Of a DNA stretch of 64,000 nt, positions 1-64,000 are shown piece by piece. Source of the stretch: Methanococcoides burtonii DSM 6242 (GTDB taxonomy: Archaea > Halobacteriota > Methanosarcinia > Methanosarcinales > Methanosarcinaceae); contig NC_007955.1 in the NCBI RefSeq assembly GCF_000013725.1, positions 2,015,579 through 2,079,578 on the forward strand. The letters run 5' to 3'. Under the pieces are notes generated by a model, which was given only the letters and a program-made list of their open reading frames with translations, had not been told where the DNA came from and did no database searches. Numbering within the stretch: position 1 is the first letter of the stretch; each line of letters opens with the position of its first letter. The position numbers were made by a program, and so were the translations under genes.

Positions 1-1
1 C

Positions 2-1153
2 GAATTTATGGAACTTTATTCTGAAACCTATAACCTTCCTATAAATGAAGATTCATTACTAGCAAATTTAACTGAAGTTGTATCTGCTGATGTTCTAAAT
101 AATTATTCATTTAGATATCAATATTTTTACTATTTCTTTGTTGCTAAATATCTTTCTGATAATATGGAAAATTCGAAAGTAATAGACGAAATTACTAATA
201 TAATAGATAATCTCCATGTAGACGAAAATGCGTATATTGCGATTTTTTTAACACATCACTCTAAAAATAGCACCATATTCAAAAAAATTGAAATGGTTGC
301 ATCATCTCTATTTGACAAGTATAAGCCTGCAAGATTGACAAAAAATGAAATGAAATTTTTTGATAAACAAGAGAACATAATCTTCGAACAGGTATTTCCA
401 TCTGGTAACACAAGACCTGAAAAGGAAAGAGCAGAAATACTGAATCAACAAGATGAATTGGAGCAGTACCAAGAGAATAATTTACAAGAAGAAGATGTCA
501 ATAATAATTCGTCTGATGTTGATTTGCGGCGAGCTCTTAAAACAGTAGAAGTTGTGGGTTGCATTATTAGAAATCATTCCGGTTCTTTGAAAAAAGCAGA
601 TCTTGAAAATTTACTATGCGTTGGCATGAATGTTCATTTGAGATTATTATCCAATTTATTTGAACTAATAAATAATGAAACCGAACAAGAAAAAATGGTT
701 GATTTTATAGTAGAGAGGCTGAATCAGCTTGAAGATGACTTAGGACCTTATAAGATGCTAACTTCAAACGAAAAAAGGGATTATGCACACACCATTTTTT
801 GGAACCTGAATTTCTTCATAGTATGTGGAATTATTCATAAAATTGTTCACTCATTGGGGTCTGATAAAGTTACTCAAATTGTGACAAATGTGTGTGATGA
901 AATTAATACACCTGCCTCATCTTTGATTAAACATGGAGTCATGATGGTCTACAACAAGAATCTACAAATTGATGAATTTAGTAAAGGAATCCGAGATGAT
1001 GATTTTTCGAAGGTTGCAAAGAAGGCCATTAAACTAATGGTTGCAAACCATTGCTCAGTTCACAAAATAGGGGCTCGTGAAAGGCAACGGATACAAAGTA
1101 AATTCGAGATACAGTCGATTAACTTGTTGCCAGAAGTTGTGCATAATCAATAA
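2..1153 (+). CDS. 3' part of a STAND/NACHT-like NTPase gene (5' end outside the window)
   Basis: The frame is open from base 2, so the gene starts before the window; 383 residues are visible. Residues about 37-52 form an aromatic-rich segment (FRYQYFYYFFVAKYL) of the kind seen directly after the NTPase core in bacterial and archaeal STAND ATPases, which are often defence genes. The rest is hydrophilic, with an Asn/Glu/Gln-rich linker near residues 150-180 and a helical C-terminal domain of no recognised family. No P-loop is visible because the N-terminus is missing. The region is clearly more AT-rich than the core genes downstream, and an IS element follows, which fits horizontally acquired accessory DNA. 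The family call rests on one motif and is tentative; the coding call is firm. Confidence 0.6.
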   Translation, partial: EFMELYSETYNLPINEDSLLANLTEVVSADVLNNYSFRYQYFYYFFVAKYLSDNMENSKVIDEITNIIDNLHVDENAYIAIFLTHHSKNSTIFKKIEMVASSLFDKYKPARLTKNEMKFFDKQENIIFEQVFPSGNTRPEKERAEILNQQDELEQYQENNLQEEDVNNNSSDVDLRRALKTVEVVGCIIRNHSGSLKKADLENLLCVGMNVHLRLLSNLFELINNETEQEKMVDFIVERLNQLEDDLGPYKMLTSNEKRDYAHTIFWNLNFFIVCGIIHKIVHSLGSDKVTQIVTNVCDEINTPASSLIKHGVMMVYNKNLQIDEFSKGIRDDDFSKVAKKAIKLMVANHCSVHKIGARERQRIQSKFEIQSINLLPEVVHNQ

Positions 1154-1189
1154 TTTGATTCAAACATTTATAAATAAATTAGGATTTGT

Positions 1190-1223
1190 GGGATTAGGAA
1201 TCAATTAAATACATTCTAATCCC
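1190..1223 (+). terminator. inverted repeat after the STAND-like gene
   Basis: GGGATTAGGAAT and ATTCTAATCCC pair over 11 bp with one bulged G and an 11-nt loop. It lies 37 bp past the stop codon. No long T-run follows, so termination is only a guess. Confidence 0.35.
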
Positions 1224-1235
1224 CTCCATGTATTT

Positions 1236-1325
1236 TCAAATATCATTTAATATATTGGATTTAAATTTTCGTAGTTTTACATAACCATTTAAAATATTCT
1301 CTAAATCGGCCCCATGCTTTACCAT
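1236..1325 (-). CDS. possible 29-codon ORF or gene remnant
   Basis: On the minus strand an ATG is preceded at good distance by GAGGTG and followed by 29 codons (MVKHGADLENILNGYVKLRK then FKSNILNDI). The same frame stays open for about 24 codons upstream of this ATG, so the segment may be the tail of a decayed gene rather than a true small protein. No family recognised. Confidence 0.2.
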   Translation of the reverse strand: MVKHGADLENILNGYVKLRKFKSNILNDI

Positions 1326-1520
1326 GTACTCACCTCTTTTCATCTTCTCAAAGTCATTGGACTTTCTGGTCAAAAAATCTGTTGTTCCAGCATATTTCTA
1401 TCTGGCCGATGAAAGTGGTTATAAGAACGTTTCTTCGAGATCTAAAATAGCTAATGAAAATGAAAATAAGGTTTCAAGTTCCAATTCTAATTTCCTTGTC
1501 AGCTTTGTGAATAAAATAAT

Positions 1521-1540
1521 GAGAATTCCGATAAACCCCT
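1521..1540 (+). repeat. left terminal inverted repeat of the IS
   Basis: Twenty bases starting GAGAATT; matches the complement of 2642-2661 at 16 positions. Preceded by the TAAT target duplication. Confidence 0.88.
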
Positions 1541-1584
1541 CAAACAGAAGCAATATTTATAACCTATTACAATAATTTTGTATT

Positions 1585-2526
1585 ATGTCCTTAACAAACT
1601 TTGCTTTTAAAGAAGAGTACAAACGTCTTGAAAATCTCGGTGACAAGCTCTCTGAAATTGAATCTCTCATCGATTGGAAACCATTTCGTCCAATTATAGC
1701 AGAGATGTATATCAATAAAACAGAGTTCGGTGGCAGACCAAACGTTGATGAAATCGTCATGCTCAAAATGTTAGTATTGCAACAATGGCATGGCCTATCT
1801 GACCCTGAACTTGAAAGACAAGCTACTGATAGAATTTCCTTTAGGAAATTCTTGGGCTTTCCTGCAAAAATTCCAGATCATACTACTGTTTGGGCATTTA
1901 GAGAACGAATTTCCCAGGCAGGAAAAGAAGATGAAATCTGGAATGAAATGCAAAGACAACTTAATAAGAAAGGTCTGAAGATCAAGCAAGGTATGATTCA
2001 GGATGCAACATTTATACATGCTGATCCAGGACATGCAAATCTTGATACTCCTCGTGGAAATGAAGCAAAGACCAGAAGATGTAAGGACGGTACATGGACA
2101 AAAAAGGCATCTAAGTCACATTTTGGATATAAACTACATACCATTGAAGATACCGAATATGATCTGATAAGGAGATATAGGACAACTACTGCCTCAGTTC
2201 ATGATAGTCAGGTGGATCTTTCTGAAGAAGGCGAAGTTGTTTACAGAGATAGAGGTTACTTTGGTGCAATTTCAAAAGGATATGATGCAACTATGCAAAG
2301 GGGAGTACGAGGGCACCCTATTGGTATTAGGGATAAGATGAGAAACAAAAGAATAAGCAGGAAAAGAGCAAAGGGAGAAAGACCTTATGCTGTTATCAAA
2401 AATGTGTTTACGTCAGGATTTGTAAGAGTAACAACGTTGGCAAGAGTAAATGTCAAAATGGCGATTACAGCATTCAGCTATAATCTCTATCAATTGAGGA
2501 CAATAAGAAGAAAATCATTAGGATGA
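1585..2526 (+). CDS. IS5-family DDE transposase
   Basis: 313 residues, the usual size for the family. The N-terminal third (residues about 48-110) is the helical DUF772-type domain with the pattern GRP..DEIVMLKMLVLQQW and the DHTTVWAFRER motif. The catalytic triad is visible as D140 (in MIQDATF), D222 (in YRDRGYFG) and E265 (in KGERPYAVIK). It catalyses cut-and-paste movement of the surrounding 1141-bp element. The frame is uninterrupted and all three acidic residues are kept, so the enzyme should be functional. The gene sits 44 bp inside the left end and stops 135 bp before the right end. Confidence 0.93.
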   Translation: MSLTNFAFKEEYKRLENLGDKLSEIESLIDWKPFRPIIAEMYINKTEFGGRPNVDEIVMLKMLVLQQWHGLSDPELERQATDRISFRKFLGFPAKIPDHTTVWAFRERISQAGKEDEIWNEMQRQLNKKGLKIKQGMIQDATFIHADPGHANLDTPRGNEAKTRRCKDGTWTKKASKSHFGYKLHTIEDTEYDLIRRYRTTTASVHDSQVDLSEEGEVVYRDRGYFGAISKGYDATMQRGVRGHPIGIRDKMRNKRISRKRAKGERPYAVIKNVFTSGFVRVTTLARVNVKMAITAFSYNLYQLRTIRRKSLG

Positions 2527-2641
2527 ATAGCGGTAGCTATTCAAAAAAGTTGGAAAGTATATAAATAGATACTAGCAAACTGCTGGAAATAGAGAGAAAA
2601 GCTCAAAATTTTAGCTGGAAATATTTGCTTTGAAAAAAATC

Positions 2642-2661
2642 AGCAGTTAATCGCAATTCTC
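2642..2661 (-). repeat. right terminal inverted repeat of the IS
   Basis: Complement reads GAGAATTGCGATTAACTGCT, matching the left end at 16 of 20 positions; followed by the second copy of TAAT at 2662-2665. Confidence 0.88.
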
Positions 2662-2713
2662 TAATGTATTTCTTCTAACCACAACTTTCTGATTTTAAGA
2701 ACATTTATGAAAT

Positions 2714-3589
2714 ATGAGCTCAATTCAATTTCTTATGAATCTGAATAACATTGACTGGAACGATGTCTGGAAAGAGCAGATGAGGCTTTATAATGAGGTC
2801 GAAGGAACTCTGGCTAAAGTCGATATCTGGGAAAGTAAGGAAAATGCCAGACGATATTGGGAAATGTCACAGAATAAGGGTGCTGGCCGCATTGAACAGA
2901 CTTTAAGTGAGCTCGATCTGAAATCGGATTCTCGTGTTCTTGATATTGGTTCCGGCCCCGGTGCTCTTGCGATCCCTATCTCAAAACGTGTTCGGGAAGT
3001 GGTGGCAGTTGAACCCTCGGACGGGATGATGTCCGTATTGCAGGAAAATATCGAAGAGCTGGACATAAGCAACATCAATTGTATTCACAAAGGCTGGGAA
3101 GATATTAATATTGATGAACTTGGCGGGAAATTTGACCTAGTCATTGCTTCTTATTCGCTGAATGTACCTGATATAAGGCAAACGTTCGAAAAGATACAGT
3201 CGGTTTCCAGTGGGTCTGTTTATGTTTACTGGTTTGCAGGGGAAACATCCTGGGATGACCAATACCGTGCTATATGGCCTGCTCTGCATGATGAGGAATA
3301 TTATAGTTCCCCTAAATGCAATGTCATGTACAATGTCCTTTATGGCATGGGTATATTTCCCAATATGGAGGTGTTCCCAATGCAGAGAAGTATGACCTTT
3401 TCTTCCATGGATGAAGCGGTTAAACACTATATTCCGCATTACAGGGCATATACTGATGACCAGGTCTCAATACTCGGGAAATATCTGAAAGAGATCCTTC
3501 CGGTCGATGAAGATGGTTCCATACTGCATCTTGGTGATACTATGCGGGTCAAGATGTGGTGGGACAATGCTTCCGATGATCACAAATAA
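2714..3589 (+). CDS. class I SAM-dependent methyltransferase
   Basis: 291 residues. The Rossmann-type SAM-binding fold is shown by motif I VLDIGSGPG (residues 75-83) and the acidic end of the second strand in VVAVEPSDGMM (97-106). A YWFAGE motif follows in the second half. The substrate cannot be told from the sequence. The start is uncertain: ATG at 2714 has no clear ribosome-binding site, and ATG at 2735 is an alternative that would remove seven residues. The IS ends about 50 bp upstream, so the native promoter may have been displaced. The gene converges with the MATE gene, with only one base between the stop codons. Confidence 0.85.
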   Translation: MSSIQFLMNLNNIDWNDVWKEQMRLYNEVEGTLAKVDIWESKENARRYWEMSQNKGAGRIEQTLSELDLKSDSRVLDIGSGPGALAIPISKRVREVVAVEPSDGMMSVLQENIEELDISNINCIHKGWEDINIDELGGKFDLVIASYSLNVPDIRQTFEKIQSVSSGSVYVYWFAGETSWDDQYRAIWPALHDEEYYSSPKCNVMYNVLYGMGIFPNMEVFPMQRSMTFSSMDEAVKHYIPHYRAYTDDQVSILGKYLKEILPVDEDGSILHLGDTMRVKMWWDNASDDHK

Positions 3590-3590
3590 T

Positions 3591-4958
3591 TCAGGACAGA
3601 TCGGGATGCATGTCTTTTTTGAAAAGGCTGTATTCCTTTGCCAGCATGACGAAGGTCACCAGAAAAGACAGTCCGTCAGATAACGGGAATGCCATCCATA
3701 CGCCCTGAAGTTCAAAGAACCGAGGGAGTATCAGTACGAGAGGTATCAGGAAAAGCACCTGTCTGCTAATTGATAGGAAAAATGCTGGTTTTGCTTTTCC
3801 CAGTGTTTGATATATGGATGCTCCGACTATCTGGAATCCAACGAGGGGTAATGCGAGTGACATTATCCTCATTGCTGCTTTTCCTGCTTCTATCAGTTCT
3901 TGGTCAGTGGTGAATATGCTGAACAGTTGAGTTGGGAATATGAAGAGCAGCAAAAATCCTGCAATTGATACCAATGTAGTTATTTTCATTGCTAGTGCTG
4001 TCGAACTTATTACCCTTGCATAGTTCTTTGCACCATAATTGAATCCTACTATTGGTTGCAGACCCTGTACAATGCCTATCATTGGCATGAATGTGAACAT
4101 GAACAATCTGTTAACTATGCCAAAAACTGCTATTGGAATATCTCCTCCGTAAACAGCAAGCACATTGTTTATCACGATAACCATGAGGCTGCCAGATGCA
4201 CTTCTTGCAAATGAGGACGTTCCGATGGTGACCATCTCTTTCAGTATCTCGGGGTGGGGTACGAAATGCTTAATGTGGAAATTAAAACTGCTCATTCCCT
4301 TTGCGAAATAATATAAGAGGAAGAGAGCACTTACCACCTGTGAAATTACGGTTGCGATAGCTGCACCTTTTATTCCCATATTCAGTCCAAAGATGAATAT
4401 GGGGTCAAGGATTATGTTCAACCCGGCCGATATTACCATTGTGAGCATGGCCACCCTTGCATTCCCTTCCGCGCGAACTATGTTATTGAGTGTCATGGAA
4501 AATGCAAAGAATATCGTGCCGTAGAGGATTATCTTTGTATAATCGTATGCAAAAGGCATGATAGTTTCTGTGGCACCGAACATTCTTAGCAGGGGCTCAA
4601 TGTACACGATACCTAATATTGTCATAACAACGCTGAGCGCAAGTATGGCAGTTATAGCGTTTCCGAGTGCTATATCTGCACGTTCGTGGATCTTTGCACC
4701 TAGGCTTCTGGAGATAATGGACGCACTGCCTATGCCTATTGTGAGTGCTATTCCCATGATTATCATCTGAATCGGGAATGCAATGGTTATACCTGCAATT
4801 CCCTGTACACTTTCCGGGCCAAGTGCCTGCCCTACGAAAATAGTATCCACAAGACTATAGAGAGCTTGAACTATCATTCCAATGGTCGCAGGCAGTGAAA
4901 GTTTAAAAAGGACCTTTTTAATGCTATCTTCCGATAACATTCTGGCTCTCTCGTTCAT
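3591..4958 (-). CDS. MATE-family multidrug/sodium antiporter
   Basis: A polytopic membrane protein of about 455 residues with the twelve-helix MATE pattern. The N-terminal motif LPATIGMIVQALYSLVDTIFVGQALG and the mid-protein PIVGFNYGAKNYARV are family signatures. It would export cationic compounds in exchange for Na+ or H+. The frame opens at 4997, but I prefer ATG at 4958: it has GAGG upstream, and a TATA-like TTTTATAAGG lies just before 4997, placing the transcription start downstream of that first ATG. Substrate unknown. Confidence 0.88.
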   Translation of the reverse strand: MNERARMLSEDSIKKVLFKLSLPATIGMIVQALYSLVDTIFVGQALGPESVQGIAGITIAFPIQMIIMGIALTIGIGSASIISRSLGAKIHERADIALGNAITAILALSVVMTILGIVYIEPLLRMFGATETIMPFAYDYTKIILYGTIFFAFSMTLNNIVRAEGNARVAMLTMVISAGLNIILDPIFIFGLNMGIKGAAIATVISQVVSALFLLYYFAKGMSSFNFHIKHFVPHPEILKEMVTIGTSSFARSASGSLMVIVINNVLAVYGGDIPIAVFGIVNRLFMFTFMPMIGIVQGLQPIVGFNYGAKNYARVISSTALAMKITTLVSIAGFLLLFIFPTQLFSIFTTDQELIEAGKAAMRIMSLALPLVGFQIVGASIYQTLGKAKPAFFLSISRQVLFLIPLVLILPRFFELQGVWMAFPLSDGLSFLVTFVMLAKEYSLFKKDMHPDLS

Positions 4959-5242
4959 AGATATATCCTCAGAAGTCTGGGGATGAAATGAAAACACCTT
5001 ATAAAACAGTTCCGTATTTATCTTTTTAATGTGAGTTTTAGAAGGGTGAGTTTATCAGGTAGATATTTGTATCCTCCAATTATCTCTGAGTTTGAAGGTT
5101 TTGTTCTTTCCGTGTTTGTATCAGAAAATTGGACAGTTATACACTGATATTGGATCTATGTCAACTGGAAATTCAAGGTTATCTTAATAGTATAATACTA
5201 TACTACATCAATAATATCAGGGAGTTGTTCAACTTTATATCT

Positions 5243-6166
5243 ATGGGTGATAAAACAATTTCCTCAATAGATAATGTCAGATTTCCGAAAAACAATGAAA
5301 ATTCATATCATTTCCCTGATATTTCAAGTCTGTGGCCAACTCTGCACCTTTTGAATAGTTCTACACTGGTCTCTGTCTCTGGTGCTTTAAGGATCTATAT
5401 TGCTTTCCTCTTACTGCAGTTGCAATGCAATATCCTTTCCTGTATAGGTGGCGGACTGGTTGTATATTCAGTCTACACCCTTGATCGTGCACTTGATTCT
5501 GAAGAAGATGCAGTTAACCGGTCTGAGCTTACCGGGGCAAGAAGGGATATTGCACTATTTGTGTCACTGCTTACATTCCTGATGGGTGCTTATTTCTTGT
5601 TCCGTGACGGTTTATTGCTTCTTGCTTTTTTGCCTTTGATGACCGGTTTCCTTTACAGTAAAGGTATCAAGGTAGGAAAACACCATCTCAAGCTCAAAGG
5701 CGGTCTCGGGGTGAAGAATCTGGTCGTTGGTACAACATGGGGTGCATTTATTGCTGGTATTGCAGGCTGGTATGCAGAAAGCATGTTGCCCGTGTTTGGT
5801 GTATTCCTCTATTTTGGTATCAAGCTTTTCGTAAACTCTTCTGTGTATGATTTCAAAGATATCAAAGGCGATGCCCTGGCAGGAATAAAGACGCTTCCTG
5901 TAAGCCTTGGTGAACAAAGGACACGTGATATACTTCTGAGCATTCACTTATTCTCTCATTCACTGTTGTCTATCTTGATAATAACCGGTCTTGTTGCCTA
6001 CGAACCGATGGTATTAGTATACAGTTTTGTCTCAGGTCTTGTTTGTATCGATCGATTTGCAGCACCAGTTGAAAATGAGTCAAAGAACAGGTTGTACAAA
6101 CGGCTGTTCGTTGTTGATGGCGAATCTAGTATGATCGTAGGTCTAAGGACTATTATAGGGGTTTGA
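5243..6166 (+). CDS. UbiA-family prenyltransferase
   Basis: About 307 residues, eight or so membrane helices. The second aspartate-rich motif is classical (YDFKDIKGDALAGIKTLPV); the first is a variant, YTLDRALDSEED, lacking the usual N-D-x2-D form. Members attach prenyl chains to aromatic or glycerol acceptors in the membrane. The weaker first motif leaves the acceptor open. The frame extends up to 5129, but those 38 residues are unlike the family and I start at ATG 5243; even this start has no strong ribosome-binding site. It converges on the FilR1-type regulator. Confidence 0.72.
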   Translation: MGDKTISSIDNVRFPKNNENSYHFPDISSLWPTLHLLNSSTLVSVSGALRIYIAFLLLQLQCNILSCIGGGLVVYSVYTLDRALDSEEDAVNRSELTGARRDIALFVSLLTFLMGAYFLFRDGLLLLAFLPLMTGFLYSKGIKVGKHHLKLKGGLGVKNLVVGTTWGAFIAGIAGWYAESMLPVFGVFLYFGIKLFVNSSVYDFKDIKGDALAGIKTLPVSLGEQRTRDILLSIHLFSHSLLSILIITGLVAYEPMVLVYSFVSGLVCIDRFAAPVENESKNRLYKRLFVVDGESSMIVGLRTIIGV

Positions 6167-6182
6167 TAGTGTGGATCGAAGG

Positions 6183-6983
6183 TTAAAGAGATATAATCTC
6201 TTTTGCTTTTTCTTTGTAATGTCCAAATAGTTCTTTTCCCCATTTGATGGCAGCATTGTCATTTCCTATCAGATCGTTTTGCGGGTCATATGCTCCGTTC
6301 TTGAAAAATAATGACATGGAAAAGAACCGGTCTGTCACAACGAAAGCAACCTTTGCTTCATCGATCAGGTAAAGCTTTGTATTTTCAGAGTTCATATATG
6401 TTTCCAGTGCATCTTTGTATTCGTTCTTTACTTTTTCGAAAACATTTTTTGTCAAAACAAGAGCTGTAGGGATATTGCTTTCGGTGAGGCTGACAAAGAA
6501 TTCCGGATATCTTGGGATGAATATTGTGGATACTCCATATATCTCGCTTGAGTCTGCGATGTTGCCAAGGAAATTCTTATGTGAGTCATATATGTTCTCC
6601 AGGCCTTCCTGATGAACAGAGCATTCACCAAGGGCACTTATTTTATCAAGAAGCTTTTGTGGTATCCCTTCAAGTGTATGTTCTTTCCAGAACGTTTCGT
6701 TCTTTTCGATGGCAAAAAGAGTGGATATCAATGGTTTTAGATGTCCTGATGCAACTCTTCCGATAGGGGTTATGTAGTATTTTTTCCCATCTTTATATAT
6801 AAAGTTCGAAGCTTCCATCTCTTTTATTCTAGGTGATATTTCTGGAGAGCTTACATTGAAATGTTCCCTTATTTCTGATAATGTTCGGGGTTCTTCTTCT
6901 ATAAAAAAAAGAAGATCTTTTCGTTTTTCTGAAAATGTAAGGACGCTTAACAATCCACTTGATTTCATTTTCATCAGCTCCAT
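6183..6983 (-). CDS. winged-helix transcriptional regulator with FilR1-type domain
   Basis: 266 residues. The N-terminal 80 residues form an ArsR-like winged helix (RTLSEIREHFNVSSPEISPR is the recognition region). The remainder matches the pattern of the FilR1 middle domain (formerly DUF1724), found in many Methanosarcinales regulators, some of which control methyltransferase genes. A TATA element (ATTATAAAT) on the minus strand lies about 25 bp upstream of the ATG, so the mRNA is probably leaderless. The target is unknown; its only neighbours are the convergent prenyltransferase and purH transcribed towards it. Confidence 0.85.
   Translation of the reverse strand: MELMKMKSSGLLSVLTFSEKRKDLLFFIEEEPRTLSEIREHFNVSSPEISPRIKEMEASNFIYKDGKKYYITPIGRVASGHLKPLISTLFAIEKNETFWKEHTLEGIPQKLLDKISALGECSVHQEGLENIYDSHKNFLGNIADSSEIYGVSTIFIPRYPEFFVSLTESNIPTALVLTKNVFEKVKNEYKDALETYMNSENTKLYLIDEAKVAFVVTDRFFSMSLFFKNGAYDPQNDLIGNDNAAIKWGKELFGHYKEKAKEIISL
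6185..6203. terminator. hairpin between convergent genes
   Basis: AAAGAGAT and ATCTCTTT form a perfect 8-bp stem with a 3-base loop, followed by TGCTTTTTC-like T-rich sequence on the plus strand. It overlaps the last codons of the minus-strand regulator and lies 19 bp past the prenyltransferase stop. Confidence 0.5.
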
Positions 6984-7216
6984 AGTTTTGGTGTAACTAT
7001 TCTATTTATAATTTTGGAAACACCTTTTAAATATTTATTGTTACATGCGTGGGTATTTTTAAGCTTCTTCACTCTTTTTTTCTAAGTTTTGATGGTCTCC
7101 ACTCGATAAGTTTGTACCAATAATTCACACTCTCCGTTTCACCACATATACAATTAAAAATTATCTAATTACGATTGTAAATATGTGACGATAGCTCGAA
7201 AGGAATAATGGGTTCT

Positions 7217-7249
7217 ATAAAAAAGTATGTGTGCAAAAACGCACACATA
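7217..7249 (-). terminator. terminator of purH
   Basis: On the minus strand TATGTGTGC and GCACACATA form a perfect 9-bp stem with a 6-base loop, followed by TTTTTTAT. It starts about 9 bp past the purH stop codon. Confidence 0.8.
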
Positions 7250-7257
7250 GGCGGTGA

Positions 7258-8874
7258 TCAGTGAAGGAAGTGTCTCATTCCAGTGAACACCATTGATATG
7301 TTCAGACGATTTGCAGTAGCTATGACCTCGTCATCACGGATGGAACCGCCCGGTGAAAGTATGTATCTTATCTTGCTTTCATCAGAATAGATTATACTGT
7401 CATCGAATGGGAAGAAAGCATCAGAAGCCATAACCGCTTCTGAAAGTATGGATTGCCAGTATTCTTCGAAGCTCATGTCTGGTTTTTCCCTTTCGTAGAT
7501 TATCTCAAGGTTCTCTTTTGCTTTTGTTGCTGCAAGTTTACGTATGGAATCAACACGGTTTGGCTGTCCTGCTCCCATTGCTATCATAACGTAGCATCCG
7601 TCCTTGTATTCGTATGCAAGTGTCACGGAATTGGATTTTGTACTCTTGCAGGCGCAAATACAGAATTCGGACAGTCCGCGTTTCTCTTCAGGGTACGCAG
7701 TTTCAGTAACACAGTCCCACTTCTCGTAAAGCCCGATGTTCCTTGTCTGTTTCAGCATTCCACCGATCACATATTTGTATGTGGTCTCGGTATCAAATGC
7801 TTCGTTGAACTGTGGCAATTCAAGAAGGCGCAGATTTGAGCTCTTATCTTCCAGATATTCAAGGGCATCATGCTCGAATCCTGGTGCGAGTATGATCTCC
7901 ACGAACTTACCCTTAAGGAACTCTGCGGATTCAAGGTCGAAAACGGTATTGGTGCAGATTATACTACCAAATGCTGATACAGGGTCACCATCCCATGCAT
8001 GCTCCAAAGCTTCGCAAAGAGTGTTACCGGTTGCCAGTCCGCATGGGTTATTGTGTTTGACAATGGCAACTGCGGGATTCCTGTTCCCTACCTCTTTGAT
8101 GGTCTGGAGGGCATTGTCCGCATCTACATAGTTGTTGTATGAAAGTTCCTTTCCATGCAATTGCTTTGCATTTGAAAGTGCAGGACCAACAATTGTCTCA
8201 TCCTTATAGAATGTAGCATCCTGGTGCCAGTTCTCTCCATATCTGAGCTTTGTACCCTCAGTGAAGTTCATACGCAGGACATCTTCATCGAGAAGGGTCT
8301 TGCTCAGGTACGTATCAATATTGCTGTCATAATTTGCAGTGTACCTGAATACTTTGACCGCAAGTTTCTCGCGGGTGGTGTCAGAGACTGTGCCGGATGA
8401 TCTCAATTCCTTGAGGATCTCTCCATAATCTTCAGGGTCTGATACTACTGTTACAGATTTGTAGTTCTTAGCGGCAGAACGAAGTAAGGTTGGTCCTCCG
8501 ATATCGATGTTCTCGATCGCTTCGTCAAGGTTCACACCTTCTTTCGAGACTGTTATCTCAAAGGGGTACAGATTGACAGCTACCAGATCGATAAGCTTAA
8601 TAGATTCCTTCTCAGCTTCTCCCATATGTTCGGGATCTCCTCTCATACACAGCAATCCGCCGTGTATTTTTGGGTGGAGTGTTTTTACACGCCCTCCCAT
8701 CATTTCAGGAAATCCGGTAACTTCTGAGACGTCGATCGTCTCAATACCCGCATCGCGAAGCATCTTCGCAGTTCCGCCAGTCGATATAATCTCTATGTTC
8801 AGTTGCTCTAGTCCCCGTGCGAAATCCACGATTCCAGTCTTGTCTGAGACGCTTAGCAGTGCCCTTTTTACCAA
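7258..8874 (-). CDS. purH: bifunctional AICAR formyltransferase / IMP cyclohydrolase
   Basis: 538 residues, normal length for the bifunctional enzyme catalysing the last two steps of IMP synthesis. The N-terminal cyclohydrolase part has the methylglyoxal-synthase-like fold (RALLSVSDKTGIVDFA; ISTGGTAKMLRDAG). The transformylase part carries LRYGENWHQ and the catalytic VKHNNPCG. Translation probably begins at TTG 8874, which has GGTGAT four to five bases upstream. A strong terminator follows immediately. Many archaea use PurP/PurO instead; a bacterial-type PurH is usual in Methanosarcinales. Confidence 0.96.
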   Translation of the reverse strand: MVKRALLSVSDKTGIVDFARGLEQLNIEIISTGGTAKMLRDAGIETIDVSEVTGFPEMMGGRVKTLHPKIHGGLLCMRGDPEHMGEAEKESIKLIDLVAVNLYPFEITVSKEGVNLDEAIENIDIGGPTLLRSAAKNYKSVTVVSDPEDYGEILKELRSSGTVSDTTREKLAVKVFRYTANYDSNIDTYLSKTLLDEDVLRMNFTEGTKLRYGENWHQDATFYKDETIVGPALSNAKQLHGKELSYNNYVDADNALQTIKEVGNRNPAVAIVKHNNPCGLATGNTLCEALEHAWDGDPVSAFGSIICTNTVFDLESAEFLKGKFVEIILAPGFEHDALEYLEDKSSNLRLLELPQFNEAFDTETTYKYVIGGMLKQTRNIGLYEKWDCVTETAYPEEKRGLSEFCICACKSTKSNSVTLAYEYKDGCYVMIAMGAGQPNRVDSIRKLAATKAKENLEIIYEREKPDMSFEEYWQSILSEAVMASDAFFPFDDSIIYSDESKIRYILSPGGSIRDDEVIATANRLNISMVFTGMRHFLH

Positions 8875-8949
8875 AAAATCACCAACTTAGATTGTTATAT
8901 ATGTTGTATAAATGTTCTGGTTGGCCATTATGACCGTCAATTCCAAAGT

Positions 8950-10851
8950 TCATCCAAATTTCACCACGGGGCAGATCTCAACACAAGCACCACAATGAAT
9001 ACATTTGCTGCTTATGATCGCCTTGCCGTCCTCGATGGTGATGCAGTTTTTAGGACATTTTCCTACACAGACTCCACAACCCATGCATTTCAAAGATCGT
9101 CTTACAGCCCTTTCGATCCGGGTCATGAACTCTCTTGCATCGTTTTCATCATTACCTCTTGCAGTGACTGTGCCTGATGCGAATATTTGTGCACGGTCAT
9201 CTTCGTGATTTACAGAGGCAACACCTTCAATATAAGCAACTTTGCCTGCAGCACGGAGCACTCCGGTGGTCTCCAGAAGTTCCATATCTAATGCAATGCC
9301 GAAACTGCCTTCCGCTGACATTCCGCCTTCGCGGCATGGTCTGTATCCTGAGGTTACGCTGAATTTCAGCTCACCTTTAACATCACTCTTTGGTATGATA
9401 TTGATTCCCTTTTCCTCTGCTACTTTTGCAATAGCCGGTGGCAGGGTCTGCCATCTCCATAATCCGTGCTCTACCCACTCTTTCGAAAGTCCCATCTTCT
9501 CTGCATATTCAAGCAGATGGTCATTAAGACGTTTTACCAGTTCCGGATGTGTTTCTTTCAGCCTGAACAGGTCTGACAATGAGGACGATGGGCATAACCA
9601 GCATCCTATGCGGTCGAATCCCCTCTCGTACATTACATTATAGGGTACACCGGTCTTGAAGATATAGAGCCAGACATGCATTGCTGTCCAGTCCTGTATG
9701 GGTGACGCTCCGATCTGGTTGCCTACCCACGGGTTCTTCCAGACACGTTCACTGTTGGCCCTTGCAGCGGACTCGTACTTTCTCTGCCCGATAAAAGTAA
9801 GGCATCCATCTTCATAATTGTCATTGATTATCTGTGAGATCGGTCCAAGTTTACATACCTTGCAACACCAGCGTGCTTCCACTGACGGGGGTCCGAAGTC
9901 CCCTACAGATTCCCAGAAAGCTTCTCCTACGTCCTTTGTCCTAAGGGGACGCTGATAATGTTCCACTATTTCCTTCACATTCTCTATGGTCTCAGGGAAC
10001 TCAAGTCCTGTATCCGCGAAAAGGAGTTCGTAATCATCAAGGCACTCACTGACAAGCTGTAATACTGCAAGACTGTCCTTTCCTCCTGAATAGGATACGC
10101 TTACAGGTCGGTTCACAGTTTTACTAGTATGCTTGATGAATTGGTGTGCTTTATCTTCGAAGTGTTCAAGTATCTTGGAATTTGCGTTGACCGCATCATC
10201 CCATTTCTGTCCGCCTTCGGGCACATCTATCCTTTCAGGTTTGCCTTTCCATCTGTTCTTGACGCCAACACCCTTTTTGTGTTCGATCATGTCTGGACCG
10301 CTCATGCGTGCTCTTCCGACTGCAATGATCTCGCCTTCGGGGGTAAGTACAACTGTCTCGTCAGACACCTGTATCTGTGGGTCGGCATCTATGATCCCCG
10401 GAACCAGTACGCTTGCTCCTTTCAGGATAAAACTGACTGCACCACTATCGAGCACTACCCAGCCCTTCATTTCTTTCAGGTCCTTTCCTTCAAAAAGGCG
10501 TCTTGCACCGGCCAGTCTTGGCAGGAGTACCCACTTCAGACTATCCATTTCAAAACGGAAACTTGCAAGGACCTCTCCATCAACGATTATTTCTTCCATC
10601 CTGTCATCGTAGGGTGCTTTGTTTAGTACAGCTAAGTGCCCTTCCGGTATCAGGGGTGCATTGAACTGTTCCAATGAGACCGCATTTATATTGTCTATAT
10701 CATATTGGAATGCTGGCCGGATGTCACCAGGAGGCGTAACTTCCACTTTCGTAGTTGTATTGCCGCAACTGCATTTTTTCCCGAGTACAGGCACATTACA
10801 GTCTTTACACCAGTGCAGAAGCATTTTTCCCAGATATACAGGTTTTGACAT
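8950..10851 (-). CDS. PAPS reductase-like PP-loop protein fused to PUA and ferredoxin domains
   Basis: 633 residues in a multidomain layout. A zinc ribbon at residues 15-32 (CKDC...CSCG) is followed by a PUA-like domain (about 105-210, KWVLLPRLAGARRL), a PP-loop domain with SYSGGKDS near residue 250, paired cysteines in RWCCKVCK and IGCWLCPSS, and two C-terminal 4Fe-4S motifs (CMGCGVCVGKCPKNC and CIHCGACVEICP). This architecture is common in methanogens and annotated as PAPS reductase, but the PUA domain points to an RNA-linked sulfur or adenylation reaction as an alternative to sulfate reduction. The true reaction is unknown. It follows the Cas4-like gene on the same strand after about 50 bp, so they may be cotranscribed. 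Confidence 0.85.
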   Translation of the reverse strand: MSKPVYLGKMLLHWCKDCNVPVLGKKCSCGNTTTKVEVTPPGDIRPAFQYDIDNINAVSLEQFNAPLIPEGHLAVLNKAPYDDRMEEIIVDGEVLASFRFEMDSLKWVLLPRLAGARRLFEGKDLKEMKGWVVLDSGAVSFILKGASVLVPGIIDADPQIQVSDETVVLTPEGEIIAVGRARMSGPDMIEHKKGVGVKNRWKGKPERIDVPEGGQKWDDAVNANSKILEHFEDKAHQFIKHTSKTVNRPVSVSYSGGKDSLAVLQLVSECLDDYELLFADTGLEFPETIENVKEIVEHYQRPLRTKDVGEAFWESVGDFGPPSVEARWCCKVCKLGPISQIINDNYEDGCLTFIGQRKYESAARANSERVWKNPWVGNQIGASPIQDWTAMHVWLYIFKTGVPYNVMYERGFDRIGCWLCPSSSLSDLFRLKETHPELVKRLNDHLLEYAEKMGLSKEWVEHGLWRWQTLPPAIAKVAEEKGINIIPKSDVKGELKFSVTSGYRPCREGGMSAEGSFGIALDMELLETTGVLRAAGKVAYIEGVASVNHEDDRAQIFASGTVTARGNDENDAREFMTRIERAVRRSLKCMGCGVCVGKCPKNCITIEDGKAIISSKCIHCGACVEICPVVKFG

Positions 10852-10902
10852 TGTAGATGGACACTAAAAGAATACATAAATAGGTGTTGGGTGTTAGGAT
10901 AA

Positions 10903-11721
10903 TTAGAAAAATTTGGAAGCAAGAGTGGACTTGGTCGTGCAGAACTGTGTGAAATTACAATGTTCGCAGATCTTCCCTTCCTTACGTTCGGGCAGATATC
11001 CGTCCTTTATTTTGTCAACGCGGTCGCGTATCTTAAGCACCTGTCTCCTGTCTTCAGGTCTGACTTTCACTTTTCGTATCTTTCCTTCCTTTGCATATTC
11101 CACAAAGCCGAATTCAACAGTTTCTCCAACGTTTTCCTCTACCAGCATTGAAAGGGCTGCAATATGTAGTCTATCGTTCCCCCAAACGCCTTTTTCCGGA
11201 CATTTTCCTGTTCTGATAGTGAGCGGCACCATCTTTTCGTTATATTGTACTATAGCAGAAGGAATGCCTGTCAGTTTCAATCTTTCGGAGTGAAGCACCG
11301 GTTCTGTTCGATGGTGTACTATACTTTGTATGACTTCATCTTTATTGCTTTTGATAATTGCATCTGAAATATTTGTTGCAATATCATCGAGTAAGTCAAA
11401 GACATTTTTTTGAGCAGTTTCTATCACATTAAATTGGACATTTTTCAACTCAGTAGAATAGATAAAATCAAGTTCGTCCTTCACACGTTTAAATTCGGCA
11501 CTAAGTTCTTCTAAAATACTTTCTTTTGTGGGCTTAGCTTTTTTGACAACATCTGCATATCCCATAGCAAGTTCCTTTAACATCATGTGTTCAATATATC
11601 CTGAACTGATGTTTGGCATAAGCGTCTGCTCTCTGTATGTATAATATACTTGTCTGGGACACTTTAAGTACAGAAGAAGTTCTGATACATTAGCATGTAA
11701 TTTCAGATCTGCAATGGACAT
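10903..11721 (-). CDS. Cas4/Dna2-like nuclease-fold protein with altered active site
   Basis: 272 residues. The iron-sulfur ligands of the Cas4 (DUF83) family are present: C21 in LKCPRQVYY and C252, C255, C261 in CEHCNFTQFC. The PD-(D/E)xK core is recognisable (LKLTGIPSAIVQ at 149-159, VPLTIRTGKCP at 165-175), but the expected Asp is Ser155 and the E-x-K triad reads T-I-R, so the usual metal ligands are missing. No CRISPR array or other cas gene is nearby. It is a solo member, perhaps a structural or DNA-binding iron-sulfur protein. A TATA element about 25 bp upstream suggests a leaderless mRNA; it diverges from the HTH regulator at 11844. Confidence 0.8.
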   Translation of the reverse strand: MSIADLKLHANVSELLLYLKCPRQVYYTYREQTLMPNISSGYIEHMMLKELAMGYADVVKKAKPTKESILEELSAEFKRVKDELDFIYSTELKNVQFNVIETAQKNVFDLLDDIATNISDAIIKSNKDEVIQSIVHHRTEPVLHSERLKLTGIPSAIVQYNEKMVPLTIRTGKCPEKGVWGNDRLHIAALSMLVEENVGETVEFGFVEYAKEGKIRKVKVRPEDRRQVLKIRDRVDKIKDGYLPERKEGKICEHCNFTQFCTTKSTLASKFF

Positions 11722-11777
11722 AGTTTATATCAGATTATCGGCATTTTATAAATAGTTGAACCTTATCATAAGTTTTA

Positions 11778-11820
11778 TTCGACAATTGTCGAACGGCGGT
11801 TCGGTACCTATATATATGTG
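11778..11820 (+). promoter_or_regulatory. operator-like palindromes and TATA box of the HTH regulator
   Basis: TTCGACAATTGTCGAA (11778-11793) is a perfect 16-bp palindrome. It overlaps CGAAC-GGCG-GTTCG (11790-11803), giving alternating TCG/CGAA half-sites directly upstream of the TATA box CTATATATATG (11809-11819). The ATG is at 11844, so the leader is very short. The palindrome sits between two divergent promoters and could control both genes. Confidence 0.6.
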
Positions 11821-11843
11821 ACACTCATCTAGTTTATTGAAGC

Positions 11844-12584
11844 ATGACCAAAGATATGGCCAATGAAAATATTCGTCAGCGTCTAGCTGAAAAAATGGCA
11901 GGCGAGATCACCTTGTCCGAGAAACCTGGTGAGGCTCTGAAAAAATGGAGACTTAATTTCGAAATTGCTCAGACTGATCTCTCAGGCTATCTGAAAGTAT
12001 CTCCTTCTGTCATTAGTGATTATGAAAGTGGACGGCGAAAGTCTCCAGGAACCCTTATTGTCAGCAAGATAGTCGCTGCTCTTTTGGATATCGATACTTC
12101 AAAGGGCGGACAGAAGATACACAGCTACGAAGGCATGCTTTATGCTGATCCGGGCGCTAAGGCAGTTTATGCTACATATGAATATACATATCCTATACAG
12201 CTTGCCAAACTTGCAACCCTGATAGAAGCGGATGTTGTGAACAAAGGCGTGGAAAAACCACTTTACGGTTTTACGGTAGTAGATAGTAAGAAGGCTATTC
12301 TTGAGCTTTCTTCCCATGAGTTCCAGAAACTCTATGGGTGGAGTACCGAACGTGCATTGATATTCACCAAGGTGTCCACTGGAAAATCGCCAATGGTAGC
12401 GATTCGTGTGACGAATCTTAAACCGGGAGCGGTTGTTATCCATGGAATCCGTGGTGGTCAGGTCGATCCGATGGCAAAAAAAATGGCTGAGATCGATAGG
12501 ATACCACTTCTCGCAACTACGATGGACATTGATGAGCTGGTCGAAGTGCTGAAAAAGTACAGCCAGTATCATGTGATAGAATAA
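11844..12584 (+). CDS. archaeal HTH (XRE-type) transcriptional regulator
   Basis: 246 residues. A cro/cI-type helix-turn-helix lies at about residues 30-75 (ALKKWRLNFEIAQTDLSGYL then KVSPSVISDYESGRR). The C-terminal 140 residues are a conserved archaeal domain without a known ligand. It is followed 56 bp later by HMG-CoA synthase in the same direction, an arrangement that I recall from related methanogens and that suggests control of mevalonate-pathway entry, though this is inference. The palindromes upstream of its TATA box are candidate autoregulatory sites. Confidence 0.88.
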   Translation: MTKDMANENIRQRLAEKMAGEITLSEKPGEALKKWRLNFEIAQTDLSGYLKVSPSVISDYESGRRKSPGTLIVSKIVAALLDIDTSKGGQKIHSYEGMLYADPGAKAVYATYEYTYPIQLAKLATLIEADVVNKGVEKPLYGFTVVDSKKAILELSSHEFQKLYGWSTERALIFTKVSTGKSPMVAIRVTNLKPGAVVIHGIRGGQVDPMAKKMAEIDRIPLLATTMDIDELVEVLKKYSQYHVIE

Positions 12585-12640
12585 TGATTGCCTTGAGAAC
12601 GATTTTGAAAAACTTGAACATATAAACAGGTGAATGATTT

Positions 12641-13690
12641 ATGAGTGTAGGAATTGTTTCTTACGGTGCTTATATCCCTAAATTCAGGATAAAAGTAGAA
12701 GATATTGCCCGCGTATGGGGAGATGATGCGGATATTCTCAGTGCAGGTCTGATGGTATATGAAAAATCAGTTCCTGACCTGGATGAGGATACTGCGACCA
12801 TTGCAGTAGAAGCTGCAAGGTCTGCAGTTTTACGCAACAATATTGATGCTAAGCGTATAGGGGCCGTTTATACGGGTTCTGAGAGTCACCCTTATGCTGT
12901 AAAACCCACCAGTACGATCGTTGCTGAAGCCATTGAAGCAACTCCTGTGCTGACTGCTGCGGATTTCGAGTTTGCATGTAAGGCAGGTACTGCCGCTATG
13001 CAGGCATGTATGGGACTGGTCGGTAGTGGAATGGTGGACCTTGGGATGGCCATAGGTGCCGATGTATCTCAGGGCGCTCCGGGAGATGCACTGGAATATA
13101 CTGCAGCAGCAGGGGGGGTGTCCTATATTATCGGTAACAAGGAATCTGAGATGATAGCAGTTATCGAAGACACATTCTCATTTACCACTGATACTCCTGA
13201 CTTCTGGAGACGTGAAGGTATGCCATATCCGGAACACGGCGGCAGGTTCACAGGCGAGCCTGGATATTTCAAGCATGTGACCGGGGCTGCAAACGGTCTT
13301 ATGGAAAAGATGGGCACAAAACCTTCTGATTATGACTATGCTGTTTTCCACCAGCCAAATGGAAAATTCCCTTCAAGGGTGGCAAAGATGCTGGGCTTCA
13401 CTAAAGAGCAGATCAAGCCTGGTCTGGTAGTTCCATGGCTTGGGAACACATATTCCGGTTCATGTATGATGGGTATTGCCGCAACACTCGACCAGGCAAA
13501 ACCGGGTGACAGGATATTTGCAACGGCATTCGGTTCCGGTGCAGGCGGAGATGCGTTCAGTTTCAGAGTGACCGACAAGATCGATGAGGTCCGTGATGCT
13601 GCGCCAAAGGTCCTAGATCTTTTGAAAGATCCTGTCTATATGGATTATGCAATGTATGCCAAACACAAAGGTAAGATAAGGCTTGCATGA
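12641..13690 (+). CDS. hydroxymethylglutaryl-CoA synthase
   Basis: 349 residues, the archaeal length. It condenses acetyl-CoA with acetoacetyl-CoA to HMG-CoA for isoprenoid lipids. The nucleophilic Cys lies in [14 protein letters not shown] (near residue 111), and the catalytic His in [10 protein letters not shown]. The ATG is preceded by AGGTGA. The stop codon lies ten bases before the thiolase ATG, so the two are translated from one message with the DUF35 gene. In methanogens these three proteins are known to form one complex that channels acetoacetyl-CoA. Confidence 0.95.
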
Positions 13691-13700
13691 GGGTGTTGAT

Positions 13701-14873
13701 ATGAGAGACGTAGCAATTATTGGTGTTAAGAACACAAATTTCGGTGAGATGTGGGATCGATCCTTCAGGGACATCGTTGTCGAAGCAGGTGTCGGAGCGA
13801 TTGAGGATTCTGGTATCTCCGGTGAAAAACTGGATGGTATGTACGTTGGTAACATGAGCGGAGGACAGTTTGTAGAACAGGAGCACATTGGTGCCCTGAT
13901 AGCTGATTATTCCGGTCTTTCCTTAGACCTTCACATTCCATCCACACGTGTCGAGGCAGCATGTGCTTCAGGCGGTCTTGCGTTCAGGCAGGCTGTAATG
14001 GCAGTAGCTTCCGGTCACGAGGACCTTGTGATGGCAGCAGGCGTGGAAAAGATGACCGATGTTTCAGCAACGGCAGCTTCAGCAGCACTGGCAGCAGCAG
14101 CAGACCGCGAATGGGAAGGCATCATGGGTGCGACATTCCCGGGTCTTTATGCAATGATAGCAAAGATGCACATGCATCAGTACGGTACCACAAGTGAACA
14201 GCTTGCGGCAGTTGCTGTGAAGAACCACCAGAATGGATCAATGAACCCTATTGCACAGTACAAGAGTCGTATCACCATAGACAATGTCCTTAATTCTATC
14301 ATGGTGGCTGACCCATTGCACATATTCGATTGTTCACCTATCACAGACGGTGCATCAGCATTGGTACTTGCTCCTGCGGATATCGCACACGAGTACACTG
14401 ACACTCCTATCTATGTGAAGGCGACAGCACAGGCAAGCGATACAATTGCTTTGCATGACCGCCGTGACATCACAACGCTGGATGCATCCGTAGTTGCAGG
14501 AAAGCGTGCTTATGAGATGGCGAAGATGACCCCTGCGGACATCGATCTTGTGGAAGTTCACGACTGTTTCACGATTGCAGAGATATGTGCTATCGAAGAC
14601 CTTGGCTTTGTAAAGAAAGGTCTGGGCGGTAAGATGACCGAAGATGGTGAGACTGCTATTGGCGGAAAGATCCCTGTGAACACTTCCGGTGGCCTGAAAG
14701 CATGTGGTCATCCGGTCGGTGCTACTGGTATCAAACAGCTCGTAGAGGTCACACAGCAACTTCGTGGGGATTCAGGTCCTCGTCAGGTTGATGGCGCAGA
14801 GGTTGGAATGACCCATAATGTCGGAGGTTCCGGCGCGACAGCAGTTGTAAACATCTTAGCGAGGAAGAGGTGA
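13701..14873 (+). CDS. acetyl-CoA C-acetyltransferase (thiolase)
   Basis: 390 residues. Nucleophilic Cys in VEAACASGG, the second active-site stretch in [10 protein letters not shown], and the C-terminal [14 protein letters not shown] complete the thiolase active site. It makes acetoacetyl-CoA for HMG-CoA synthase. The frame opens earlier at a TTG inside the preceding gene, but ATG 13701 has GAGGGTG six bases upstream and gives the family N-terminus MRDVAIIGV. Runs between the other two complex genes with minimal spacing. Confidence 0.95.
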
Positions 14874-14878
14874 TTGGA

Positions 14879-15280
14879 ATGTCTGTAGCAAGATTCTGGA
14901 GAAAGCAGATCAACAGGTACAATATTGTGGGAACACACTGCAAGACCTGTGATACACACTATTATCCACCACGAAATGTTTGTCCGAAATGCAGACGTCA
15001 TGGAGATATCGAGGCTTACAAGTTCGCTGGTCCGGGCAAGGTGGTGACCTACACCATTATTCACACTGCAGCAGAAGGATTTGAAATGCAGGCACCATAT
15101 GCGCTTGCCATTATCGAACTGGATGAAGGTCCAAGGTTCACAAGTCAGGTGGTTTGTGATCCAAAGGAAGTTTCCATTGGTATGTGGGTCAAGCCTGTGT
15201 TCAGAAAGCTCGGTGAGAGCGGTGACAAGGGTATAATCTATTACGGAACGAAGTACGTCCCGGATAATGATCGAAATTGA
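14879..15280 (+). CDS. DUF35 zinc-ribbon/OB-fold protein of the HMG-CoA synthase complex
   Basis: 133 residues. A rubredoxin-like zinc ribbon (CKTCDTHYYPPRNVCPKC) precedes an OB-fold (GKVVTYTIIHTAAEGFEMQA). In the archaeal thiolase/HMG-CoA synthase complex this protein bridges the two enzymes and provides the shared CoA site. ATG 14879 is chosen over GTG 14870 because GAGGTGAT sits just upstream, inside the thiolase stop region. The stop overlaps the start of the CYTH gene by 14 bp. Confidence 0.93.
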   Translation: MSVARFWRKQINRYNIVGTHCKTCDTHYYPPRNVCPKCRRHGDIEAYKFAGPGKVVTYTIIHTAAEGFEMQAPYALAIIELDEGPRFTSQVVCDPKEVSIGMWVKPVFRKLGESGDKGIIYYGTKYVPDNDRN

Positions 15281-15782
15281 AATCAAAGTGCGCGCCGAAC
15301 ATGCCCTTGTAAAGGACAGGGTAATAAAGCTCGGTGCGCAAAAAGTTCGTACGGAAGATCACGTTGATGTGTACTACAATTCACCTCATCGTGATTTTGC
15401 CAAAACGGACGAAGCATTGAGGTTGCGTAGTGTCGATGGTGGCACACGCATGACCTATAAGGGCAAGAAGCTCGATGAGGTTTCCAAGACGCGAGAGGAA
15501 TTTGAGACTCCGGTGGATGGTGTGGCCGCCCGGGGCATCCTCAATGCACTTGGTTTTTTTGAGTCAGGTGTCGTGAAAAAGACGCGTGATATTTACAAAT
15601 TCGACGAAATAACGATCTGTTTTGATAATGTCGAAGGTCTCGGCGAATTCGTGGAAGTTGAACTTGTTGCGGATTCGGACATTGAAGCTCATAGGGAACG
15701 GTTGTTCGAGTTCCTTGAAAGCATGGGCATAAAAAAAGAGGATTCCATCAGGACATCCTATCTTGAGATGCTGATGGATTGA
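15267..15782 (+). CDS. cyaB: CYTH-domain protein (class IV adenylate cyclase / thiamine triphosphatase family)
   Basis: 171 residues. The signature EIEIKV opens the protein, and alternating Arg/Lys and Glu residues line the tunnel (RLRSVD, MTYKGKK, EEFETPV, EVELV). The family hydrolyses or cyclises triphosphate compounds in a metal-filled beta tunnel. The true archaeal substrate is unsettled; cAMP production is unproven. The start overlaps the DUF35 gene, so it belongs to the same message. Confidence 0.88.
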   Translation: MIEIEIKVRAEHALVKDRVIKLGAQKVRTEDHVDVYYNSPHRDFAKTDEALRLRSVDGGTRMTYKGKKLDEVSKTREEFETPVDGVAARGILNALGFFESGVVKKTRDIYKFDEITICFDNVEGLGEFVEVELVADSDIEAHRERLFEFLESMGIKKEDSIRTSYLEMLMD

Positions 15783-15796
15783 GTTAATTTTGTTAA

Positions 15797-15820
15797 AGGG
15801 GGAAGTCCCCCTCATTTTTT
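15797..15820. terminator. bidirectional terminator between the CYTH gene and metG
   Basis: AGGGGG and CCCCCT form a 6-bp G/C stem with a 4-base loop (15797-15812), followed by CATTTTTT on the plus strand. On the minus strand the stem is flanked by less T-rich sequence. Confidence 0.7.
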
Positions 15821-17874
15821 CAGTGTATGCAGGTACCTGGATTTGTTTCCTTTTCCGGCTGCAAAAGGATGGCATTATCCGCAGCATCCACTCCAGCAAG
15901 TACCATTCCATTGGATTCGACACCGCAAAGTTTTGCAGGTGCAAGGTTGGTGAGGACAGCGACCTGTTTTCCTATAAGCTGTTCAGGCTCATGGGATTCT
16001 TTTAAGCCGGCAACTATCTGGCGTGTTTCCTCTTCCCCCAGGTCCACCTGAAGTTTTAGCAATTTCTTTGATTTTTTGATAGCTTCAGCGGATACGATGG
16101 TTCCAATGCGTATATCCAGTTTTGAGAAATCGTCGAATGTGATCAAATCTTTCATCTCCTCTATTTCTTTTACTTCTTCTACTTCTTCTGTGCCATTTTC
16201 CTTTGCAATTGCTTCCTTTACTCTTGCAGCAGATATGGCTTCCATCTCTTCGGTCTTCTCATCTTCTATCTTCTCAAAGAGGATGGATGGTTTTTCAAGT
16301 GTGGTTCCACTCTTTACGAGTTCAGTGGCTTCCATATAATTTGTTTCATGGACGTCTGTTTCCATGCCTATCTGTTTCCATGCCTCTTCCATCTTTTCCG
16401 GAAGTATGGGTTCAAAGAGCAGACAGAGTGCTTTTGTGATCTGGGCACAGTTCTTGACAATTTCTCCACATGCTTCCTTGTTCTCTTTTATGAGCTTCCA
16501 GGGTTCATTCGACTGGAAATATGTGTTTCCGTATGAAGCAAGTGCCATTACAGTGTCCGCATATTTCTTGAACTCGTAGTTCTCCATGGCCTCTTTTGCA
16601 TTTTCAATGGTCGTGTTGATCTCGTCAAGGATGTCCTGTTTTACCTCTCCTTCCGGTATCTCTCCAAAGTTCTTATGTGTGAACAGCAGTGTCCTGTACA
16701 GGAAGTTCCCGAAAACACCTACGAGTTCGGTGTTTACCTTGTCCTGGAACACTTTCCATGAGAAATTGAGCTCCTTTGTATGTGATGTATAACTTGCAAG
16801 ATAGTAGCGTAGCAGGTCCTGGTGGAATCCGTGGTCAAGGTAATCCTCGTCCACCCAGACAACATATCCGCGGCTCTTGGAGAATGTCCTGTCCTCGATC
16901 TTTACCATTCCTGAAGCGACGACTGCATCCGGCTGATTGTATCCGGCACCTTTGAGCATTGCAGGCCAGAAGATGCAGTGGTGGTAGATGATATCCCCTC
17001 CGATGAAGTGGATGATACTTCCGTCATCTTTCCAGAACTTCTCCCAGCTCTCATTATTTGCTTCTGCCCATTCTTCTGTAAATGCGATGTATCCGATAGG
17101 TGCATCCACCCAGACGTAGACCACAAGGTCCTCATGTCCCGGGAATTTGATTCCCCAATCGAGACTCCTTGTGATGCACCAGTCTGTAAGTTCCTGCTTT
17201 ACCCAGCCGAGGGCATAATTTCTTGCATTGAGTGTTCCGCCAAGCCCTTCAAGATATTCCAAAAGGAAATCCTTGAACTGTGAAAGCTTGAAGAAGAAAT
17301 GCTCTTGTTGTTTATATTCAGCAGGTCCGTTGCATGTGGTACAGGCGGGATGTTCAAGTTCTCCCGGTTCAAGATGCTTTCCACAACCCTGGTCGCATTC
17401 GTCTCCTCTTGCTTCTTTTTTGCAGTGAGGGCATGTTCCTTTTACGTACCTGTCCGGAAGGGAACGGTCGCAGGAAGGGCAGTATGCTATCTCGATGGTC
17501 TTTGGGTAAACATAACCGTTCTCTATGAGTTTGCTCACTATCTCGGTTGTACGGTTATGGTTGGTGGGGTCATCTGTGGTGCCGAATGCATCGAGCATGA
17601 CCCCCATTTTCTTGAAGATCTCATCGAAGTGTTTGTGATATACCTTTATGATCTCGGTAGGCGTCGTTTTAAGTTCCTCTGCATTGAACACTATGGGAGT
17701 TCCGTGTGTATCGGAACCACAAACGAATGTGACTTCCTGTCCTGTCTTTTTTAAGGACCTTGTGAATATGTCTGCGGGAACATAGGTGCGTAAATGGCCT
17801 ACATGCGCCTTTCCATTGGCATAAGGCAGTCCGCATGTGACAAGAACTGGTTTCTCTGATGGGAATTTGGACAT
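15820..17874 (-). CDS. metG: methionyl-tRNA synthetase with C-terminal tRNA-binding domain
   Basis: 684 residues. The HIGH-type motif is HVGH (in [14 protein letters not shown]) and the KMSKS loop reads FSKSRG. The zinc-binding knuckle insertion has four CxxC-type pairs between residues about 143 and 203. The last 110 residues ([14 protein letters not shown] onwards) are an EMAP/Trbp111-type OB-fold, joined by a Glu-rich linker near residues 545-575. The enzyme charges initiator and elongator tRNA-Met. The full-length fusion is normal for Methanosarcinales. Confidence 0.97.
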
Positions 17875-18006
17875 TATTGGTCTCCATGATCATTAGTTTT
17901 CTTTTGCATAGTGTGCAATCGTAAAATATATTTCGCTTATATGTGTCCATAAGAGAAGCTTTTTGAATGGTCAGGTACAATTTACAATATATATTAGGGG
18001 TGTTGG

Positions 18007-19239
18007 ATGAGCTATAACACAGATCCAGAAAATGAGAATGAGGATAAAAATGAGCTTATGGAAGAGCTCCTTGAGGAATCCATATTGGTTACTCCCGATC
18101 TTGGTGCATTGGAATATTCGCCGGAGCCTGAATATACGGAGATACTGGACAATGTGCATGAACAAGGAGGTTCTGTGGACAATGTGGTTGTAGAAACTTC
18201 CGAACCCTTGGATGCTGGTCCTGTGAAGAAGGTCCCTTACGTGGATGTGGGGGATAAAAGGGTTCCATATGGAAATGAACCGATGTCATCCAGGGAACTG
18301 CCCCGGTACGCACCTCCTGAAAAGAAGGACCGCAAATGGCAATATATTGCGGTCATCTCAGTGCTGATGTTAATTATAGGCGGCAGTTTCGCAGTTATCT
18401 ATATGTCATTTGGTGGGGACATCTATACTACCGACGATAAGGTTGCAGTTATATATGTGCAGGGGTTTATGCTGACCGGAAACCTCCCCTCTGGCTTTGG
18501 TTATGCTACTTCTGAAGATGTCTGTAACAGTCTGCGTAAAGCAACCGATGATGATAGTGTAAAAGCTATAGTACTTAGGGTGAATAGTGGCGGTGGTTCT
18601 CCTGTAGCTGCAGAAGAGATCGTCACTGAGATCAAGAGGGTGCAGGATATGGGTGTCCCTGTGGTAATCTCCATGGGTGATGTGGCTGCAAGTGCTGCAT
18701 ATTACATCTCTGCACCTGCTGATCTCATTGTTGCAAATCCTTCCACTACCACTGGAAGTATCGGTGTTATCAGTGTCTATACCAATAGGTCTGAGTTCTA
18801 TGATGAAGAAGGTATTGAGTTCTATGTCTCCAAATTAGGTTCATTCAAGGATGTGGGTGGTGACTGGAGGGGACTTACCTCAGAAGAGAAAGAATATGTG
18901 GACAATGTCGTGCTTGATGTCTATGATCTGTTCATTACAAGTGTTGCAGAAAACCGTAATATGACAAAAAGTGAGGTAAAGGACATCGCAGATGGTCGTA
19001 TCTATATTGGTAAGGAAGCGCAGAAGATTGGTCTTGTGGACGAGCTTGGTAATTTCTATGATGCCATTGATGCAGCGGCTGAACTTGGTGGTATAGAGGG
19101 TGAACATTTGGTGTACTATATCAACAAACCATCTCTTTCAAGCATACTGTTCGGTTCGGAAGAAACGATGTCCTCACAGGCTGCAGAGCAGTTAGCGAGT
19201 TATTATACTGAAAGTCCGGTGGGATATTTGATCGAATGA
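18007..19239 (+). CDS. sppA: signal peptide peptidase SppA (S49 serine protease)
   Basis: 410 residues. An unusually long acidic cytoplasmic N-terminus (residues 1-110) precedes one membrane helix (about 116-135, YIAVISVLMLIIGGSFAVIY). The S49 domain has LRVNSGGGSPVAAEE, the nucleophile Ser in GDVAASAAYYIS, and the general-base Lys in YVSKLGSFKDVG. The protease would clear cleaved signal peptides in the membrane. The ATG is preceded by GGGGTG at a short distance, with a TATA-like AATATATATTA upstream. A broken membrane-protein gene follows 26 bp downstream and was probably its operon partner. Confidence 0.93.
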   Translation: MSYNTDPENENEDKNELMEELLEESILVTPDLGALEYSPEPEYTEILDNVHEQGGSVDNVVVETSEPLDAGPVKKVPYVDVGDKRVPYGNEPMSSRELPRYAPPEKKDRKWQYIAVISVLMLIIGGSFAVIYMSFGGDIYTTDDKVAVIYVQGFMLTGNLPSGFGYATSEDVCNSLRKATDDDSVKAIVLRVNSGGGSPVAAEEIVTEIKRVQDMGVPVVISMGDVAASAAYYISAPADLIVANPSTTTGSIGVISVYTNRSEFYDEEGIEFYVSKLGSFKDVGGDWRGLTSEEKEYVDNVVLDVYDLFITSVAENRNMTKSEVKDIADGRIYIGKEAQKIGLVDELGNFYDAIDAAAELGGIEGEHLVYYINKPSLSSILFGSEETMSSQAAEQLASYYTESPVGYLIE

Positions 19240-19265
19240 TGTAAGTTCGTCTCTGGGGGATATGG

Positions 19266-20008
19266 GTGTTGGATGATATTCTGTTCGGAACGTTCCTTTT
19301 TGGTGCGTTTGGTGCTCTATTGCTGGTTTATATATCCAAGGATGTGGCTATTCCTGAATTCCGTCCTCTTTATGATATTTCTGACATGCAAAGAGAAGCT
19401 CGCAGACATCGCAAGCATATAGGGAAACTGAGTCTGACATCGACTTTTTGCAGGATTGGTTGAAGACTGCTTCGTTATCTGATGATGCACAGGTTCTTAC
19501 CAGTGTATTGGAAAGTTATCTGGCAGAAGTAGAAACGGAAAGGGTCCGTCTGCATGTTCTGGAAAATAGATCCAGAATGGGCAGGTCCTCTCACGTGGAC
19601 TCGGATTCTTTTTTTATATTGTTCTGGGTGGTGTTTTTGGAACGCTTCTTTCCGGTCAGGTGGATATTACGTTCGTTTCTGAGGGTGAATCTAATTATTT
19701 GCAATCATTTGTCATTGGTGCTACCTGGACAAGTTATCTTTCTTCTATCGACATCCGTTCCACTCAAAAGAGAGCAGGTGAACAAACTGCAGGATGATTT
19801 TTCACGTGATATGGAGCAATATAAGAGACCTCTAATCTCAGATATTCGAAATGGCGAACAGGGTGAATGCTGATGTGGAAGAAGGGTCAAACTATGAGCT
19901 CCTTTGGTCTGCAGTTTCAGAAAAGCTTGGTATTACTGACTTAAGTTCGTTGATGAACTGGATGAGGCAAAACAGTCCATCGATAATGATGTAAAAGGTC
20001 TCCTTTGA
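19266..20008 (+). pseudogene. frameshifted gene for a membrane/coiled-coil protein downstream of sppA
   Basis: No single frame covers the region, but pieces of one protein can be read in succession. Frame A: N-terminal helix LFGTFLFGAFGALLLVYISK to RKHIGKL. Frame B: ESDIDFLQDWLKTASL to SSHVDSDSF. Frame C after a run of seven T: FFYIVLGGVFGTLLSGQVDI to IDIRSTQKRAGEQ. Frame B again: LQDDFSRDMEQYKRPLISDI. Then MANRVNADVEEGSNYELLW and finally VDELDEAKQSIDNDVKGLL ending at TGA 20006. At least four indels are needed. The first GTG has GGGGGA upstream. The product would have been a small anchored membrane protein with soluble helices; family not recognised. Confidence 0.75.
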
Positions 20009-20015
20009 GACCTTT
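19994..20015. terminator. hairpin between the pseudogene and the isomerase gene
   Basis: AAAGGTCTC and GAGACCTTT form a perfect 9-bp stem with a CTTT loop. It overlaps the last codons of the pseudogene and lies 8 bp from the stop of the convergent isomerase gene, so it can serve both strands. Confidence 0.65.
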
Positions 20016-20022
20016 GAACCTT

Positions 20023-20949
20023 TCAGCCCATTTTTGTAAATTCCCATCCCAGATGTTCTTTGATGATGGTGTAGGCCATCTGTGGCGGAAATGCACCTAC
20101 CTCTGTTATTATCATGTCAATGTATTCTGCAGGGGTTATGTCGAATGCGGGATTTTTTACCTTCACATTTGGCATTCCTGCAAGGATATCAGAATCGATG
20201 ACCTCTTCAGGTGATCTTTCTTCAATATCGATCATGTCTCCTTGAATAGTCTTCGGGCTGAACTTGAACGTCTCTGCCACGCACAAGAGGTTCTTCCTTG
20301 CTTCATTTGCGGCAAGTGCAAGCTGGGATGTACCCACTTTGTTCACAAGTGCGCCGTTGATGGTTATTGCATCCGCGCCTACTATTACGGTGTCAACATC
20401 CTTCATGCAATATCTTACTGCAGAATCCACTATCAGCGTGGTTGGGATGCCATGATCGTTAAGTTCCTTTATGGTAATGAGTCCCTGCCTTCTTGGTCTT
20501 GATTCGGTGGCAATGACGGATATGTCCTTACCCTGTTCAAAAGCGGTTGTTATGACCGAAAGGGCAGCATGGGAATTGCAGTGTGTCATTATGACATCGC
20601 CGTCGTGTATCCTCTTTGCACCGATCTCCCCCATCTTCTCAAGGGCCTGGCCTGCCTGTTCCAGGAACCTGTCAGCGTTACGGAGGATCTCTTCTCTTGC
20701 TTCTGAGACTTCGGTTGCAGTGTGGCGCTTTGTAAGCTGAACTGCATTTGGGAGGGATACTGCTGTGGGTCTGGTCTGGATCAATATATTGGCAGCTTCA
20801 TCGACCTTTTTATTAAAGTCTTTGATGTTCGTCACCTTTATTCTTAGCACATAATCACGAAGTGCTGCTGATGCTGCCTCAGCTATTCTTCCGGCTCCCC
20901 TTATTTCCATCGTGCGAATCTTTTCCGCTGTATCAAGTAATTGCTGCAT
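20023..20949 (-). CDS. ribose-1,5-bisphosphate isomerase (eIF2B-alpha-like)
   Basis: 308 residues from ATG 20949; the frame extends 13 codons further, but MQQLLDTAEKIRTMEIRGAG is the family N-terminus. The eIF2B/MtnA-like fold shows RGAGRIAEAA, ATESRPRRQG, DSAVRYCM and the catalytic Asp region VIVGADAITINGALVNKVGT. It converts ribose-1,5-bisphosphate to ribulose-1,5-bisphosphate in the archaeal AMP pathway that feeds type III RuBisCO. eIF2B-alpha/beta-like regulators are the alternative, but the RxxRxQG and DA motifs favour the isomerase. A minus-strand TATA (ACATATAAATG) lies about 30 bp upstream. Confidence 0.88.
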   Translation of the reverse strand: MQQLLDTAEKIRTMEIRGAGRIAEAASAALRDYVLRIKVTNIKDFNKKVDEAANILIQTRPTAVSLPNAVQLTKRHTATEVSEAREEILRNADRFLEQAGQALEKMGEIGAKRIHDGDVIMTHCNSHAALSVITTAFEQGKDISVIATESRPRRQGLITIKELNDHGIPTTLIVDSAVRYCMKDVDTVIVGADAITINGALVNKVGTSQLALAANEARKNLLCVAETFKFSPKTIQGDMIDIEERSPEEVIDSDILAGMPNVKVKNPAFDITPAEYIDMIITEVGAFPPQMAYTIIKEHLGWEFTKMG

Positions 20950-21184
20950 GTCAATGTATTTGAAGTGAAGGCATTTATATGTATTCACTTTTATTCACTT
21001 TACACCACTTCCGATGCCTGTATCCGTTTTCCGATGTAGTAGGGGATTCTCAGTAACAATGCGTAGTGTATCCATCTCAAAAGGTATGGGTGGTAGCTCT
21101 TGTCATATATTGCCAGGTACATTCAAGGTCGAGTGCCAGATTCACACTAAAAAATGTGATGCCAAGCAATTTTGCTTCTTCAAC

Positions 21185-21418
21185 TTAATCCTTTGTATCC
21201 TTGAGATATGTCTTTGTGAAGTATATTGTAAGAACGGGCAGGGCAACTAATAACGGGAAAGCTATGGCGAACATTTTTGAGATGTGTTATATTGGTGGGA
21301 TCGCTGAAAGGGCGGGTGTAGTGAACACTATACTCTCCCAGATAAAACTGGTCATCCAGATAATTAATGCATATCTCGTTGCGGAAAGTGGCCTATATGG
21401 AACATTGATCAACTGCGT
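21185..21418 (-). pseudogene. C-terminal remnant of a polytopic membrane protein
   Basis: On the minus strand two overlapping frames spell a membrane protein tail: VTQLINVPYRPLSATRYALI-IWMTSFIWESIVFTTPALSA then, after a frameshift, HISKMFAIAFPLLVALPVLT followed by IYFTKTYLKDTKD and a stop at 21185. Hydrophobic helices ending in a charged tail look like the end of a transporter or permease. No start or upstream part remains. The rest of the 555-bp gap between the isomerase and the aldehyde dehydrogenase holds only promoters and unexplained sequence. Confidence 0.5.
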
Positions 21419-21441
21419 AACTCAGCCCTCTACTCAGTAAT

Positions 21442-21481
21442 CTCTTATTTAAATGCTAGCTTCAATCCCTCTTATTTAAAT
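21442..21481 (+). promoter_or_regulatory. two 13-bp direct repeats, each a TATA-like box, before the aldehyde dehydrogenase
   Basis: CTCTTATTTAAAT occurs at 21442-21454 and again at 21469-21481, 27 bp apart. The second copy is about 24 bp before ATG 21505, the right distance for a leaderless transcript; the first would act as a second TATA or regulator site. The downstream copy is also part of an inverted repeat CTTATTT...AAATAAG. Confidence 0.55.
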
Positions 21482-21504
21482 CAAATAAGAATTAACTATC
21501 CTGC

Positions 21505-22869
21505 ATGAAAAAAATGACATCGATAAATCCTGCAAATGGGACTGTTAATGGCGAATTCGAGTTTCATTCTCCTGATGAGGTCGACCTTATCCTTAAAAGA
21601 TCAAGCGAATCATTCCAGTACTGGAGTTCCCTTAAAGGTGTTGAAAGGGCTGTGTATATTGAAAATGTTGCAAAGGTGCTTCGAAGTGATAAACAGGAAC
21701 TGGCAGAGACCATCACCATGGAAATGGGGAAACCTATCAGGCAGGCACTTGCAGAAGTTGAAAAATGTGCCAGCATGTTCGACCACTTTGCCACTAATAT
21801 TTGTTCCTTACTTGAACCTGATGTTGTGAAGGAGAGCCCTTCCGCCTTTATCTCATATGAACCAATGGGGGCAGTGCTTGCTATCAAACCCTGGAATTTC
21901 CCCCTCTGGCAGGTATTGAGTGCTGCTTCACATATTCTTGCAGGTGGGAACACCATGGTGCTAAAACACTCCGGTTATGTTCCGATGTGTGCTCTTAATA
22001 TTGAATCGGTTTTTGAGAAGGCCGGTTTTCCGGAAGGTGTTTTCCAGACGGTTCTTGTGGATGGTCCTACGGCTTCCTCGTTGATATCAAGGCCGGAAAT
22101 TGCAGCGGTATCCTTCACGGGCGGGTTGTCTGCCGGGCAGAATGTGGCTGAGGTCGCAGGTCGCAATATGAAGAAATGTGTGCTTGAACTTGGGGGCAGT
22201 GATCCTTTCATCGTTCTGGAGGATGCAGATATTGAAAAAGCTGCAAAGGCAGGGGTTGCCGGAAGGTTCCTCAATACGGGCCAGACCTGCATATCTTCTA
22301 AACGTTTTATAATTGAAAGTTCTGTGGTTGATGAGTTCACTTCTGCATTTGTGGAAAATACACGTAAGCTCAAAATAGGTGATCCTCTGGATGCCGATAC
22401 TGACCTTGGTCCTCTTGTACGGGATAAGCAGGTCTCATTACTTGAACACCAGATTTATAATGCCATTTCAATGGGGGCAAAAGTGGAGCTTGGGGGCGGT
22501 AAGGTTGAGGGGGATGGGTATTATTTCTCTCCTGTTGTTCTGTCGAACGTGTCTCTTTATATGCAGGTCATGAAGGAGGAAACGTTCGGTCCGGTCGCAC
22601 CAATTATCTCAGTTGAGACTGAGTCTGAAGCTCTGGATGTTGCTAATGCTACAGAGTTTGGTCTGGGTGCAAGTATCTGGAGTGGTGATAAAGATAAAGC
22701 ATCGTTACTTGCATCTCAGGTACAGTCCGGGGTTGTTGGTGTTAATGGTTTTTTCAAACCGGAAGCTGATCTGCCTTTCGGTGGAGTTAAAAAAAGTGGA
22801 ATTGGAAGGGAACTCTCTCGATTTGGTTTCTATGAGTTTATGAATATAAGGTCTACTGTTCTATTTTAA
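21505..22869 (+). CDS. NAD(P)-dependent aldehyde dehydrogenase (succinate-semialdehyde dehydrogenase type)
   Basis: 454 residues. Catalytic Cys lies in NTGQTCISSKRF and the general base Glu in VLELGGSDPF; IKPWNFPLWQ and the C-terminal PFGGVKKSGIGREL complete the family pattern. Length and motifs are those of short SSADH-type enzymes (GabD/Sad group), which oxidise succinate semialdehyde or a related short aldehyde. The substrate in a methanogen is uncertain. dtdA follows after 19 bp and is probably cotranscribed. Confidence 0.9.
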   Translation: MKKMTSINPANGTVNGEFEFHSPDEVDLILKRSSESFQYWSSLKGVERAVYIENVAKVLRSDKQELAETITMEMGKPIRQALAEVEKCASMFDHFATNICSLLEPDVVKESPSAFISYEPMGAVLAIKPWNFPLWQVLSAASHILAGGNTMVLKHSGYVPMCALNIESVFEKAGFPEGVFQTVLVDGPTASSLISRPEIAAVSFTGGLSAGQNVAEVAGRNMKKCVLELGGSDPFIVLEDADIEKAAKAGVAGRFLNTGQTCISSKRFIIESSVVDEFTSAFVENTRKLKIGDPLDADTDLGPLVRDKQVSLLEHQIYNAISMGAKVELGGGKVEGDGYYFSPVVLSNVSLYMQVMKEETFGPVAPIISVETESEALDVANATEFGLGASIWSGDKDKASLLASQVQSGVVGVNGFFKPEADLPFGGVKKSGIGRELSRFGFYEFMNIRSTVLF

Positions 22870-22888
22870 AGGGCATTGGAGTTATTTT

Positions 22889-24328
22889 ATGACAGAAGAT
22901 AATGAGGTTCAGATCGCTGGTATGAGTATTGTTATAGTCTGTTCTGTCGTAGATCCGGCAAGTCAGAATATAAAAGAGCATTTGTTAAAGCTCAGAGATT
23001 GGGTTGAAATGAGTGTTCCAGGTGGTATCTTTGATGATCTTTCAGCGGTGTATCAGAGTGGGAATTTTTATATTATTGAGGTTACTGAACACCATATTTA
23101 TCAGGATGGGATCGACAGGAAGATCGAAGAAGCAGGTTTGGACTGTGACCTCCTCATTTTTGCTTCCAAACACAAGAGTGCAGATGGTAGACGGCTTTTG
23201 ACCGCACACTTTACGGGAAATCCGGGTTCTGCTGATTTTGGGGGTTATCCTGGTGAGCTTTCTATGGCTGCTCCATTTGCGCTTCGTTGTTTGCTCAGGA
23301 ATATGGCCGAATTGTCGGAGAGTATTGGGTTTGATGTTTCGATGGAGTCTACTCACCATGGTCCTTCAGATCTCGATGTTCCTTCGGTCTATGCAGAGAT
23401 CGGTAGTTCTGAGGTCGAGTGGGTTGATCAGGATGCAGGGGATATCGTTGCACGGTCAATTCTATCAGTGAGGTCGGGATTTTGTCCTGTGGGTATTGGA
23501 TTCGGTGGTGGGCACTATGCTGCAAGACAATCCGAACTTGTTCTGGGCTCGGATATTTCGTTCGGTCATAATTTCCCAAACTATCAGCTTCAATTTGTTG
23601 ATGTGGATATGTTCAGGAAGGCAGTTGAGAGATCGGGTGCAGATCTTGTGTATTGTGATAGGAAAGCGATGTCCTCTGATGAGAAGAAAAGGATCAATGA
23701 GCTTGCAGATGAATTTGGGCTTGATGTTTTAAGGGAAAGTGACATCAAAGGGATGGAGGGTGTGTGCTGGGATATTTTCAGGATATTTTGGCATAAGGTT
23801 CGGGATGAGGGTCTTTCCGGTAGAGTGAAGGTTCCTGTTGGTCTGAAAGATAAATTGAGTGAGAATGTTTGTGATATTTTTGACTTCGATGTGTCTAATG
23901 TTGTTACTGTTGTAATTGACAATGAACTTCTCAAATTGGTAAGGTCTGTTGATGCAGGTGGTGTGAAAAGGCTGCTCGATATGTCGAATGTTGTCTATTC
24001 GGAACGAGATGATGCAACAATATCAAATCATTTCTATACTTTCTGGAATCGTGATGCAGAGGATTTCCTTACCTTTATTGTAGATGAATGCATTAAAATA
24101 CTAAAAGGGCGTTATGATACTGAATACGTTTTCGAAGAAAATGTGTTGTATATTTCGGATGAGAGATTCAGTCCTGAGCTCGCGCGAAAGTGGGGAGTTC
24201 CTTCCGGTCCTATGTTTGGGGAACTGGCAAAAGGTCAGTCCGTTATGATCGAGGGAAATACGGTCCTACCAGAAATGGTCCATGAGAGAACACAGAAGAG
24301 TCTTGTGTTAAGGAATGTGATATTTTGA
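22889..24328 (+). CDS. dtdA: D-aminoacyl-tRNA deacylase, archaeal/plant type
   Basis: 479 residues. The region residues about 95-165 carries the family core: LTAHFTGNPGSADFGGYPGE, SMAAP, ESTHHGPSDLDVPSVYAEIG. The second conserved block is GIGFGGGHYAARQSE with FGHNFPNY. DtdA removes D-amino acids mistakenly attached to tRNA. The protein is longer than many DtdA (about 270-300 residues); the C-terminal 200 residues are an extension seen in Methanosarcinales, not similar to anything else I recognise. It runs tightly after the aldehyde dehydrogenase. Confidence 0.9.
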   Translation: MTEDNEVQIAGMSIVIVCSVVDPASQNIKEHLLKLRDWVEMSVPGGIFDDLSAVYQSGNFYIIEVTEHHIYQDGIDRKIEEAGLDCDLLIFASKHKSADGRRLLTAHFTGNPGSADFGGYPGELSMAAPFALRCLLRNMAELSESIGFDVSMESTHHGPSDLDVPSVYAEIGSSEVEWVDQDAGDIVARSILSVRSGFCPVGIGFGGGHYAARQSELVLGSDISFGHNFPNYQLQFVDVDMFRKAVERSGADLVYCDRKAMSSDEKKRINELADEFGLDVLRESDIKGMEGVCWDIFRIFWHKVRDEGLSGRVKVPVGLKDKLSENVCDIFDFDVSNVVTVVIDNELLKLVRSVDAGGVKRLLDMSNVVYSERDDATISNHFYTFWNRDAEDFLTFIVDECIKILKGRYDTEYVFEENVLYISDERFSPELARKWGVPSGPMFGELAKGQSVMIEGNTVLPEMVHERTQKSLVLRNVIF

Positions 24329-24355
24329 ACGATGTAAATAAATATAATACTAATC

Positions 24356-24381
24356 TCTATATATTACGAATATTAATATTC
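24356..24381 (+). promoter_or_regulatory. ftsZ promoter with palindrome at the initiation region
   Basis: TATA box TCTATATATTA (24356-24366) is followed directly by the perfect 14-bp palindrome GAATATTAATATTC (24368-24381). The expected transcription start is near 24387 and the ATG at 24420. A protein bound to the palindrome would block initiation. Confidence 0.55.
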
Positions 24382-24419
24382 CATACATTTGATCATGTTG
24401 CTATAGTGGAGGATATGTG

Positions 24420-25526
24420 ATGAAATCCATAGTAGAAGAGGCATTAGCTCGATCTGTAGAAGAGACGCAAATCCGTTCTGGCGGCGTTTCACAATCTGAA
24501 GATATTAATGCGGAACTTGAGGCGATGCTGAAGGATCTGCAGACGAACATCAAGGTTGTGGGATGTGGCGGCGGAGGTTCGAACAGCGCTCAGCGTATGC
24601 AACAGGAAGGCATCAAAGGTGCTGAAGTCGTTGCTGTGAATACGGATGCTCAGCATCTCCTGAACGTTACTACTGAAAGGAAGATCCTTATTGGTAGGAA
24701 GAAGACAAGAGGTCTTGGTGCAGGTAGTCTGCCTCAGATAGGTGAGGACGCTGCACTTGAGAGCATCGATGAGGTGCGTTCGATAGTGGAAGGTTCCGAC
24801 ATGGTGTTTATTACTGCTGGCCTTGGCGGCGGTACCGGAACAGGTTCTGCTCCAGTTGTCGCAGAGGCTGCAAGGGATGCTGGTGCGTTGACGATCGCTG
24901 TGGTCACTCTTCCATTCTCCGTAGAGGGGCATGTAAGGCGTGAGAACGCAGAAGCAGGTCTTGAAAGGCTCAGGGATGTCGCTGATACTGTTATTGTTGT
25001 TCCGAACGATAAGCTTCTTGAGGTTGTTCCAAGGTTGCCATTACAGGCAGCTTTTAAGGTTTCTGATGAGGTATTGATGAGGGCTGTGAAAGGTATTACA
25101 GAACTTATTACAAAACCCGGTCTTGTAAACCTTGATTTTGCTGATGTGAGGACCGTTATGCAAAACGGTGGCGTTGCAATGATAGGTCTTGGTGAAGCTG
25201 ATGGCGAGAACAAGGCTGTCGAGTCTGTGCAGAAAGCATTAAGAAGTCCTCTTCTTGATGTGGATATTTCGGGTGCGACATCTGCTCTTGTGAATGTTGT
25301 CGGTGGTCCTGATATGACTATCGCAGAAGCAGAGAGTGTTGTTCAGGAAGTATACAGTAGGATCGATCCGAACGCAAGGTTGATCTGGGGTGCTCAGGTG
25401 GACCCTGATCTTGAACACTCTGTGCGTACTATGCTTGTCGTTACTGGTGTAAGATCTCCGCAGATCTACGGTAGTGGAAATTCCAAGAATGTGACTAGGA
25501 AATACGGGATCGATTTCGTAAAATGA
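24420..25526 (+). CDS. ftsZ: cell division GTPase FtsZ
   Basis: 368 residues. The tubulin/FtsZ GTP-binding loops are present: [12 protein letters not shown] at about residue 45, the signature [15 protein letters not shown] at about 138, and the T7 region [15 protein letters not shown]. It polymerises into the division ring under the membrane. A GTG directly precedes ATG 24420; GGAGG lies seven to eight bases upstream of the ATG. Gene order ftsZ-secE-spt5-L11 is conserved in Euryarchaeota. An N-terminal tail of about 38 residues precedes the fold. Confidence 0.97.
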
Positions 25527-25699
25527 TTGGGGGATCTGTCTCCTTCTCTTTTTAATTTATTCTGTATGGTACGATTGTCCAATCGAAAGGTATTTTATTT
25601 AGTACGCTATTTAGACGCCACTACGATTTTATAATATGATCGATCGTTGAAGTATTGGTTCGTATCAACTCGTGTATATAAATAACACTAAAACTGGTT

Positions 25700-25918
25700 G
25701 TGATAAGTTTGGCAGAGAGTATATTAAAATCGGCTAAGATAAACCGCAATGTCGGTCAAGTCCTTAAATCATATCTGAGGGTACTAAAACTATCCAAGAA
25801 GCCTTCCAGAGAGGAGTTCCTTATGATCTCCAAAGTTGCTGGTGCTGGGATTCTTGTGATCGGATTTGTTGGTTTCCTTATTTATGTACTGCTGACAGAA
25901 GTTCCAAAGTGGGTGTAA
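25700..25918 (+). CDS. secE: preprotein translocase subunit SecE (Sec61-gamma)
   Basis: 72 residues from GTG 25700, or 69 from TTG 25709, which has GTGAT a few bases upstream. An amphipathic N-terminal helix with the conserved stretch LKLSKKPSREEFLMISK is followed by a single membrane helix (about residues 49-67). It clamps the SecY channel together. Next gene spt5 begins four bases after the stop. Confidence 0.92.
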   Translation: MISLAESILKSAKINRNVGQVLKSYLRVLKLSKKPSREEFLMISKVAGAGILVIGFVGFLIYVLLTEVPKWV

Positions 25919-25922
25919 CTTT

Positions 25923-26387
25923 ATGGGTGAAGATGCCGCTATATTTGTTGTAAAGACAACTGCAAATCAGGAACGTTCGGTTGCTGCTATGTTGGCCCAG
26001 GTTGCAAAGAAGGAAAATCTTGATATCAGGTCTATAATTGCTCCTGATGAGCTCAAAGGTTATGTTCTTCTGGAATCTTCTGATTCAGGGGCCGTAGAAC
26101 AGGCGATCCAGACAGTTCCTCATGCAAGGACTGTTGTAAAAGGTCAGTCCACTATAGCGGAGATCGAACATTTCCTTACACCAAAGCCAACGGTTACGGG
26201 TATTGTGGAAGGTGCTATCATTGAAGTCACCTCTGGTCCGTTCAAGGGCGAAAAGGCACGTGTGAAACGTGTTGATGAAGGTCATGAAGAGATTACTGTG
26301 GAGTTGTTCGATGCAGTCGTACCAATACCTATAACTATTCGTGGTGATACTGTACGGATACTTAGGAAAGAGGAAACAAAATCCTGA
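25923..26387 (+). CDS. spt5: transcription elongation factor Spt5 (NusG)
   Basis: 154 residues. NGN domain at residues 1-90 (FVVKTTANQERSVAAMLAQV) and a KOW domain from about 95 (GAIIEVTSGPFKGEKARVKR). It binds the RNA polymerase clamp with Spt4 and couples it to ribosomes. Overlapping spacing with secE marks a shared message. Confidence 0.95.
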   Translation: MGEDAAIFVVKTTANQERSVAAMLAQVAKKENLDIRSIIAPDELKGYVLLESSDSGAVEQAIQTVPHARTVVKGQSTIAEIEHFLTPKPTVTGIVEGAIIEVTSGPFKGEKARVKRVDEGHEEITVELFDAVVPIPITIRGDTVRILRKEETKS

Positions 26388-26464
26388 GTTGCTATATTCT
26401 ACTTATAAATGAAATCTATAAACTTATTTAACTAATTTAAAAAATTTAAAAAGGTGTTGCTCGA

Positions 26465-26950
26465 ATGGCAAGTGTTGTAGAAGCATTAATTCCTGGCGGT
26501 AAAGCAAATCCCGGTCCTCCACTGGGCCCTGCGCTGGGACCTCTTGGTGTTAATATTAAAGACGTGATCGAAAAGATCAATGAAAAGACAAAAGATTACA
26601 ATGGGATGCAGGTTCCTGTTAAGGTTATCGTTAATGACGATAAGAGTGTTGAGATCGAAGTGGGTACTCCACCAACATCCGCATTAATCCTTAAGGAACT
26701 TAACATCGAAAAGGGCTCCGGTGAGTCCGGTACTGTTGTTGTTGGTAATCTTGAGATCGCACAGGTCGCAAAGATCGCACGTATGAAGAAAGATGATATC
26801 CTTTCCTATTCGCTTAAGGCTGCAATCAAAGAAGTCATGGGAACCTGTGTTCCTATGGGTGTAACGATTGAAAACCTTGACCCAAGGGAATGCCAGAAAG
26901 CTGTTGATGAGGGCAAGTTCGACGAGTCTCTCACAGCAGAAGCATGGTAA
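26465..26950 (+). CDS. rpl11: large ribosomal subunit protein L11 (uL11)
   Basis: 161 residues. N-terminal [19 protein letters not shown] is the factor-binding signature; the C-terminal domain binds the GTPase centre of 23S rRNA. The ATG is preceded by AAAGGTGT. Own TATA candidate TTATAAATG lies near 26403. Followed by a hairpin that may separate it from L1. Confidence 0.97.
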
Positions 26951-26952
26951 TT

Positions 26953-26974
26953 AAAGAGATATTACTATCTCTTT
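26953..26974 (+). terminator. hairpin directly after L11
   Basis: AAAGAGAT and ATCTCTTT form a perfect 8-bp stem with a 6-base loop, three bases past the L11 stop. There is no T-run, so it could be a processing or attenuation element rather than a terminator. Confidence 0.45.
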
Positions 26975-27025
26975 GATAATATATCAAATTCAAACTGGTT
27001 GGTCAGTCTTCTTGGTTGACCGACA

Positions 27026-27055
27026 AGTTTTAAACAGATGCTTCAATATTGAAGC
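27026..27055 (+). promoter_or_regulatory. probable L1 operon promoter with 16-bp palindrome
   Basis: A TATA-like AGTTTTAAAC (27026-27035) is followed by the perfect palindrome GCTTCAATATTGAAGC (27040-27055). Spacing would put the transcription start near 27057, immediately before the structured leader. Confidence 0.45.
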
Positions 27056-27087
27056 TTCGTAATTGAGATGAAAGTCTCCTTACTTTA

Positions 27088-27194
27088 CCGTAGTAGGCCG
27101 GAGCGGCCGCAGAGGCAGGTATGCAATTATTGTATGCCTGCCGGATGCAGATGCTATCTGTGTCAGAACATATGTTCAATAACTACGGGGAGGA
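27088..27194 (+). promoter_or_regulatory. structured leader RNA of the L1-L10-L12 operon
   Basis: A 7-bp helix CCGTAGT (27088-27094) with ACTACGG (27182-27188) closes a domain of about 100 nt. Inside are four consecutive hairpins: GGCCG-GAG-CGGCC (27096-27108), an 11-bp stem GGCAGGTATGC/GTATGCCTGCC with two G-U pairs (27114-27142), CAGAT-GCT-ATCTG (27148-27160) and GAAC-ATAT-GTTC (27166-27177). The 3' arm of the closing helix runs into the ribosome-binding site GGGGAGG before ATG 27200. Archaeal L1 is known to repress its own operon by binding its mRNA; this domain is the natural candidate, but I could not match it to the known L1 site motif. Confidence 0.6.
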
Positions 27195-27199
27195 ATAGA

Positions 27200-27841
27200 A
27201 TGGTAGAAGAAACTACTTTAGATCTAGTAAAACAGTTAATTGAAGGTTCCCCGGAACGTAAGTTTTCCGAGAGCTTAGACATTGCAATTAACTTAAAGAA
27301 TCTCGATATGAGTCAGCCTAAGAATCGTGTGGATGAGGAGATAATCCTTCCTAACGGGCTTGGTAAGACCATGAAGATCGCTGTTTTTGCAAAGGGTGAG
27401 GTTGGACTCAACGCAAAGGACGCTGGTTGTGACTATATCCTTACAGAAGAGGATATCAAGGAGCTCGGCGAGGATAAATCAAAGGCAAGAAGTCTCGCAA
27501 ACGAGTGTGATTTCTTTATCGCAGAAGTCCAGTATATGGCTCAGATCGGTAAAGCCCTTGGTGCTATTCTTGGTCCTCGCGGAAAGATGCCAGTGCCATT
27601 GACCCCTGATAAGAACGTCGCTGATCTTATCAACAGCACAAAGAACTCGGTACGTATACGGTCAAAGGATAAATTGACCTTCCACGTGTCAGTTGGTCGC
27701 AGGGACATGGATGTCGAGAAACTTGCAGAGAACATCGAAACAGTTCTTGGTAGGTTAGAACATTCTCTTGAGAAAGGTAAACACAACCTTAAATCAGTTT
27801 ATGTTACAACTACTATGGGTAATTCTGTGAGGTTGGTATAA
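27200..27841 (+). CDS. rpl1: large ribosomal subunit protein L1 (uL1)
   Basis: 213 residues, standard archaeal length, with LGPRGKMPVPLTPDKNV and the terminal KSVYVTTTMG typical of L1. It binds the mobile L1 stalk of 23S rRNA and in methanogens represses its own mRNA. The open frame extends to 27068, but ATG 27200 has GGGGAGG upstream and matches the family N-terminus; the upstream part is the structured leader. The stop overlaps the L10 start by one base (TAATG). Confidence 0.96.
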   Translation: MVEETTLDLVKQLIEGSPERKFSESLDIAINLKNLDMSQPKNRVDEEIILPNGLGKTMKIAVFAKGEVGLNAKDAGCDYILTEEDIKELGEDKSKARSLANECDFFIAEVQYMAQIGKALGAILGPRGKMPVPLTPDKNVADLINSTKNSVRIRSKDKLTFHVSVGRRDMDVEKLAENIETVLGRLEHSLEKGKHNLKSVYVTTTMGNSVRLV

Positions 27842-28854
27842 TGGCAGAACTTCACCACAGTGAACACATTCCTCAATGGAAGAAAGACGAGATCGAGGAA
27901 ATTAAGAGTCTCATTGAATCATATCCATTGTTTGGTGTTATTGGTATTGAAGGAATTCCTGCAAAGCAACTTCAGTCAATGAGAAGGGACCTCAAGGACT
28001 TTGCAGTCCTTAAAGTTTGCAGAAACTCTCTAACAAGAAGGGCACTTGATCAGTCATCTGATGATGTCAAGAAGATGGATGATTATATTGATGTGCAGAC
28101 CGCACTCATATTCACAAAACAGAACCCTTTCAAACTCTACAAATTACTTGAGAAAAGTAAGACTCCTTCCCCTATTAAAGCGGGAATGGTAGCTACTAGC
28201 GACATTATTGTAGAGAAAGGCCCAACAAGCTTCCCACCAGGTCCTATACTTGGTGACATGCAGGGTGCAGGTATTCCTGCAGCTATTGATGGCGGAAAGG
28301 TTGTCATCAAGGAAACAAAAGCTGTTGCAAAGGCCGGCGAGGTTGTATCTCAGAAACTTGCAGCTATGCTGACAAGGTTGGAGATCTATCCACTTGAAGT
28401 CGGTCTTGATCTTAGGGCAGTTCTGGAAGAAGGTTCTATCTTCACTCCTGATGTACTTGCTATCGATGAGGAGCAGATATTCTCCAACTTCGTACAAGCA
28501 GCTCAGCAGGCATTCAATATGTCTGTCAATGCAGCATATCCAACTGCTATGAACATCAACACATTGCTTGCTAAGGCGGCATCCGATTCAAGGAACGTTG
28601 CAGTCAATGCTACAGTTTACGAGCCAGGTATCATGGATATTCTGCTTGGTAAGGCATACAGCAAGATGATGGCGATCGCTTCAGCAGCATCCTCCAATGA
28701 TGATGCTCTTGACGATGAGCTAAAGGAAGCACTCGGTGCAGCAAGTTCTGCTGTATCAGCAGTTGAGGAAGTTGTTGAAGAGCAGGAAGAAGTCAAAGAA
28801 GAAGAAGAAGAAGAAAGCGACATGGCATCTGGTCTTGGAGCACTCTTTGGATAA
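27841..28854 (+). CDS. rpl10: large ribosomal subunit protein L10 (uL10, P0)
   Basis: 337 residues. N-terminal rRNA-binding domain, followed by the archaeal insertion and a C-terminal helical spine that carries L12 dimers. The acidic tail (EEEEESDMASGLGALFG) is nearly the same as the end of L12, a known archaeal and eukaryotic feature used to recruit translation GTPases. Start overlaps the L1 stop. Confidence 0.96.
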   Translation: MAELHHSEHIPQWKKDEIEEIKSLIESYPLFGVIGIEGIPAKQLQSMRRDLKDFAVLKVCRNSLTRRALDQSSDDVKKMDDYIDVQTALIFTKQNPFKLYKLLEKSKTPSPIKAGMVATSDIIVEKGPTSFPPGPILGDMQGAGIPAAIDGGKVVIKETKAVAKAGEVVSQKLAAMLTRLEIYPLEVGLDLRAVLEEGSIFTPDVLAIDEEQIFSNFVQAAQQAFNMSVNAAYPTAMNINTLLAKAASDSRNVAVNATVYEPGIMDILLGKAYSKMMAIASAASSNDDALDDELKEALGAASSAVSAVEEVVEEQEEVKEEEEEESDMASGLGALFG

Positions 28855-28898
28855 ACTAACTATCAAATATAATATTAATAACTAAAAGGTGAATTACA

Positions 28899-29201
28899 AT
28901 GGAATACATATACGCAGCACTATTATTGCACAACGCAGGTAAAGACATAACAGAAGAGTCCGTCTCCGCAGTACTCTCTGCAGCAGGCACAGAAGTAAAC
29001 GAATCACGTGCAAAGGCACTCGTTGCAGCACTCGAAGATGTAGATATTGAGGAAGCAATGGCAACCGCAGCATTCGCACCAGCAGCAGCAGTAGTAGCAG
29101 CTCCAGTAGCTGAAACAGCAGCTGAGGAAGTACCTGCAGAGGAAAATAAAGCTGAAGAAGAAGAGAGCGGCATGGCTGGTCTCGGCGCACTCTTTGGCTG
29201 A
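28899..29201 (+). CDS. rpl12: large ribosomal subunit protein L12 (P1/P2 type)
   Basis: 100 residues. N-terminal dimerisation helix bundle [20 protein letters not shown], an Ala-rich hinge, and the tail [15 protein letters not shown]. Forms the lateral stalk with L10. AAAGGTG precedes the ATG; a strong terminator follows. Confidence 0.96.
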
Positions 29202-29215
29202 GCTATTTTTAATCC

Positions 29216-29252
29216 GATACTCGCATTATGCGAGTATCAATTCTTTTTTTTA
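29216..29252 (+). terminator. terminator of the ribosomal stalk operon
   Basis: GATACTCGCA and TGCGAGTATC form a perfect 10-bp stem with a 3-base loop, followed by TTCTTTTTTTT. It starts 14 bp after the L12 stop. Confidence 0.88.
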
Positions 29253-29350
29253 ATTAATTTCTTATTTTTTTACTTGATGATTCATTTCTAAAACAGTTTC
29301 AGAGGTCGATCTCTGGCTATTTGGATCATACTGCAATATTATCGTTTAGA

Positions 29351-30373
29351 TCATTCTTCACTATTTTCTAAAACATCAAATAATGGGATGTTCATTTCTG
29401 GATCCCATTTCTCAATGAATGTAAGCATATGATATTTCATAAAGACCCTTAAAGGAACTGCACCCATAATCGATATCAACATTAACAATATGATCTCTAT
29501 AAAAGCGATCGGTGCAATAATTATCCACGCTGCTTCCCCTATAATCATCGAAAGAACGAAATAGATAACTGCATCGATGATACTAAATAGCAATATTGGG
29601 ATCAATATCAATACAAGAACAAGAATTACGACAGCTATGCTGCCTAATGCCCACAGGACCATCCTTCCAAGCCAGTACACAAACATTTGTTTCCAATCAC
29701 GCCTGAAATTTGCGATAACTCTTTCCAGAGATTCAATAAATCCTGTGTAACTGTACATTGCAATAGGGATGCAAAGAACGATGAATGAATTAATTATGCT
29801 GCTTATTATGGACAAAGCTATTATCACCACAATAAGACTGGGGCTGGAAGCTATCAAAAGTGGCAAAAGGTTTGTTGATGGATTATGTACGATCTGCATT
29901 ATAAGGGGCAAAGCAGCCATCAAAAATATTCCCAGGTATACAATTCTCAGTACAAGCCTTACTATGAATAGATCCAGTCCCATGCGTAAGAATTTGGCTG
30001 AATATTCCCGGAAACGAACGTCATTTTTTGTAACAGATTCAACAAGAACAAGGTCCATCACTGAAGCAAAGTATCCAAAGAGCAATACCAATACTAAAAT
30101 TATTATAAATGCTGCGATCACCCATGAAATATCTGGTATCGATATCTGATCTATAAATGAGCTTAGTGTAGGAATTTCAGAAAAAGGTAATGAGGATGTA
30201 TCCTGGAAATCTGAATTCGAAGAAGGTCCGTTGTAACCTTGTCCTCCTCCTCCACTTGCCAGAGCTATAATAATGGCAAGTTTTATCCATTTCCATATGG
30301 CAAATGGCTCAAGTAGTGCGACCCGTGTTCTTTTAAAAGCCACGTCGACCGCATCTACTACAAACCAACTCAT
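29351..30373 (-). CDS. polytopic membrane protein (DUF7544-like)
   Basis: 340 residues with about six to seven hydrophobic segments (for example 85-105, 135-165, 180-215, 240-300). N-terminal MSWFVVDAVDVAFKRTRVAL and the segment EPFAIWKWIKLAII, followed by a Gly-rich turn, match an archaeal family of unknown function that I recall as DUF7544. No catalytic motif is visible. It lies head-on to the ribosomal operon and immediately downstream of deaD (43 bp apart, same strand), so readthrough from deaD is possible. Confidence 0.65.
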   Translation of the reverse strand: MSWFVVDAVDVAFKRTRVALLEPFAIWKWIKLAIIIALASGGGGQGYNGPSSNSDFQDTSSLPFSEIPTLSSFIDQISIPDISWVIAAFIIILVLVLLFGYFASVMDLVLVESVTKNDVRFREYSAKFLRMGLDLFIVRLVLRIVYLGIFLMAALPLIMQIVHNPSTNLLPLLIASSPSLIVVIIALSIISSIINSFIVLCIPIAMYSYTGFIESLERVIANFRRDWKQMFVYWLGRMVLWALGSIAVVILVLVLILIPILLFSIIDAVIYFVLSMIIGEAAWIIIAPIAFIEIILLMLISIMGAVPLRVFMKYHMLTFIEKWDPEMNIPLFDVLENSEE

Positions 30374-30416
30374 GCAAATGAATACTCTACGGTGTTATAA
30401 AAAATAACCGGTTAGG

Positions 30417-31985
30417 TTATTCTCTCTTCCTTTGAACACCTGTCCTTTTCTTAAAACCGGTGCGTGCTTTGTCGCCGCTGCTGCCGCCACTGCTACGGTC
30501 GCTGCTTCTTCCGCCGCTGCTTCCACCACTGCTACGGTCGCTGCTTCTTCCGCCGCTGCTTCCACCACTGCTACGGTCGCTGCTTCTTCCGCCGCTGCTT
30601 CCACCACTGCTACGGTCGCTGCTTCTTCCGCCGCTGCTTCCACCACTGCTACGGTCGCTGCTTCTTCCGCCGCTGCTTCCACCACTGCTACGGTCGCTGC
30701 TTCTTCCGCCGCTGCTTCCACCACTGCTACGGTCGCTGCTTCTTCCGCCGCTGCTGCCACCACTGCTTCTTCCGCCATAGGCACTTTTGCGGTCTTCTCT
30801 TCTGCCACCCTTGCGGTCTTCTCTTCTGCCACGGGTAGGTCTTCCGCCACTGTCTTCACTTTTGATGAGCACCCTTTCGAATTCCGGTAAGTCTTCCCGC
30901 TCGATCTTGAAATTGCGGTGCATTTTAGAGAGCCTGGTAAAGCCGCCCTTATCCACATCTGCGACCACATTGATGACCTTTCCTTCTCTTCCAGCTCTTG
31001 CTGTTCTTCCTATCCTGTGAACATATTCACTGGGGTCATCAGGGATGTCGAAATTGTAAACATGTGACACATGAGGAATATCCAGTCCTCTGGCAGCTAC
31101 ATCGGTGCACACAAGTGCATGTGCATTGCTGGAATGGAATTTGCTCAGTGTGCTCTTTCTCTTTGCCTGCGTATGTCCGCCATGAATAGCTATTGCATCA
31201 ATGTCGTTCTTTCTCAGGTTCTTTTGTACGAAATCAACATTGCTTCTCGTATTACAGAATACCATAACAAGTCCTGATTTTTCACTCTTCAGGAGATGTA
31301 CAAGAAGTGAGAACTTCATCTTCTTAGGGACGTCAATATATACCTGCTTTAGTTTATCTGAATCAACATATGCCTTCGCAAATACCTTTGAAGGATTATT
31401 CATGTATTTGCTTGAGAGGTACTGGATGTCTTTGGAAACAGTTGCTGAGAACATCATTGTCTGTCTGTCAGAAGGACATTCGTCGATGATCTCTTCAACA
31501 TCATCAATGAATCCCATGTCAAGCATTCTGTCCGCTTCATCAAGGACCAGAATCTCAACATCTCCGAGGTCGATTGTTCCTCTTTCAATATGGTCTAATA
31601 ATCTTCCTGGGGTTGCAACAACAACATCTGCTCTTTCCAGTTGGCGAATCTGTGGGTTGATAGCTACACCGCCGTATATTGGTGCTACTCTCAATTGTTT
31701 ATGTCTGGAAAATTCCTTTAATGAGTTCTGAACCTGCTCAGCCAACTCTCTTGTTGGTGTAAGGACCAGTGCTCTAATTCCATTTCCTTTTTCTATCTTC
31801 TGGATGATTCCGCATCCAAATGCGAGCGTCTTACCTGATCCGGTAGCGGCTCCACCTATTATGTCTTTTCCTTCAAGGATTAGAGGAATAGCCATTTTCT
31901 GAATTTCAGTAGGCTCTTCAAATTTCTTGTCCTCTATCGATCTTAAGATCGCATCCTCGATACCTAATTTTTTGAATGATTCCAT
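30417..31985 (-). CDS. deaD: DEAD-box RNA helicase with seven 13-residue C-terminal repeats
   Basis: 522 residues. Q motif near residue 27, motif I AATGSGKT, Ia PTRELAEQ, II DEAD (LDEADRMLDMGF), III SAT, V ARGLDIPH and VI HRIGRTAR are all present within the first 360 residues. A basic linker with GRREDRKGGRREDR is followed by seven copies of SSGGSSGGRSSDR and a basic end FKKRTGVQRKRE. The tail should bind RNA, like RGG tails. M. burtonii deaD, described as cold-induced with seven perfect 13-residue repeats, has just this design. It likely unwinds cold-stabilised RNA structures. Confidence 0.97.
   Translation of the reverse strand: MESFKKLGIEDAILRSIEDKKFEEPTEIQKMAIPLILEGKDIIGGAATGSGKTLAFGCGIIQKIEKGNGIRALVLTPTRELAEQVQNSLKEFSRHKQLRVAPIYGGVAINPQIRQLERADVVVATPGRLLDHIERGTIDLGDVEILVLDEADRMLDMGFIDDVEEIIDECPSDRQTMMFSATVSKDIQYLSSKYMNNPSKVFAKAYVDSDKLKQVYIDVPKKMKFSLLVHLLKSEKSGLVMVFCNTRSNVDFVQKNLRKNDIDAIAIHGGHTQAKRKSTLSKFHSSNAHALVCTDVAARGLDIPHVSHVYNFDIPDDPSEYVHRIGRTARAGREGKVINVVADVDKGGFTRLSKMHRNFKIEREDLPEFERVLIKSEDSGGRPTRGRREDRKGGRREDRKSAYGGRSSGGSSGGRSSDRSSGGSSGGRSSDRSSGGSSGGRSSDRSSGGSSGGRSSDRSSGGSSGGRSSDRSSGGSSGGRSSDRSSGGSSGGRSSDRSSGGSSGDKARTGFKKRTGVQRKRE
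30477..30749 (-). repeat. seven tandem 39-bp repeats inside deaD
   Basis: Seven head-to-tail units of 39 bp with no spacers, six of them identical and the one nearest the gene end slightly diverged at its edge. Each encodes SSGGSSGGRSSDR. All frames on both strands remain open across the array, which creates long false Ala- and Leu-rich reading frames. Confidence 0.95.
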
Positions 31986-32512
31986 GATGATTACCTGTTA
32001 ATTAACGCTTAAAAAAAGACTTAATGCCTTTATTTCACTATTTCCCATCACAAACCATTTCAAAAAACTATTTGTATGTCATAATGATGGGGTATATTCT
32101 GACGTTTTTAAGTAGACTTCTCATACATCTTTCTACTTATAAATGTTGTCCTAAAAATCGAATATTCTGGTAATATTCGAAAATGCTATTGGAGCGGTCT
32201 ACATAAATCCATTTCCCTTTCCTCTTCATACTCGATCTGGGCTATTTCGCGATGCTTCTCGCTATATTACTTGGAGAGTGCAAGTGTTCTTCTCTTGTGA
32301 CATTTGCTTTCATATCTGTTCTTTTTTGATCGAGTTGACTATGATCATTAGTTAGGTTTATCTCAGAAAAGCTGATCGTAGTATAGATATGTGTTCTAAG
32401 ATCATGTCTCTTGCTTCAAAGGAAATATTTTAACTCTGCTTTTTACCCCCTTTATAGATGCTAAGTTTTATCAACTCCTTTGCAAGATATAGGGCATCAA
32501 AATTGAGTACTG
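31986..32512. other. long non-coding region between deaD and a radical SAM gene
   Basis: About 525 bp. The deaD side should hold its promoter and a leader of roughly 110 nt; a minus-strand TATA-like CTTAAAAACG near 32113 fits that. TCGAATATT and AATATTCGA (32158-32180) form a 9-bp inverted repeat with a 5-base loop. I find no convincing gene in the remaining 330 bp; a small RNA cannot be excluded. Confidence 0.5.
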
Positions 32513-33493
32513 ATGACCATGTCCAAGTTTTCACCAACTATAGCTGCACGCGCTGTCTGGCAGATGAGGGTCCGTAAACGACCTTTTGTTCTCTCACATG
32601 CGATAAATTCCAGATGCAACATGAGTTGTAAATTCTGTGAGTACTGGAAGGACCCCGGGCAGGAGATGAGCCTTGATTCGATATTCAAAATGCTTGAGGA
32701 TGCCCGCTCGTTTGGTATCGGTGTCTATAATGCATGGACTGTAGAACCTCTTCTTCGTGATGATCTTCCTCAGATACTTAAATTTGCCAAAGATCTTGGT
32801 ATGATCACCTCTCTTATTACTAACGGCAAACTTCTCGAGAAAAGGATCGACGATCTTAAAGACCTTGATTATCTCTCGGTTTCCGTGGATGGTACTAAAA
32901 GTTACAAAGAGATCCGAGGAGTTGACCTTGATGTTCTTCTTAACTCTATAATGAATGTAAAGGACAAGCTAAAGAATCCTCTTCTTATGAATTGTGTGAT
33001 AAGTGGGAAAAACCTCGATGATATTGAAGAGCTTGTACAACTTGCACAGGATATTGGTGTTAAGATCTCCTTTGAGCCGATGTATGAATTCAAAGGGATA
33101 GATGATGATGTCTGGGCTTCCATGGGTATTCGTGAAATGGATAAATATCGGCGCACTATCGATCGTGTCATCGAGATGAAAAAACAGGGTTATCCGATAA
33201 TCAATTCCATCAGTTATCTTTCAATGATCAGGGACCTGAAAAAAAGATTCAATTGTCATGTCAACAATTTCATTCTCGATGTGACAGTTGATGGTTCTAT
33301 TGAGAATTGTCGGGTTCACAGGGAACCTCTGGGAAATATCAATGAAGGGATTGCAACTGTTTGGAAACGTTCACGTTCACAGCAGGATGAAGTGACCAAA
33401 AATTGTGAAGGCTGTTTCTTCTTTGGTTATGTTGAGAACAGTATGATGTATGACATGAATCTCGAAGTAATGCGTCATTATGAATGGATGTGA
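32513..33493 (+). CDS. radical SAM protein with SPASM-like C-terminal cysteines
   Basis: 326 residues. The radical SAM cluster motif is CNMSCKFC (residues 35-42). After the TIM-barrel region, further cysteines (FNCHVNN, ENCRVHR and NCEGCFFFGY) form a SPASM/twitch-like auxiliary cluster site with the pattern GNINEGIATVWKRSR. Such proteins activate SAM to modify peptides, lipids or small molecules. The substrate is unknown and the neighbours do not help: the gene stands alone between deaD and the symporter. ATG 32519 is an alternative start. Confidence 0.85.
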   Translation: MTMSKFSPTIAARAVWQMRVRKRPFVLSHAINSRCNMSCKFCEYWKDPGQEMSLDSIFKMLEDARSFGIGVYNAWTVEPLLRDDLPQILKFAKDLGMITSLITNGKLLEKRIDDLKDLDYLSVSVDGTKSYKEIRGVDLDVLLNSIMNVKDKLKNPLLMNCVISGKNLDDIEELVQLAQDIGVKISFEPMYEFKGIDDDVWASMGIREMDKYRRTIDRVIEMKKQGYPIINSISYLSMIRDLKKRFNCHVNNFILDVTVDGSIENCRVHREPLGNINEGIATVWKRSRSQQDEVTKNCEGCFFFGYVENSMMYDMNLEVMRHYEWM

Positions 33494-33622
33494 TGTTCTT
33501 TCTGTGACTTTATCTTTCAAATTAAACGAAAAATTATATCTTCTTCTTTTCGAAAGGACTTATATATTAAATAAGGTATGTTCCTTATGCCCTGTATGGG
33601 GTATTAATAATATATTAATGGT

Positions 33623-33650
33623 TCAAGGGTCCACATTCATGTGGGCTTGA
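33623..33650 (+). promoter_or_regulatory. hairpin in the symporter leader
   Basis: TCAA plus GTCCACA pair with TGTGGGC plus TTGA around a TTCA loop, with a two-G bulge. It is followed by ATTTTATTAT and lies 24 nt before the start codon. A TATA-like CTTATATATTAAATAAGG near 33560 would give a leader of about 85 nt containing this hairpin. Confidence 0.45.
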
Positions 33651-33674
33651 ATTTTATTATCAGAGGTTTCAATT

Positions 33675-35591
33675 ATGGATGGATATCAATTGTTTATGGC
33701 AATGCTTGCAGTTTACATATGTGGACTCATATGCATTGGTTGGTACTTTACAAAAAGACAGCAAACAGTAACTGATTTCTGGCTGGCAGGACGTAAGATC
33801 GGCACAATAGGAATAGGATTCTCCTCTGCCGCATCATGGCTGACCGCTGGTGGAATATTAGCAGTTATTGGTTTCTTTATGCTACTTGGAATGGGCTCCA
33901 TTTGGGGGTTTGTAGCTCCTAACATTCTGGCATTGCTTATAATCGCTATTTTTGTCAAGAAGTTCAAGAATCTACCTTCTATCACACAGGCTGAACTTCT
34001 CGAACAGAGGTACAGTTCTGCAATACGTGCTCCTGTAGGTATTATTATCACTATTGTCATGATCCTTTTTGCGGTAGCAGATATCAAAGGATTCGCTCTT
34101 GTGTTGCAGATATTCTATGGCGTGGATCCGATCTATGCGGCACTTATCGTTGCTCTCGCTGTTTCTGCGTATGTGACCCTCGGTGGTCTCAGTGCGGTAG
34201 TATGGACTGATGTCGTGCAGTTCGTTTTCCTTTCTATCTTTGCTCTTGCAATGGCATTTCTGGCGATCGGGGCAGCAACTTCAGGTTCCGCGGATATTTC
34301 TTCTGCATCTGACCTGATATCAAATGTATCCACAGATTGGTGGAATCCGTTCATCATAGGCATTCCGATGGTCCTTATCTTTGTTTTCGCTATCATCCCC
34401 GGATGGATAACAGAGCAGGATCCATGGCAAAAAGTATGGGCGGCTAAAGACTCGACATCTGCAAGGAATGGTCTTGTACTTGGCTCTTTCCTTGTAACAG
34501 TAGTATTCACTGCATGTGCGTTCATTGCTATTGGATTGAACTCACTGTATCCTGAGATATCTGCGATGGGTTTCCCTATGGGAATGGGGCTGGCAGAACC
34601 TGCACTTCTTACATTCATTGTAGAGACATTCTCTCCTGCTGTCATCGGGCTCTGTGCGATTGGTCTTGCAGCAGCATCAATGTCCTGTGCGGATACTTTT
34701 GCAACCTCGGGGGCATCATGTGTTTCACGTGACATCTACCAGAGGTTTGTCAAACCGGACGCTACAATGAAGCAGATGCTCACTATCAACAGGCTGAGCG
34801 TTCTTTTTATTGTTGCAGCAGCAACGGTTTCTTCGTTCTTCATAAACGGTATCCTCGATGCAATTCACATTGCCACTTTCATTGCAAGTGCATCCTATTT
34901 CTTCCCTCTCATGGGTGGACTTTACTGGAAGCGCGCAACAAAAGAAGGTGCATTAGCAGGGCTTATTCTCGGTGGTGTGGCACAGATATCATTTACTGTG
35001 TATGACCTTTTAATGACCGCACCCATGGCACCTCCATACCTTGAGACCGTTCACCCAATTCTCATGAACCACGGTGTAATTGTAGGAATGGGATTGAGTG
35101 GAATTGCTTTCTTTGGTGTATCCCTTCTGACAAAGCCATCGAATGTCATCAATCTTGCTCCTTTCTTTAAGGATGTGGCAGAAGAATTGGCCAGTCATGA
35201 TGCACAGGAGGTCGATGATCAGTCTTTAGAATATCAGAATTTCCTCAAGACACTCGATGAACAGATCACCGGGGAACGTGCACATCTTCACTTGAGGCTC
35301 GAAAGCTCAGCTACAGTGAACTGGCGCAAGTTCATAGAACAGCTAAGGGAGGCTTATCCTGTATGGGTAACTCCGACTGGACTTGATTCAGTCTACAGGC
35401 TCATCCAGGCGGACATGCTTGCCTGTGTCTCTATCACACGTGGTGAGAATGAAAAGGAGATTTGGTTCGCATCAGAACCACAAGTCGATTCTGTTGAAAT
35501 GCAGAAGAAAGAGGTCTTTATTGCATACAAAGAAGTATCAAAGGCTCTCGAAAATGTCGGTATTCTCCTGACAATTCCAAGCGAAGACTAA
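33675..35591 (+). CDS. sodium:solute symporter (SSS family)
   Basis: 638 residues with about 13 membrane helices up to residue 500. YFTKRQQTVTDFWLAGRKIG and SSAASWLTAGG are the N-terminal SSS signatures, followed by AYVTLGGLSAVVWTDVVQF. A cytoplasmic C-terminal domain of about 130 residues follows, longer than in PutP or PanF. It imports an organic solute with Na+. In a marine, salt-adapted methanogen an osmolyte or methylated amine is plausible, but the sequence does not decide. Confidence 0.9.
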   Translation: MDGYQLFMAMLAVYICGLICIGWYFTKRQQTVTDFWLAGRKIGTIGIGFSSAASWLTAGGILAVIGFFMLLGMGSIWGFVAPNILALLIIAIFVKKFKNLPSITQAELLEQRYSSAIRAPVGIIITIVMILFAVADIKGFALVLQIFYGVDPIYAALIVALAVSAYVTLGGLSAVVWTDVVQFVFLSIFALAMAFLAIGAATSGSADISSASDLISNVSTDWWNPFIIGIPMVLIFVFAIIPGWITEQDPWQKVWAAKDSTSARNGLVLGSFLVTVVFTACAFIAIGLNSLYPEISAMGFPMGMGLAEPALLTFIVETFSPAVIGLCAIGLAAASMSCADTFATSGASCVSRDIYQRFVKPDATMKQMLTINRLSVLFIVAAATVSSFFINGILDAIHIATFIASASYFFPLMGGLYWKRATKEGALAGLILGGVAQISFTVYDLLMTAPMAPPYLETVHPILMNHGVIVGMGLSGIAFFGVSLLTKPSNVINLAPFFKDVAEELASHDAQEVDDQSLEYQNFLKTLDEQITGERAHLHLRLESSATVNWRKFIEQLREAYPVWVTPTGLDSVYRLIQADMLACVSITRGENEKEIWFASEPQVDSVEMQKKEVFIAYKEVSKALENVGILLTIPSED

Positions 35592-35604
35592 ACATATTAG
35601 GACA

Positions 35605-35633
35605 CACTCCCTTTTGGGAGTGCTTCTTTTTTT
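35605..35633 (+). terminator. terminator of the symporter gene
   Basis: CACTCCC and GGGAGTG form a 7-bp stem with a TTTT loop, followed by CTTCTTTTTTT. It begins 14 bp past the stop codon. Confidence 0.85.
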
Positions 35634-35693
35634 CAACAACCTTTTTTAGTAATGATGTCCATTATTTTTTGAACAACTTTTGCGATGTGTATC

Positions 35694-36632
35694 ATGAAAA
35701 GATTAGCAATAACAATGGTATTGGTCTTTATCCTTGCAATAATGTCATCAGGTTGCATCAATGAGCTTGTGCCCGTGAGTGATAATAGTAATGCAATTTC
35801 AGAAACTTTTGATTATGAACTGGAAGTATTTCCGAGTTCTGTAGATAAAAGTGATGATTTGAATACGACCACTTTTTATCTTACAAGAAATGGAACTACG
35901 AACGTTGTTTATATGGTGTCAGATACCTCTGTGATAGAACTTGTTCCTATGGAGGATGTTTTCAATACTGGTGGGGATGTCCTTTCCAATGTTTTCATCC
36001 TTGCGGACAGTTCCTCTAATATTTCTGCTTCAGCCGAGACCTTTGAGATGTTTGCATCTTCCTCTTCAAAAGACTTCCCTGTTTTCAACTATACGCTTGA
36101 AGATAAGGTAATTCGTGGGCAGAAACATTTCTTCATGAGGTTCAATGAGAGTATCACCGGTATAGTTGCTTTTACTCTCAATCCTCCAAAAGGTCAGGAT
36201 TTCATGTATGTTCCTACGCATGACTCTACAGTAAGGTTCGTGTTACCTATGGGGTATACGACTGGAAATCCTTTCGTTGGAAAGGTAATTCCTGATACGG
36301 ATGATAGGTATATTGATGAAAAAGGTCGCGAAGTTCTGGTTTGGTATGATCTTCATGCAAAGACCGGTACTTTTACTAATATGGCAAGAGAATATCTTAA
36401 GATCAATATATCTGAAGAAGATCTCCCTTATCGGACAGTGATGATCAAGTTCTATTCGGAATCTGCACCAAGGTTGCTTTTGATAGGTACGAGCATTCTA
36501 TTTGGTGGTGTATTGATAGTGCTTGGAAATTATCTCTCTGCAAGAAGGAAACTTCGTAAAACAAGGGAATCTATTGAAGGTGCTTTCACTGAGAAGAATG
36601 CCAGAACCGGGAAGGGCGGAAATAAAAATTAA
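35694..36632 (+). CDS. predicted lipoprotein with C-terminal membrane anchor (DUF5803-like)
   Basis: 312 residues from ATG 35694 (an in-frame ATG lies three codons upstream). A signal peptide ending in the lipobox MSSGC (Cys about residue 21) is followed by an extracytoplasmic beta-rich domain of about 240 residues and a single membrane helix near residues 260-282, then a basic cytoplasmic tail. This layout matches the archaeal family I know as DUF5803; no function is known. Converges with the metallo-hydrolase gene, three bases apart. Confidence 0.7.
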   Translation: MKRLAITMVLVFILAIMSSGCINELVPVSDNSNAISETFDYELEVFPSSVDKSDDLNTTTFYLTRNGTTNVVYMVSDTSVIELVPMEDVFNTGGDVLSNVFILADSSSNISASAETFEMFASSSSKDFPVFNYTLEDKVIRGQKHFFMRFNESITGIVAFTLNPPKGQDFMYVPTHDSTVRFVLPMGYTTGNPFVGKVIPDTDDRYIDEKGREVLVWYDLHAKTGTFTNMAREYLKINISEEDLPYRTVMIKFYSESAPRLLLIGTSILFGGVLIVLGNYLSARRKLRKTRESIEGAFTEKNARTGKGGNKN

Positions 36633-36635
36633 CGC

Positions 36636-37382
36636 TTAAGGGATAAGTTCCATTCCGTCATATCCCAGTGGATATGTTTTAACGGCTTCATCATGGGGTT
36701 TGAAGTAATGACTTATATGGGTCATTACAACCCTTTTTGCATTGATCTTTTCAGCAATTTCCATTGCTTCCTTTGCATCCATGTGTTTCTTTACATGAAA
36801 TCCTACGTCATGTGGGATAATGGCGTCCACTATGAAAATATCAGGGCTCTGTATGATCTCAATACTTTTTTCAGGGATGTTCTCATCAGTATCCCCGCTG
36901 ATGACCACTTTCTTGTCACCTTCGCATATCATTACGCCCACCGCTTTCTTTGCGGGGGGGTGGTTCACCTCGAAAAGTGTGAACTCCAGTCCTATAAGTT
37001 CAAAGGACGTATTCAGCGGTATGTCATGCCTTTTTGGTCTGAGAAATGAGACATAATCAAGAATATAGTCCAGCGTTTCTGTTACTCCATATACATCCAC
37101 ATTGTACTGGACACGATGGAATTCTCCAAATCCGGTATAATGGTCATAGTGACCATGTGTCCATATGACTCCATCGATGTGTTTGAGACCTTTTCGCAAC
37201 ATCTGCTCCCGCATGTCCGGGCTGGTGTCTATTAGCACTTTACCTTCATCTGATTCAATAAGTATGGAAAACCTCAGTCGGTTGCTTTTAGTTCCTTTTG
37301 TTGCATCGATACATGTGGGACAATCACAACCGATTATTGGTGTTCCGGGAGCATCTCCTGTGCCCAGAAGTGTTATCTTCAT
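36636..37382 (-). CDS. metallo-beta-lactamase-fold hydrolase (PhnP/RNase Z-like)
   Basis: 248 residues. Opening MKITLLGTGDAPGTPIIGCDCPTC and the metal-binding THGHYDHYTG are diagnostic; SGDTDENIP and MTHISH supply further ligands. The paired cysteines near residue 20 resemble PhnP-type phosphodiesterases. It likely hydrolyses a cyclic phosphate or similar small substrate. Six bases separate it from the upstream AAA ATPase gene, so the two form an operon. Confidence 0.85.
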   Translation of the reverse strand: MKITLLGTGDAPGTPIIGCDCPTCIDATKGTKSNRLRFSILIESDEGKVLIDTSPDMREQMLRKGLKHIDGVIWTHGHYDHYTGFGEFHRVQYNVDVYGVTETLDYILDYVSFLRPKRHDIPLNTSFELIGLEFTLFEVNHPPAKKAVGVMICEGDKKVVISGDTDENIPEKSIEIIQSPDIFIVDAIIPHDVGFHVKKHMDAKEAMEIAEKINAKRVVMTHISHYFKPHDEAVKTYPLGYDGMELIP

Positions 37383-37388
37383 AAAGTA

Positions 37389-38681
37389 TCAGAAGCCTCC
37401 CTCATTTATCACATATTCATCGGATTTGATGTTGGCACGTTTATTGAACTTGAGGACGGCATGGAACAGATCATCCTGTGTGATTATCATCCTCTCTTCC
37501 ACAAGGGCATTGAGCACACTTTCCCGAATGACCATTCTCAGGTCTGAACCAGAGTATCCTTCAGTGAGTGGCGCTATCTCAGCATTGTCGAAGTCCCCTT
37601 CTATTTCCTTGGTCACGATATCCAGGATTGCTTTTCTCATCTTTTCGTTTGGTAAAGGGAAGTCCATTATCTCATCGAATCGTCTCCATGCAGCAGAATC
37701 CAGCATTCTGGGGTGGTTGGTCGCTGCCATCAGAAGGACTCCATCATTGGTCAGGCTGATGCTATCTATTGCTTTGAGAAGTGTGTTAACAGCTCTTTTC
37801 AATGCAGCATGTTCATCGGATGCCCTTGTCTTTGCAACGAAATCGAATTCATCGATGAAAAGTATACATGGGCTCAATCGCTTCGCAAGTGTAAACACTC
37901 TATCGATGTTCTTTGCGGTCTCGCCAAGGTATTGATCGGTTATCATGGACAACCTTACTTCAACAAAAGGTATTGAAAGGCGTTCGGACATTGCTTTCGC
38001 TACGGATGTCTTTCCAGTGCCGGGTGGTCCTACCATCAGGATCTTCCCTATATCATACAAACCTATCTTCTTGAGATGCTCGCGGTACTGTATGGCCTTG
38101 ACTATCTTTTCGATCTCTTCCTTCTGATCTTCTGTAAGGACCATATATCTCATCGGTTGGGCAATATCCTCCGGTGCGATTATTTGCACCAGCTTAAGCA
38201 TATCTTCGCCGCCTTCTTCCTCAGATATCTCGCTTATAAGGGATTCTATCCATTCCCTGTCAACTTCCTTTGGACCGGTTGAAGCTAGTGCCTTTTTATA
38301 ATTGGCAGTCTCATAGCTCTTTTTCTCTTCGTAGTAATATGCCAGTACCGGGTTCGCATCTATTCTTTCACCTGCTGACTCCTGTTTATGAAACCAGTCT
38401 GCTCCCACATCAAAGGAAGTGAACTTTATTTTTGATGTGAGCTCATCGATGTCGATAAAAGGCAATGACAGCACCTGTCCTTTAAGCTCTTTGATGGCAA
38501 AAAGCCCCTCAATGCCCTTGCGGGTTACCGTGATAGGCTTTGGCACTCCTTTGTGCGTGCGGCTCCAGTAGTTCTTCCTTATGTTCTTTGGAAGATCATT
38601 CACATCCATTTCCGGATATTTGTTGTAGATCTCTGCTGTAAGTAGCAGTTCTATAATGTCAAGTGTAGTCGTATCGGACAT
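37389..38681 (-). CDS. AAA+ ATPase (proteasome/Cdc48-like) with N-terminal extension
   Basis: 430 residues. The AAA core spans about 180-420: Walker A GPPGTGKTS, Walker B LFIDEFDF, sensor-1 AATN and arginine finger region AAWRRFD. The N-terminal 180 residues have no recognised domain and should define the substrate. It is not a proteasome activator, as it lacks the coiled coil and HbYX end (it ends INEGGF). Operon with the metallo-hydrolase; such pairs are found in other Methanosarcinales. Confidence 0.88.
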   Translation of the reverse strand: MSDTTTLDIIELLLTAEIYNKYPEMDVNDLPKNIRKNYWSRTHKGVPKPITVTRKGIEGLFAIKELKGQVLSLPFIDIDELTSKIKFTSFDVGADWFHKQESAGERIDANPVLAYYYEEKKSYETANYKKALASTGPKEVDREWIESLISEISEEEGGEDMLKLVQIIAPEDIAQPMRYMVLTEDQKEEIEKIVKAIQYREHLKKIGLYDIGKILMVGPPGTGKTSVAKAMSERLSIPFVEVRLSMITDQYLGETAKNIDRVFTLAKRLSPCILFIDEFDFVAKTRASDEHAALKRAVNTLLKAIDSISLTNDGVLLMAATNHPRMLDSAAWRRFDEIMDFPLPNEKMRKAILDIVTKEIEGDFDNAEIAPLTEGYSGSDLRMVIRESVLNALVEERMIITQDDLFHAVLKFNKRANIKSDEYVINEGGF

Positions 38682-38811
38682 ATTCTAACCTTGTAATTGT
38701 GAAAGGACTTTTGTATTCGCCCTGAGGGCAGTCCATTGAACTATAAGATTATGTGGTTCTTTTAGATATATCTTATGTGTTCTGAATGAAAATATGGTAA
38801 AATTCAATGGA

Positions 38812-39372
38812 TCATTGAACTATTCTAATATAACCTTTTTTTGGGAAATATATCTGTGCTGAACTTTTCATTTTCTCAAGTATATCTTTGAATTTTGCTT
38901 CATCAACGTCCATTTCTAAAGCAATGGAGGATAGCTCGGATACTTTCATTCCTTCCGGTCTGTTTTCAAGGATGGACCTCATGTCCTTTTCCGCATTATT
39001 CTTTTTTCTGCGAACATTCTCTATTGGAGTCTTGATCTCGGACGGGTCGTTCGGTTTGAATGCTTTATCTATTGTTTTGGATATTGATGCATCATCTCTG
39101 GGTGTCGATAATGAACTAAGTTCCTCTCCAAATGTGGGACATTTGAGGTTACTCATCGTTGTGCTTTGCTTTTCCCCGAGAAGTTGTGCTTGTACCTTTG
39201 TGCGCACAGCTCTTGCTTCTTCAATGTCTTCGCCCGTATGGAACACCCGTAGTTTCCTTATATGTAGGTTAGTTCCGCAAAGTTGACATTTTGTGGTCTT
39301 TGCATCTTTATCCTCTATGAGTTGTGCAGATTTGCGACATTTAGGGCAGGCTATCACCGAATAAACTGGCAT
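38812..39372 (-). CDS. zinc-ribbon protein with winged-helix-like C-terminus (DUF5817-like)
   Basis: 186 residues from ATG 39372. A zinc ribbon (CPKCRKSAQLIEDKDAKTTK then CQLCG) opens the protein, a helical segment and polar linker follow, and the last 65 residues (ENRPEGMKVSELSSIALEMD to GYIRIVQ) look like a winged helix. It resembles archaeal proteins of unknown function, likely nucleic-acid binding. The frame continues upstream to 39678, but that part is antisense to rimI and unlike the family. It diverges from rimI over a shared TATA box. Confidence 0.8.
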   Translation of the reverse strand: MPVYSVIACPKCRKSAQLIEDKDAKTTKCQLCGTNLHIRKLRVFHTGEDIEEARAVRTKVQAQLLGEKQSTTMSNLKCPTFGEELSSLSTPRDDASISKTIDKAFKPNDPSEIKTPIENVRRKKNNAEKDMRSILENRPEGMKVSELSSIALEMDVDEAKFKDILEKMKSSAQIYFPKKGYIRIVQ

Positions 39373-39427
39373 CACTGACTGGTTGTCCTGTCTTCTATAA
39401 GTATGGAACCCTTTAGGATATTTCCAG

Positions 39428-39438
39428 ATATTTATAAT
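39428..39438. promoter_or_regulatory. shared TATA box of two divergent genes
   Basis: ATATTTATAAT reads as a TATA box on both strands. On the plus strand it predicts initiation at about 39460, just at the rimI ATG (39463, leaderless). On the minus strand it predicts initiation near 39406, about 35 nt before the zinc-ribbon ATG at 39372. Confidence 0.55.
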
Positions 39439-39462
39439 CCATGACGCCCATTCTGGTATTAT

Positions 39463-39882
39463 ATGATAAGAACCGCCACAAGGTCGGATCTGCCGGCAGT
39501 CGTAGATCTCGAGAACCTTTCCTTTGCTGAGCCCTGGGACCTGCGCACATTCAGGTCTTATGTTCATCATCCCGGTTTTATTGTGTTCGATGAAGATGGT
39601 TCGATCTGTGGGTATGTGATCCTTGTCGTGATCGCTGATGATGCTCATCTGGCAAGTATCGCGATACATCCAAAGCACAGGCGGAGAAATATAGGTTCTT
39701 GTCTTTTAGACAGCTGCATGTTGCTTGCAAAGACTAATTCTTTTCCTCTTGTACGGCTGGAAGTGAGGGAGAAGAACAAAACTGCACAGGACTTCTATCT
39801 TGCCAATGGGTTCGAAGCTGTGGCAATCATTCCTGACTATTATCCTGACGATAATGCAATTGTTATGGAAAGGAGAACTTGA
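39463..39882 (+). CDS. rimI: ribosomal-protein-alanine N-acetyltransferase (GNAT)
   Basis: 139 residues. GNAT fold with the acetyl-CoA loop HPKHRRRNIGSCLLDS, the LEVREKN strand and FYLANGFEAVAIIPDYYPDD typical of RimI/Naa10-like enzymes. In archaea this protein acetylates N-termini broadly. The start has no ribosome-binding site, in line with a leaderless mRNA. The stop is adjacent to the stop of the convergent cis-prenyltransferase homologue. Confidence 0.92.
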   Translation: MIRTATRSDLPAVVDLENLSFAEPWDLRTFRSYVHHPGFIVFDEDGSICGYVILVVIADDAHLASIAIHPKHRRRNIGSCLLDSCMLLAKTNSFPLVRLEVREKNKTAQDFYLANGFEAVAIIPDYYPDDNAIVMERRT

Positions 39883-40542
39883 TCATTTTCCAAAGCGACG
39901 CTGTCTTTTTTGGTAATCCCTTATGATCCTAAGTATGTCCATTCTTCTCAGACCGTGCCAGTTGACATCGGTAAAATAGAGTTCAGAATAAGCGGATTGC
40001 CATAGAAGGAAATTCGAAAGGTGCTTTCCACCTGCACGAATTATTATCTCGGGCTCTTCACGTACTGTCAAATGGGATTCTATGGTATTTTCATCGATGT
40101 CCGAAGGAGTCAATCTTCCATCTTTCACATCATGAAGAATGGAAGTGATCGCCTTTGTTATCTCGTTCTTTCCGCCAAACCCTACTGAGAAATGTACCCG
40201 GTGGGTTTCACCAACTTTATTTTCGATAAGCTCTCCCTTTTCGTTGTATATGTCGAATCCAACATTTTCGGACAAAGGGGCCATTATCTATTTCAATTCG
40301 TCTAAAAGCAGTGATACTATCCTTGTTTTTGCTTCTTCTTTAACGTCGAGGACATCCACGTAAATACTTATTATTTTTATATCAAGGGCAAAACACCATT
40401 TCAGGAATGCACTCAGTTTCTCTTTTCCGCTATCATCAAGCAGATCGGATTCTGAAAGTATCATTGTGATATGTTCTGGTCTTTGCCCCTGTTTCCTGTT
40501 GATTTGGCTCAACAAGTATTGTTCGTAGAGTGCCCTTATCAT
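39883..40542 (-). CDS. cis-prenyltransferase (UppS/NgBR-like) homologue interrupted by an in-frame UAG
   Basis: Two open segments lie in the same frame: 84 codons from ATG 40542 ending in DELK, an amber codon at 40288-40290, one ATA codon, then 133 codons ending at TGA 39883. Read through, the protein has 219 residues with the family layout: THITMILSES-type N-terminus, ISIYVDVLD, then FSVGFGGKNEITKA, IIRAGGKHLSNFLLWQSAYS, ELYFTDVNW and the C-terminal RxG (RRFGK). The N-terminal catalytic MDGN motif is replaced by ILSES, as in the non-catalytic NgBR-type subunit. Methanosarcinales decode UAG as pyrrolysine, so a full-length protein is plausible; a split gene or recent pseudogene is the alternative. 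It should serve glycosyl carrier lipid synthesis. Confidence 0.75.
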
Positions 40543-40582
40543 GTAATGCCATCTTTGTCTTATTATTTAATGGAGCTTGTAC

Positions 40583-41770
40583 TTACTTTGCAGTTGAGAC
40601 TATCTTTACAACATCGCCGTTTTGCAGGTCATGCTTTTCTCCAAGTCTCATCTTTGTCTTCCCATCAACTGCATAGAGGAACCTGTTTCCGATATCGGTG
40701 TGGACGCGGTATGCCAGATCGTGTGGGGTGGAACCTTTCTTCATGAGGAAAGCATCAGGGAGCATTCTGTCGTTCTTGTCTGCCCATTTTCCTTCATCTT
40801 CCACCGGATATACTACTATCAGTTCAAGAAGGTCAAAAACAGCTCTGTTAATGCACTCCTGTATGCCGGCTCCACCGGTTCCTAGGGTGGTGATCATCTC
40901 TTTCAGGCTTTGCAATCCATTTTTCTGTGCTTCGCTGACCTTGTCGGAGATTATCTCGAAACCCATGTCTCCCGGGTTATAACTTATTATATTATTCTTT
41001 GCAGCTGATCTCAATGCAAGTTCTGCTGCAGCACTGGTGGGTACTACCATGATGTCAAGTTCTTCGAGAGCTTTTACGTTCTCTGCAGGTGCGACATCTA
41101 TCTTGTTGGCTGCTATCATCGTAGGTTTTGTGATGGCGCGTATGGTCTCACAAAGCTTTGCCATATCTTCATCTGTCCACTGGGTGCATTCTTCAGGCAT
41201 TTTGCAAGCAAGCAGGGCCTGACGTGCTTGGGATTCATTGACACCTGCACCCAGGAGCTGGTCTGAAACGGCCTGTTCCATCTTCATGCCTTCGGCCCTT
41301 ATCTTTCGTGAAAGCTTGTCCCAGTTCTTTTTTAGGATACCTGTCATCCACATTGCTATCTCGCGGTTCAGGAAGTTAACATCTTCCAGTGGATCGTGTT
41401 CTCCTATGTCCACAGGGTTTCCTTCGATATCTGTGCCACCGGATGCGTCTATTACGTGTATTATGGCCTGTGCCTGTCTAAGCTCGTCAAGGAACGTATT
41501 ACCAAGGCCGCGTCCCATGTGTGCATCGGGTACAAGTCCTGCGACGTCTATGATCTCAATAGGTACATACCTTATACCGTCCTGACAGTTACCACAGCGT
41601 TTATCCCGTTCTGTGCATGGGCAGACTGCCCTTACATAAGTTACTCCTTTGTTCGCATTGATCGTGGTGAACGGATAATTCGCTATCTCGACATCTGCAA
41701 GGGTAGCAGCTTTGAAAAAAGTTGATTTACCTGCATTTGGTTTTCCTGCAAGGCCTATGGTCATTGACAT
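40583..41770 (-). CDS. YchF/Obg-type GTP-binding protein with TGS domain
   Basis: 395 residues. G1 GKPNAGKST, G3 DVAGLVPDAHMGRG, G4 NKID. After Walker A it has PFTTINANKGVTYVR. An archaeal insertion with CPCTERDKRCGNCQDG supplies four cysteines, probably binding zinc. The C-terminal TGS domain (RVHTDIGNRFLYAVDG...GDVVKIV) is complete. Members associate with ribosomes. Located 40 bp upstream of the cis-prenyltransferase homologue on the same strand. Confidence 0.93.
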   Translation of the reverse strand: MSMTIGLAGKPNAGKSTFFKAATLADVEIANYPFTTINANKGVTYVRAVCPCTERDKRCGNCQDGIRYVPIEIIDVAGLVPDAHMGRGLGNTFLDELRQAQAIIHVIDASGGTDIEGNPVDIGEHDPLEDVNFLNREIAMWMTGILKKNWDKLSRKIRAEGMKMEQAVSDQLLGAGVNESQARQALLACKMPEECTQWTDEDMAKLCETIRAITKPTMIAANKIDVAPAENVKALEELDIMVVPTSAAAELALRSAAKNNIISYNPGDMGFEIISDKVSEAQKNGLQSLKEMITTLGTGGAGIQECINRAVFDLLELIVVYPVEDEGKWADKNDRMLPDAFLMKKGSTPHDLAYRVHTDIGNRFLYAVDGKTKMRLGEKHDLQNGDVVKIVSTAK

Positions 41771-41897
41771 GCTTTACCAATCATCCTTGAAGCATTTAAC
41801 TTTTGTTCATGGGAATACGGCAATGTAAATGTTTTATGAAGTTGTTTTTATGAGCAATGTTTATATTACAGGAAGTTATTAGAATGTCTGTCTAACT

Positions 41898-41969
41898 GTC
41901 CTGGTAGGGTAGAGGATATCCTTGGGGCTTGCGGAGCCTTAGACCCGAGTTCGATTCTCGGTCGGGACG
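41898..41969 (+). tRNA. tRNA-Arg (anticodon GCG)
   Basis: 72 nt fold as a cloverleaf: acceptor GTCCTGG with TCGGGAC plus discriminator G, D arm with GG in the loop, anticodon stem GGGGC/GCCTT around loop TTGCGGA (anticodon GCG, purine 37 is G as usual for Arg tRNAs), T arm CCGAG-TTCGATT-CTCGG. No CCA is encoded and no intron is present. A TATA box GTTTATATTA at 41859-41868 lies at the right distance upstream. It reads CGC and CGU codons. Confidence 0.93.
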
Positions 41970-42403
41970 TACAATATTTAGTTGAAAGTCATGTACTTTC
42001 ACTCTGCTTGGAGTGTCTCAATTGACTTCAAGTGGAGTCTCGTTTTATTTCAATTTACTATTGATGTGGTTTGTAATGTGCAAGTTCATAAACGTGCTGA
42101 TCTTCATGAATGCCAGTTTGCTTATGCAGGATTAGTTTTTGTCATGTTATTATTGATGTCCGGGAAATCACATGTAATGCAGTATTCTGGTCATCGATAT
42201 CACAGTGTAATGTGGTTTTGGTTTACGTCACTTTTTTTTTCAGTTCTTTGCATGCCTTTGCATATTTTTCTACATTCAAATACTGGTTATACTTATATAG
42301 AAGTTCATTCATTTAGAACGAACGGATTGAGCACATAATGTGTAATATCTCAAATATTCAAATAATTGATTTTCTTTATCAATGCTATTAAGGAGGTCTA
42401 AAT
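41970..42403 (+). promoter_or_regulatory. non-coding region and promoter before the thermosome gene
   Basis: About 430 bp without a credible gene. A TATA box CTTATATA at 42292-42299 predicts initiation near 42322 and a leader of about 80 nt. The ribosome-binding site AAGGAGGT lies at 42390-42397. The first 300 bp contain nothing I can assign. Confidence 0.6.
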
Positions 42404-44020
42404 ATCACACCAAATCTGAGAATTCAGGGCAGGGATGCACAAAGTAACAATATCCTTGCAGGAAAGGCAGTTGCAAGTGCAGTCCGCTCAACACTTGGTC
42501 CAAAGGGAATGGACAAGATGCTTGTGGACTCCATGGGTGACATTGTTATCACAAACGATGGTGCTACCATCTTGAAGGAAATGGATATCCAGCACCCTGC
42601 AGCTAAGATGATCGTGGAAGTATCCAAGACACAGGATGCTGAGGTCGGGGACGGAACAACTACTGCAGCAGTTCTTTCAGGAGAATTGCTTTCAAAGGCA
42701 GAAGAACTTATCATGAAGGGAGTCCACTCAACCATCATATCCGAAGGTTACAGACATGCTGCAGAGAAATGCCGTGAGATCCTGGAAACTATCACTATTG
42801 CTATTTCCCCGGACGACGAAGCGGCTCTGATAAAGATCGCTGGAACCGCTATCACTGGAAAGGGCGCTGAGGCATACAAAGAGAAGCTCTCAGCTCTCAC
42901 GGTCAAAGCAGTTCGTTCAATAGTCGAAGAGGAAGAGGATGGCCTTAAGGTCAATGTCCTTGAGAACATCAAGATCGAGAAGCGCGCAGGCGGAAGTATT
43001 GATGACTCTGAGCTTATAGATGGTCTTGTAATTGACAAGGAACGCTCACACCCCAACATGCCTGAGAAGGTAGAGAATGCAAAGATCCTTCTGTTAAGCT
43101 GCCCTGTGGAGTTCAGAAAGACCGAAGTAGATTCTGAAATCAAGATCACATCCCCGGGCCAGATGCAGTTGTTCCTGGACCAGGAAGAGAAGATGATGAG
43201 GGAGATGGCTGAGAAGGTCATCGCAAGCGGTGCAAATGTTGTATTCTGCCAGAAAGGTATCGATGATATGGCACAGTACTACATCGAGAAAGCAGGTATC
43301 TATGCTGTCAGAAGGGTAAAGAAGAGCGATCTTAAGAGACTCAGCAAGGTAACCGGCGCAACAATCATACAGGACCTTGATCAGATCACTACTGAAGATG
43401 TAGGTACAGCAGGTCTGGTAGAGGAAAAAGAAGTGAGGGGCGGCAAGATGACCTATGTTACAGGTTGCCAGAACTCCAAGGCTGTTACAGTACTTCTCCA
43501 CGGCGGTACCGAGCACGTTGTCGATTCACTTGATCATGCATTGAACGATGCTTTGCATGTTGTCGGTGTTGTCATCGAAGATGGCAAGGTTGTTGTTGGT
43601 GGCGGTTCATCTGAGGTCGAACTTTCACTCAGACTCAGTGAGTATGCATCCACACTCAAGGGAAGGGAGCAGCTTGCTGTTAGCAAGTTCGCAGAAGCTC
43701 TTGAAGTGATCCCGGTGGCACTCGCAGAGAATGCAGGTCTTGACCCAATTGACATAATGGTGGAACTACGTTCCCAGCATGAGAAGGGTAACAAGAACGC
43801 AGGTCTTAATGTTTACACCGGCGAGGTAGTCGACATGTGGGAGAACGATGTAATCGAGCCACTACGAATAAAGACCCAGGCTATAAACGCTGCAATGGAA
43901 GCAACTGTCATGATCCTTAGGATCGATGATGTCGTGGCTTCAAAAGGCAGCGCGAACCAAGGTATGGGTCCGGGTGGCCTGCCTGACATGCCTGACCTTG
44001 ATATGGACGCTGCATACTAA
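42404..44020 (+). CDS. ths: thermosome (group II chaperonin) subunit with non-canonical start codon
   Basis: 538 residues when started at ATC 42404, the normal family length. The conserved N-terminus [20 protein letters not shown] and [12 protein letters not shown] is encoded upstream of the first ATG (42509), so that ATG cannot be the true start. In this frame a TAA stop (42389) lies just upstream, and no ATG, GTG or TTG occurs between. AAGGAGGT sits six bases before [13 protein letters not shown] and the C-terminal Gly-Met tail ([20 protein letters not shown]) are present. The complex folds proteins in an ATP-driven double ring. A terminator follows. Confidence 0.95.
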
Positions 44021-44039
44021 GTCTGTTTCAAACCCTTAC

Positions 44040-44072
44040 GTGCCGTCTTTCCGGCACATTTTATCATTTTTC
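44040..44072 (+). terminator. terminator of the thermosome gene
   Basis: GTGCCG and CGGCAC form a 6-bp stem with a 6-base loop (44040-44057), followed by ATTTTATCATTTTTC. It starts 20 bp past the stop codon. Confidence 0.7.
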
Positions 44073-44152
44073 ACTACTTTTCATTGTATCTCTGGCTTTG
44101 CTACTATTGTATCTCATCTGAAAGTTTGTAGTAATCGTAAGGTATTAATCAC

Positions 44153-44184
44153 CTGTTAACCATTATCATGGACATGGTTAACAA
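44153..44184 (+). promoter_or_regulatory. BirA-type biotin operator overlapping the bioY start
   Basis: CTGTTAACC (44153-44161), a 14-bp spacer, and GGTTAACAA (44176-44184) form a near-perfect inverted repeat. This matches the biotin repressor signal known from bacteria and archaea (TTGTTAACC or TTGTAAACC, 14-15 bp, mirrored) except for one base. The bioY ATG (44168) lies inside the spacer; a TATA-like GGTATTAATC at 44141-44150 predicts initiation at about the same point. Confidence 0.75.
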
Positions 44185-44731
44185 TAATTCACATGCAAAA
44201 TATGATGTGATCAATTCGAACAGTAATATCAAAAAAATGGTATATTCCTCGTTATTTGCAGCATTGACCTCCATCGGTGCCTACATAACTGTACCTCTTG
44301 GTCCTATCCCGTTCACTCTTCAGATGGTATTCGTTCTGATGGCAGGCGCAATGCTTGGCAGTAAATGGGGTGGGATAAGTATGATAGTTTATGTTCTTCT
44401 CGGTATTGCCGGCTTGCCTGTATTCTCGAACGGCGGTTCCGGTCTCGGTGTCATCCTTGGCCCTACTGGGGGATACCTCATCGGCTTCATCGCAGCGGCA
44501 TTCATTATTGGTTATCTCTTTGAGATGAACGGTAGCAATAATTTATTGAAGAATGGTCTTTTTGTAACGATCGGTTCCGTTGTCATCTTCTGTTTCGGTC
44601 TGGCTCATCTGATGATAGTTGCAGATATGTCATTCATGCAGGCGGTAACTGTAGGTTTCCTCCCATTCATTCTGCCCGGTATTGTAAAGATAGCAGTTGC
44701 AACGGGCATTGCGACAAAATACAAAATATGA
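44168..44731 (+). CDS. bioY: biotin-specific ECF transporter S component
   Basis: 187 residues, six membrane helices. ITVPLGPIPFTLQMVFVLMA and the helix with GPTGGYLIGF are BioY signatures. It binds biotin in the membrane and works with the ATPase pair and T component encoded next, so the operon forms a complete ECF transporter. The first 22 residues are polar and variable; a later start at Met24 is possible, but the transcription start predicted from the TATA box fits a leaderless ATG at 44168. Confidence 0.93.
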   Translation: MDMVNNNSHAKYDVINSNSNIKKMVYSSLFAALTSIGAYITVPLGPIPFTLQMVFVLMAGAMLGSKWGGISMIVYVLLGIAGLPVFSNGGSGLGVILGPTGGYLIGFIAAAFIIGYLFEMNGSNNLLKNGLFVTIGSVVIFCFGLAHLMIVADMSFMQAVTVGFLPFILPGIVKIAVATGIATKYKI

Positions 44732-44747
44732 TCTGAAAGGTACTCTA

Positions 44748-45557
44748 ATGATAGAGCTAAAGGGTGTAAGTTACATCTATCCGAATGGTAATAAAGTGCT
44801 TGAAGAAATCGATATTCGGATAGAAAAAGGGTCATTCACAACCATTCTTGGGGACAATGGCAGTGGTAAATCCACTCTCATACGTCACATGAACGGTCTT
44901 TTGAAACCGTCTGTTGGAGTTGTTTCTGTCTGCGGGATGGATACTGCGTCTTCCACAGATATCTGGGAAATACGGCAAACGGTCGGCATGGTCTTTCAGG
45001 ACCCTCACTCTCAGGCAGTGGGTGCAACAGTTGAAGAGGATGTCGCATTCGGTCCTGAGAATCTTGCACTGGAAAACGATGAGATAAGAATACGTGTTAC
45101 AAATGCCATTGCAAATGTAGGGTTGGAAGGTCTTGAAGGATATCTTCTCATGTACTTAAGTGGGGGGCAATTACAGAAAACGGCGATTGCCGGGGTTCTG
45201 GCAATGGCCCCTGAGATACTGATATTCGATGAAGTGACTTCCATGCTGGATTCGGATTCGCGTTCTCAGATCATTGACATTGTACGGCAGCTCAACAAAA
45301 GGGGAAAGACCGTGGTCTATGTGACGCATCATATGGAAGAAGCTTTGTTTGCTGATAGGGTCATATTACTTGAAAATGGTTCTATTGAAAGTGACGGCGC
45401 CCCTCGGGATGTGTTTCGTGAGATAGATGCATCAGGTCGAAAAGTTCCTCCGCATCTGGAACTTGCCTTCAGATTACAGGACGCAGGCATGATCTCTCCC
45501 GACGTGTTCCCTATGGATGCTTTATCCTTGAAGGAGGAAATATGTCCATCGAGGTGA
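44748..45557 (+). CDS. ECF transporter ATPase 1
   Basis: 269 residues. Walker A GDNGSGKST, Q-loop FQDPHSQAV, signature YLSGGQLQKTAIAG (LSGGQ), Walker B ILIFDEVTSML, switch His in VTHHMEE. Powers biotin uptake together with the second ATPase. ATG 44748 gives the family N-terminus MIELKGVSYIYP. The 3' end overlaps the next ATPase gene by 16 bp. Confidence 0.92.
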   Translation: MIELKGVSYIYPNGNKVLEEIDIRIEKGSFTTILGDNGSGKSTLIRHMNGLLKPSVGVVSVCGMDTASSTDIWEIRQTVGMVFQDPHSQAVGATVEEDVAFGPENLALENDEIRIRVTNAIANVGLEGLEGYLLMYLSGGQLQKTAIAGVLAMAPEILIFDEVTSMLDSDSRSQIIDIVRQLNKRGKTVVYVTHHMEEALFADRVILLENGSIESDGAPRDVFREIDASGRKVPPHLELAFRLQDAGMISPDVFPMDALSLKEEICPSR

Positions 45558-46360
45558 ATGGGCTGCATTTCTCATATGGGAAAGGAAAAAAAAGGCTCAC
45601 TATATTGAAAGATGTGACCTTTTCAGTGGGTAAAGGTGAGTTTGTAGGTATCATTGGTAAGGTTGGTTGTGGCAAGACAACCCTCATCAAGCATCTCAAT
45701 GGGCTGTTGGTCCCACTATCTGGAAATGTGACCGTGGACGGGCTTGCATCTTCAAAAAAAGAGGTGTGCAGAAAGGTCGGTGTCCTGTTCCAACAGCCTT
45801 CAAAACAATTGTTCTGCAAGACCGTTTTTGAGGATATTGCTTACGGTCCCTCGAATTTTGGTATGAAAGGGGATGAATTGGAACATTGTGTACATGACGC
45901 AATTGAAAAAGTCGGTCTTAGTTCCGATATTCTTGGAAGTTCCCCGTTTAGTCTGAGCGGGGGAGAAATGAGACTTGTGGCCCTTGCCGGTGTCCTTTCA
46001 TCATCTCCTGACTATCTGGTCCTTGATGAACCTACCTCGGGGCTGAGTACATTCTACAAGGAACACCTTTTCAAAACACTTGAACTTCTCAGACAAAATG
46101 GAGTGGGTGTTGTGTTGGTCTCTCATCATCTTGAGGATGTTCTTGGTGTGGCTGATAAGATCGTATATCTGAATGAAGGTGCGGTGGTCTTTGAGGGGTC
46201 TCCTGAAGAATATCTAAGTTCACTGTCCCTCCCGGCTCCCGAGATTACCGTACTCATGAGGGAATTGAGCTCTTCCGGACTGGCTATAAAGAAAACGGTC
46301 TTTTCCGTGGAAGATGCTTTCAATGAGATCGTTGGGGCTTTGTTGGAAAAAGGGGGCTGA
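45542..46360 (+). CDS. ECF transporter ATPase 2
   Basis: 272 residues. Walker A GKVGCGKTT, Q-loop FQQPSKQLF, signature FSLSGGEMRLVALAG, Walker B YLVLDEPTSGL, switch VSHHLED. It pairs with ATPase 1 as in EcfA1/EcfA2 systems. The start overlaps the preceding gene and the end is four bases from the T component, so translation is coupled. Confidence 0.92.
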   Translation: MSIEVNGLHFSYGKGKKRLTILKDVTFSVGKGEFVGIIGKVGCGKTTLIKHLNGLLVPLSGNVTVDGLASSKKEVCRKVGVLFQQPSKQLFCKTVFEDIAYGPSNFGMKGDELEHCVHDAIEKVGLSSDILGSSPFSLSGGEMRLVALAGVLSSSPDYLVLDEPTSGLSTFYKEHLFKTLELLRQNGVGVVLVSHHLEDVLGVADKIVYLNEGAVVFEGSPEEYLSSLSLPAPEITVLMRELSSSGLAIKKTVFSVEDAFNEIVGALLEKGG

Positions 46361-46364
46361 TCAG

Positions 46365-47132
46365 GTGGATGGATTCTTATTCTCCTATGTTGCAGGTAAG
46401 TCTTTTCTTCACAGACTTGATCCGCGTGTCAAGATATTTTCAGTAATGTGCCTGAGTATCCTAATATTCAGATCATCTGCCCTTACTGATCTCCTTGTAT
46501 TTGCATTGCTTTTTATAGGGCTTACGATAATCGCAGGTTCCGGGTTATCGGGTATAAGGTCAGTCAGGCCATTGTTGCCTATATTTGTCTTTATTTTCCT
46601 TATCCATTCCTTCTTTACCGAAGGTGCGGCGTTGTTCGATTCTCAATTCTCGCCAACTGATGAGGGAGTCTTGAAAGGTTCGTTGGTCACCGCAAGGTTC
46701 GTCCTCTTAATCCTCTATAGCTCGTTGTTGACCTCGACTACGAGACCGGCGGTGATAACTGCCGGAATTGAAAGAATACTTCGTCCGCTTCCGTTGAGGT
46801 GGGTGGGTGTGACCTCATTCGAGATCGCAACGATGATGTCTTTAGCTCTTTATTTTGTACCTCATCTGTTGTGGTATGCGAGGCAGGTCAAGGATTCTCA
46901 GTTGTCGCGTGGTTCAAGGTACGGGCATAATCCTATCTATGGGACACTTTCACTTGCAATCCCGGTGTTGAAAGGTTCAATGAGGATGGCCGATGATGTG
47001 GTGATGGCAATGGAAGGCAGGTGTTATCAAGGCAACTATCGTACCTCTTTATTCGAGATCAAAATGACCGGGCGAGATGTTTTGGTCTGTTCTATCGTTC
47101 TCGTGGTAACAGCATTAATGCTATATGCATGA
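46365..47132 (+). CDS. ECF transporter T component (EcfT/BioN, CbiQ family)
   Basis: 255 residues from GTG 46365, which has a G-rich ribosome-binding site before it. Membrane helices at about 25-65 and 100-125, then the coupling motifs ALYFVPHLLWYARQVKDSQL-SRG and later the region MRMADDVVMAMEGRCY with the A-R-G-type signature that contacts the ATPases. Links BioY to the two ATPases. Last gene of the biotin operon. Confidence 0.9.
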   Translation: MDGFLFSYVAGKSFLHRLDPRVKIFSVMCLSILIFRSSALTDLLVFALLFIGLTIIAGSGLSGIRSVRPLLPIFVFIFLIHSFFTEGAALFDSQFSPTDEGVLKGSLVTARFVLLILYSSLLTSTTRPAVITAGIERILRPLPLRWVGVTSFEIATMMSLALYFVPHLLWYARQVKDSQLSRGSRYGHNPIYGTLSLAIPVLKGSMRMADDVVMAMEGRCYQGNYRTSLFEIKMTGRDVLVCSIVLVVTALMLYA

Positions 47133-47155
47133 GCATATGTTCATATGTTCATGCA
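47126..47155 (+). promoter_or_regulatory. inverted repeat on the ArsR start codon
   Basis: TGCATGAGCATAT (47126-47138) and ATATGTTCATGCA (47143-47155) are inverted copies (12 of 13 bp) with a 4-bp spacer. This size and the ATATGTTCAT core resemble operators of metal-sensing ArsR/SmtB repressors. The ATG of the regulator (47145) lies in the right arm, and the left arm covers the stop codon of the T-component gene. Confidence 0.6.
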
Positions 47156-47507
47156 ACTCGATGCTCCATGTGAGCGTGTTAATAAGGATGCTATTGACGC
47201 GATAGTATCCCATCTTCCAAATGAGGATGCGATACTGAGGATATCCAATATATTCCATGCTTTACGATCGGAACCCCGATTAACAATAATGTATCTCCTA
47301 CTTGAGAAGGACATGTGTGTATGCGAATTGGAACGTGCTCTTGGTATGACCCAATCTGCCATCTCTCACAATCTTCGCACTCTTCGACAGCTTGACCTTG
47401 TCAGGGTCAGGAAAGACGGGCGTTTTGCAGTTTATTCCGTTGCTGATGAGCATGTGAGGGCACTGCTTGAATTATCCCGCAGTCATGTTATGGGGTGTGC
47501 CCAATGA
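47145..47507 (+). CDS. ArsR/SmtB-family metal-sensing repressor
   Basis: 120 residues. A winged helix with the metal-site motif DMCVCELERALGMTQSAISH and NLRTLRQLDLV; two cysteines (CVC) in the alpha-3 helix are the classical ELCVCDL-type metal site for As, Cd, Pb or similar ions. It overlaps the downstream permease start by 4 bp (ATGA), so both respond to the same metal. An inverted repeat covers its start and probably serves autorepression. Confidence 0.92.
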   Translation: MFMQLDAPCERVNKDAIDAIVSHLPNEDAILRISNIFHALRSEPRLTIMYLLLEKDMCVCELERALGMTQSAISHNLRTLRQLDLVRVRKDGRFAVYSVADEHVRALLELSRSHVMGCAQ

Positions 47508-48640
47508 CCTATGTAGAATCAATTCAAGAGTTACTCATTGGTATCGTCTTGAGTTCCTGGAATGTTCTTGCAGAAGCAGCACCTTATCTTTTGTTAGGAT
47601 TCGGTGTTGCGGGGATCTTGCACGTATTTGTACCGGATGAAAAGATTATGCAATATCTTGGACATTCTGCTGGAAAATTCCGTTCTGTACTGAATGCTTC
47701 ACTGATCGGTGTGCCTCTGCCATTATGTTCCTGTGGGGTTGTCCCGGCAGCTCTGTCCTTAAAAAAAAGAGGTGCAACAAATGGAGCAACCTTGTCTTTT
47801 TTAATATCGACTCCCCAAACAGGTGTGGATTCAATAGCCATCACATATGCCCTTCTTGATCCCATTATGACAATATTCCGGCCAATAGCTACTTTCATTA
47901 CTGCATTGGTTGCAGGGATTGCCGATGACCTTCTACGCTCTCCTCGGGATGTTTCAGGCAAAGATGTTGAAAAAATACCGACAACGAACATATTGGAAAT
48001 GGCTTCATTACCGACGCCGTCTTCATCTCTTTCCTCCTCATGCAGTTGCAACTCATGCGGGCCTAACGGTACGGAAGATGCTGATACTTTTTCAGGAAGG
48101 GTCATATCCGGTATCAGATATGCATACGTGGAACTGCTCGGTGATATAAGCTACTGGCTTATCATTGGTATTATCCTTGCAGGTATTATCACATATATGG
48201 TGCCTGAGGACCTCGTTGGTTCCCATCTTGGGGGGGGCCTGGTCTCAATGCTTCTTGCACTTGTTGTGGGCATTCCACTTTATATCTGTGCGACCGCTTC
48301 AACTCCGCTTGCAGCAGTTCTTATTGCAAAAGGTATGAGTCCCGGGGCAGCATTTGTTTTCCTGCTTGCAGGACCTGCAACTAATGCAGCTACTATTACA
48401 ATGGTCCTGAAATATCTTGGGAAGAGGTCTACAGGTGTTTATCTAGCCTCAATTGCAGTTTGTGCAGTTGCAGGGGGCATTCTCCTTGATATGGTCTATT
48501 CATATCTGGGTATTGATGCTTTGTCGGTAGTCGGAAGTGCCAGCGATATTATGCCCGAAGAAGTGAAGAACGGTTTTGCATTACTGCTACTTCCGTTGAT
48601 GGTATATGGGATATATAATCAGAAAAAGGGTTGTGATTGA
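47504..48640 (+). CDS. metal-efflux permease of the SO_0444/DUF318 family
   Basis: 378 residues, about nine membrane helices. Conserved LPLCSCGVVPAALSLKKRGA and the mirrored GIPLYICATASTPLAAVLIA-KG, with DS-PQ motifs STPQTGVDSI and AGPATNAATI, are family signatures. The cytoplasmic linker near residues 165-195 is Ser/Cys-rich (SSSCSCNSCG), a probable metal-collecting site. Coupled to ArsR, it most likely exports a thiophilic or transition metal. ATG 47504 has GGGGTG upstream and overlaps the ArsR stop. Confidence 0.85.
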   Translation: MTYVESIQELLIGIVLSSWNVLAEAAPYLLLGFGVAGILHVFVPDEKIMQYLGHSAGKFRSVLNASLIGVPLPLCSCGVVPAALSLKKRGATNGATLSFLISTPQTGVDSIAITYALLDPIMTIFRPIATFITALVAGIADDLLRSPRDVSGKDVEKIPTTNILEMASLPTPSSSLSSSCSCNSCGPNGTEDADTFSGRVISGIRYAYVELLGDISYWLIIGIILAGIITYMVPEDLVGSHLGGGLVSMLLALVVGIPLYICATASTPLAAVLIAKGMSPGAAFVFLLAGPATNAATITMVLKYLGKRSTGVYLASIAVCAVAGGILLDMVYSYLGIDALSVVGSASDIMPEEVKNGFALLLLPLMVYGIYNQKKGCD

Positions 48641-48646
48641 AACACA

Positions 48647-48859
48647 TCACTCTTTTTTGCAACGGCGATCGGACAGCATCATGCTGATACGTCCTTTAAA
48701 ATCCTCCACAATTGCATCTTCCTTTAAATGTTCTTCACATAATGGGAGGTGTCCGGCAGGTGATTTTGAGCCATCCAGTATAGGAATTGCTACTATTTTT
48801 CCGAGACTCTTCGGTTCTTTTAATTCGTGTTTATTCCATGAAAAGTCATCATTTTTCAT
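48647..48859 (-). CDS. small hypothetical protein, 70 residues
   Basis: Soluble, charged protein with two lone cysteines near the middle and end (LPLCEEHLKEDA; DRRCKKE). No family recognised. Support for a real gene: a minus-strand TATA box ATTATAAATCG at about 48886-48896 sits some 28 bp upstream of the ATG, the spacing for a leaderless mRNA. It converges with the permease gene seven bases apart. Confidence 0.55.
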   Translation of the reverse strand: MKNDDFSWNKHELKEPKSLGKIVAIPILDGSKSPAGHLPLCEEHLKEDAIVEDFKGRISMMLSDRRCKKE

Positions 48860-49196
48860 ATAATCTACTCAATTGTCACAAGCTCGACGATTTATAATCA
48901 CGTCTCTCTATGTGCATGGGTGTATTTATATAATTCGACAGAATATTAATATATTTACTCCGATATATCCACAATATCAACACTTCCTTTTTGAGTTGTT
49001 TTGCTTATAACAGTTCAAAAAAGTACAACGCTCATATTCGAGTTGTTCTCATGTGTGTTTCTGTTTTTCAAAGTTAACAGTGATGTGCAAATGCGATACG
49101 TTTAAGTATTGTTCATTTTTTCTTTATCAATGGTTTTGGTTATATTGGCTTAAGTGAACAAAAATTTTTATTTATATCATAAAGGAGTCATTTTGA
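48860..49196. other. non-coding region between small ORF and hydantoinase-like gene
   Basis: About 335 bp, very AT-rich. It holds the minus-strand promoter of the small ORF (about 48890) and the promoter of the downstream gene. A TATATC sequence at 49173-49179 is too close to the ATG and lies before AAAGGAGT, so the true promoter is probably further up, for example near CGTTTAAGTA at 49100. Nothing else seen. Confidence 0.5.
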
Positions 49197-51116
49197 ATGA
49201 AATACAGTCTCGGTATCGATGCAGGTGGTACTTATACAGATGCAGTCCTTCTTAGAGATTCGGATGAAGTCATCGTCTCTTCGAACAAAGCGCTTACAAC
49301 ATACCCTGATCCTCTTGGAGGCATCAGGAATGCAATTGATGGGATCGATGAAAAATATCTTAATGATATAAAAGTGGTGTCTGTTTCCACTACTTTGTCG
49401 ACGAACAGTATTCTGGAGGGTACGGGCTTCCCGGTTGGTCTTATACTTGTGGGAAATTATGAATTGAACCAGGAGCTTCCAACTGAACACTATGTGCAGG
49501 TGGAGGGTGGTCATGATTACAATGGTATTCCCACTGCATCTCTTGATGAAGACGCTGTAAGGCAATTTGCGGAAAGTGTCAAGGATAGGGTAGCTGCATT
49601 TGCAGTATCCTCATATTTCAGTATACGAAACCATGAACATGAATTGAGAGTCAAGGAGATCATAAAAGAATCCACTGGTCTTCCTATTGTATGTGCTCAT
49701 GAGCTTTCGCAGGAACTTGGTGCTTTCGAGAGGGCTGTGACTGCATTTCTGAACGCTCAACTTATCCCTGTTACTGAGAAGTTCATGACAACCGTTGAAG
49801 AGTATATCTCTTCAAAGGGAATTGATGCAAAAGTTTTCATGCTCAAATGTGACGGTTCGGTAATTGGTATTCAAAGTGCACTTGAAAAACCGATCGAATC
49901 TATCTTTTCAGGCCCGGCAGGCAGTCTTGTAGGTGCTTCATTTTTGACCGGCAATGACACATGTGCCGTTATCGATGTTGGTGGCACTAGTACCGATATT
50001 TCGGTCATTAAAAATGGTGTGCCCGAAATGAGTGAATCGGGAGCTGTTGTCGGTGGCTGGAAGACCAGGGTCAAGGCTATCAAGATGGAGACTTCTGCAA
50101 TGGGCGGGGACAGTGATGTCTGGGTAAAGGACAATAGTGTCAATATCGGCCCTCGCAGGGTAATTCCTCTTTGTCGTGCAGCTGATCTCTATCCCGGGTT
50201 TCTGGACCAACTCAGGACAAACCCGATGCCCTCGAAAGGCTTGCTTGGGATCAACTTCCAGCCCACCAAATTTTACATAAGGACTGGCTATGACCCGATA
50301 GACATAAGCCCTCAGGAAATGGATGTTTTCAGATATATCTCCGATGAGCCGACCTCTATAAGGGAGTTGCATAGCAGGATGAAGAAATATCCTTCATCAA
50401 AACATCTGGATTCGCTTTTGCAGAAACGGTTGATACAGACAATAGGTTTCACTCCTACCGATGCACTTCATGTTCTTGGGGATTATACTGAACACACTGT
50501 CGAAGCATCTGAGATAGGTTCTAAATATCTTGGCTCATTGTGCAGACGTGATGCAGTGGAGTTTGCATCATTTGTAAAACAGGAATTTGCAAAGAACATG
50601 GCATCTAATCTTATGTCTTTCTTCCTTGAAGGAATTCCAAAAACGGAGATCCGTAAGATATTCGATATTGAATCTCCTGCTAAATTCAAGGTGGATATTC
50701 CGGTAGTGCTCATAGGAGGTCCTGTAATTGCATACCTTGAAGATCTTCAGTCAATACTGGATGCGGAGATCATCGTGCCTGAATATTCCAATGTAGGAAA
50801 TGCGACCGGTGCACTGGCTGCAAAAGGTATTCGCAGGGTGGATTTCCTTGTGAGGCCGGCATCAATGGCAGCACCCGATTGGGAGTTCTATGTATTTTCC
50901 GAGAAAGGGCGAGAGAGCTTCTATGAATATGAAGAAGCACTTGAGTACGCTTCAAAAACTGGAAGAGAGACAATTCTTCAGTACATGATGGATGCGGGTC
51001 TGGACTCTGAACATGTGAAAGTGGAAATCGAAAAACAGGAAATAATTCCTGATGGCTGGTCGCATCCTCTTGAGACACGTATTCGTGTAATGGGAGTTGG
51101 TTCCAGTCTTGTATAA
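49197..51116 (+). CDS. hydantoinase/oxoprolinase-family ATP-dependent hydrolase
   Basis: 639 residues. ASKHA-type fold with phosphate-1 motif LGIDAGGTYTDAVLL, the hydantoinase N-terminal pattern STTLSTNSILEG, core SGPAGSLVGASFL, phosphate-2 IDVGGTSTDISVI and metal/substrate region KMETSAMGGDS. It combines the HyuA N-terminal and central domains; the partner HyuB is not nearby. True hydantoin or oxoproline cleavage is not shown; methanogen members may act on other cyclic amides. AAAGGAGT precedes the ATG. Confidence 0.87.
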   Translation: MKYSLGIDAGGTYTDAVLLRDSDEVIVSSNKALTTYPDPLGGIRNAIDGIDEKYLNDIKVVSVSTTLSTNSILEGTGFPVGLILVGNYELNQELPTEHYVQVEGGHDYNGIPTASLDEDAVRQFAESVKDRVAAFAVSSYFSIRNHEHELRVKEIIKESTGLPIVCAHELSQELGAFERAVTAFLNAQLIPVTEKFMTTVEEYISSKGIDAKVFMLKCDGSVIGIQSALEKPIESIFSGPAGSLVGASFLTGNDTCAVIDVGGTSTDISVIKNGVPEMSESGAVVGGWKTRVKAIKMETSAMGGDSDVWVKDNSVNIGPRRVIPLCRAADLYPGFLDQLRTNPMPSKGLLGINFQPTKFYIRTGYDPIDISPQEMDVFRYISDEPTSIRELHSRMKKYPSSKHLDSLLQKRLIQTIGFTPTDALHVLGDYTEHTVEASEIGSKYLGSLCRRDAVEFASFVKQEFAKNMASNLMSFFLEGIPKTEIRKIFDIESPAKFKVDIPVVLIGGPVIAYLEDLQSILDAEIIVPEYSNVGNATGALAAKGIRRVDFLVRPASMAAPDWEFYVFSEKGRESFYEYEEALEYASKTGRETILQYMMDAGLDSEHVKVEIEKQEIIPDGWSHPLETRIRVMGVGSSLV

Positions 51117-51141
51117 GGAGGATGTTGAAAAGCATTTGAAA

Positions 51142-51178
51142 ATTCGATATTATCGAATGTTCTTCCCTTTCTTTTTTT
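51142..51178 (+). terminator. weak terminator after the hydantoinase-like gene
   Basis: ATTCGATA and TATCGAAT are exact complements around a single T, effectively a 7-bp stem with a 3-base loop, followed by a pyrimidine run ending CTTTTTTT. Confidence 0.5.
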
Positions 51179-51311
51179 ATTTATAATGTTGCTTTTAGTC
51201 GTTCTTTCGATCTAACAAGTCAAAGTGTTTACTTCTATAGAAATGTTGATCTAGTTTCAACTCTTTCTTCAATGTGATAATACCTTGGCATAATATGGGA
51301 GTGTAATGCTA

Positions 51312-51458
51312 ATGAAACTCTGCTGTTCGCAAGAACGTATGGACCAGATTTCCTGTACTTCGGTTGGACTGGTGGTCCTGATAGTTATCAGTGTATTGTT
51401 TATTTTGATATACAAGTTCGTAGTATCAAAATTGGTTCTGACAATGTTCGGCTTTTGA
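51312..51458 (+). CDS. 48-residue single-pass membrane protein
   Basis: MKLCCSQERMDQISCTSVGL is followed by a hydrophobic helix (VVLIVISVLFILIYKFVV) and a short tail ending MFGF at TGA. GGGAGTG precedes the start region (ATG 51306 or 51312). Three cysteines sit before the helix, including a CC pair. No family recognised. The organised layout and ribosome-binding site make it a plausible true small protein. Confidence 0.5.
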   Translation: MKLCCSQERMDQISCTSVGLVVLIVISVLFILIYKFVVSKLVLTMFGF

Positions 51459-51503
51459 GCATATGATGTACTGATAAAAATAAAAAGAAGCAGAATGTAA
51501 GGT

Positions 51504-51692
51504 TTAGTCTGTACTTTCTTCTTTGTTCATCTTGTTCCTTTCATGGTTCAGTATTCTCCGAACCACCAGTTTCTTCTTCCCCATCCCCATGTTAGGAACG
51601 TCCGGATATTTTTCGGTCGCATAGGTATACAGTTCATTTGCACCCATAGCTGTAAGATTATCTTCCAGCTTCAATAGTTCGGCCATTTCCAT
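51504..51692 (-). CDS. small hypothetical protein, 62 residues
   Basis: Soluble helical protein (MEMAELLKLEDNLTAMGANE; YPDVPNMGMGKKKLVVRRIL) with a good ribosome-binding site CGGAGGA before its ATG (codon 1; a second ATG is at codon 3). No domain recognised. The balanced composition and strong translation signal argue for a real gene. Confidence 0.7.
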   Translation of the reverse strand: MEMAELLKLEDNLTAMGANELYTYATEKYPDVPNMGMGKKKLVVRRILNHERNKMNKEESTD

Positions 51693-51868
51693 TTTTCTTC
51701 CTCCGTATTTCTTATTCTAATGGATTAGGAATTAAATATTTAGAGTTTGTGGTTTTATCCTTTTCTGAACATTGATGTGCATTGTTTCATTTTGTCTATC
51801 GAAATGATTATAATTGAATGGTACATCTAGTAGAAAAATACGTTAAATGAACTTTCGAAGGTAATCCC

Positions 51869-53008
51869 ATGACCAATAACAATTTTGAACCGATACCAAG
51901 CTCATTTATGTTTAAGAGCCTGCTTGATATGAACACGATCATTATGACTGCAAATCCTCGTATCGCTCTTGTGACAAAAGGCATCATGCGAGCAGCAAAA
52001 GAAATGGATGCACCATTAATTCTTGAGCTGGCAAGGTCGGAGTGCAATCTGGAAGGTGGCTATGCAGGTCTGACCCCTGCTGCGATCTCCAAGATCACCA
52101 GAGATGCCGCAAAAGAGCTCGAGTTCGATATGTGGTCATTACATGCGGACCATATCGGTATCAAAAAGGGCACTGATGAAGATATCGAGGCTACAAAAAA
52201 GCTTGTCGATGGACAGATAGAGGCTGGTTACACTTCCTTTGCAATTGACGCATCCCATCTGTTCAATTTCCAGGGTGGCAATCTGCGTGAAGAACTTGCG
52301 AACAACATCGATGCAACAACAAAGATCGGACTCCACATCAAAAGGGGTATGGGCGATAAGGAGTATGGTCTTGAGGTCGAGGTCGGTGAGATTGGAAGGG
52401 AGGACGAACATGGCAGAGTTCTGACCCGGCCGGAGGAAGCTGTTACTTTCATCAAGGCATTGAACGAGAACGGTGTTTATCCTCACTTCCTGGCAATTGC
52501 TAATGGTAGTGCTCATGGGAACACTTATGATACCAACGGTAACCGCATCGAACAGGTATCTGTAGATATCGAGCAGACCGTTGCAGTAGCACAGGCACTG
52601 AAGGACAACAACCTCGATGTCAGGATCGCACAGCATGGGATCACCGGTACACCACGTGACCTGATTCACAATCACTTCCCACATGGCGATATTGTGAAGG
52701 GCAATGTGGCAACCTTCTACCAGAACATAGTCTGGGATCTCTTCAAGGTATATGAGCCCGAACTCTACAAAGATCTCTGGGACTGGACAATTGCAAACTA
52801 TAAGGAAAAGGCTCCGGAAAAGAACGATAATGAGCTATTTGGCAAGTTCAGCAAATTTGCTATCAAAGAGTTCTTTGACAGGATATATTCAGTTGGTGAG
52901 GATACATTGGAAGCAATTGATGCAATGTGTTATGCTGAGACTCTTATTTTCATCAAGGCCTTCAATGGTCAGGGCACTGCAAAAATAGTTCGGGATCATA
53001 TGGCATGA
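51869..53008 (+). CDS. class II fructose-bisphosphate aldolase-type enzyme
   Basis: 379 residues, longer than typical class II FBA (about 285-360). Zinc ligands appear in LHADH, the Glu-rich turn EVEVGEIGREDEHG, ANGSAHG, and AQHGITGTP with the phosphate-binding GNVATFYQN. It would cleave or form a sugar bisphosphate in gluconeogenesis, though tagatose- or another ketose-bisphosphate is possible. Most methanogens use FBP aldolase/phosphatase, so a class II enzyme is notable but shared by relatives. The terminator hairpin overlaps the stop codon. Confidence 0.85.
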   Translation: MTNNNFEPIPSSFMFKSLLDMNTIIMTANPRIALVTKGIMRAAKEMDAPLILELARSECNLEGGYAGLTPAAISKITRDAAKELEFDMWSLHADHIGIKKGTDEDIEATKKLVDGQIEAGYTSFAIDASHLFNFQGGNLREELANNIDATTKIGLHIKRGMGDKEYGLEVEVGEIGREDEHGRVLTRPEEAVTFIKALNENGVYPHFLAIANGSAHGNTYDTNGNRIEQVSVDIEQTVAVAQALKDNNLDVRIAQHGITGTPRDLIHNHFPHGDIVKGNVATFYQNIVWDLFKVYEPELYKDLWDWTIANYKEKAPEKNDNELFGKFSKFAIKEFFDRIYSVGEDTLEAIDAMCYAETLIFIKAFNGQGTAKIVRDHMA

Positions 53009-53024
53009 TCCCTTTTCTTCTTTT
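52992..53024 (+). terminator. terminator overlapping the aldolase stop codon
   Basis: GGGATCAT and ATGATCCC form an 8-bp stem with loop ATGGC; the TGA stop is inside the 3' arm. It is followed by TTTTCTTCTTTT. Confidence 0.75.
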
Positions 53025-53075
53025 AAATATTGCTTAATATCTTTTCTATCTCTTTTTTTATTATATGTCGTTTAC

Positions 53076-53705
53076 TTAGATACCCAGAAGAGTTATCAAA
53101 TTGAATAATATTGATATTCCAATTGGTATCATCACTGCTATTGTTGCGTTCTTTACGGTCATGTTCCTTGCATGTACAAGACCATATCTCCAGATGTTCG
53201 CACTCCAGAGGTTAATGATTATTCCTACCACTGTGATCATTTGCATTGTCGGGTCTGCAAGAAGTGTTTCATTTATGGCAATTGGGTCAACTGTGGTCAT
53301 GTCGATCGTTGAGAAAATCTTTGAGATCACATAAATGGAGGTTATGCTGTTGATGATGGTTGGAATGAATCCATATGCAACGAATTCGAGAGTTCTTTTA
53401 AAATCTCCTTCTCCACCAAAAACAGATGATAGCAGGTAGAATATTATCGTGTATATTACCCAGGTGATAAAAACGCCGATAAATGCTCCTGCGATAGCAG
53501 CCACGAGACCAATGATTCCAAACATTGCCATTTCTTCTGGCATAGCACTCATTATGGATTGGGTCATAACCGTGGCGCTTATGGCTGCTAATACCCCGAT
53601 GAATATCATTATGAGAAGAGGTGTCTTAAATTCCACTTCACTTTTTATCTTTTCTTCAAAAAAACTATTAGGATCCTTAAGAATTTGAGTTAGTGTCATC
53701 GCCAT
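53076..53705 (-). CDS. Yip1-domain membrane protein
   Basis: 209 residues with five hydrophobic helices from residue 28 on. The opening TLTQILKDPNSFFEEKIKSE matches archaeal Yip1-like proteins, in which PxxFF precedes the first helix. Function in archaea unknown. A TATA-like GATATATAGT about 30 bp upstream of the ATG suggests a short leader. Confidence 0.82.
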   Translation of the reverse strand: MAMTLTQILKDPNSFFEEKIKSEVEFKTPLLIMIFIGVLAAISATVMTQSIMSAMPEEMAMFGIIGLVAAIAGAFIGVFITWVIYTIIFYLLSSVFGGEGDFKRTLEFVAYGFIPTIINSITSIYVISKIFSTIDMTTVDPIAINETLLADPTMQMITVVGIIINLWSANIWRYGLVHARNMTVKNATIAVMIPIGISILFNLITLLGI

Positions 53706-53764
53706 TTATCTACAAGTAATACTATATATCATTGACGATTTCTTTTTATCGGCGAGTCTCTTTA

Positions 53765-54088
53765 CTATTTCTTCAAAATACTCTCGAGTGCTAAAACAAC
53801 TTGTTCTTGATCAGGTCTATTTATGATGACCGTTTTCTTAGAGCTTTTTGCACCAGACCCTATGATGACCTCTCGTTGACCTATATTAAAAAAGTCTGCC
53901 ACGATCTCTATAAGCTGTCCGTTGGCCTTCCCTTTCTGTGCTGCGGACGTAAGTTTGATTTCGATACGTTCCCGCCACTGGTTATAACCTGCAGGAAAAC
54001 AGGCTTTCTTTGACCCGGGGGTAACTTCCAGATCGATGGCGATACCATCCTTTGTTTCTTTGATAGCTTTTTCAAAAGATGTGGGCAT
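53765..54088 (-). CDS. DUF167 (YggU-family) protein
   Basis: 107 residues. The family core GIAIDLEVTPGSKKACFPAG then RIEIKLTSAAQKGKANGQLI and REVIIGSGAKSSKKTVII is clear. Small alpha/beta protein of unknown role found in all domains. Same strand as the Yip1 gene, 60 bp upstream of it. Confidence 0.9.
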   Translation of the reverse strand: MPTSFEKAIKETKDGIAIDLEVTPGSKKACFPAGYNQWRERIEIKLTSAAQKGKANGQLIEIVADFFNIGQREVIIGSGAKSSKKTVIINRPDQEQVVLALESILKK

Positions 54089-54148
54089 AGTAAGAACTCT
54101 TCGATCGGTGTGTTTTAAAAAATGTCGATAATGCTGTAACCTGGCCCA

Positions 54149-54358
54149 CTAACTCCGAAAGTTCATCCTATTGGGATTCCCGCTGTCCCTTCCGGTTTCC
54201 CTCGTGTCAGGCTTATATTGCATTATCGTATGTGCCGCATTGAGGTTGTCTATACAATCACAGAAAGGCTCTGCCATATTCTCATGCAAGGACCTTACAA
54301 TGCGCCAGAGTACAGTACATGGTAGGATGATATAAAGATAACGTTTTGTGTGTATCTA
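54149..54358 (-). other. orphan open frame without a start, possible gene remnant
   Basis: On the minus strand a 69-codon stop-to-stop frame reads as protein-like: RYLYIILPCTVLWRIVRSLH then ENMAEPFCDCIDNLNAAHTI and MQYKPDTRETGRDSGNPNRM. The first ATG is near the middle (42 codons to the stop). A TATA-like CTTTATATC at about 54331-54340 lies upstream. No family recognised. Could be the tail of a decayed gene or a small protein; the rest of the 54089-54475 gap is empty. Confidence 0.3.
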
Positions 54359-54475
54359 ATTTTCATGTATTGTTCCTTTGTTATCTTATTTTGATCGTAT
54401 CGGATCCATGTGAAATTGTTTGTTAAAAATATCTTCCAGTAATTGTTATATCATGTATTAGCTTTCATTCCCTTT

Positions 54476-55128
54476 ATGGAACTGCTTCTTATCTCTGATA
54501 TACATGGTAATATTGAAGCCCTGGATGCAGCGCTTTCCATTCCTCATGACCGAACAATTTGTCTTGGGGATTTGGTGGACTATGGTCCGGATCCGGGTGG
54601 ATGTTTCGATCGGCTGCGGGATGAAGGCATTTCGTGTGTGATGGGTAATCATAATAATGCGCTGTCAGGGGAATTGATTGTGGCTGTGATTATACTTACA
54701 AGCATCTTTCCGTTGCTACACGGAAATGTACTCTGGATGTCCTGGACGACGGGCAACTCGAGTTTCTTTGAGACTTACCATTCTCGCTCAAAGAAGATAT
54801 TGATGGCATACGATTCCTCTTTACTCATGCTGGTCCGCTTTCTATGTATGACTATATCGGGCCGGACACTTCCAATGAAGCTGTTAGGGATATGCTGGGG
54901 AGGTCGATGCAGATATAATGGTCGCAGGGGGTCCAGATAGTGAATCCTGGTTCTGTGGGGCAGCGAAGAGATGGCGGTGTTGGTGCAAGTTGTGCAATTC
55001 TGGATACTCTGGGTTCCACTGTGGAATTCTTTGACGTTGACTATGATGTACGGTCGGTAATTGGAAAGATTGAAAAAAGGATGCCCTGTTCAGATGAATT
55101 GGTGAGAATTCTAATACATGGGTATTAA
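54476..55128 (+). pseudogene. disrupted calcineurin-like metallophosphoesterase
   Basis: The N-terminal motif LLLISDIHGNIEALDAAL, then GDLVDYGPDP and GNHNNALSGE, is that of YfcE/MJ0936-type phosphodiesterases. Reading then shifts frame near 54675 to DCGCDYTYKHLSVATRKCTL. A TGA stands at about 54769 where Arg is expected (LEFL-stop-DLPFSLKED). The frame continues RFLFTHAGPLSMYDYIGPDT to ADIMVAGG, where the usual HTH segment is deleted, and resumes out of frame with IVNPGSVGQRRDGG to the end. A frameshift, a nonsense change and a deletion show a true pseudogene. Confidence 0.85.
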
Positions 55129-55233
55129 AATAAAGAGCTATCGAGCGTTTCTCTCTCTTTTCATTGTTTTTCCATATGTTATCTATAACAAAATTTATTT
55201 ATACTAGATAGCGGTAATAAGTATCCTTGTCAA

Positions 55234-55284
55234 GCCACGAGATGTAATAGTTACAGTCTTGGTGGCAAAAATGACTATATATTA
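55234..55284 (+). promoter_or_regulatory. gdhA promoter with nested inverted repeat
   Basis: GCCAC (55234-55238) pairs with GTGGC (55262-55266), enclosing the operator-like TGTAA-TAG-TTACA (55243-55255). The TATA box ACTATATATTA follows at 55274-55284, predicting a leader of about 55 nt. The inverted repeat lies just upstream of the BRE/TATA, where archaeal activators bind. Confidence 0.5.
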
Positions 55285-55361
55285 ATAAAAAAGATTATGG
55301 TTGCATTAATTTTTTTATATGTACCTATTACAATTTAAAAAATTAAACGTGAGGTAAAATA

Positions 55362-56612
55362 ATGGCAGAACAAAACCCATTTGAGAATGCAAGAAAGCAG
55401 TTACAGAAGTGCGCAGATATCCTTGAGCTCGATGAGGGCATTCATGATATCCTGAAGAACCCAATGAGGGAAATGCATGTGTCCCTTCCTATCCGCATGG
55501 ATGATGGAAGCATCAAGGTCTTCCAGGGATTCAGGGTACAGTACAATGATGCAAAAGGTCCAACAAAAGGTGGTATCCGCTTCCACCCAGACGAGACCGT
55601 TGACACTGTCAAGGCACTTGCAGCATGGATGACATGGAAATGTGCAGTTATGGACATCCCCCTCGGTGGAGGTAAGGGTGGAGTTATCTGCAACCCTAAG
55701 GAAATGTCCCAGAGTGAACTTGAGCGCCTTTCAAGGAAGTACATTTCAAGTATCTCAATGATCGTAGGTCCTGACAAGGACGTACCTGCTCCTGATGTCT
55801 ACACCAACCCACAGATGATGGCATGGATGATGGACGAGTTCTCCAAGTTCGCTGGCAAGAACCAGTTTGGTGTCATCACTGGTAAGCCACTCAGCGTTGG
55901 TGGTTCCCTCGGTCGTGGCGATGCTACAGCACGTGGCGGTCTTTACGCAGTCCGTGAAGCAGCAGCAGAGATCGGCCTTGAACTTAAGGACGCAACTGTC
56001 GCAATTCAGGGATACGGTAATGCAGGTTATTTTGCTGGAACTCTCTGTGAAGAGCTCTTCGGATGCAAGGTCGTCGCTGTAAGTGACAGCCGCGGCGGTG
56101 CTGTCAACATGAACGGTATCAGCGCAGAAGCAGCACAGGAGCACAAGAAGGCAACCGGTTCAGTTGTTGGTCTCGCAGGCACAGAGCCTATCTCCAACGA
56201 AGACATCCTTGAGCTTGATGTCGATATACTTATCCCGGCAGCTCTTGAGCACGTCATCACACACGAGAATGCAGACAATATCAAAGCAAAGATCGTTGCA
56301 GAACTTGCAAATGGTCCAACTACTCCGGAAGCAGATGAGATGCTCTTCCAGAAAGGCGTACACCTCATTCCTGACTTCCTCTGTAATGGTGGCGGTGTGA
56401 CAGTATCTTACTTCGAGATGGTACAGAACTTCTACATGTACCGCTGGAGCATAGAGAGGGTCCACAACAGACTTGACGCAAAGATGACCAACGCATACCA
56501 CGCTGTTCTCGAAGCGTCCAAGCAGTATAATGTCAACATGAGAACTGCAGCATATGTCGTAGCTGTCAACCGTGTAGTTGAAGCAATGGCAGACCGCGGA
56601 TGGTTATACTAA
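55362..56612 (+). CDS. gdhA: glutamate dehydrogenase
   Basis: 416 residues, the hexameric short type. Catalytic Lys region KGGIRFHPDET and PLGGGKGGVICNPKEM, nucleotide-binding IQGYGNAGYFAGTL, and CNGGGVTVSYFEMVQN near the end. It interconverts glutamate and 2-oxoglutarate plus ammonia. Ribosome-binding site GTGAGGT upstream. With glnA and npdG nearby it ties nitrogen assimilation to NADPH supply. Cofactor choice is not decided by the motif seen. Confidence 0.96.
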   Translation: MAEQNPFENARKQLQKCADILELDEGIHDILKNPMREMHVSLPIRMDDGSIKVFQGFRVQYNDAKGPTKGGIRFHPDETVDTVKALAAWMTWKCAVMDIPLGGGKGGVICNPKEMSQSELERLSRKYISSISMIVGPDKDVPAPDVYTNPQMMAWMMDEFSKFAGKNQFGVITGKPLSVGGSLGRGDATARGGLYAVREAAAEIGLELKDATVAIQGYGNAGYFAGTLCEELFGCKVVAVSDSRGGAVNMNGISAEAAQEHKKATGSVVGLAGTEPISNEDILELDVDILIPAALEHVITHENADNIKAKIVAELANGPTTPEADEMLFQKGVHLIPDFLCNGGGVTVSYFEMVQNFYMYRWSIERVHNRLDAKMTNAYHAVLEASKQYNVNMRTAAYVVAVNRVVEAMADRGWLY

Positions 56613-56653
56613 GCATTGTAGACATTTTCGAAAAATAACTCTTGGTCTGAAGG

Positions 56654-56676
56654 AAGGGATATCTTCTCCCTTTTTT
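56654..56676 (+). terminator. terminator of gdhA
   Basis: AAGGGA and TCCCTT form a 6-bp stem with a 7-base loop, followed by TTTT. It starts about 40 bp past the gdhA stop. Confidence 0.7.
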
Positions 56677-56794
56677 AAACCATTGATGTCCATCCAACAT
56701 TTGTATTATATTCAATAATTCTAAATGTTCGTCATTGGATATCGCATTCTACTTATCAAAAAAGATATAACTAATTGAGAGATTAGAGGTCATT

Positions 56795-57523
56795 ATGAAG
56801 ATCGCAATCCTTGGTGGAACTGGCAATATTGGTAGAGGCTTTGCCCTGCGCTGGGGTCAGATGCATGATGTGGTGATAGGTTCCAGAAATTCTGAGAAAG
56901 CTATTACAGTCGCAGAAGAATATACTCGTATCCTGAGCGAAAGGGGTTTTGATTCCAAGATCGAAGGTATGGGAAACAAGTCTGCTGCAAAAGTTGCAGA
57001 TGTAATAATCATTGCAATTCGGTATGAACAGGTTTCTTCTGTGATCGAGCTCATAGCACCTGTCCTCAAAGACCAGGTCGTAGTTTCAGTTGTAGTTCCT
57101 ATGGAAAAGGATCGCTGTTACATCCAGCCGGACCCAACTACCAATGGGCATATTACGATCAATGCTTCCAAGTCTGATTATAATGCTGATTACTTCTGTT
57201 ACACAACTCCTGCTGCTGGCAGTGCTGCAGCAGAGATCGATACACTCTTGCCATCTGATATAGAACTTGTATCTGCGTTCCACAATGTTCCTGCAAAGAA
57301 ACTTGCAGACCTTGATATTGAACTTGATTATGATATTGCGGTATGTGGTAACTGCATGCATTCAAAGAAGATCATATTCGGTCTTGTAAATGATATATCT
57401 AAAATGCGTCCGTTAGATGTCGGACCACTTGAGACTTCTGGAATGGTCGAATCTCTGACACCTTTGGTGATAAATATTGCCATACGCAATAAAATGCATG
57501 ATGTTGGTATCAAATTCGTTTAA
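56795..57523 (+). CDS. npdG: F420H2:NADP+ oxidoreductase
   Basis: 242 residues. The N-terminal dinucleotide motif ILGGTGNIGRGFALRW and GSRNSEKA bind NADP; NMP-type PAAGSAAAEIDTLLPSD and HNVPAKKLADLD are Fno/NpdG features. It moves hydride between coenzyme F420 and NADP, providing NADPH for biosynthesis, in this neighbourhood chiefly for glutamate formation. GAGGTC precedes the ATG. Confidence 0.93.
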   Translation: MKIAILGGTGNIGRGFALRWGQMHDVVIGSRNSEKAITVAEEYTRILSERGFDSKIEGMGNKSAAKVADVIIIAIRYEQVSSVIELIAPVLKDQVVVSVVVPMEKDRCYIQPDPTTNGHITINASKSDYNADYFCYTTPAAGSAAAEIDTLLPSDIELVSAFHNVPAKKLADLDIELDYDIAVCGNCMHSKKIIFGLVNDISKMRPLDVGPLETSGMVESLTPLVINIAIRNKMHDVGIKFV

Positions 57524-57541
57524 ATTAAATCAGAAATGGTC

Positions 57542-57742
57542 TTGGTATAAATATTTATTACCAATGATTATATATCTCATCCTTTCCATAGTGTACACAT
57601 CTGATAAAGGGCAACTGAAGGGTTCCATCCGTCAAAAATCATCTTGGATTCATAAAAACGAAAATATTCCGTCCCCTCAAAGAGAATCCCCAGTTCCCCC
57701 TTTTCTTATCTCTTCTATTCTTCGGCAAAAGGCTATATATAG
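57542..57742 (+). promoter_or_regulatory. glnA upstream region with palindrome and two TATA boxes
   Basis: TTGGTA (57542-57547) and TACCAA (57559-57564) flank TAAATATTTAT, itself a TATA box with the inner palindrome AAATATTT. A second TATA, GCTATATATAG (57732-57742), would give a 55-60 nt leader before ATG 57818. The first promoter, if used, gives a leader of about 240 nt or an independent small RNA. Half-sites resemble the NrpR nitrogen operator (GGTA-N6-TACC) but the spacer is 11 bp. Confidence 0.45.
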
Positions 57743-57817
57743 AAGGCAAGTTCTAGAGCATAATATCTTAGTGTACTCTATAAATAGCACAAACCAATCC
57801 ATGATGTGGGCGATGCA

Positions 57818-59146
57818 ATGAATATCAATACTAAAGAAGATGTTCTCAAAGCAATTGAGAATAACAATGTTAAGTTTATAAGGTTGCAGTTCACGGACAT
57901 TCAGGGTGTCGTGAAAGATGTGGAAATTCCTGTAACACAGATAGAAAAGGCTCTTAGTGTGGGCATATCCTTCGATGGTTCCTCCATTGAAGGTTTTGTT
58001 CGTATCAATGAGTCAGATATGGTTTTAAAACCAGATACATCTTCCTTCGCCATACTTCCATGGAACCAGAAGAAGGGTGTTGTTGCAAGGATGATCTGTG
58101 ATATCTATCTTCCCGATGGAACACCATTTGAAGGGGATCCTCGCTACACACTCAAGAAGGTCATGAAAGAGGCGAAAGAAATGGGCTTCTCACTTAATGT
58201 GGGTCCTGAACTCGAATTTTTCCTGTTCGAGAGGCATGATGGAAAAGCAACAACTATTCCTCACGATTTTGGCAGGTATTTCGAATTTGCACCTGCAGAC
58301 CTTGCAGAGGATATTCGTCGTGATATTGTCTTAACTCTCATGGATCTTGGATTTGAGATTGAAGCTTCACACCACGAAGTTGCATTCGGTCAGCATGAGA
58401 TCGATTTCAAGTATGGGGATGCCCTTACCACTGCTGACAATGTAACTACTTTCAAGTATGTGACCCGTACCATCGCAAAGCTCAATGGCTTACACGCAAC
58501 TTTCATGCCAAAACCGATCTTTGGTGAGAACGGCTCAGGTATGCATGTAAACCTCTCTCTTTCTAAGAATGGGGAGAATATATTCTATGATGCTGATGGC
58601 GATATGCAGATAAGTGATGAAGCACGCTACTTTATTGGCGGTCTTCTCAAACACGTAAAGGCTATAACAGCAATTTCCAATCCACTTATAAACTCCTACA
58701 AGCGCCTTGTTCCGGGATATGAAGCTCCGGTCTACATTGCATGGTCAGGTGCTAACAGAAGCTCTCTCATCCGTATCCCTGCGGCAAGGGGTAAGGGCAC
58801 TCGTGTAGAACTTAGAAGCCCGGACCCATCATGTAACCCCTATATCACATTCGCTGCCGTTCTTGCAGCAGGGCTTGATGGTATCAGGAACAAGATCGAT
58901 CCCGGGGATAACAGGGAAGAGAACATCTTTGAGCTTACTGATAAAGGACTCAGGGACTTTGGTATCGAAACCCTTCCATCAACACTGAACGATTCTGCAA
59001 AGTATCTGGCAGATGATGAGCTCTTAAAAGAAGCACTTGGTGCTCATGTGCACAATAGTGTCCTGAGTCTTGCAAAGGCTGAATGGGATTCTTATCGTAT
59101 TCAGGTTCATGATTGGGAGATCGAAAGGTATCTCAATACTGTGTGA
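57818..59146 (+). CDS. glnA: glutamine synthetase, type I
   Basis: 442 residues from ATG 57818 (a GTG four codons upstream is possible). DGSSIEGF, the ammonium/ATP site VGPELEFFLFE, HHEVAFGQHEIDF, NGSGMHVN and the ATP signature KRLVPGYEAPVYIAWSGANR are present. It lacks the adenylylation insertion and Tyr of proteobacterial GSI-beta, so it is the alpha type, feedback-regulated by effectors and 2-oxoglutarate/PII-like proteins. It assimilates ammonium into glutamine. Confidence 0.95.
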   Translation: MNINTKEDVLKAIENNNVKFIRLQFTDIQGVVKDVEIPVTQIEKALSVGISFDGSSIEGFVRINESDMVLKPDTSSFAILPWNQKKGVVARMICDIYLPDGTPFEGDPRYTLKKVMKEAKEMGFSLNVGPELEFFLFERHDGKATTIPHDFGRYFEFAPADLAEDIRRDIVLTLMDLGFEIEASHHEVAFGQHEIDFKYGDALTTADNVTTFKYVTRTIAKLNGLHATFMPKPIFGENGSGMHVNLSLSKNGENIFYDADGDMQISDEARYFIGGLLKHVKAITAISNPLINSYKRLVPGYEAPVYIAWSGANRSSLIRIPAARGKGTRVELRSPDPSCNPYITFAAVLAAGLDGIRNKIDPGDNREENIFELTDKGLRDFGIETLPSTLNDSAKYLADDELLKEALGAHVHNSVLSLAKAEWDSYRIQVHDWEIERYLNTV

Positions 59147-59265
59147 GAGTTCTTACCCTCATTTCTCTTTTTTTGATATGCGTGTTCTATTTTTGAATAT
59201 TGGGTCTCAGTCTTATATTTCTGGTTTGGGCAGGTTAATATATCATTGCAAATATATATTGTTAT

Positions 59266-62200
59266 ATGGTGCCGCTATCCCCCAAGAGATCATTCATTAA
59301 AAACACAGATGGAGTTTCTGTTGTTGTTGGTGAGATAATGATGACTGCTATCGTAGTAATAGCAGTATCTTTCATTGCAGCTTCTGTTCTTTCTTATGAA
59401 GGTCCTTCCGATGTGCCCAATGTGGATGTAATTGGGTGGGTAGATGTTGGGGCAGATACTGTGAATTTCAGGCACACCGGTGGTGAAACCGTTGATGGTC
59501 AAGACATTAGACTGAACCTTAACTTGAATGGTTCTGCTATCAAGCTATCTTCTCAGGAAATACAGTCTATATACGGGAAACCACAATGGGAACTTGGGGA
59601 TATTATTTCCATTAATGCTTCATCTTTGTGGGGACTAAACATCAGCGATGATGACTATGTGTCTTCTGCGCTAGTACATACTCCTTCAAATATTGTTATC
59701 ATGAGTGGTCCTCTTCTTGGGGATGAAATCAGTTCAGGTGGTAGTCTTGGTAGTCTGCCACAGGTCCTTATCTCTTCTGGCTGGCCTTTTAATGAAAATG
59801 GTGGAACTATTGCTTATGATGCCGTTAATGACAATGATGGCACATTGACCGGGGTTGACTGGGTATCCGGTATAAGTGGTTCAGGTATTAGATTCCACGA
59901 TGATAGTGACGTGGTTCGCGTGGAAAATAGCATTTCATTAAATCCAAAATCTGAAATAACTCTGGAAGCATGGGTCAAATGGGCAATAGATCCGAACGAT
60001 GGTGAAAATTGGGCTAACATCCTTAACAAGGATGGTGAAGACCAGTACCAGTTGCAACACACCTATGGCAATAATCGGTTTGAATTTGCTGTTAATACCG
60101 ATGATGGAAGGGACTGGATAAGTTCCACTACAGCACCTCAAAAAGAAATCTGGTATCATGTTGTAGGTGTTTACAGTTCTTATGATCAGGAGATCGCCAT
60201 ATACGTCAATGGGGTTAAAGAAAGATCTGCTGTACACGAAGGGGATATTGCTATATCAAGTGCCCCTTTTTTGATAGGGGAACATCTCATTTCTGACCGC
60301 AGTTTCAATGGTATTATTGATGAAGTGTGGGTATATAATACAAGACTCACGGATGAACAGATAAAGGCAAGACATGATCTGAACAAACCCACGGTCATCA
60401 ATAGTGCATACTGGACATTCAATGAGGATAGTGGTACTGTCGCTTACGATTCGATTGGTGATCACGATGGTGATGTAATGGGCGCTACATGGGTATCCGG
60501 TCTTAATGACAGTGCACTTGAGTTCGATGGTAGCAATGATCATGTGAGTGTGGATTCTTCGATAATTGAAAATTATCCTTTTTCAGTCAGTGCATGGATA
60601 AAGAACTCCGGGTCCAATAAAGATGAGGTTATTATCAGTATGGCAGATAGTTCTGCTACAAATGCATATTATGGTATGTATCTCGATAAGACGAAAGGAC
60701 TTACAATTGCTGCAAAGAACACAGCCTTAAAAGAAGTTTCCAGTACAGTAGATGTAACGGATGGTAACTGGCACTATGTCGTTGGAGTGTTCGCCTCTGC
60801 GATCGACAGGAAACTCTATGTTGACGGTGTGCTCAATGGGACTGATACACGCACAGTTCCATTCAATAGTGATTTTGATAGATGGAACATTGGTCGTTGG
60901 GCCGACAAAACTCCTTCAGCATATTTCAACGGGGTTATCGATGAAGCCAGCATAACCGACAGGGAGCTGAGTGCATCTGAGATAATGAACAATTATTTGC
61001 AATTGAAACCTCAGGAGGTGACAATACCTGTGACTACATTCACGTCCTTCTGGGCATTCAATGAGGGGACAGGTATCAATGTTGTTGATTCTATGGGCGG
61101 TAATGATGGAACTCTCAAATCTGGTGCATCATGGGTATCAGGTGTCAACGGTACTGCTCTTTCTCTTGATGACAGGACTGAATATGTGGTCGTAAATGAC
61201 AATAGTTCACTTGATCTTAGTACGGAAGGTAGTATTGATACATGGATAAAACTGAATTCTCATATTGCAAACGCCGGTATCGTGCATAAGGGCGACCGTA
61301 AATCAAAATCTGACAAAGCATATTCTCTTGAGTTTGATAATGACGAACACGTAAGTCTCGTCCTTTACAATTCATCAGGTTCATTCCAGCAAGTAACTTC
61401 TGTCACCAAACTTGAGCTGGATAAATGGTATCATCTGACGGGTACCTGGAATTCCTCTTCTATTGAAGTTTATATCAATGGTATACTTGATAGGTCTGAA
61501 CAGAACACAATTGGTGCTGTCCGGAATACAGATGGTACATTGCAGATAGGTGCAAAGATCACTCAAAATGATGGAGCTAATAAAAAGTACGGTCTTGACG
61601 GCACTATTGATGAAGTTTATCTATCTAACAAAAAGATGACTTTATTTGATATCAGATCAAGGTATGAAATGAACAAACAAGACGAAATATCAGAAGGCAC
61701 CTATGCATCTCAGATCATTTTTAACAAGCCTAACAAAGGCGGTGTCATTAAAGACGGTGGTTACATAAGCTTTACAAATGGCAATGATCATCGTCATGTT
61801 CGTATAGATGGTACAAAATATGATCTGGAAACCGGCGATTCTGTTAAGCTTGAAGTTGTAAATGATCAGACTTCAGCTACTATCTCCATGAATGATGTAA
61901 GTTCACAGATATCAGATTTTGACCTCAATGTTAAATTGTATATAAATGGTGACCTTAAAGATACTGGTAGGGTTACTAGCATTTATGCCAATCCGATGTC
62001 AGATTTTAGTTCCACTTTAAAATATGAACTTCCTTCTCATAACAGCCAGTCTTATTTGAAAGCTGATGAGATTACAATAATTGACTGGCATCCGGTAAAC
62101 GATTCGGGTATCATTATCTCAAACATCGGGTTTTACAGCTCAGCCGGAACTGTCCTTACTTTGACCCCTTCGAGAACTTACTTAAAATCCAGTGGTTACT

Positions 62201-63369
62201 ATCAATTAGTAACAAATGATCCTGTTATGTCATCCTTCTGGACTTTCAATGAAAACTCCGGAACCACTGTCCATGATTCTATTTCCAATCTGAACGGCGA
62301 TGTTGAAGGTGCTGCATGGACCACTGGTTCTAATGGAAGTGGGCTAGACTTTGATGGGACAAATGATCATGTGTTTGTCCCGAATTCATCAGATTTTAAG
62401 TTCACTGATTCCATTACCATGATGGCATGGGTCAATTCGGACGTATCAAATACTGCAAAGATAGTTCAGAAAGGTGACTGGGGGGGATATGGACTGGGCC
62501 TCGATATCTGGAATGGATGGGGTGCTTCTGTATATTTCGATGGATCCGGCTCCCAATCCCTCCGGTGGGGTAGTGGTGTTCCTGAGAATGGTCGCTGGTA
62601 TCATGTAGCTTTTACTTATGATGGATCCGCTATGAGACTCTATGTTGATGGCAGGGAGGTTAATAATGCAACAGTTTCAGGAGATCTTAAAGTCAACTCA
62701 AAGGATATCTACATTGGATCAGATGGAGTTACTCAAAAGTTCTTTGATGGTAAGATCGATGAGGTAGGGGTGCATCAAAATGCATTGACAGGAAATGAGA
62801 TATATGAGATATACAATTCCTCCCGGCCAGTCACTACTAATGGCACAAAATACGTTTTATATAAAGTAAATTCATCTTATAATGATGCTGAAGAGCGAAT
62901 TTCAAATGGAGCAATGGTCAGGACCAGTACAGATCTTGAATTGGTTCGTGAATCCACTGATCAGGAGGTCGGTGTCAGGTTTACAGGTGTGGCCATTCCA
63001 CAAGGCAGCACCATCGAATCTGCAACTCTTGTGTTCGTTATTGATGAATATGAGTCAATGACTACGAATTTGAATATCTATGCTCACGATGCTGATGAAT
63101 CTCCGAAGTTTGGTAGCAGACGTCATGATATCACACGTAGGGGAAAAACAACTCAATATGTTCAGTGGAACAGTATTCCTGCTCCTGCAGTCGGGGGGAT
63201 TCTGGTCTCGCCGGATATATCTGATGTGGTTCAGGAAGTTATCGGCAGGCCTGGATGGTCTTCCGGCAATTCTCTTTCCATTATCATTAATGGTAATGGT
63301 AGAAGAACAGTTGAGTCCTATAATGGTGTTCCTTCCAGTGCACCATTACTGAACATAACATATAGTTGA
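59266..63369 (+). CDS. giant surface protein: type IV pilin-like N-terminus, four LamG-like domains
   Basis: 1367 residues. The N-terminus (SFIKNTDGVSVVVGEIMMTA plus a hydrophobic helix to about residue 45) matches archaeal type IV pilin-like proteins with a prepilin cleavage site after TDG. Four concanavalin/LamG-like domains begin at about residues 173, 381, 594 and 990, each opening with a variant of FWTFNENSGTTVHDS followed by DGxxxGAxWVSG and ending GxIDEVxVxxxxLT. An unrelated 190-residue segment separates repeats three and four. The last 180 residues form a beta domain (VRFTGVAIPQGSTIESATLV...WNSIPAP) like those of secreted archaeal proteins. Probably a cell-surface adhesin or carbohydrate-binding protein. 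Confidence 0.82.
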   Translation: MVPLSPKRSFIKNTDGVSVVVGEIMMTAIVVIAVSFIAASVLSYEGPSDVPNVDVIGWVDVGADTVNFRHTGGETVDGQDIRLNLNLNGSAIKLSSQEIQSIYGKPQWELGDIISINASSLWGLNISDDDYVSSALVHTPSNIVIMSGPLLGDEISSGGSLGSLPQVLISSGWPFNENGGTIAYDAVNDNDGTLTGVDWVSGISGSGIRFHDDSDVVRVENSISLNPKSEITLEAWVKWAIDPNDGENWANILNKDGEDQYQLQHTYGNNRFEFAVNTDDGRDWISSTTAPQKEIWYHVVGVYSSYDQEIAIYVNGVKERSAVHEGDIAISSAPFLIGEHLISDRSFNGIIDEVWVYNTRLTDEQIKARHDLNKPTVINSAYWTFNEDSGTVAYDSIGDHDGDVMGATWVSGLNDSALEFDGSNDHVSVDSSIIENYPFSVSAWIKNSGSNKDEVIISMADSSATNAYYGMYLDKTKGLTIAAKNTALKEVSSTVDVTDGNWHYVVGVFASAIDRKLYVDGVLNGTDTRTVPFNSDFDRWNIGRWADKTPSAYFNGVIDEASITDRELSASEIMNNYLQLKPQEVTIPVTTFTSFWAFNEGTGINVVDSMGGNDGTLKSGASWVSGVNGTALSLDDRTEYVVVNDNSSLDLSTEGSIDTWIKLNSHIANAGIVHKGDRKSKSDKAYSLEFDNDEHVSLVLYNSSGSFQQVTSVTKLELDKWYHLTGTWNSSSIEVYINGILDRSEQNTIGAVRNTDGTLQIGAKITQNDGANKKYGLDGTIDEVYLSNKKMTLFDIRSRYEMNKQDEISEGTYASQIIFNKPNKGGVIKDGGYISFTNGNDHRHVRIDGTKYDLETGDSVKLEVVNDQTSATISMNDVSSQISDFDLNVKLYINGDLKDTGRVTSIYANPMSDFSSTLKYELPSHNSQSYLKADEITIIDWHPVNDSGIIISNIGFYSSAGTVLTLTPSRTYLKSSGYYQLVTNDPVMSSFWTFNENSGTTVHDSISNLNGDVEGAAWTTGSNGSGLDFDGTNDHVFVPNSSDFKFTDSITMMAWVNSDVSNTAKIVQKGDWGGYGLGLDIWNGWGASVYFDGSGSQSLRWGSGVPENGRWYHVAFTYDGSAMRLYVDGREVNNATVSGDLKVNSKDIYIGSDGVTQKFFDGKIDEVGVHQNALTGNEIYEIYNSSRPVTTNGTKYVLYKVNSSYNDAEERISNGAMVRTSTDLELVRESTDQEVGVRFTGVAIPQGSTIESATLVFVIDEYESMTTNLNIYAHDADESPKFGSRRHDITRRGKTTQYVQWNSIPAPAVGGILVSPDISDVVQEVIGRPGWSSGNSLSIIINGNGRRTVESYNGVPSSAPLLNITYS

Positions 63370-63429
63370 GGGGGATTTCTACGAGAAATGTTCCATAAAC
63401 GTTAAATCGATTCATGATAAGTTCTTCTC

Positions 63430-63993
63430 ATGACAGATGTGATGCTACTTTGGGACAACCCTTTACTTTTTGAGAAGCTCTTTAAAGAGAATGGTCTTAA
63501 GTGTCAGCGTGTTCTTTCGACTTCTGTCGGAACTCCTTTTCTTCCTCCCTGCAAGTGTGTTGTGATCCCGACAGGATTTGCAAATCCTGCATATACTAAG
63601 ATCTGTCCCGGGATCGAGAACAATGACAAGTCCTTTGAGAAGTTTGTCCTTGCCGGGGGTATTCTTGTGGTGTTCGGTGCACTAATGCCTGAATATGAGC
63701 ACGATTGGTTGCCCATGAAACTTACCTATATAGAAAAGCATGGGGAGGTTGGGCTGGTGCAGGTATGGTCTCACGAGGTGTCCTGTATTGCAGATGTTCG
63801 GGAAAGTGTGGAATGTGATGGTTATTATTCAGAGACCGATGGGACGGTCGTAATTGAGAACAGTGAAGGAAATGCTGTGCTGGTAGTAAAGGAAATAGGG
63901 GATGGGCTGGTGATAGCCACGACCATCCATGAGTTCCCTTCGTCAGCATTCCTCAAATATATCAGTGAAAAAGCAAAACGATCGAAGATATGA
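63430..63993 (+). CDS. conserved hypothetical protein, 187 residues
   Basis: Soluble alpha/beta protein. MLLWDNPLLFEKLFKENGLK, CVVIPTGFANP and GGILVVFGALMPEYEHDWLP recall the flavodoxin-like layout of class I glutamine amidotransferase-like domains, but no catalytic Cys-His pair is visible, so enzymatic activity is doubtful. No family name can be given. It follows the surface protein on the same strand by 60 bp and ends just before the window edge. Confidence 0.75.
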   Translation: MTDVMLLWDNPLLFEKLFKENGLKCQRVLSTSVGTPFLPPCKCVVIPTGFANPAYTKICPGIENNDKSFEKFVLAGGILVVFGALMPEYEHDWLPMKLTYIEKHGEVGLVQVWSHEVSCIADVRESVECDGYYSETDGTVVIENSEGNAVLVVKEIGDGLVIATTIHEFPSSAFLKYISEKAKRSKI

Positions 63994-64000
63994 TCATTTC

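Follow-up and report, generated by a model that had tools for sequence, protein, structure and literature searches.

A predicted uL1 operator with three additional hairpins in the L1 leader of Methanococcoides burtonii

Introduction

The 64,000-nucleotide stretch of Methanococcoides burtonii DSM 6242 analyzed here (NC_007955.1, positions 2,015,579 to 2,079,578; hereafter the window) contains the gene series ftsZ, secE, nusG, L11, L1, L10, and L12, in names that we presume from sequence and family resemblance (L11, L10, and L12 included). The window also holds a DEAD-box helicase gene (30417-31985, minus strand), whose product carries many near-identical GGSSGGRSSDRSS repeats in a C-terminal tail. 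Between the end of L11 (26950) and the start of L1 (27200), the initial annotation noticed a multi-branched leader RNA at the ribosome-binding site of L1, the folding of which could switch translation of L1-L10-L12, and suggested that it may be an RNA element distinct from the known L1 site. The locus thus raises the question of whether this RNA is a new kind of element or a form of the uL1 operator. According to the review PMC10931766, uL1 binds helices H76-H78 of 23S rRNA and, in both Bacteria and Archaea, acts as the repressor of the operon that encodes it, via mRNA sites that mimic the rRNA site, the mRNA operator being worded there as an irregular stem-loop with an internal bulge.

Results

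The features of the locus are presented in Table 1. The 7-bp closing helix P1, which encloses four consecutive hairpins as originally proposed, was recovered in the minimum-energy fold, where P1 to P5 form a predicted five-way junction; the longest hairpin (27114-27142) has 13 bp instead of the 11 bp first given. The helix had been described as abutting the Shine-Dalgarno sequence GGGGAGG. The contact is there, but it is rather an overlap, with Gs 27187-27188 being both the last two bases of P1 and the first two of GGGGAGG. The fold of 27060-27230 has an energy of -63.8 kcal/mol (z -5.54) and that of the element alone (L001:1389-1494) an energy of -51.8 kcal/mol (z -6.96), and in both cases 0 of 200 shuffled sequences folded as well.

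Table 1. Genes and leader features at the L1 locus, in window coordinates
Feature	Position	Strand	Basis or remark
L11 (uL11) gene	26465..26950	+	ORF; upstream neighbor of L1
Promoter-like ACCGACAAG-TTTTAAA (BRE/TATA) for the L1-L10-L12 transcript	27019..27034	+	Similar element in relatives
Small hairpin GAGAU-GAAA-GUCUC, upstream of the element	27065..27079	+	Fold; similar hairpin in other Methanococcoides leaders
P1 5' strand, closing helix, CCGUAGU	27088..27094	+	Fold and conservation
UAG, matching N-A-G in the internal loop of the L1 site; pairs possible for U27094 with A27182 and for G27096 with C27108	27094..27096	+	Comparison
P2, first hairpin (5 bp); with P1, the presumed uL1-binding core	27096..27108	+	Fold and comparison
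P3, 13-bp hairpin of the clade-specific insertion	27114..27142	+	Fold and five-way alignment
P4, 9-bp hairpin of the clade-specific insertion	27144..27164	+	Fold and compensatory changes
P5, hairpin GAAC-AUAU-GUUC (4 bp)	27166..27177	+	Fold and alignment
P1 3' strand, ACUACGG; first A is the conserved A	27182..27188	+	Fold and conservation
Shine-Dalgarno GGGGAGGA, overlapping the end of P1	27187..27194	+	Complementary to CCUCC at the 16S 3' end (GGATCACCTCCT)
L1 (uL1) gene	27200..27841	+	ORF
L10 gene	27841..28854	+	ORF; same operon as L1
L12 gene	28899..29201	+	ORF; same operon as L1

With the leader cut at the expected transcript start, the closing helix and four hairpins persisted in predictions at 23 and 4°C, with P4 rearranged. 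The predicted pairing probability of P1 exceeded 0.98 at 4, 23, and 37°C, and no temperature switch of P1 was predicted between 4 and 37°C. Since the fold predicted without uL1 leaves the Shine-Dalgarno sequence only partly paired (mean unpaired probability 0.25-0.31), P1 alone may not switch translation. A small hairpin, GUAG-AAGAAA-CUAC, was predicted in the first L1 codons (27203-27217), and its arms could also pair with the P1 strands; it may be an alternative partner of these strands or only the codons for VEETT.

Of 91 unique loci, 80 have a BRE/TATA-like element ahead of the core, compared with 41 of 1,820 shuffled upstream stretches. The pattern was drawn up by hand with the sequences already seen, and the element ended at least 30 nt upstream of P1 in 79 of the 80 loci having both. 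In the accessible part of a study on Methanolobus psychrophilus, transcripts start about 19-22 nt downstream of the promoter element, and the leaders of ribosomal protein mRNAs are mostly long, with an average of 165 nt (PMC5378194). Given the promoter-like element in the window and this spacing, the L1 message would start, by analogy, at approximately 27054-27060, placing the whole element inside the transcript. A start downstream of 27094 had been named as evidence against the structure; the predicted one lies upstream of the element.

Two further repeats surround this promoter. An inverted repeat, TTGGTCAG...TTGACCGA, overlaps its BRE (26998-27026) and has similar arms in other Methanococcoides leaders; it may mark where the L11 transcript ends or serve as an operator. 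A palindrome, GCTTCAATATTGAAGC, lies between the TATA element and the expected start (27040-27055), where different but still inverted arms occur in ANME-3 (GCTCTTCTATTGAAGAGC) and Methanomethylovorans (TGCTCCACGTTGGGAGCA). It was dropped as a conserved feature, inverted repeats at this place being mostly at the level of shuffled sequences.

Conservation was assessed for a core defined as the closing helix, N-A-G, the first hairpin, C-G, a variable stretch, A, and the closing strand. Searching 60 related genomes with L1 gave matches in 58, from which 50 loci were taken and 8 were not. The core stands directly before L1 in all 49 untruncated loci of this set from the order (L016 is cut off), as CCGUAG-N-A-R ... 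CUACGG 8-12 nt upstream of the gene, three of them having UCGUAG...CUACGA. In an overlapping set of 80 named loci, it precedes L1 in all 79 that are untruncated (L074 is cut off), 75 of which were found by the strict pattern and 4 by eye among its misses. The named records nearest to the window by L1 are Methanococcoides strains, with 96-97% identity. L106 and L123 have CUGUAG, giving a G-U pair in P1; in L112 and L115 the core is present and the L1 match starts only with residue 7, which made the stretch searched end within the gene. The order-level search pattern partly demanded letter identity in P1; still, no untruncated locus was found without the helix. The absence of conservation in Methanolobus and Methanosarcina had been put forward as grounds for rejection, and the core is kept in both. 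In 79 of 91 unique loci, the seven bases beginning at the first G common to P1 and the Shine-Dalgarno sequence are GGGAGGA, GGGAGGT, or GGGGAGG. A second plain core elsewhere in the genome was sought with CCGTAGNAGN{8,38}ACTACGG, for which the window's own copy is too long, and 0 matches were obtained.

Across the phylum, 55 loci out of 119 L1 matches were analyzed, and the core was found before L1 in 44 of them with G-U pairs allowed; with the same pattern, none of the 55 reverse complements and 31 of 2,750 mononucleotide shuffles matched. The core was absent before L1 in the remaining 11 loci (L159, L164, L165, L172, and L185-L191; families f10, f12, f15, and f27). Control of L1 in these four families lies perhaps in the coding region.

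Both core helices show compensatory change, as expected of a uL1 mRNA operator. P1 in the 44 phylum loci reads CCGUAG/CUACGG (24 loci), CCAUAG/CUAUGG (12), UCGUAG/CUACGG (7), or UCGUAG/CUACGA (1), the second being a true two-sided change. Among 129 unique cores, the first pair of P2 is AU in 67, GC in 45, GU in 10, and CG in 7. The pair at the base of P2, formed by the third loop base with the base after P2, is G-C in 88, A-U in 17, G-U in 14, and other in 10, several of the latter being visible cases of the script misplacing the end of the helix, as it does in some rows. The base following this pair is G in 102 of 129 cores. All 129 have an A immediately ahead of the closing strand, a letter demanded by the phylum pattern and left free by the two order-level patterns. 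The leader structure at the L1 ribosome-binding site is thus conserved and covarying, and the compensatory changes in the closing helix named at the outset as support for it are present.

The layout of the core recurs in rRNA. The organism's own 23S rRNA reads GGUAG-GAG-AC...GU-CGCAAUUGGGACA-CUACC and that of E. coli GGUGG-GAG-GC...GC-CGACCUUGAAAUA-CCACC, with GUAG at position 2170 of the former aligning with E. coli 2121. Folded by itself, the 23S stretch gives no convincing structure (z -1.13), and its structure was therefore taken from the E. coli alignment. The layout is also present in the rplK leader of E. coli, GGG-GAG-CCUCUCAGAGG-CGUUAUUA-CCC, as read by eye, the four-pair minimum of the script having missed the site. 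The core is an irregular stem-loop with an internal bulge, plain in relatives; in the window, one bulge strand extends to approximately 72 nt and holds three hairpins. By its position in the DNA, the element lies in the uL1 operon, at the translation start. Because this layout is common to the organism's own 23S rRNA, E. coli 23S rRNA, and the rplK leader, and uL1 represses its own operon via rRNA-mimicking sites (PMC10931766), we identify P1-P2 as the probable uL1 operator. The proposal of an element distinct from the known L1 site does not hold for this part: the closing helix and first hairpin, with the same N-A-G / C-G...A loop, are that site.

What sets the window apart is the length inside the core, which is 89 nt here and 14-45 nt in most relatives, with a range of 17-178 nt within the order. 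P3-P5 form an insertion into one (3') strand of the internal loop. They come after the conserved C-G and before the conserved A, and thus the bases shared with rRNA stay in place. Methanococcoides and the ANME-3 lineage are the only groups in which this five-way form was found, and the same fold was predicted independently for the ANME-3 loci L017, L022, and L070, the letters of which are quite different. In an alignment of 16 five-way sequences, 96.6% of 447 cells pair, compared with 29-43% in slid controls, and the covariation score was reached by 0 of 500 shuffles. Six of 28 pairs change on both sides, all in P3, P4, and P5, a count that leaves out inner P3, where the two groups do not align; two-sided changes of the kind looked for in the 27114-27142 stem thus occur in P3-P5. 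P1 and part of P2 are invariant in Methanococcoides and ANME-3, and their covariation support comes from the wider sets. The Methanosarcinaceae form of L012 and L059 (78 nt inside, another fold) was left out of this alignment. In P3-P5, the letters show little conservation in loops and stems alike.

A covariance model of the five-way form (R1) found 17 of 111 family genomes and 2 of 14 genera, with one place each; the model was built from the two genera that it then found, so these counts speak for restriction and copy number rather than for independent discovery. Fourteen of the 17 places were compared with the L1 matches and lie 10-12 nt from them. In a tree built from 80 L1 proteins, the five-way form is a single clade (support 98/93); each of the other length classes requires 2 to 5 changes. 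Middle-length forms have a hairpin in the strand after P2 (51 loci, mean -3.9 versus -1.3 kcal/mol for shuffled sequences). A second hairpin at the place of P5 also occurs in Methanolobus, Methanosarcina, and ANME-2, and in the first two it is GAAC...GUUC or close to it, like P5. Because the middle-length forms hold this P5-like hairpin, the plain core probably gained P5 first and then, in a single lineage, P3 and P4, and some losses followed (e.g., Methanohalophilus, 23 nt).

Other insertions were seen as well. Methanimicrococcus and near relatives (L030, L035, L096, and L098) carry long insertions of their own, with 67-178 nt inside the same core, unlike those of Methanococcoides, and L139 of the phylum set has 35 nt with a second hairpin, perhaps an independent lengthening. 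A mobile or repeated origin of the Methanococcoides insertion was rejected, 27105-27182 being without a second full copy in the genome and other matches spanning 14-22 bases. Imitation of rRNA by the insert was also rejected, the longest word common to the insert and the rRNA locus being 9 (shuffled mean 9.2). Rfam 15 gave only chance-level matches in 26940-27400, at gathering thresholds and with E-values up to 10. A tRNA-like or cloverleaf RNA was discarded as well, since cmscan of the whole window gave a tRNA only at 41898-41969.

Discussion

Based on structure, conservation, covariation, likeness to rRNA, and overlap with the Shine-Dalgarno sequence, we propose, with a probability of roughly 0.87, that uL1 controls translation of its own L1-L10-L12 operon autogenously through this element, an operator elaborated in one clade; uL1 binding and repression are read here from sequence comparison. 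P1, the N-A-G/C-G...A internal loop, and P2 would imitate the uL1 site of 23S rRNA (H76-H78). In excess of free rRNA, uL1 would bind the P1-P2 core and clamp P1, hiding the Shine-Dalgarno sequence; 30S binding would then be blocked, because P1 and the Shine-Dalgarno sequence have two Gs in common. New rRNA would draw uL1 away, and translation would resume. The P3-P5 hairpins are most likely a peripheral domain, first tolerated and then maintained, that would shape or stabilize the core rather than act as a separate sensor.

Strong hairpins do arise by chance in leaders, but the z-scores of -5.5 and -7.0, the covariation, and the conservation make a chance structure without function hardly credible. 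A riboswitch or other separate RNA element with no connection to L1 binding would fit the lack of Rfam 15 family matches and a layout more branched than a hairpin. Against it, both the sequence and the structure of the core are those of the L1 site, as seen in the 23S rRNA of this organism and in the leader of E. coli, and the core stands before L1 through the phylum without P3-P5; we consider this reading very improbable.

The remaining alternatives concern P3-P5 alone. Within the operator explanation, these hairpins could serve solely to protect the mRNA at its 5' end or to insulate that end, through nuclease resistance or cotranscriptional folding of the core, and leave regulation to the core. 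The single-copy insertion, its variable length across the order, and the strong local hairpins agree with such a role, whereas the short forms do without P3-P5, and we hold it as a tentative possibility. A second functional domain is unlikely: here P1-P2 would bind uL1, and P3-P5 would respond to another ligand (e.g., the L10-L12 complex) or fold in a temperature-dependent manner, so that two signals are integrated. The fold of P3-P5 is kept in a single clade with two-sided changes in six pairs, and Methanococcoides and ANME-3 both inhabit the cold sea floor, as this reading would have it. However, the letters of P3-P5 vary in a manner unlike a ligand pocket, the insert shares no longer word with the rRNA locus than shuffled sequences do, P1 is predicted to stay closed from 4 to 37°C, and most relatives lack P3-P5. 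The bolder claim that the Methanococcoides/ANME-3 operator is a two-domain five-way-junction regulator, in which the added hairpins sense another ribosomal protein complex or cold, appears quite unlikely. A structural or protective role of P3-P5 is likelier than a second sensor.

The kind of element is thus already known as the uL1 operator, and its elaboration into a five-way junction is new as far as we have seen; no account of the L1 leader in Methanosarcinales was found in the open-licence literature searched. The locus offers a natural series of one regulatory RNA at one gene, in which the closing helix encloses anything from a hairpin within 14 nt to a five-way junction. Since both the host protein and its site on rRNA are known, the series could be used to test how an RNA that binds a protein accommodates inserted helices and perhaps exploits them. 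Few cis-regulatory RNAs have been proved in archaea, and the results suggest an Rfam family spanning the phylum.

Among known systems, the archaeal r-leaders of Eckert and Weinberg 2020 are likewise cis-acting leader structures of ribosomal protein genes; those named in the accessible part of the paper belong to L4, eL15, and S15, with none for L1 (PMC7247131). The E. coli rplK-rplA leader, read by eye as GGG-GAG-CCUC..GAGG-CGUUAUUA-CCC, is the same module, but its site precedes L11, with a short closing helix and a loop without further hairpins. H76-H78 of the organism's own 23S rRNA share GUAG-GAG-AC...GU-CG...A-CUAC, the window having UAG where the rRNA has GAG. In contrast to the leader with its short P2 and structured strand of ~72 nt, the rRNA has a long H77/H78 arm and a loop strand of 13 nt. 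Another counterpart is the archaeal uL1 operator, reportedly known from Methanococcus vannielii and relatives. Like the element in the window, it belongs to the mRNA of the L1-L10-L12 operon and mimics the L1 site of 23S rRNA with two helices and an asymmetric internal loop. The site in Archaeoglobus and haloarchaea is said to lie in the leader, as in the window, whereas that of M. vannielii is reportedly inside the L1 coding region; the window's site overlaps the Shine-Dalgarno sequence and carries three extra hairpins in one strand of its loop.

Follow-up and report, generated by a model that had tools for sequence, protein, structure and literature searches.

Methanococcoides burtonii is a methane-producing Antarctic archaeon. 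In the 64,000-nucleotide stretch of its genome that we analysed, positions 2015579-2079578 of contig C1 (hereafter the window), a gene of the cis-prenyltransferase family is crossed by an in-frame amber codon, beyond which the same frame continues. Does this TAG end translation and break the gene, or is it read as pyrrolysine (Pyl) within a single full-length protein? A preliminary description of the locus had proposed the latter. Here, we examine the gene and its product, the amber position in related genomes, the decoding machinery, and the behaviour of TAG in other genes of the organism.

Gene structure and identity of the product

On the minus strand (40542..39883), a single frame of 219 codons is closed by TGA and holds a lone in-frame TAG at codon 85 (Table 1). 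An ATA codon (40287-40285) lies between the TAG and the ATG of Met87. The arrangement first described, in which two halves share one frame and are split by a TAG and one ATA, was confirmed from the sequence. When read through, the frame yields 219 residues that align without a gap, from end to end, with orthologues of the same length, and the earlier remark that the gene carries no other lesion is borne out. Homologous, constrained coding sequence flanks the TAG on both sides. As the 134 codons past the TAG are open, homologous, and constrained, the open continuation is, to judge by these features, not a product of chance.

A GTPase gene lies directly upstream, and a GNAT acetyltransferase gene is convergent with the subunit gene. 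The ORFs of M. alaskense correspond in both size and order. Elsewhere in the window, a minus-strand frame at 21125-21355 is homologous to a M. alaskense ORF and contains two in-frame TAA codons, unlike the lone-TAG genes described below; it would represent either a decayed gene or a spurious frame.

Table 1. Features of the locus (window coordinates) and other genes with an in-frame TAG (C1 coordinates)
Feature	Position	Strand	Remarks
NUS1/NgBR-like cis-prenyltransferase subunit gene	39883..40542	-	219 codons + TGA, one in-frame TAG; PF01255 E=1e-30 when read through
ORF 1 of subunit gene	40542..40288	-	84 aa + TAG
ORF 2 of subunit gene	40284..39883	-	133 aa + TGA
TAG, codon 85	40288..40290	-	GAG (Glu) in four closest relatives
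Codons 1-84	40291..40542	-	Variant motif I without catalytic Asp; strands 24-30, 57-63; helices 37-52, 69-87
Codons 86-219 + TGA	39883..40287	-	All of the PF01255-matched region (113-218), C-terminal RFG (RXG); 5N:13S vs four relatives
ATG (Met87)	40282..40284	-	Two codons past TAG; possible re-initiation site; ordinary internal codon in Glu85 relatives
Obg/YGR210-like GTPase gene	40583..41770	-	Directly upstream of subunit gene, 40-base gap
2164-residue surface VWA protein	C1:1562373-1568867		TAG codon 893; constrained both sides
Second VWA-domain protein (family by eye)	C1:1513643-1515271		TAG codon 395; constrained both sides
CrcB	C1:1500541-1500906		TAG codon 59; constrained both sides
UPF0058	C1:1862142-1862429		TAG codon 23; constrained both sides
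Pab1020-type RNA ligase	C1:1849614-1850849	-	In-frame TAG codon 85
HerA-type ATPase	C1:1707748-1709034	+	TAG codon 350 in M. burtonii
DNA_pol_E_B (PolD small subunit) match	C1:1823705-1825423	+	In-frame TAG at a position shared with M. alaskense
Hexapeptide-repeat protein (gamma-carbonic-anhydrase-like by eye)	C1:1637289-1637918	+	In-frame TAG

Membership of the read-through product in the cis-prenyltransferase family was indicated by both profile and fold: in a Pfam search it matched PF01255 (Table 1), and it also matched cis-prenyltransferase structures, among which human NUS1 chains were found at E-values of about 1e-5 to 1e-6. Residues 1-84, searched alone against Pfam, gave no match. The protein had been taken at first for a complete UppS-like enzyme that keeps all family motifs in its C-terminal half. 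The RXG motif at the C-terminal end is indeed retained, as RFG; motif I, which is usually MDGNR and supplies the catalytic Asp of UppS, instead reads ILSES, a sequence that all aligned orthologues resemble at this point. Since the M. burtonii genome holds only two PF01255 genes, there is no spare copy of the subunit. The second gene (C1:28679-29347 region) encodes a separate, putative catalytic partner, with MDGNRR, including the motif I Asp, present and the C-terminal RXG absent. By these motifs, the protein is a non-catalytic cis-prenyltransferase subunit of the NUS1/NgBR type and not a catalytic UppS, and the motifs are split between subunit and partner as they are in heteromeric NUS1/DHDDS-type enzymes.

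An archaeal precedent exists in M. mazei, where MM_0618 assembles with its paralogue MM_1083 into a heteromer that probably serves the glycosyl carrier lipid (PMC8131916). Like NUS1/NgBR and the M. mazei pair, the M. burtonii subunit has the cis-prenyltransferase fold without the catalytic Asp motif, keeps RXG, and has an MDGNRR partner; unlike them, its gene has a UAG.

Codon 85 in relatives and selection on the gene

A family match was found in all 112 Methanosarcinaceae genomes searched, and among the orthologues listed from the 111 genomes other than M. burtonii none has a stop codon. Recurrence of UAG at this site, suggested beforehand as a check, was therefore absent from them all. Codon 85 is GAG (Glu) in the four nearest relatives, all at 92-93% identity (M. 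alaskense, M. seepicolus, and two MAGs). In more distant ones, E, D, T, I or L occupies the position, and the alignment has no gap there. Because the four closest relatives have GAG and the alignment is gapless, the TAG is, by this comparison, a one-base G-to-T substitution at a variable position and not an insertion. In an AlphaFold2 model (mean pLDDT 76; about 88 around residue 85), this residue belongs to the final turn of helix 69-87, which lies within a single domain. Thus, the suggestion that a residue had been inserted between two halves was not upheld; an ordinary column is involved, in which Glu has been replaced. Position 85 tolerates several residues, and Pyl in this place would probably be neutral, ending a surface helix.

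The spacing of TAG, ATA, and ATG would fit termination followed by re-initiation, in which ribosomes stop at the UAG and start again at the ATG two codons on, to give two polypeptides that assemble. However, Met87 is inherited and serves as an ordinary codon in the Glu85 relatives, no obvious Shine-Dalgarno sequence precedes it (by eye), and the break would fall inside the single-domain fold of the predicted model. We regard a gene split in this way as very unlikely. An error of sequencing or assembly, with GAG as the true codon, would be about equally improbable: the codon is one base off that of the relatives and is known from one strain sequence, but the genome is a single contig and the gene is otherwise without a lesion.

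Selection was assessed at sites at which M. burtonii departs from a state common to all four relatives. These counts, which combine changes on the burtonii branch with those on the branch shared by the four relatives and thus do not give the age of the TAG, comprised 8 nonsynonymous and 9 synonymous differences before the TAG, and 5 nonsynonymous and 13 synonymous differences past it, where about 71-75% nonsynonymous would be expected under neutrality (P 3e-5 to 2e-4). On this evidence, the segment 3' of the TAG is under purifying selection. Among the orthologues listed, only M. burtonii has the TAG, which may thus have arisen too recently for such an averaged signal to show that the gene is working today.

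A recent nonsense mutation would have left a young pseudogene or hypomorph, in which most ribosomes get no further than codon 84 and the truncated product is broken down. Such an origin agrees with the lack of TAG in all listed relatives and with the single change, GAG to TAG, that would suffice, as well as with an amber introduced in M. acetivorans, which was read through only 20-30% (PMC2933860). The absence of any further lesion, the lack of a spare copy, and the strong constraint past the TAG speak against it, and we consider it unlikely, though the least improbable of the alternatives to pyrrolysine.

Pyrrolysine machinery and TAG codons across the genome

The M. burtonii genome contains a tRNA-Pyl with the anticodon CTA, and PylS, PylB, PylC, and PylD each scored above the curated NCBIfam cut-off. 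The genes are clustered near C1:2.186-2.191 Mb, so that the search for pylTSBCD recommended in the preliminary description recovered the complete set. With a dedicated tRNA and its charging and biosynthesis enzymes at hand, we consider it highly improbable that a canonical tRNA for Gln, Lys or Tyr, acting as a near-cognate, reads the UAG instead of tRNA-Pyl, even though several residues are tolerated at position 85. Decoding as pyrrolysine would take place in a cell with one release-factor homologue, and UAG in such archaea is regarded as both sense and stop; pylB of M. burtonii itself ends in a terminal TAG (PMC2933860). No PYLIS-like stem-loop was detected 3' of the UAG (z = -0.86), and this element is reported as not required (PMC9499178, PMC2933860).

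Stretches of M. burtonii amounting to about 0.8 Mb, under a third of its single contig of 2,575,032 bases, were set against about 0.78 Mb from M. alaskense, a sample that is largely collinear with it at about 90% identity. A gene was included if it was a coding-like ORF with one internal stop in M. burtonii and if, on either side of that stop, its changes were few or biased to the third codon position. Stops close to the N terminus were left out, being attributed to incorrect start choice that lengthened the ORF upstream. Among the lone TAA/TGA candidates that passed this filter, three looked by eye like antisense frames and one like a misplaced start.

Within these 0.8 Mb, the lone internal stops of constrained genes that have a sense codon in M. 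alaskense were TAG in 7/7 cases and never TAA or TGA. The seven genes are those of the cis-prenyltransferase subunit, both VWA proteins, the RNA ligase, HerA, CrcB, and UPF0058. The codon-usage-weighted chance of this outcome is 0.001-0.004, a figure that is indicative only because the filtering was partly done by hand. The median distance to the next TAA/TGA was 67.5 codons for TAG-ended ORFs vs 15 for TGA-ended and 14 for TAA-ended ORFs. Several TAG-ended ORFs were found to end at internal TAGs of conserved genes, including those of MtbB, MttB, the PolD small subunit, and the hexapeptide protein; MtbB and MttB, the positive controls, showed the same pattern. TAG terminates 20 of the 457 conserved ORFs, and some of these are true ends, such as that of pylB.

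The position of the TAG differs between close species. In the HerA gene, codon 350 is TAG in M. burtonii but sense in M. alaskense, and codon 82 is TAG in M. alaskense but sense in M. burtonii. Seven of the eight Methanococcoides sequences read share the position of the RNA-ligase TAG, for which M. alaskense has Gln, and the match holds at least one TAG in 10/11 genomes. For the PolD small subunit, a TAG was also present in the match from genome G023. The TAG of the hexapeptide protein is confined to the burtonii clade: all five genomes of the clade have it, and the six other Methanococcoides lack it.

The restriction of such interruptions to TAG is unexpected of plain pseudogenes, and random sequencing errors would not prefer TAG to TAA or TGA across genes. 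The bias is also found in genes that lack an ATG placed as Met87 is, which argues further against re-initiation. From the sequences compared, pyrrolysine reading appears to extend to many other M. burtonii genes. The subunit gene, introduced as one of few candidate Pyl proteins beyond the methyltransferases, keeps its candidacy but is no isolated rarity in this genome.

Discussion

We put at about 0.8 the probability that the codon-85 UAG is translated as pyrrolysine, giving one full-length protein of 219 residues from an intact gene. This is the explanation originally proposed, and it is the best supported, owing to the presence of pylTSBCD, the purifying selection past the TAG, the confinement of interruptions to TAG, and the shift of the TAG in HerA. 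The frame, the residue in the relatives, the selection, the pyl genes, and the TAG bias are observed directly; the incorporation of Pyl, its efficiency, its neutrality, and the pairing of the subunit are inferred.

Under the proposed mechanism, PylB, PylC, and PylD would make pyrrolysine and PylS would charge tRNA-Pyl with it. Pyl-tRNA(Pyl) would then read codon 85, and in the resulting 219-residue protein Pyl would replace Glu where a helix ends at the surface. The G-to-T change would have occurred in the M. burtonii lineage as a substitution that was probably functionally neutral, and would have been tolerated because UAG is, on this proposal, largely a sense codon in the organism. The subunit would pair with the sole other cis-prenyltransferase to produce the polyprenyl carrier lipid.

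Two kinds of Pyl protein offer a comparison. MtmB, MtbB, and MttB likewise have a single in-frame UAG served by the same pyl machinery, and the latter two were found in the sampled genome. In these methylamine methyltransferases, Pyl is catalytic and its site conserved, while the subunit site is variable and its UAG private to M. burtonii: same-site conservation was not seen among the orthologues listed from the 111 other genomes. Such conservation marks the class of functional Pyl and is not required for neutral Pyl. It is also no trait of the tRNA-His guanylyltransferase Thg1 of M. acetivorans, whose amber is readable as Pyl, which was physically observed, and is inessential for activity (PMC2933860). 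Like Thg1, the subunit is encoded by a housekeeping gene with a species-specific in-frame amber, and its homologues have a sense codon; the gene and the organism are others, and here Pyl is predicted from the sequence. By analogy with Thg1, the UAG in the subunit gene is an extension of a known phenomenon. Kivenson et al. (Science, 2025) reportedly described a general "Pyl code", under which every TAG codon is translated as pyrrolysine in certain archaea, M. burtonii among them, and such a code predicts a genome-wide TAG pattern as seen in our M. burtonii sample. If that report lists the subunit gene, the case is already known; the main texts of two published prediction studies name no prenyltransferase.

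Annotation with TAG as a stop codon would break up the subunit gene and others or class them as pseudogenes. If the pyrrolysine reading is true, an apparently single-copy gene for carrier-lipid synthesis would be Pyl-dependent, and the supply of envelope lipid would be tied to that of pyrrolysine. The gene-by-gene shifts of TAG position between close species would give a direct view of a codon as it switches between the roles of stop and sense. On balance, we lean towards a still broader picture, in which UAG in Methanococcoides is an ordinary pyrrolysine codon that drifts through housekeeping genes (those of the subunit, HerA, the RNA ligase, the PolD small subunit, and others), and growth would depend on pyrrolysine beyond the use of methylamines.
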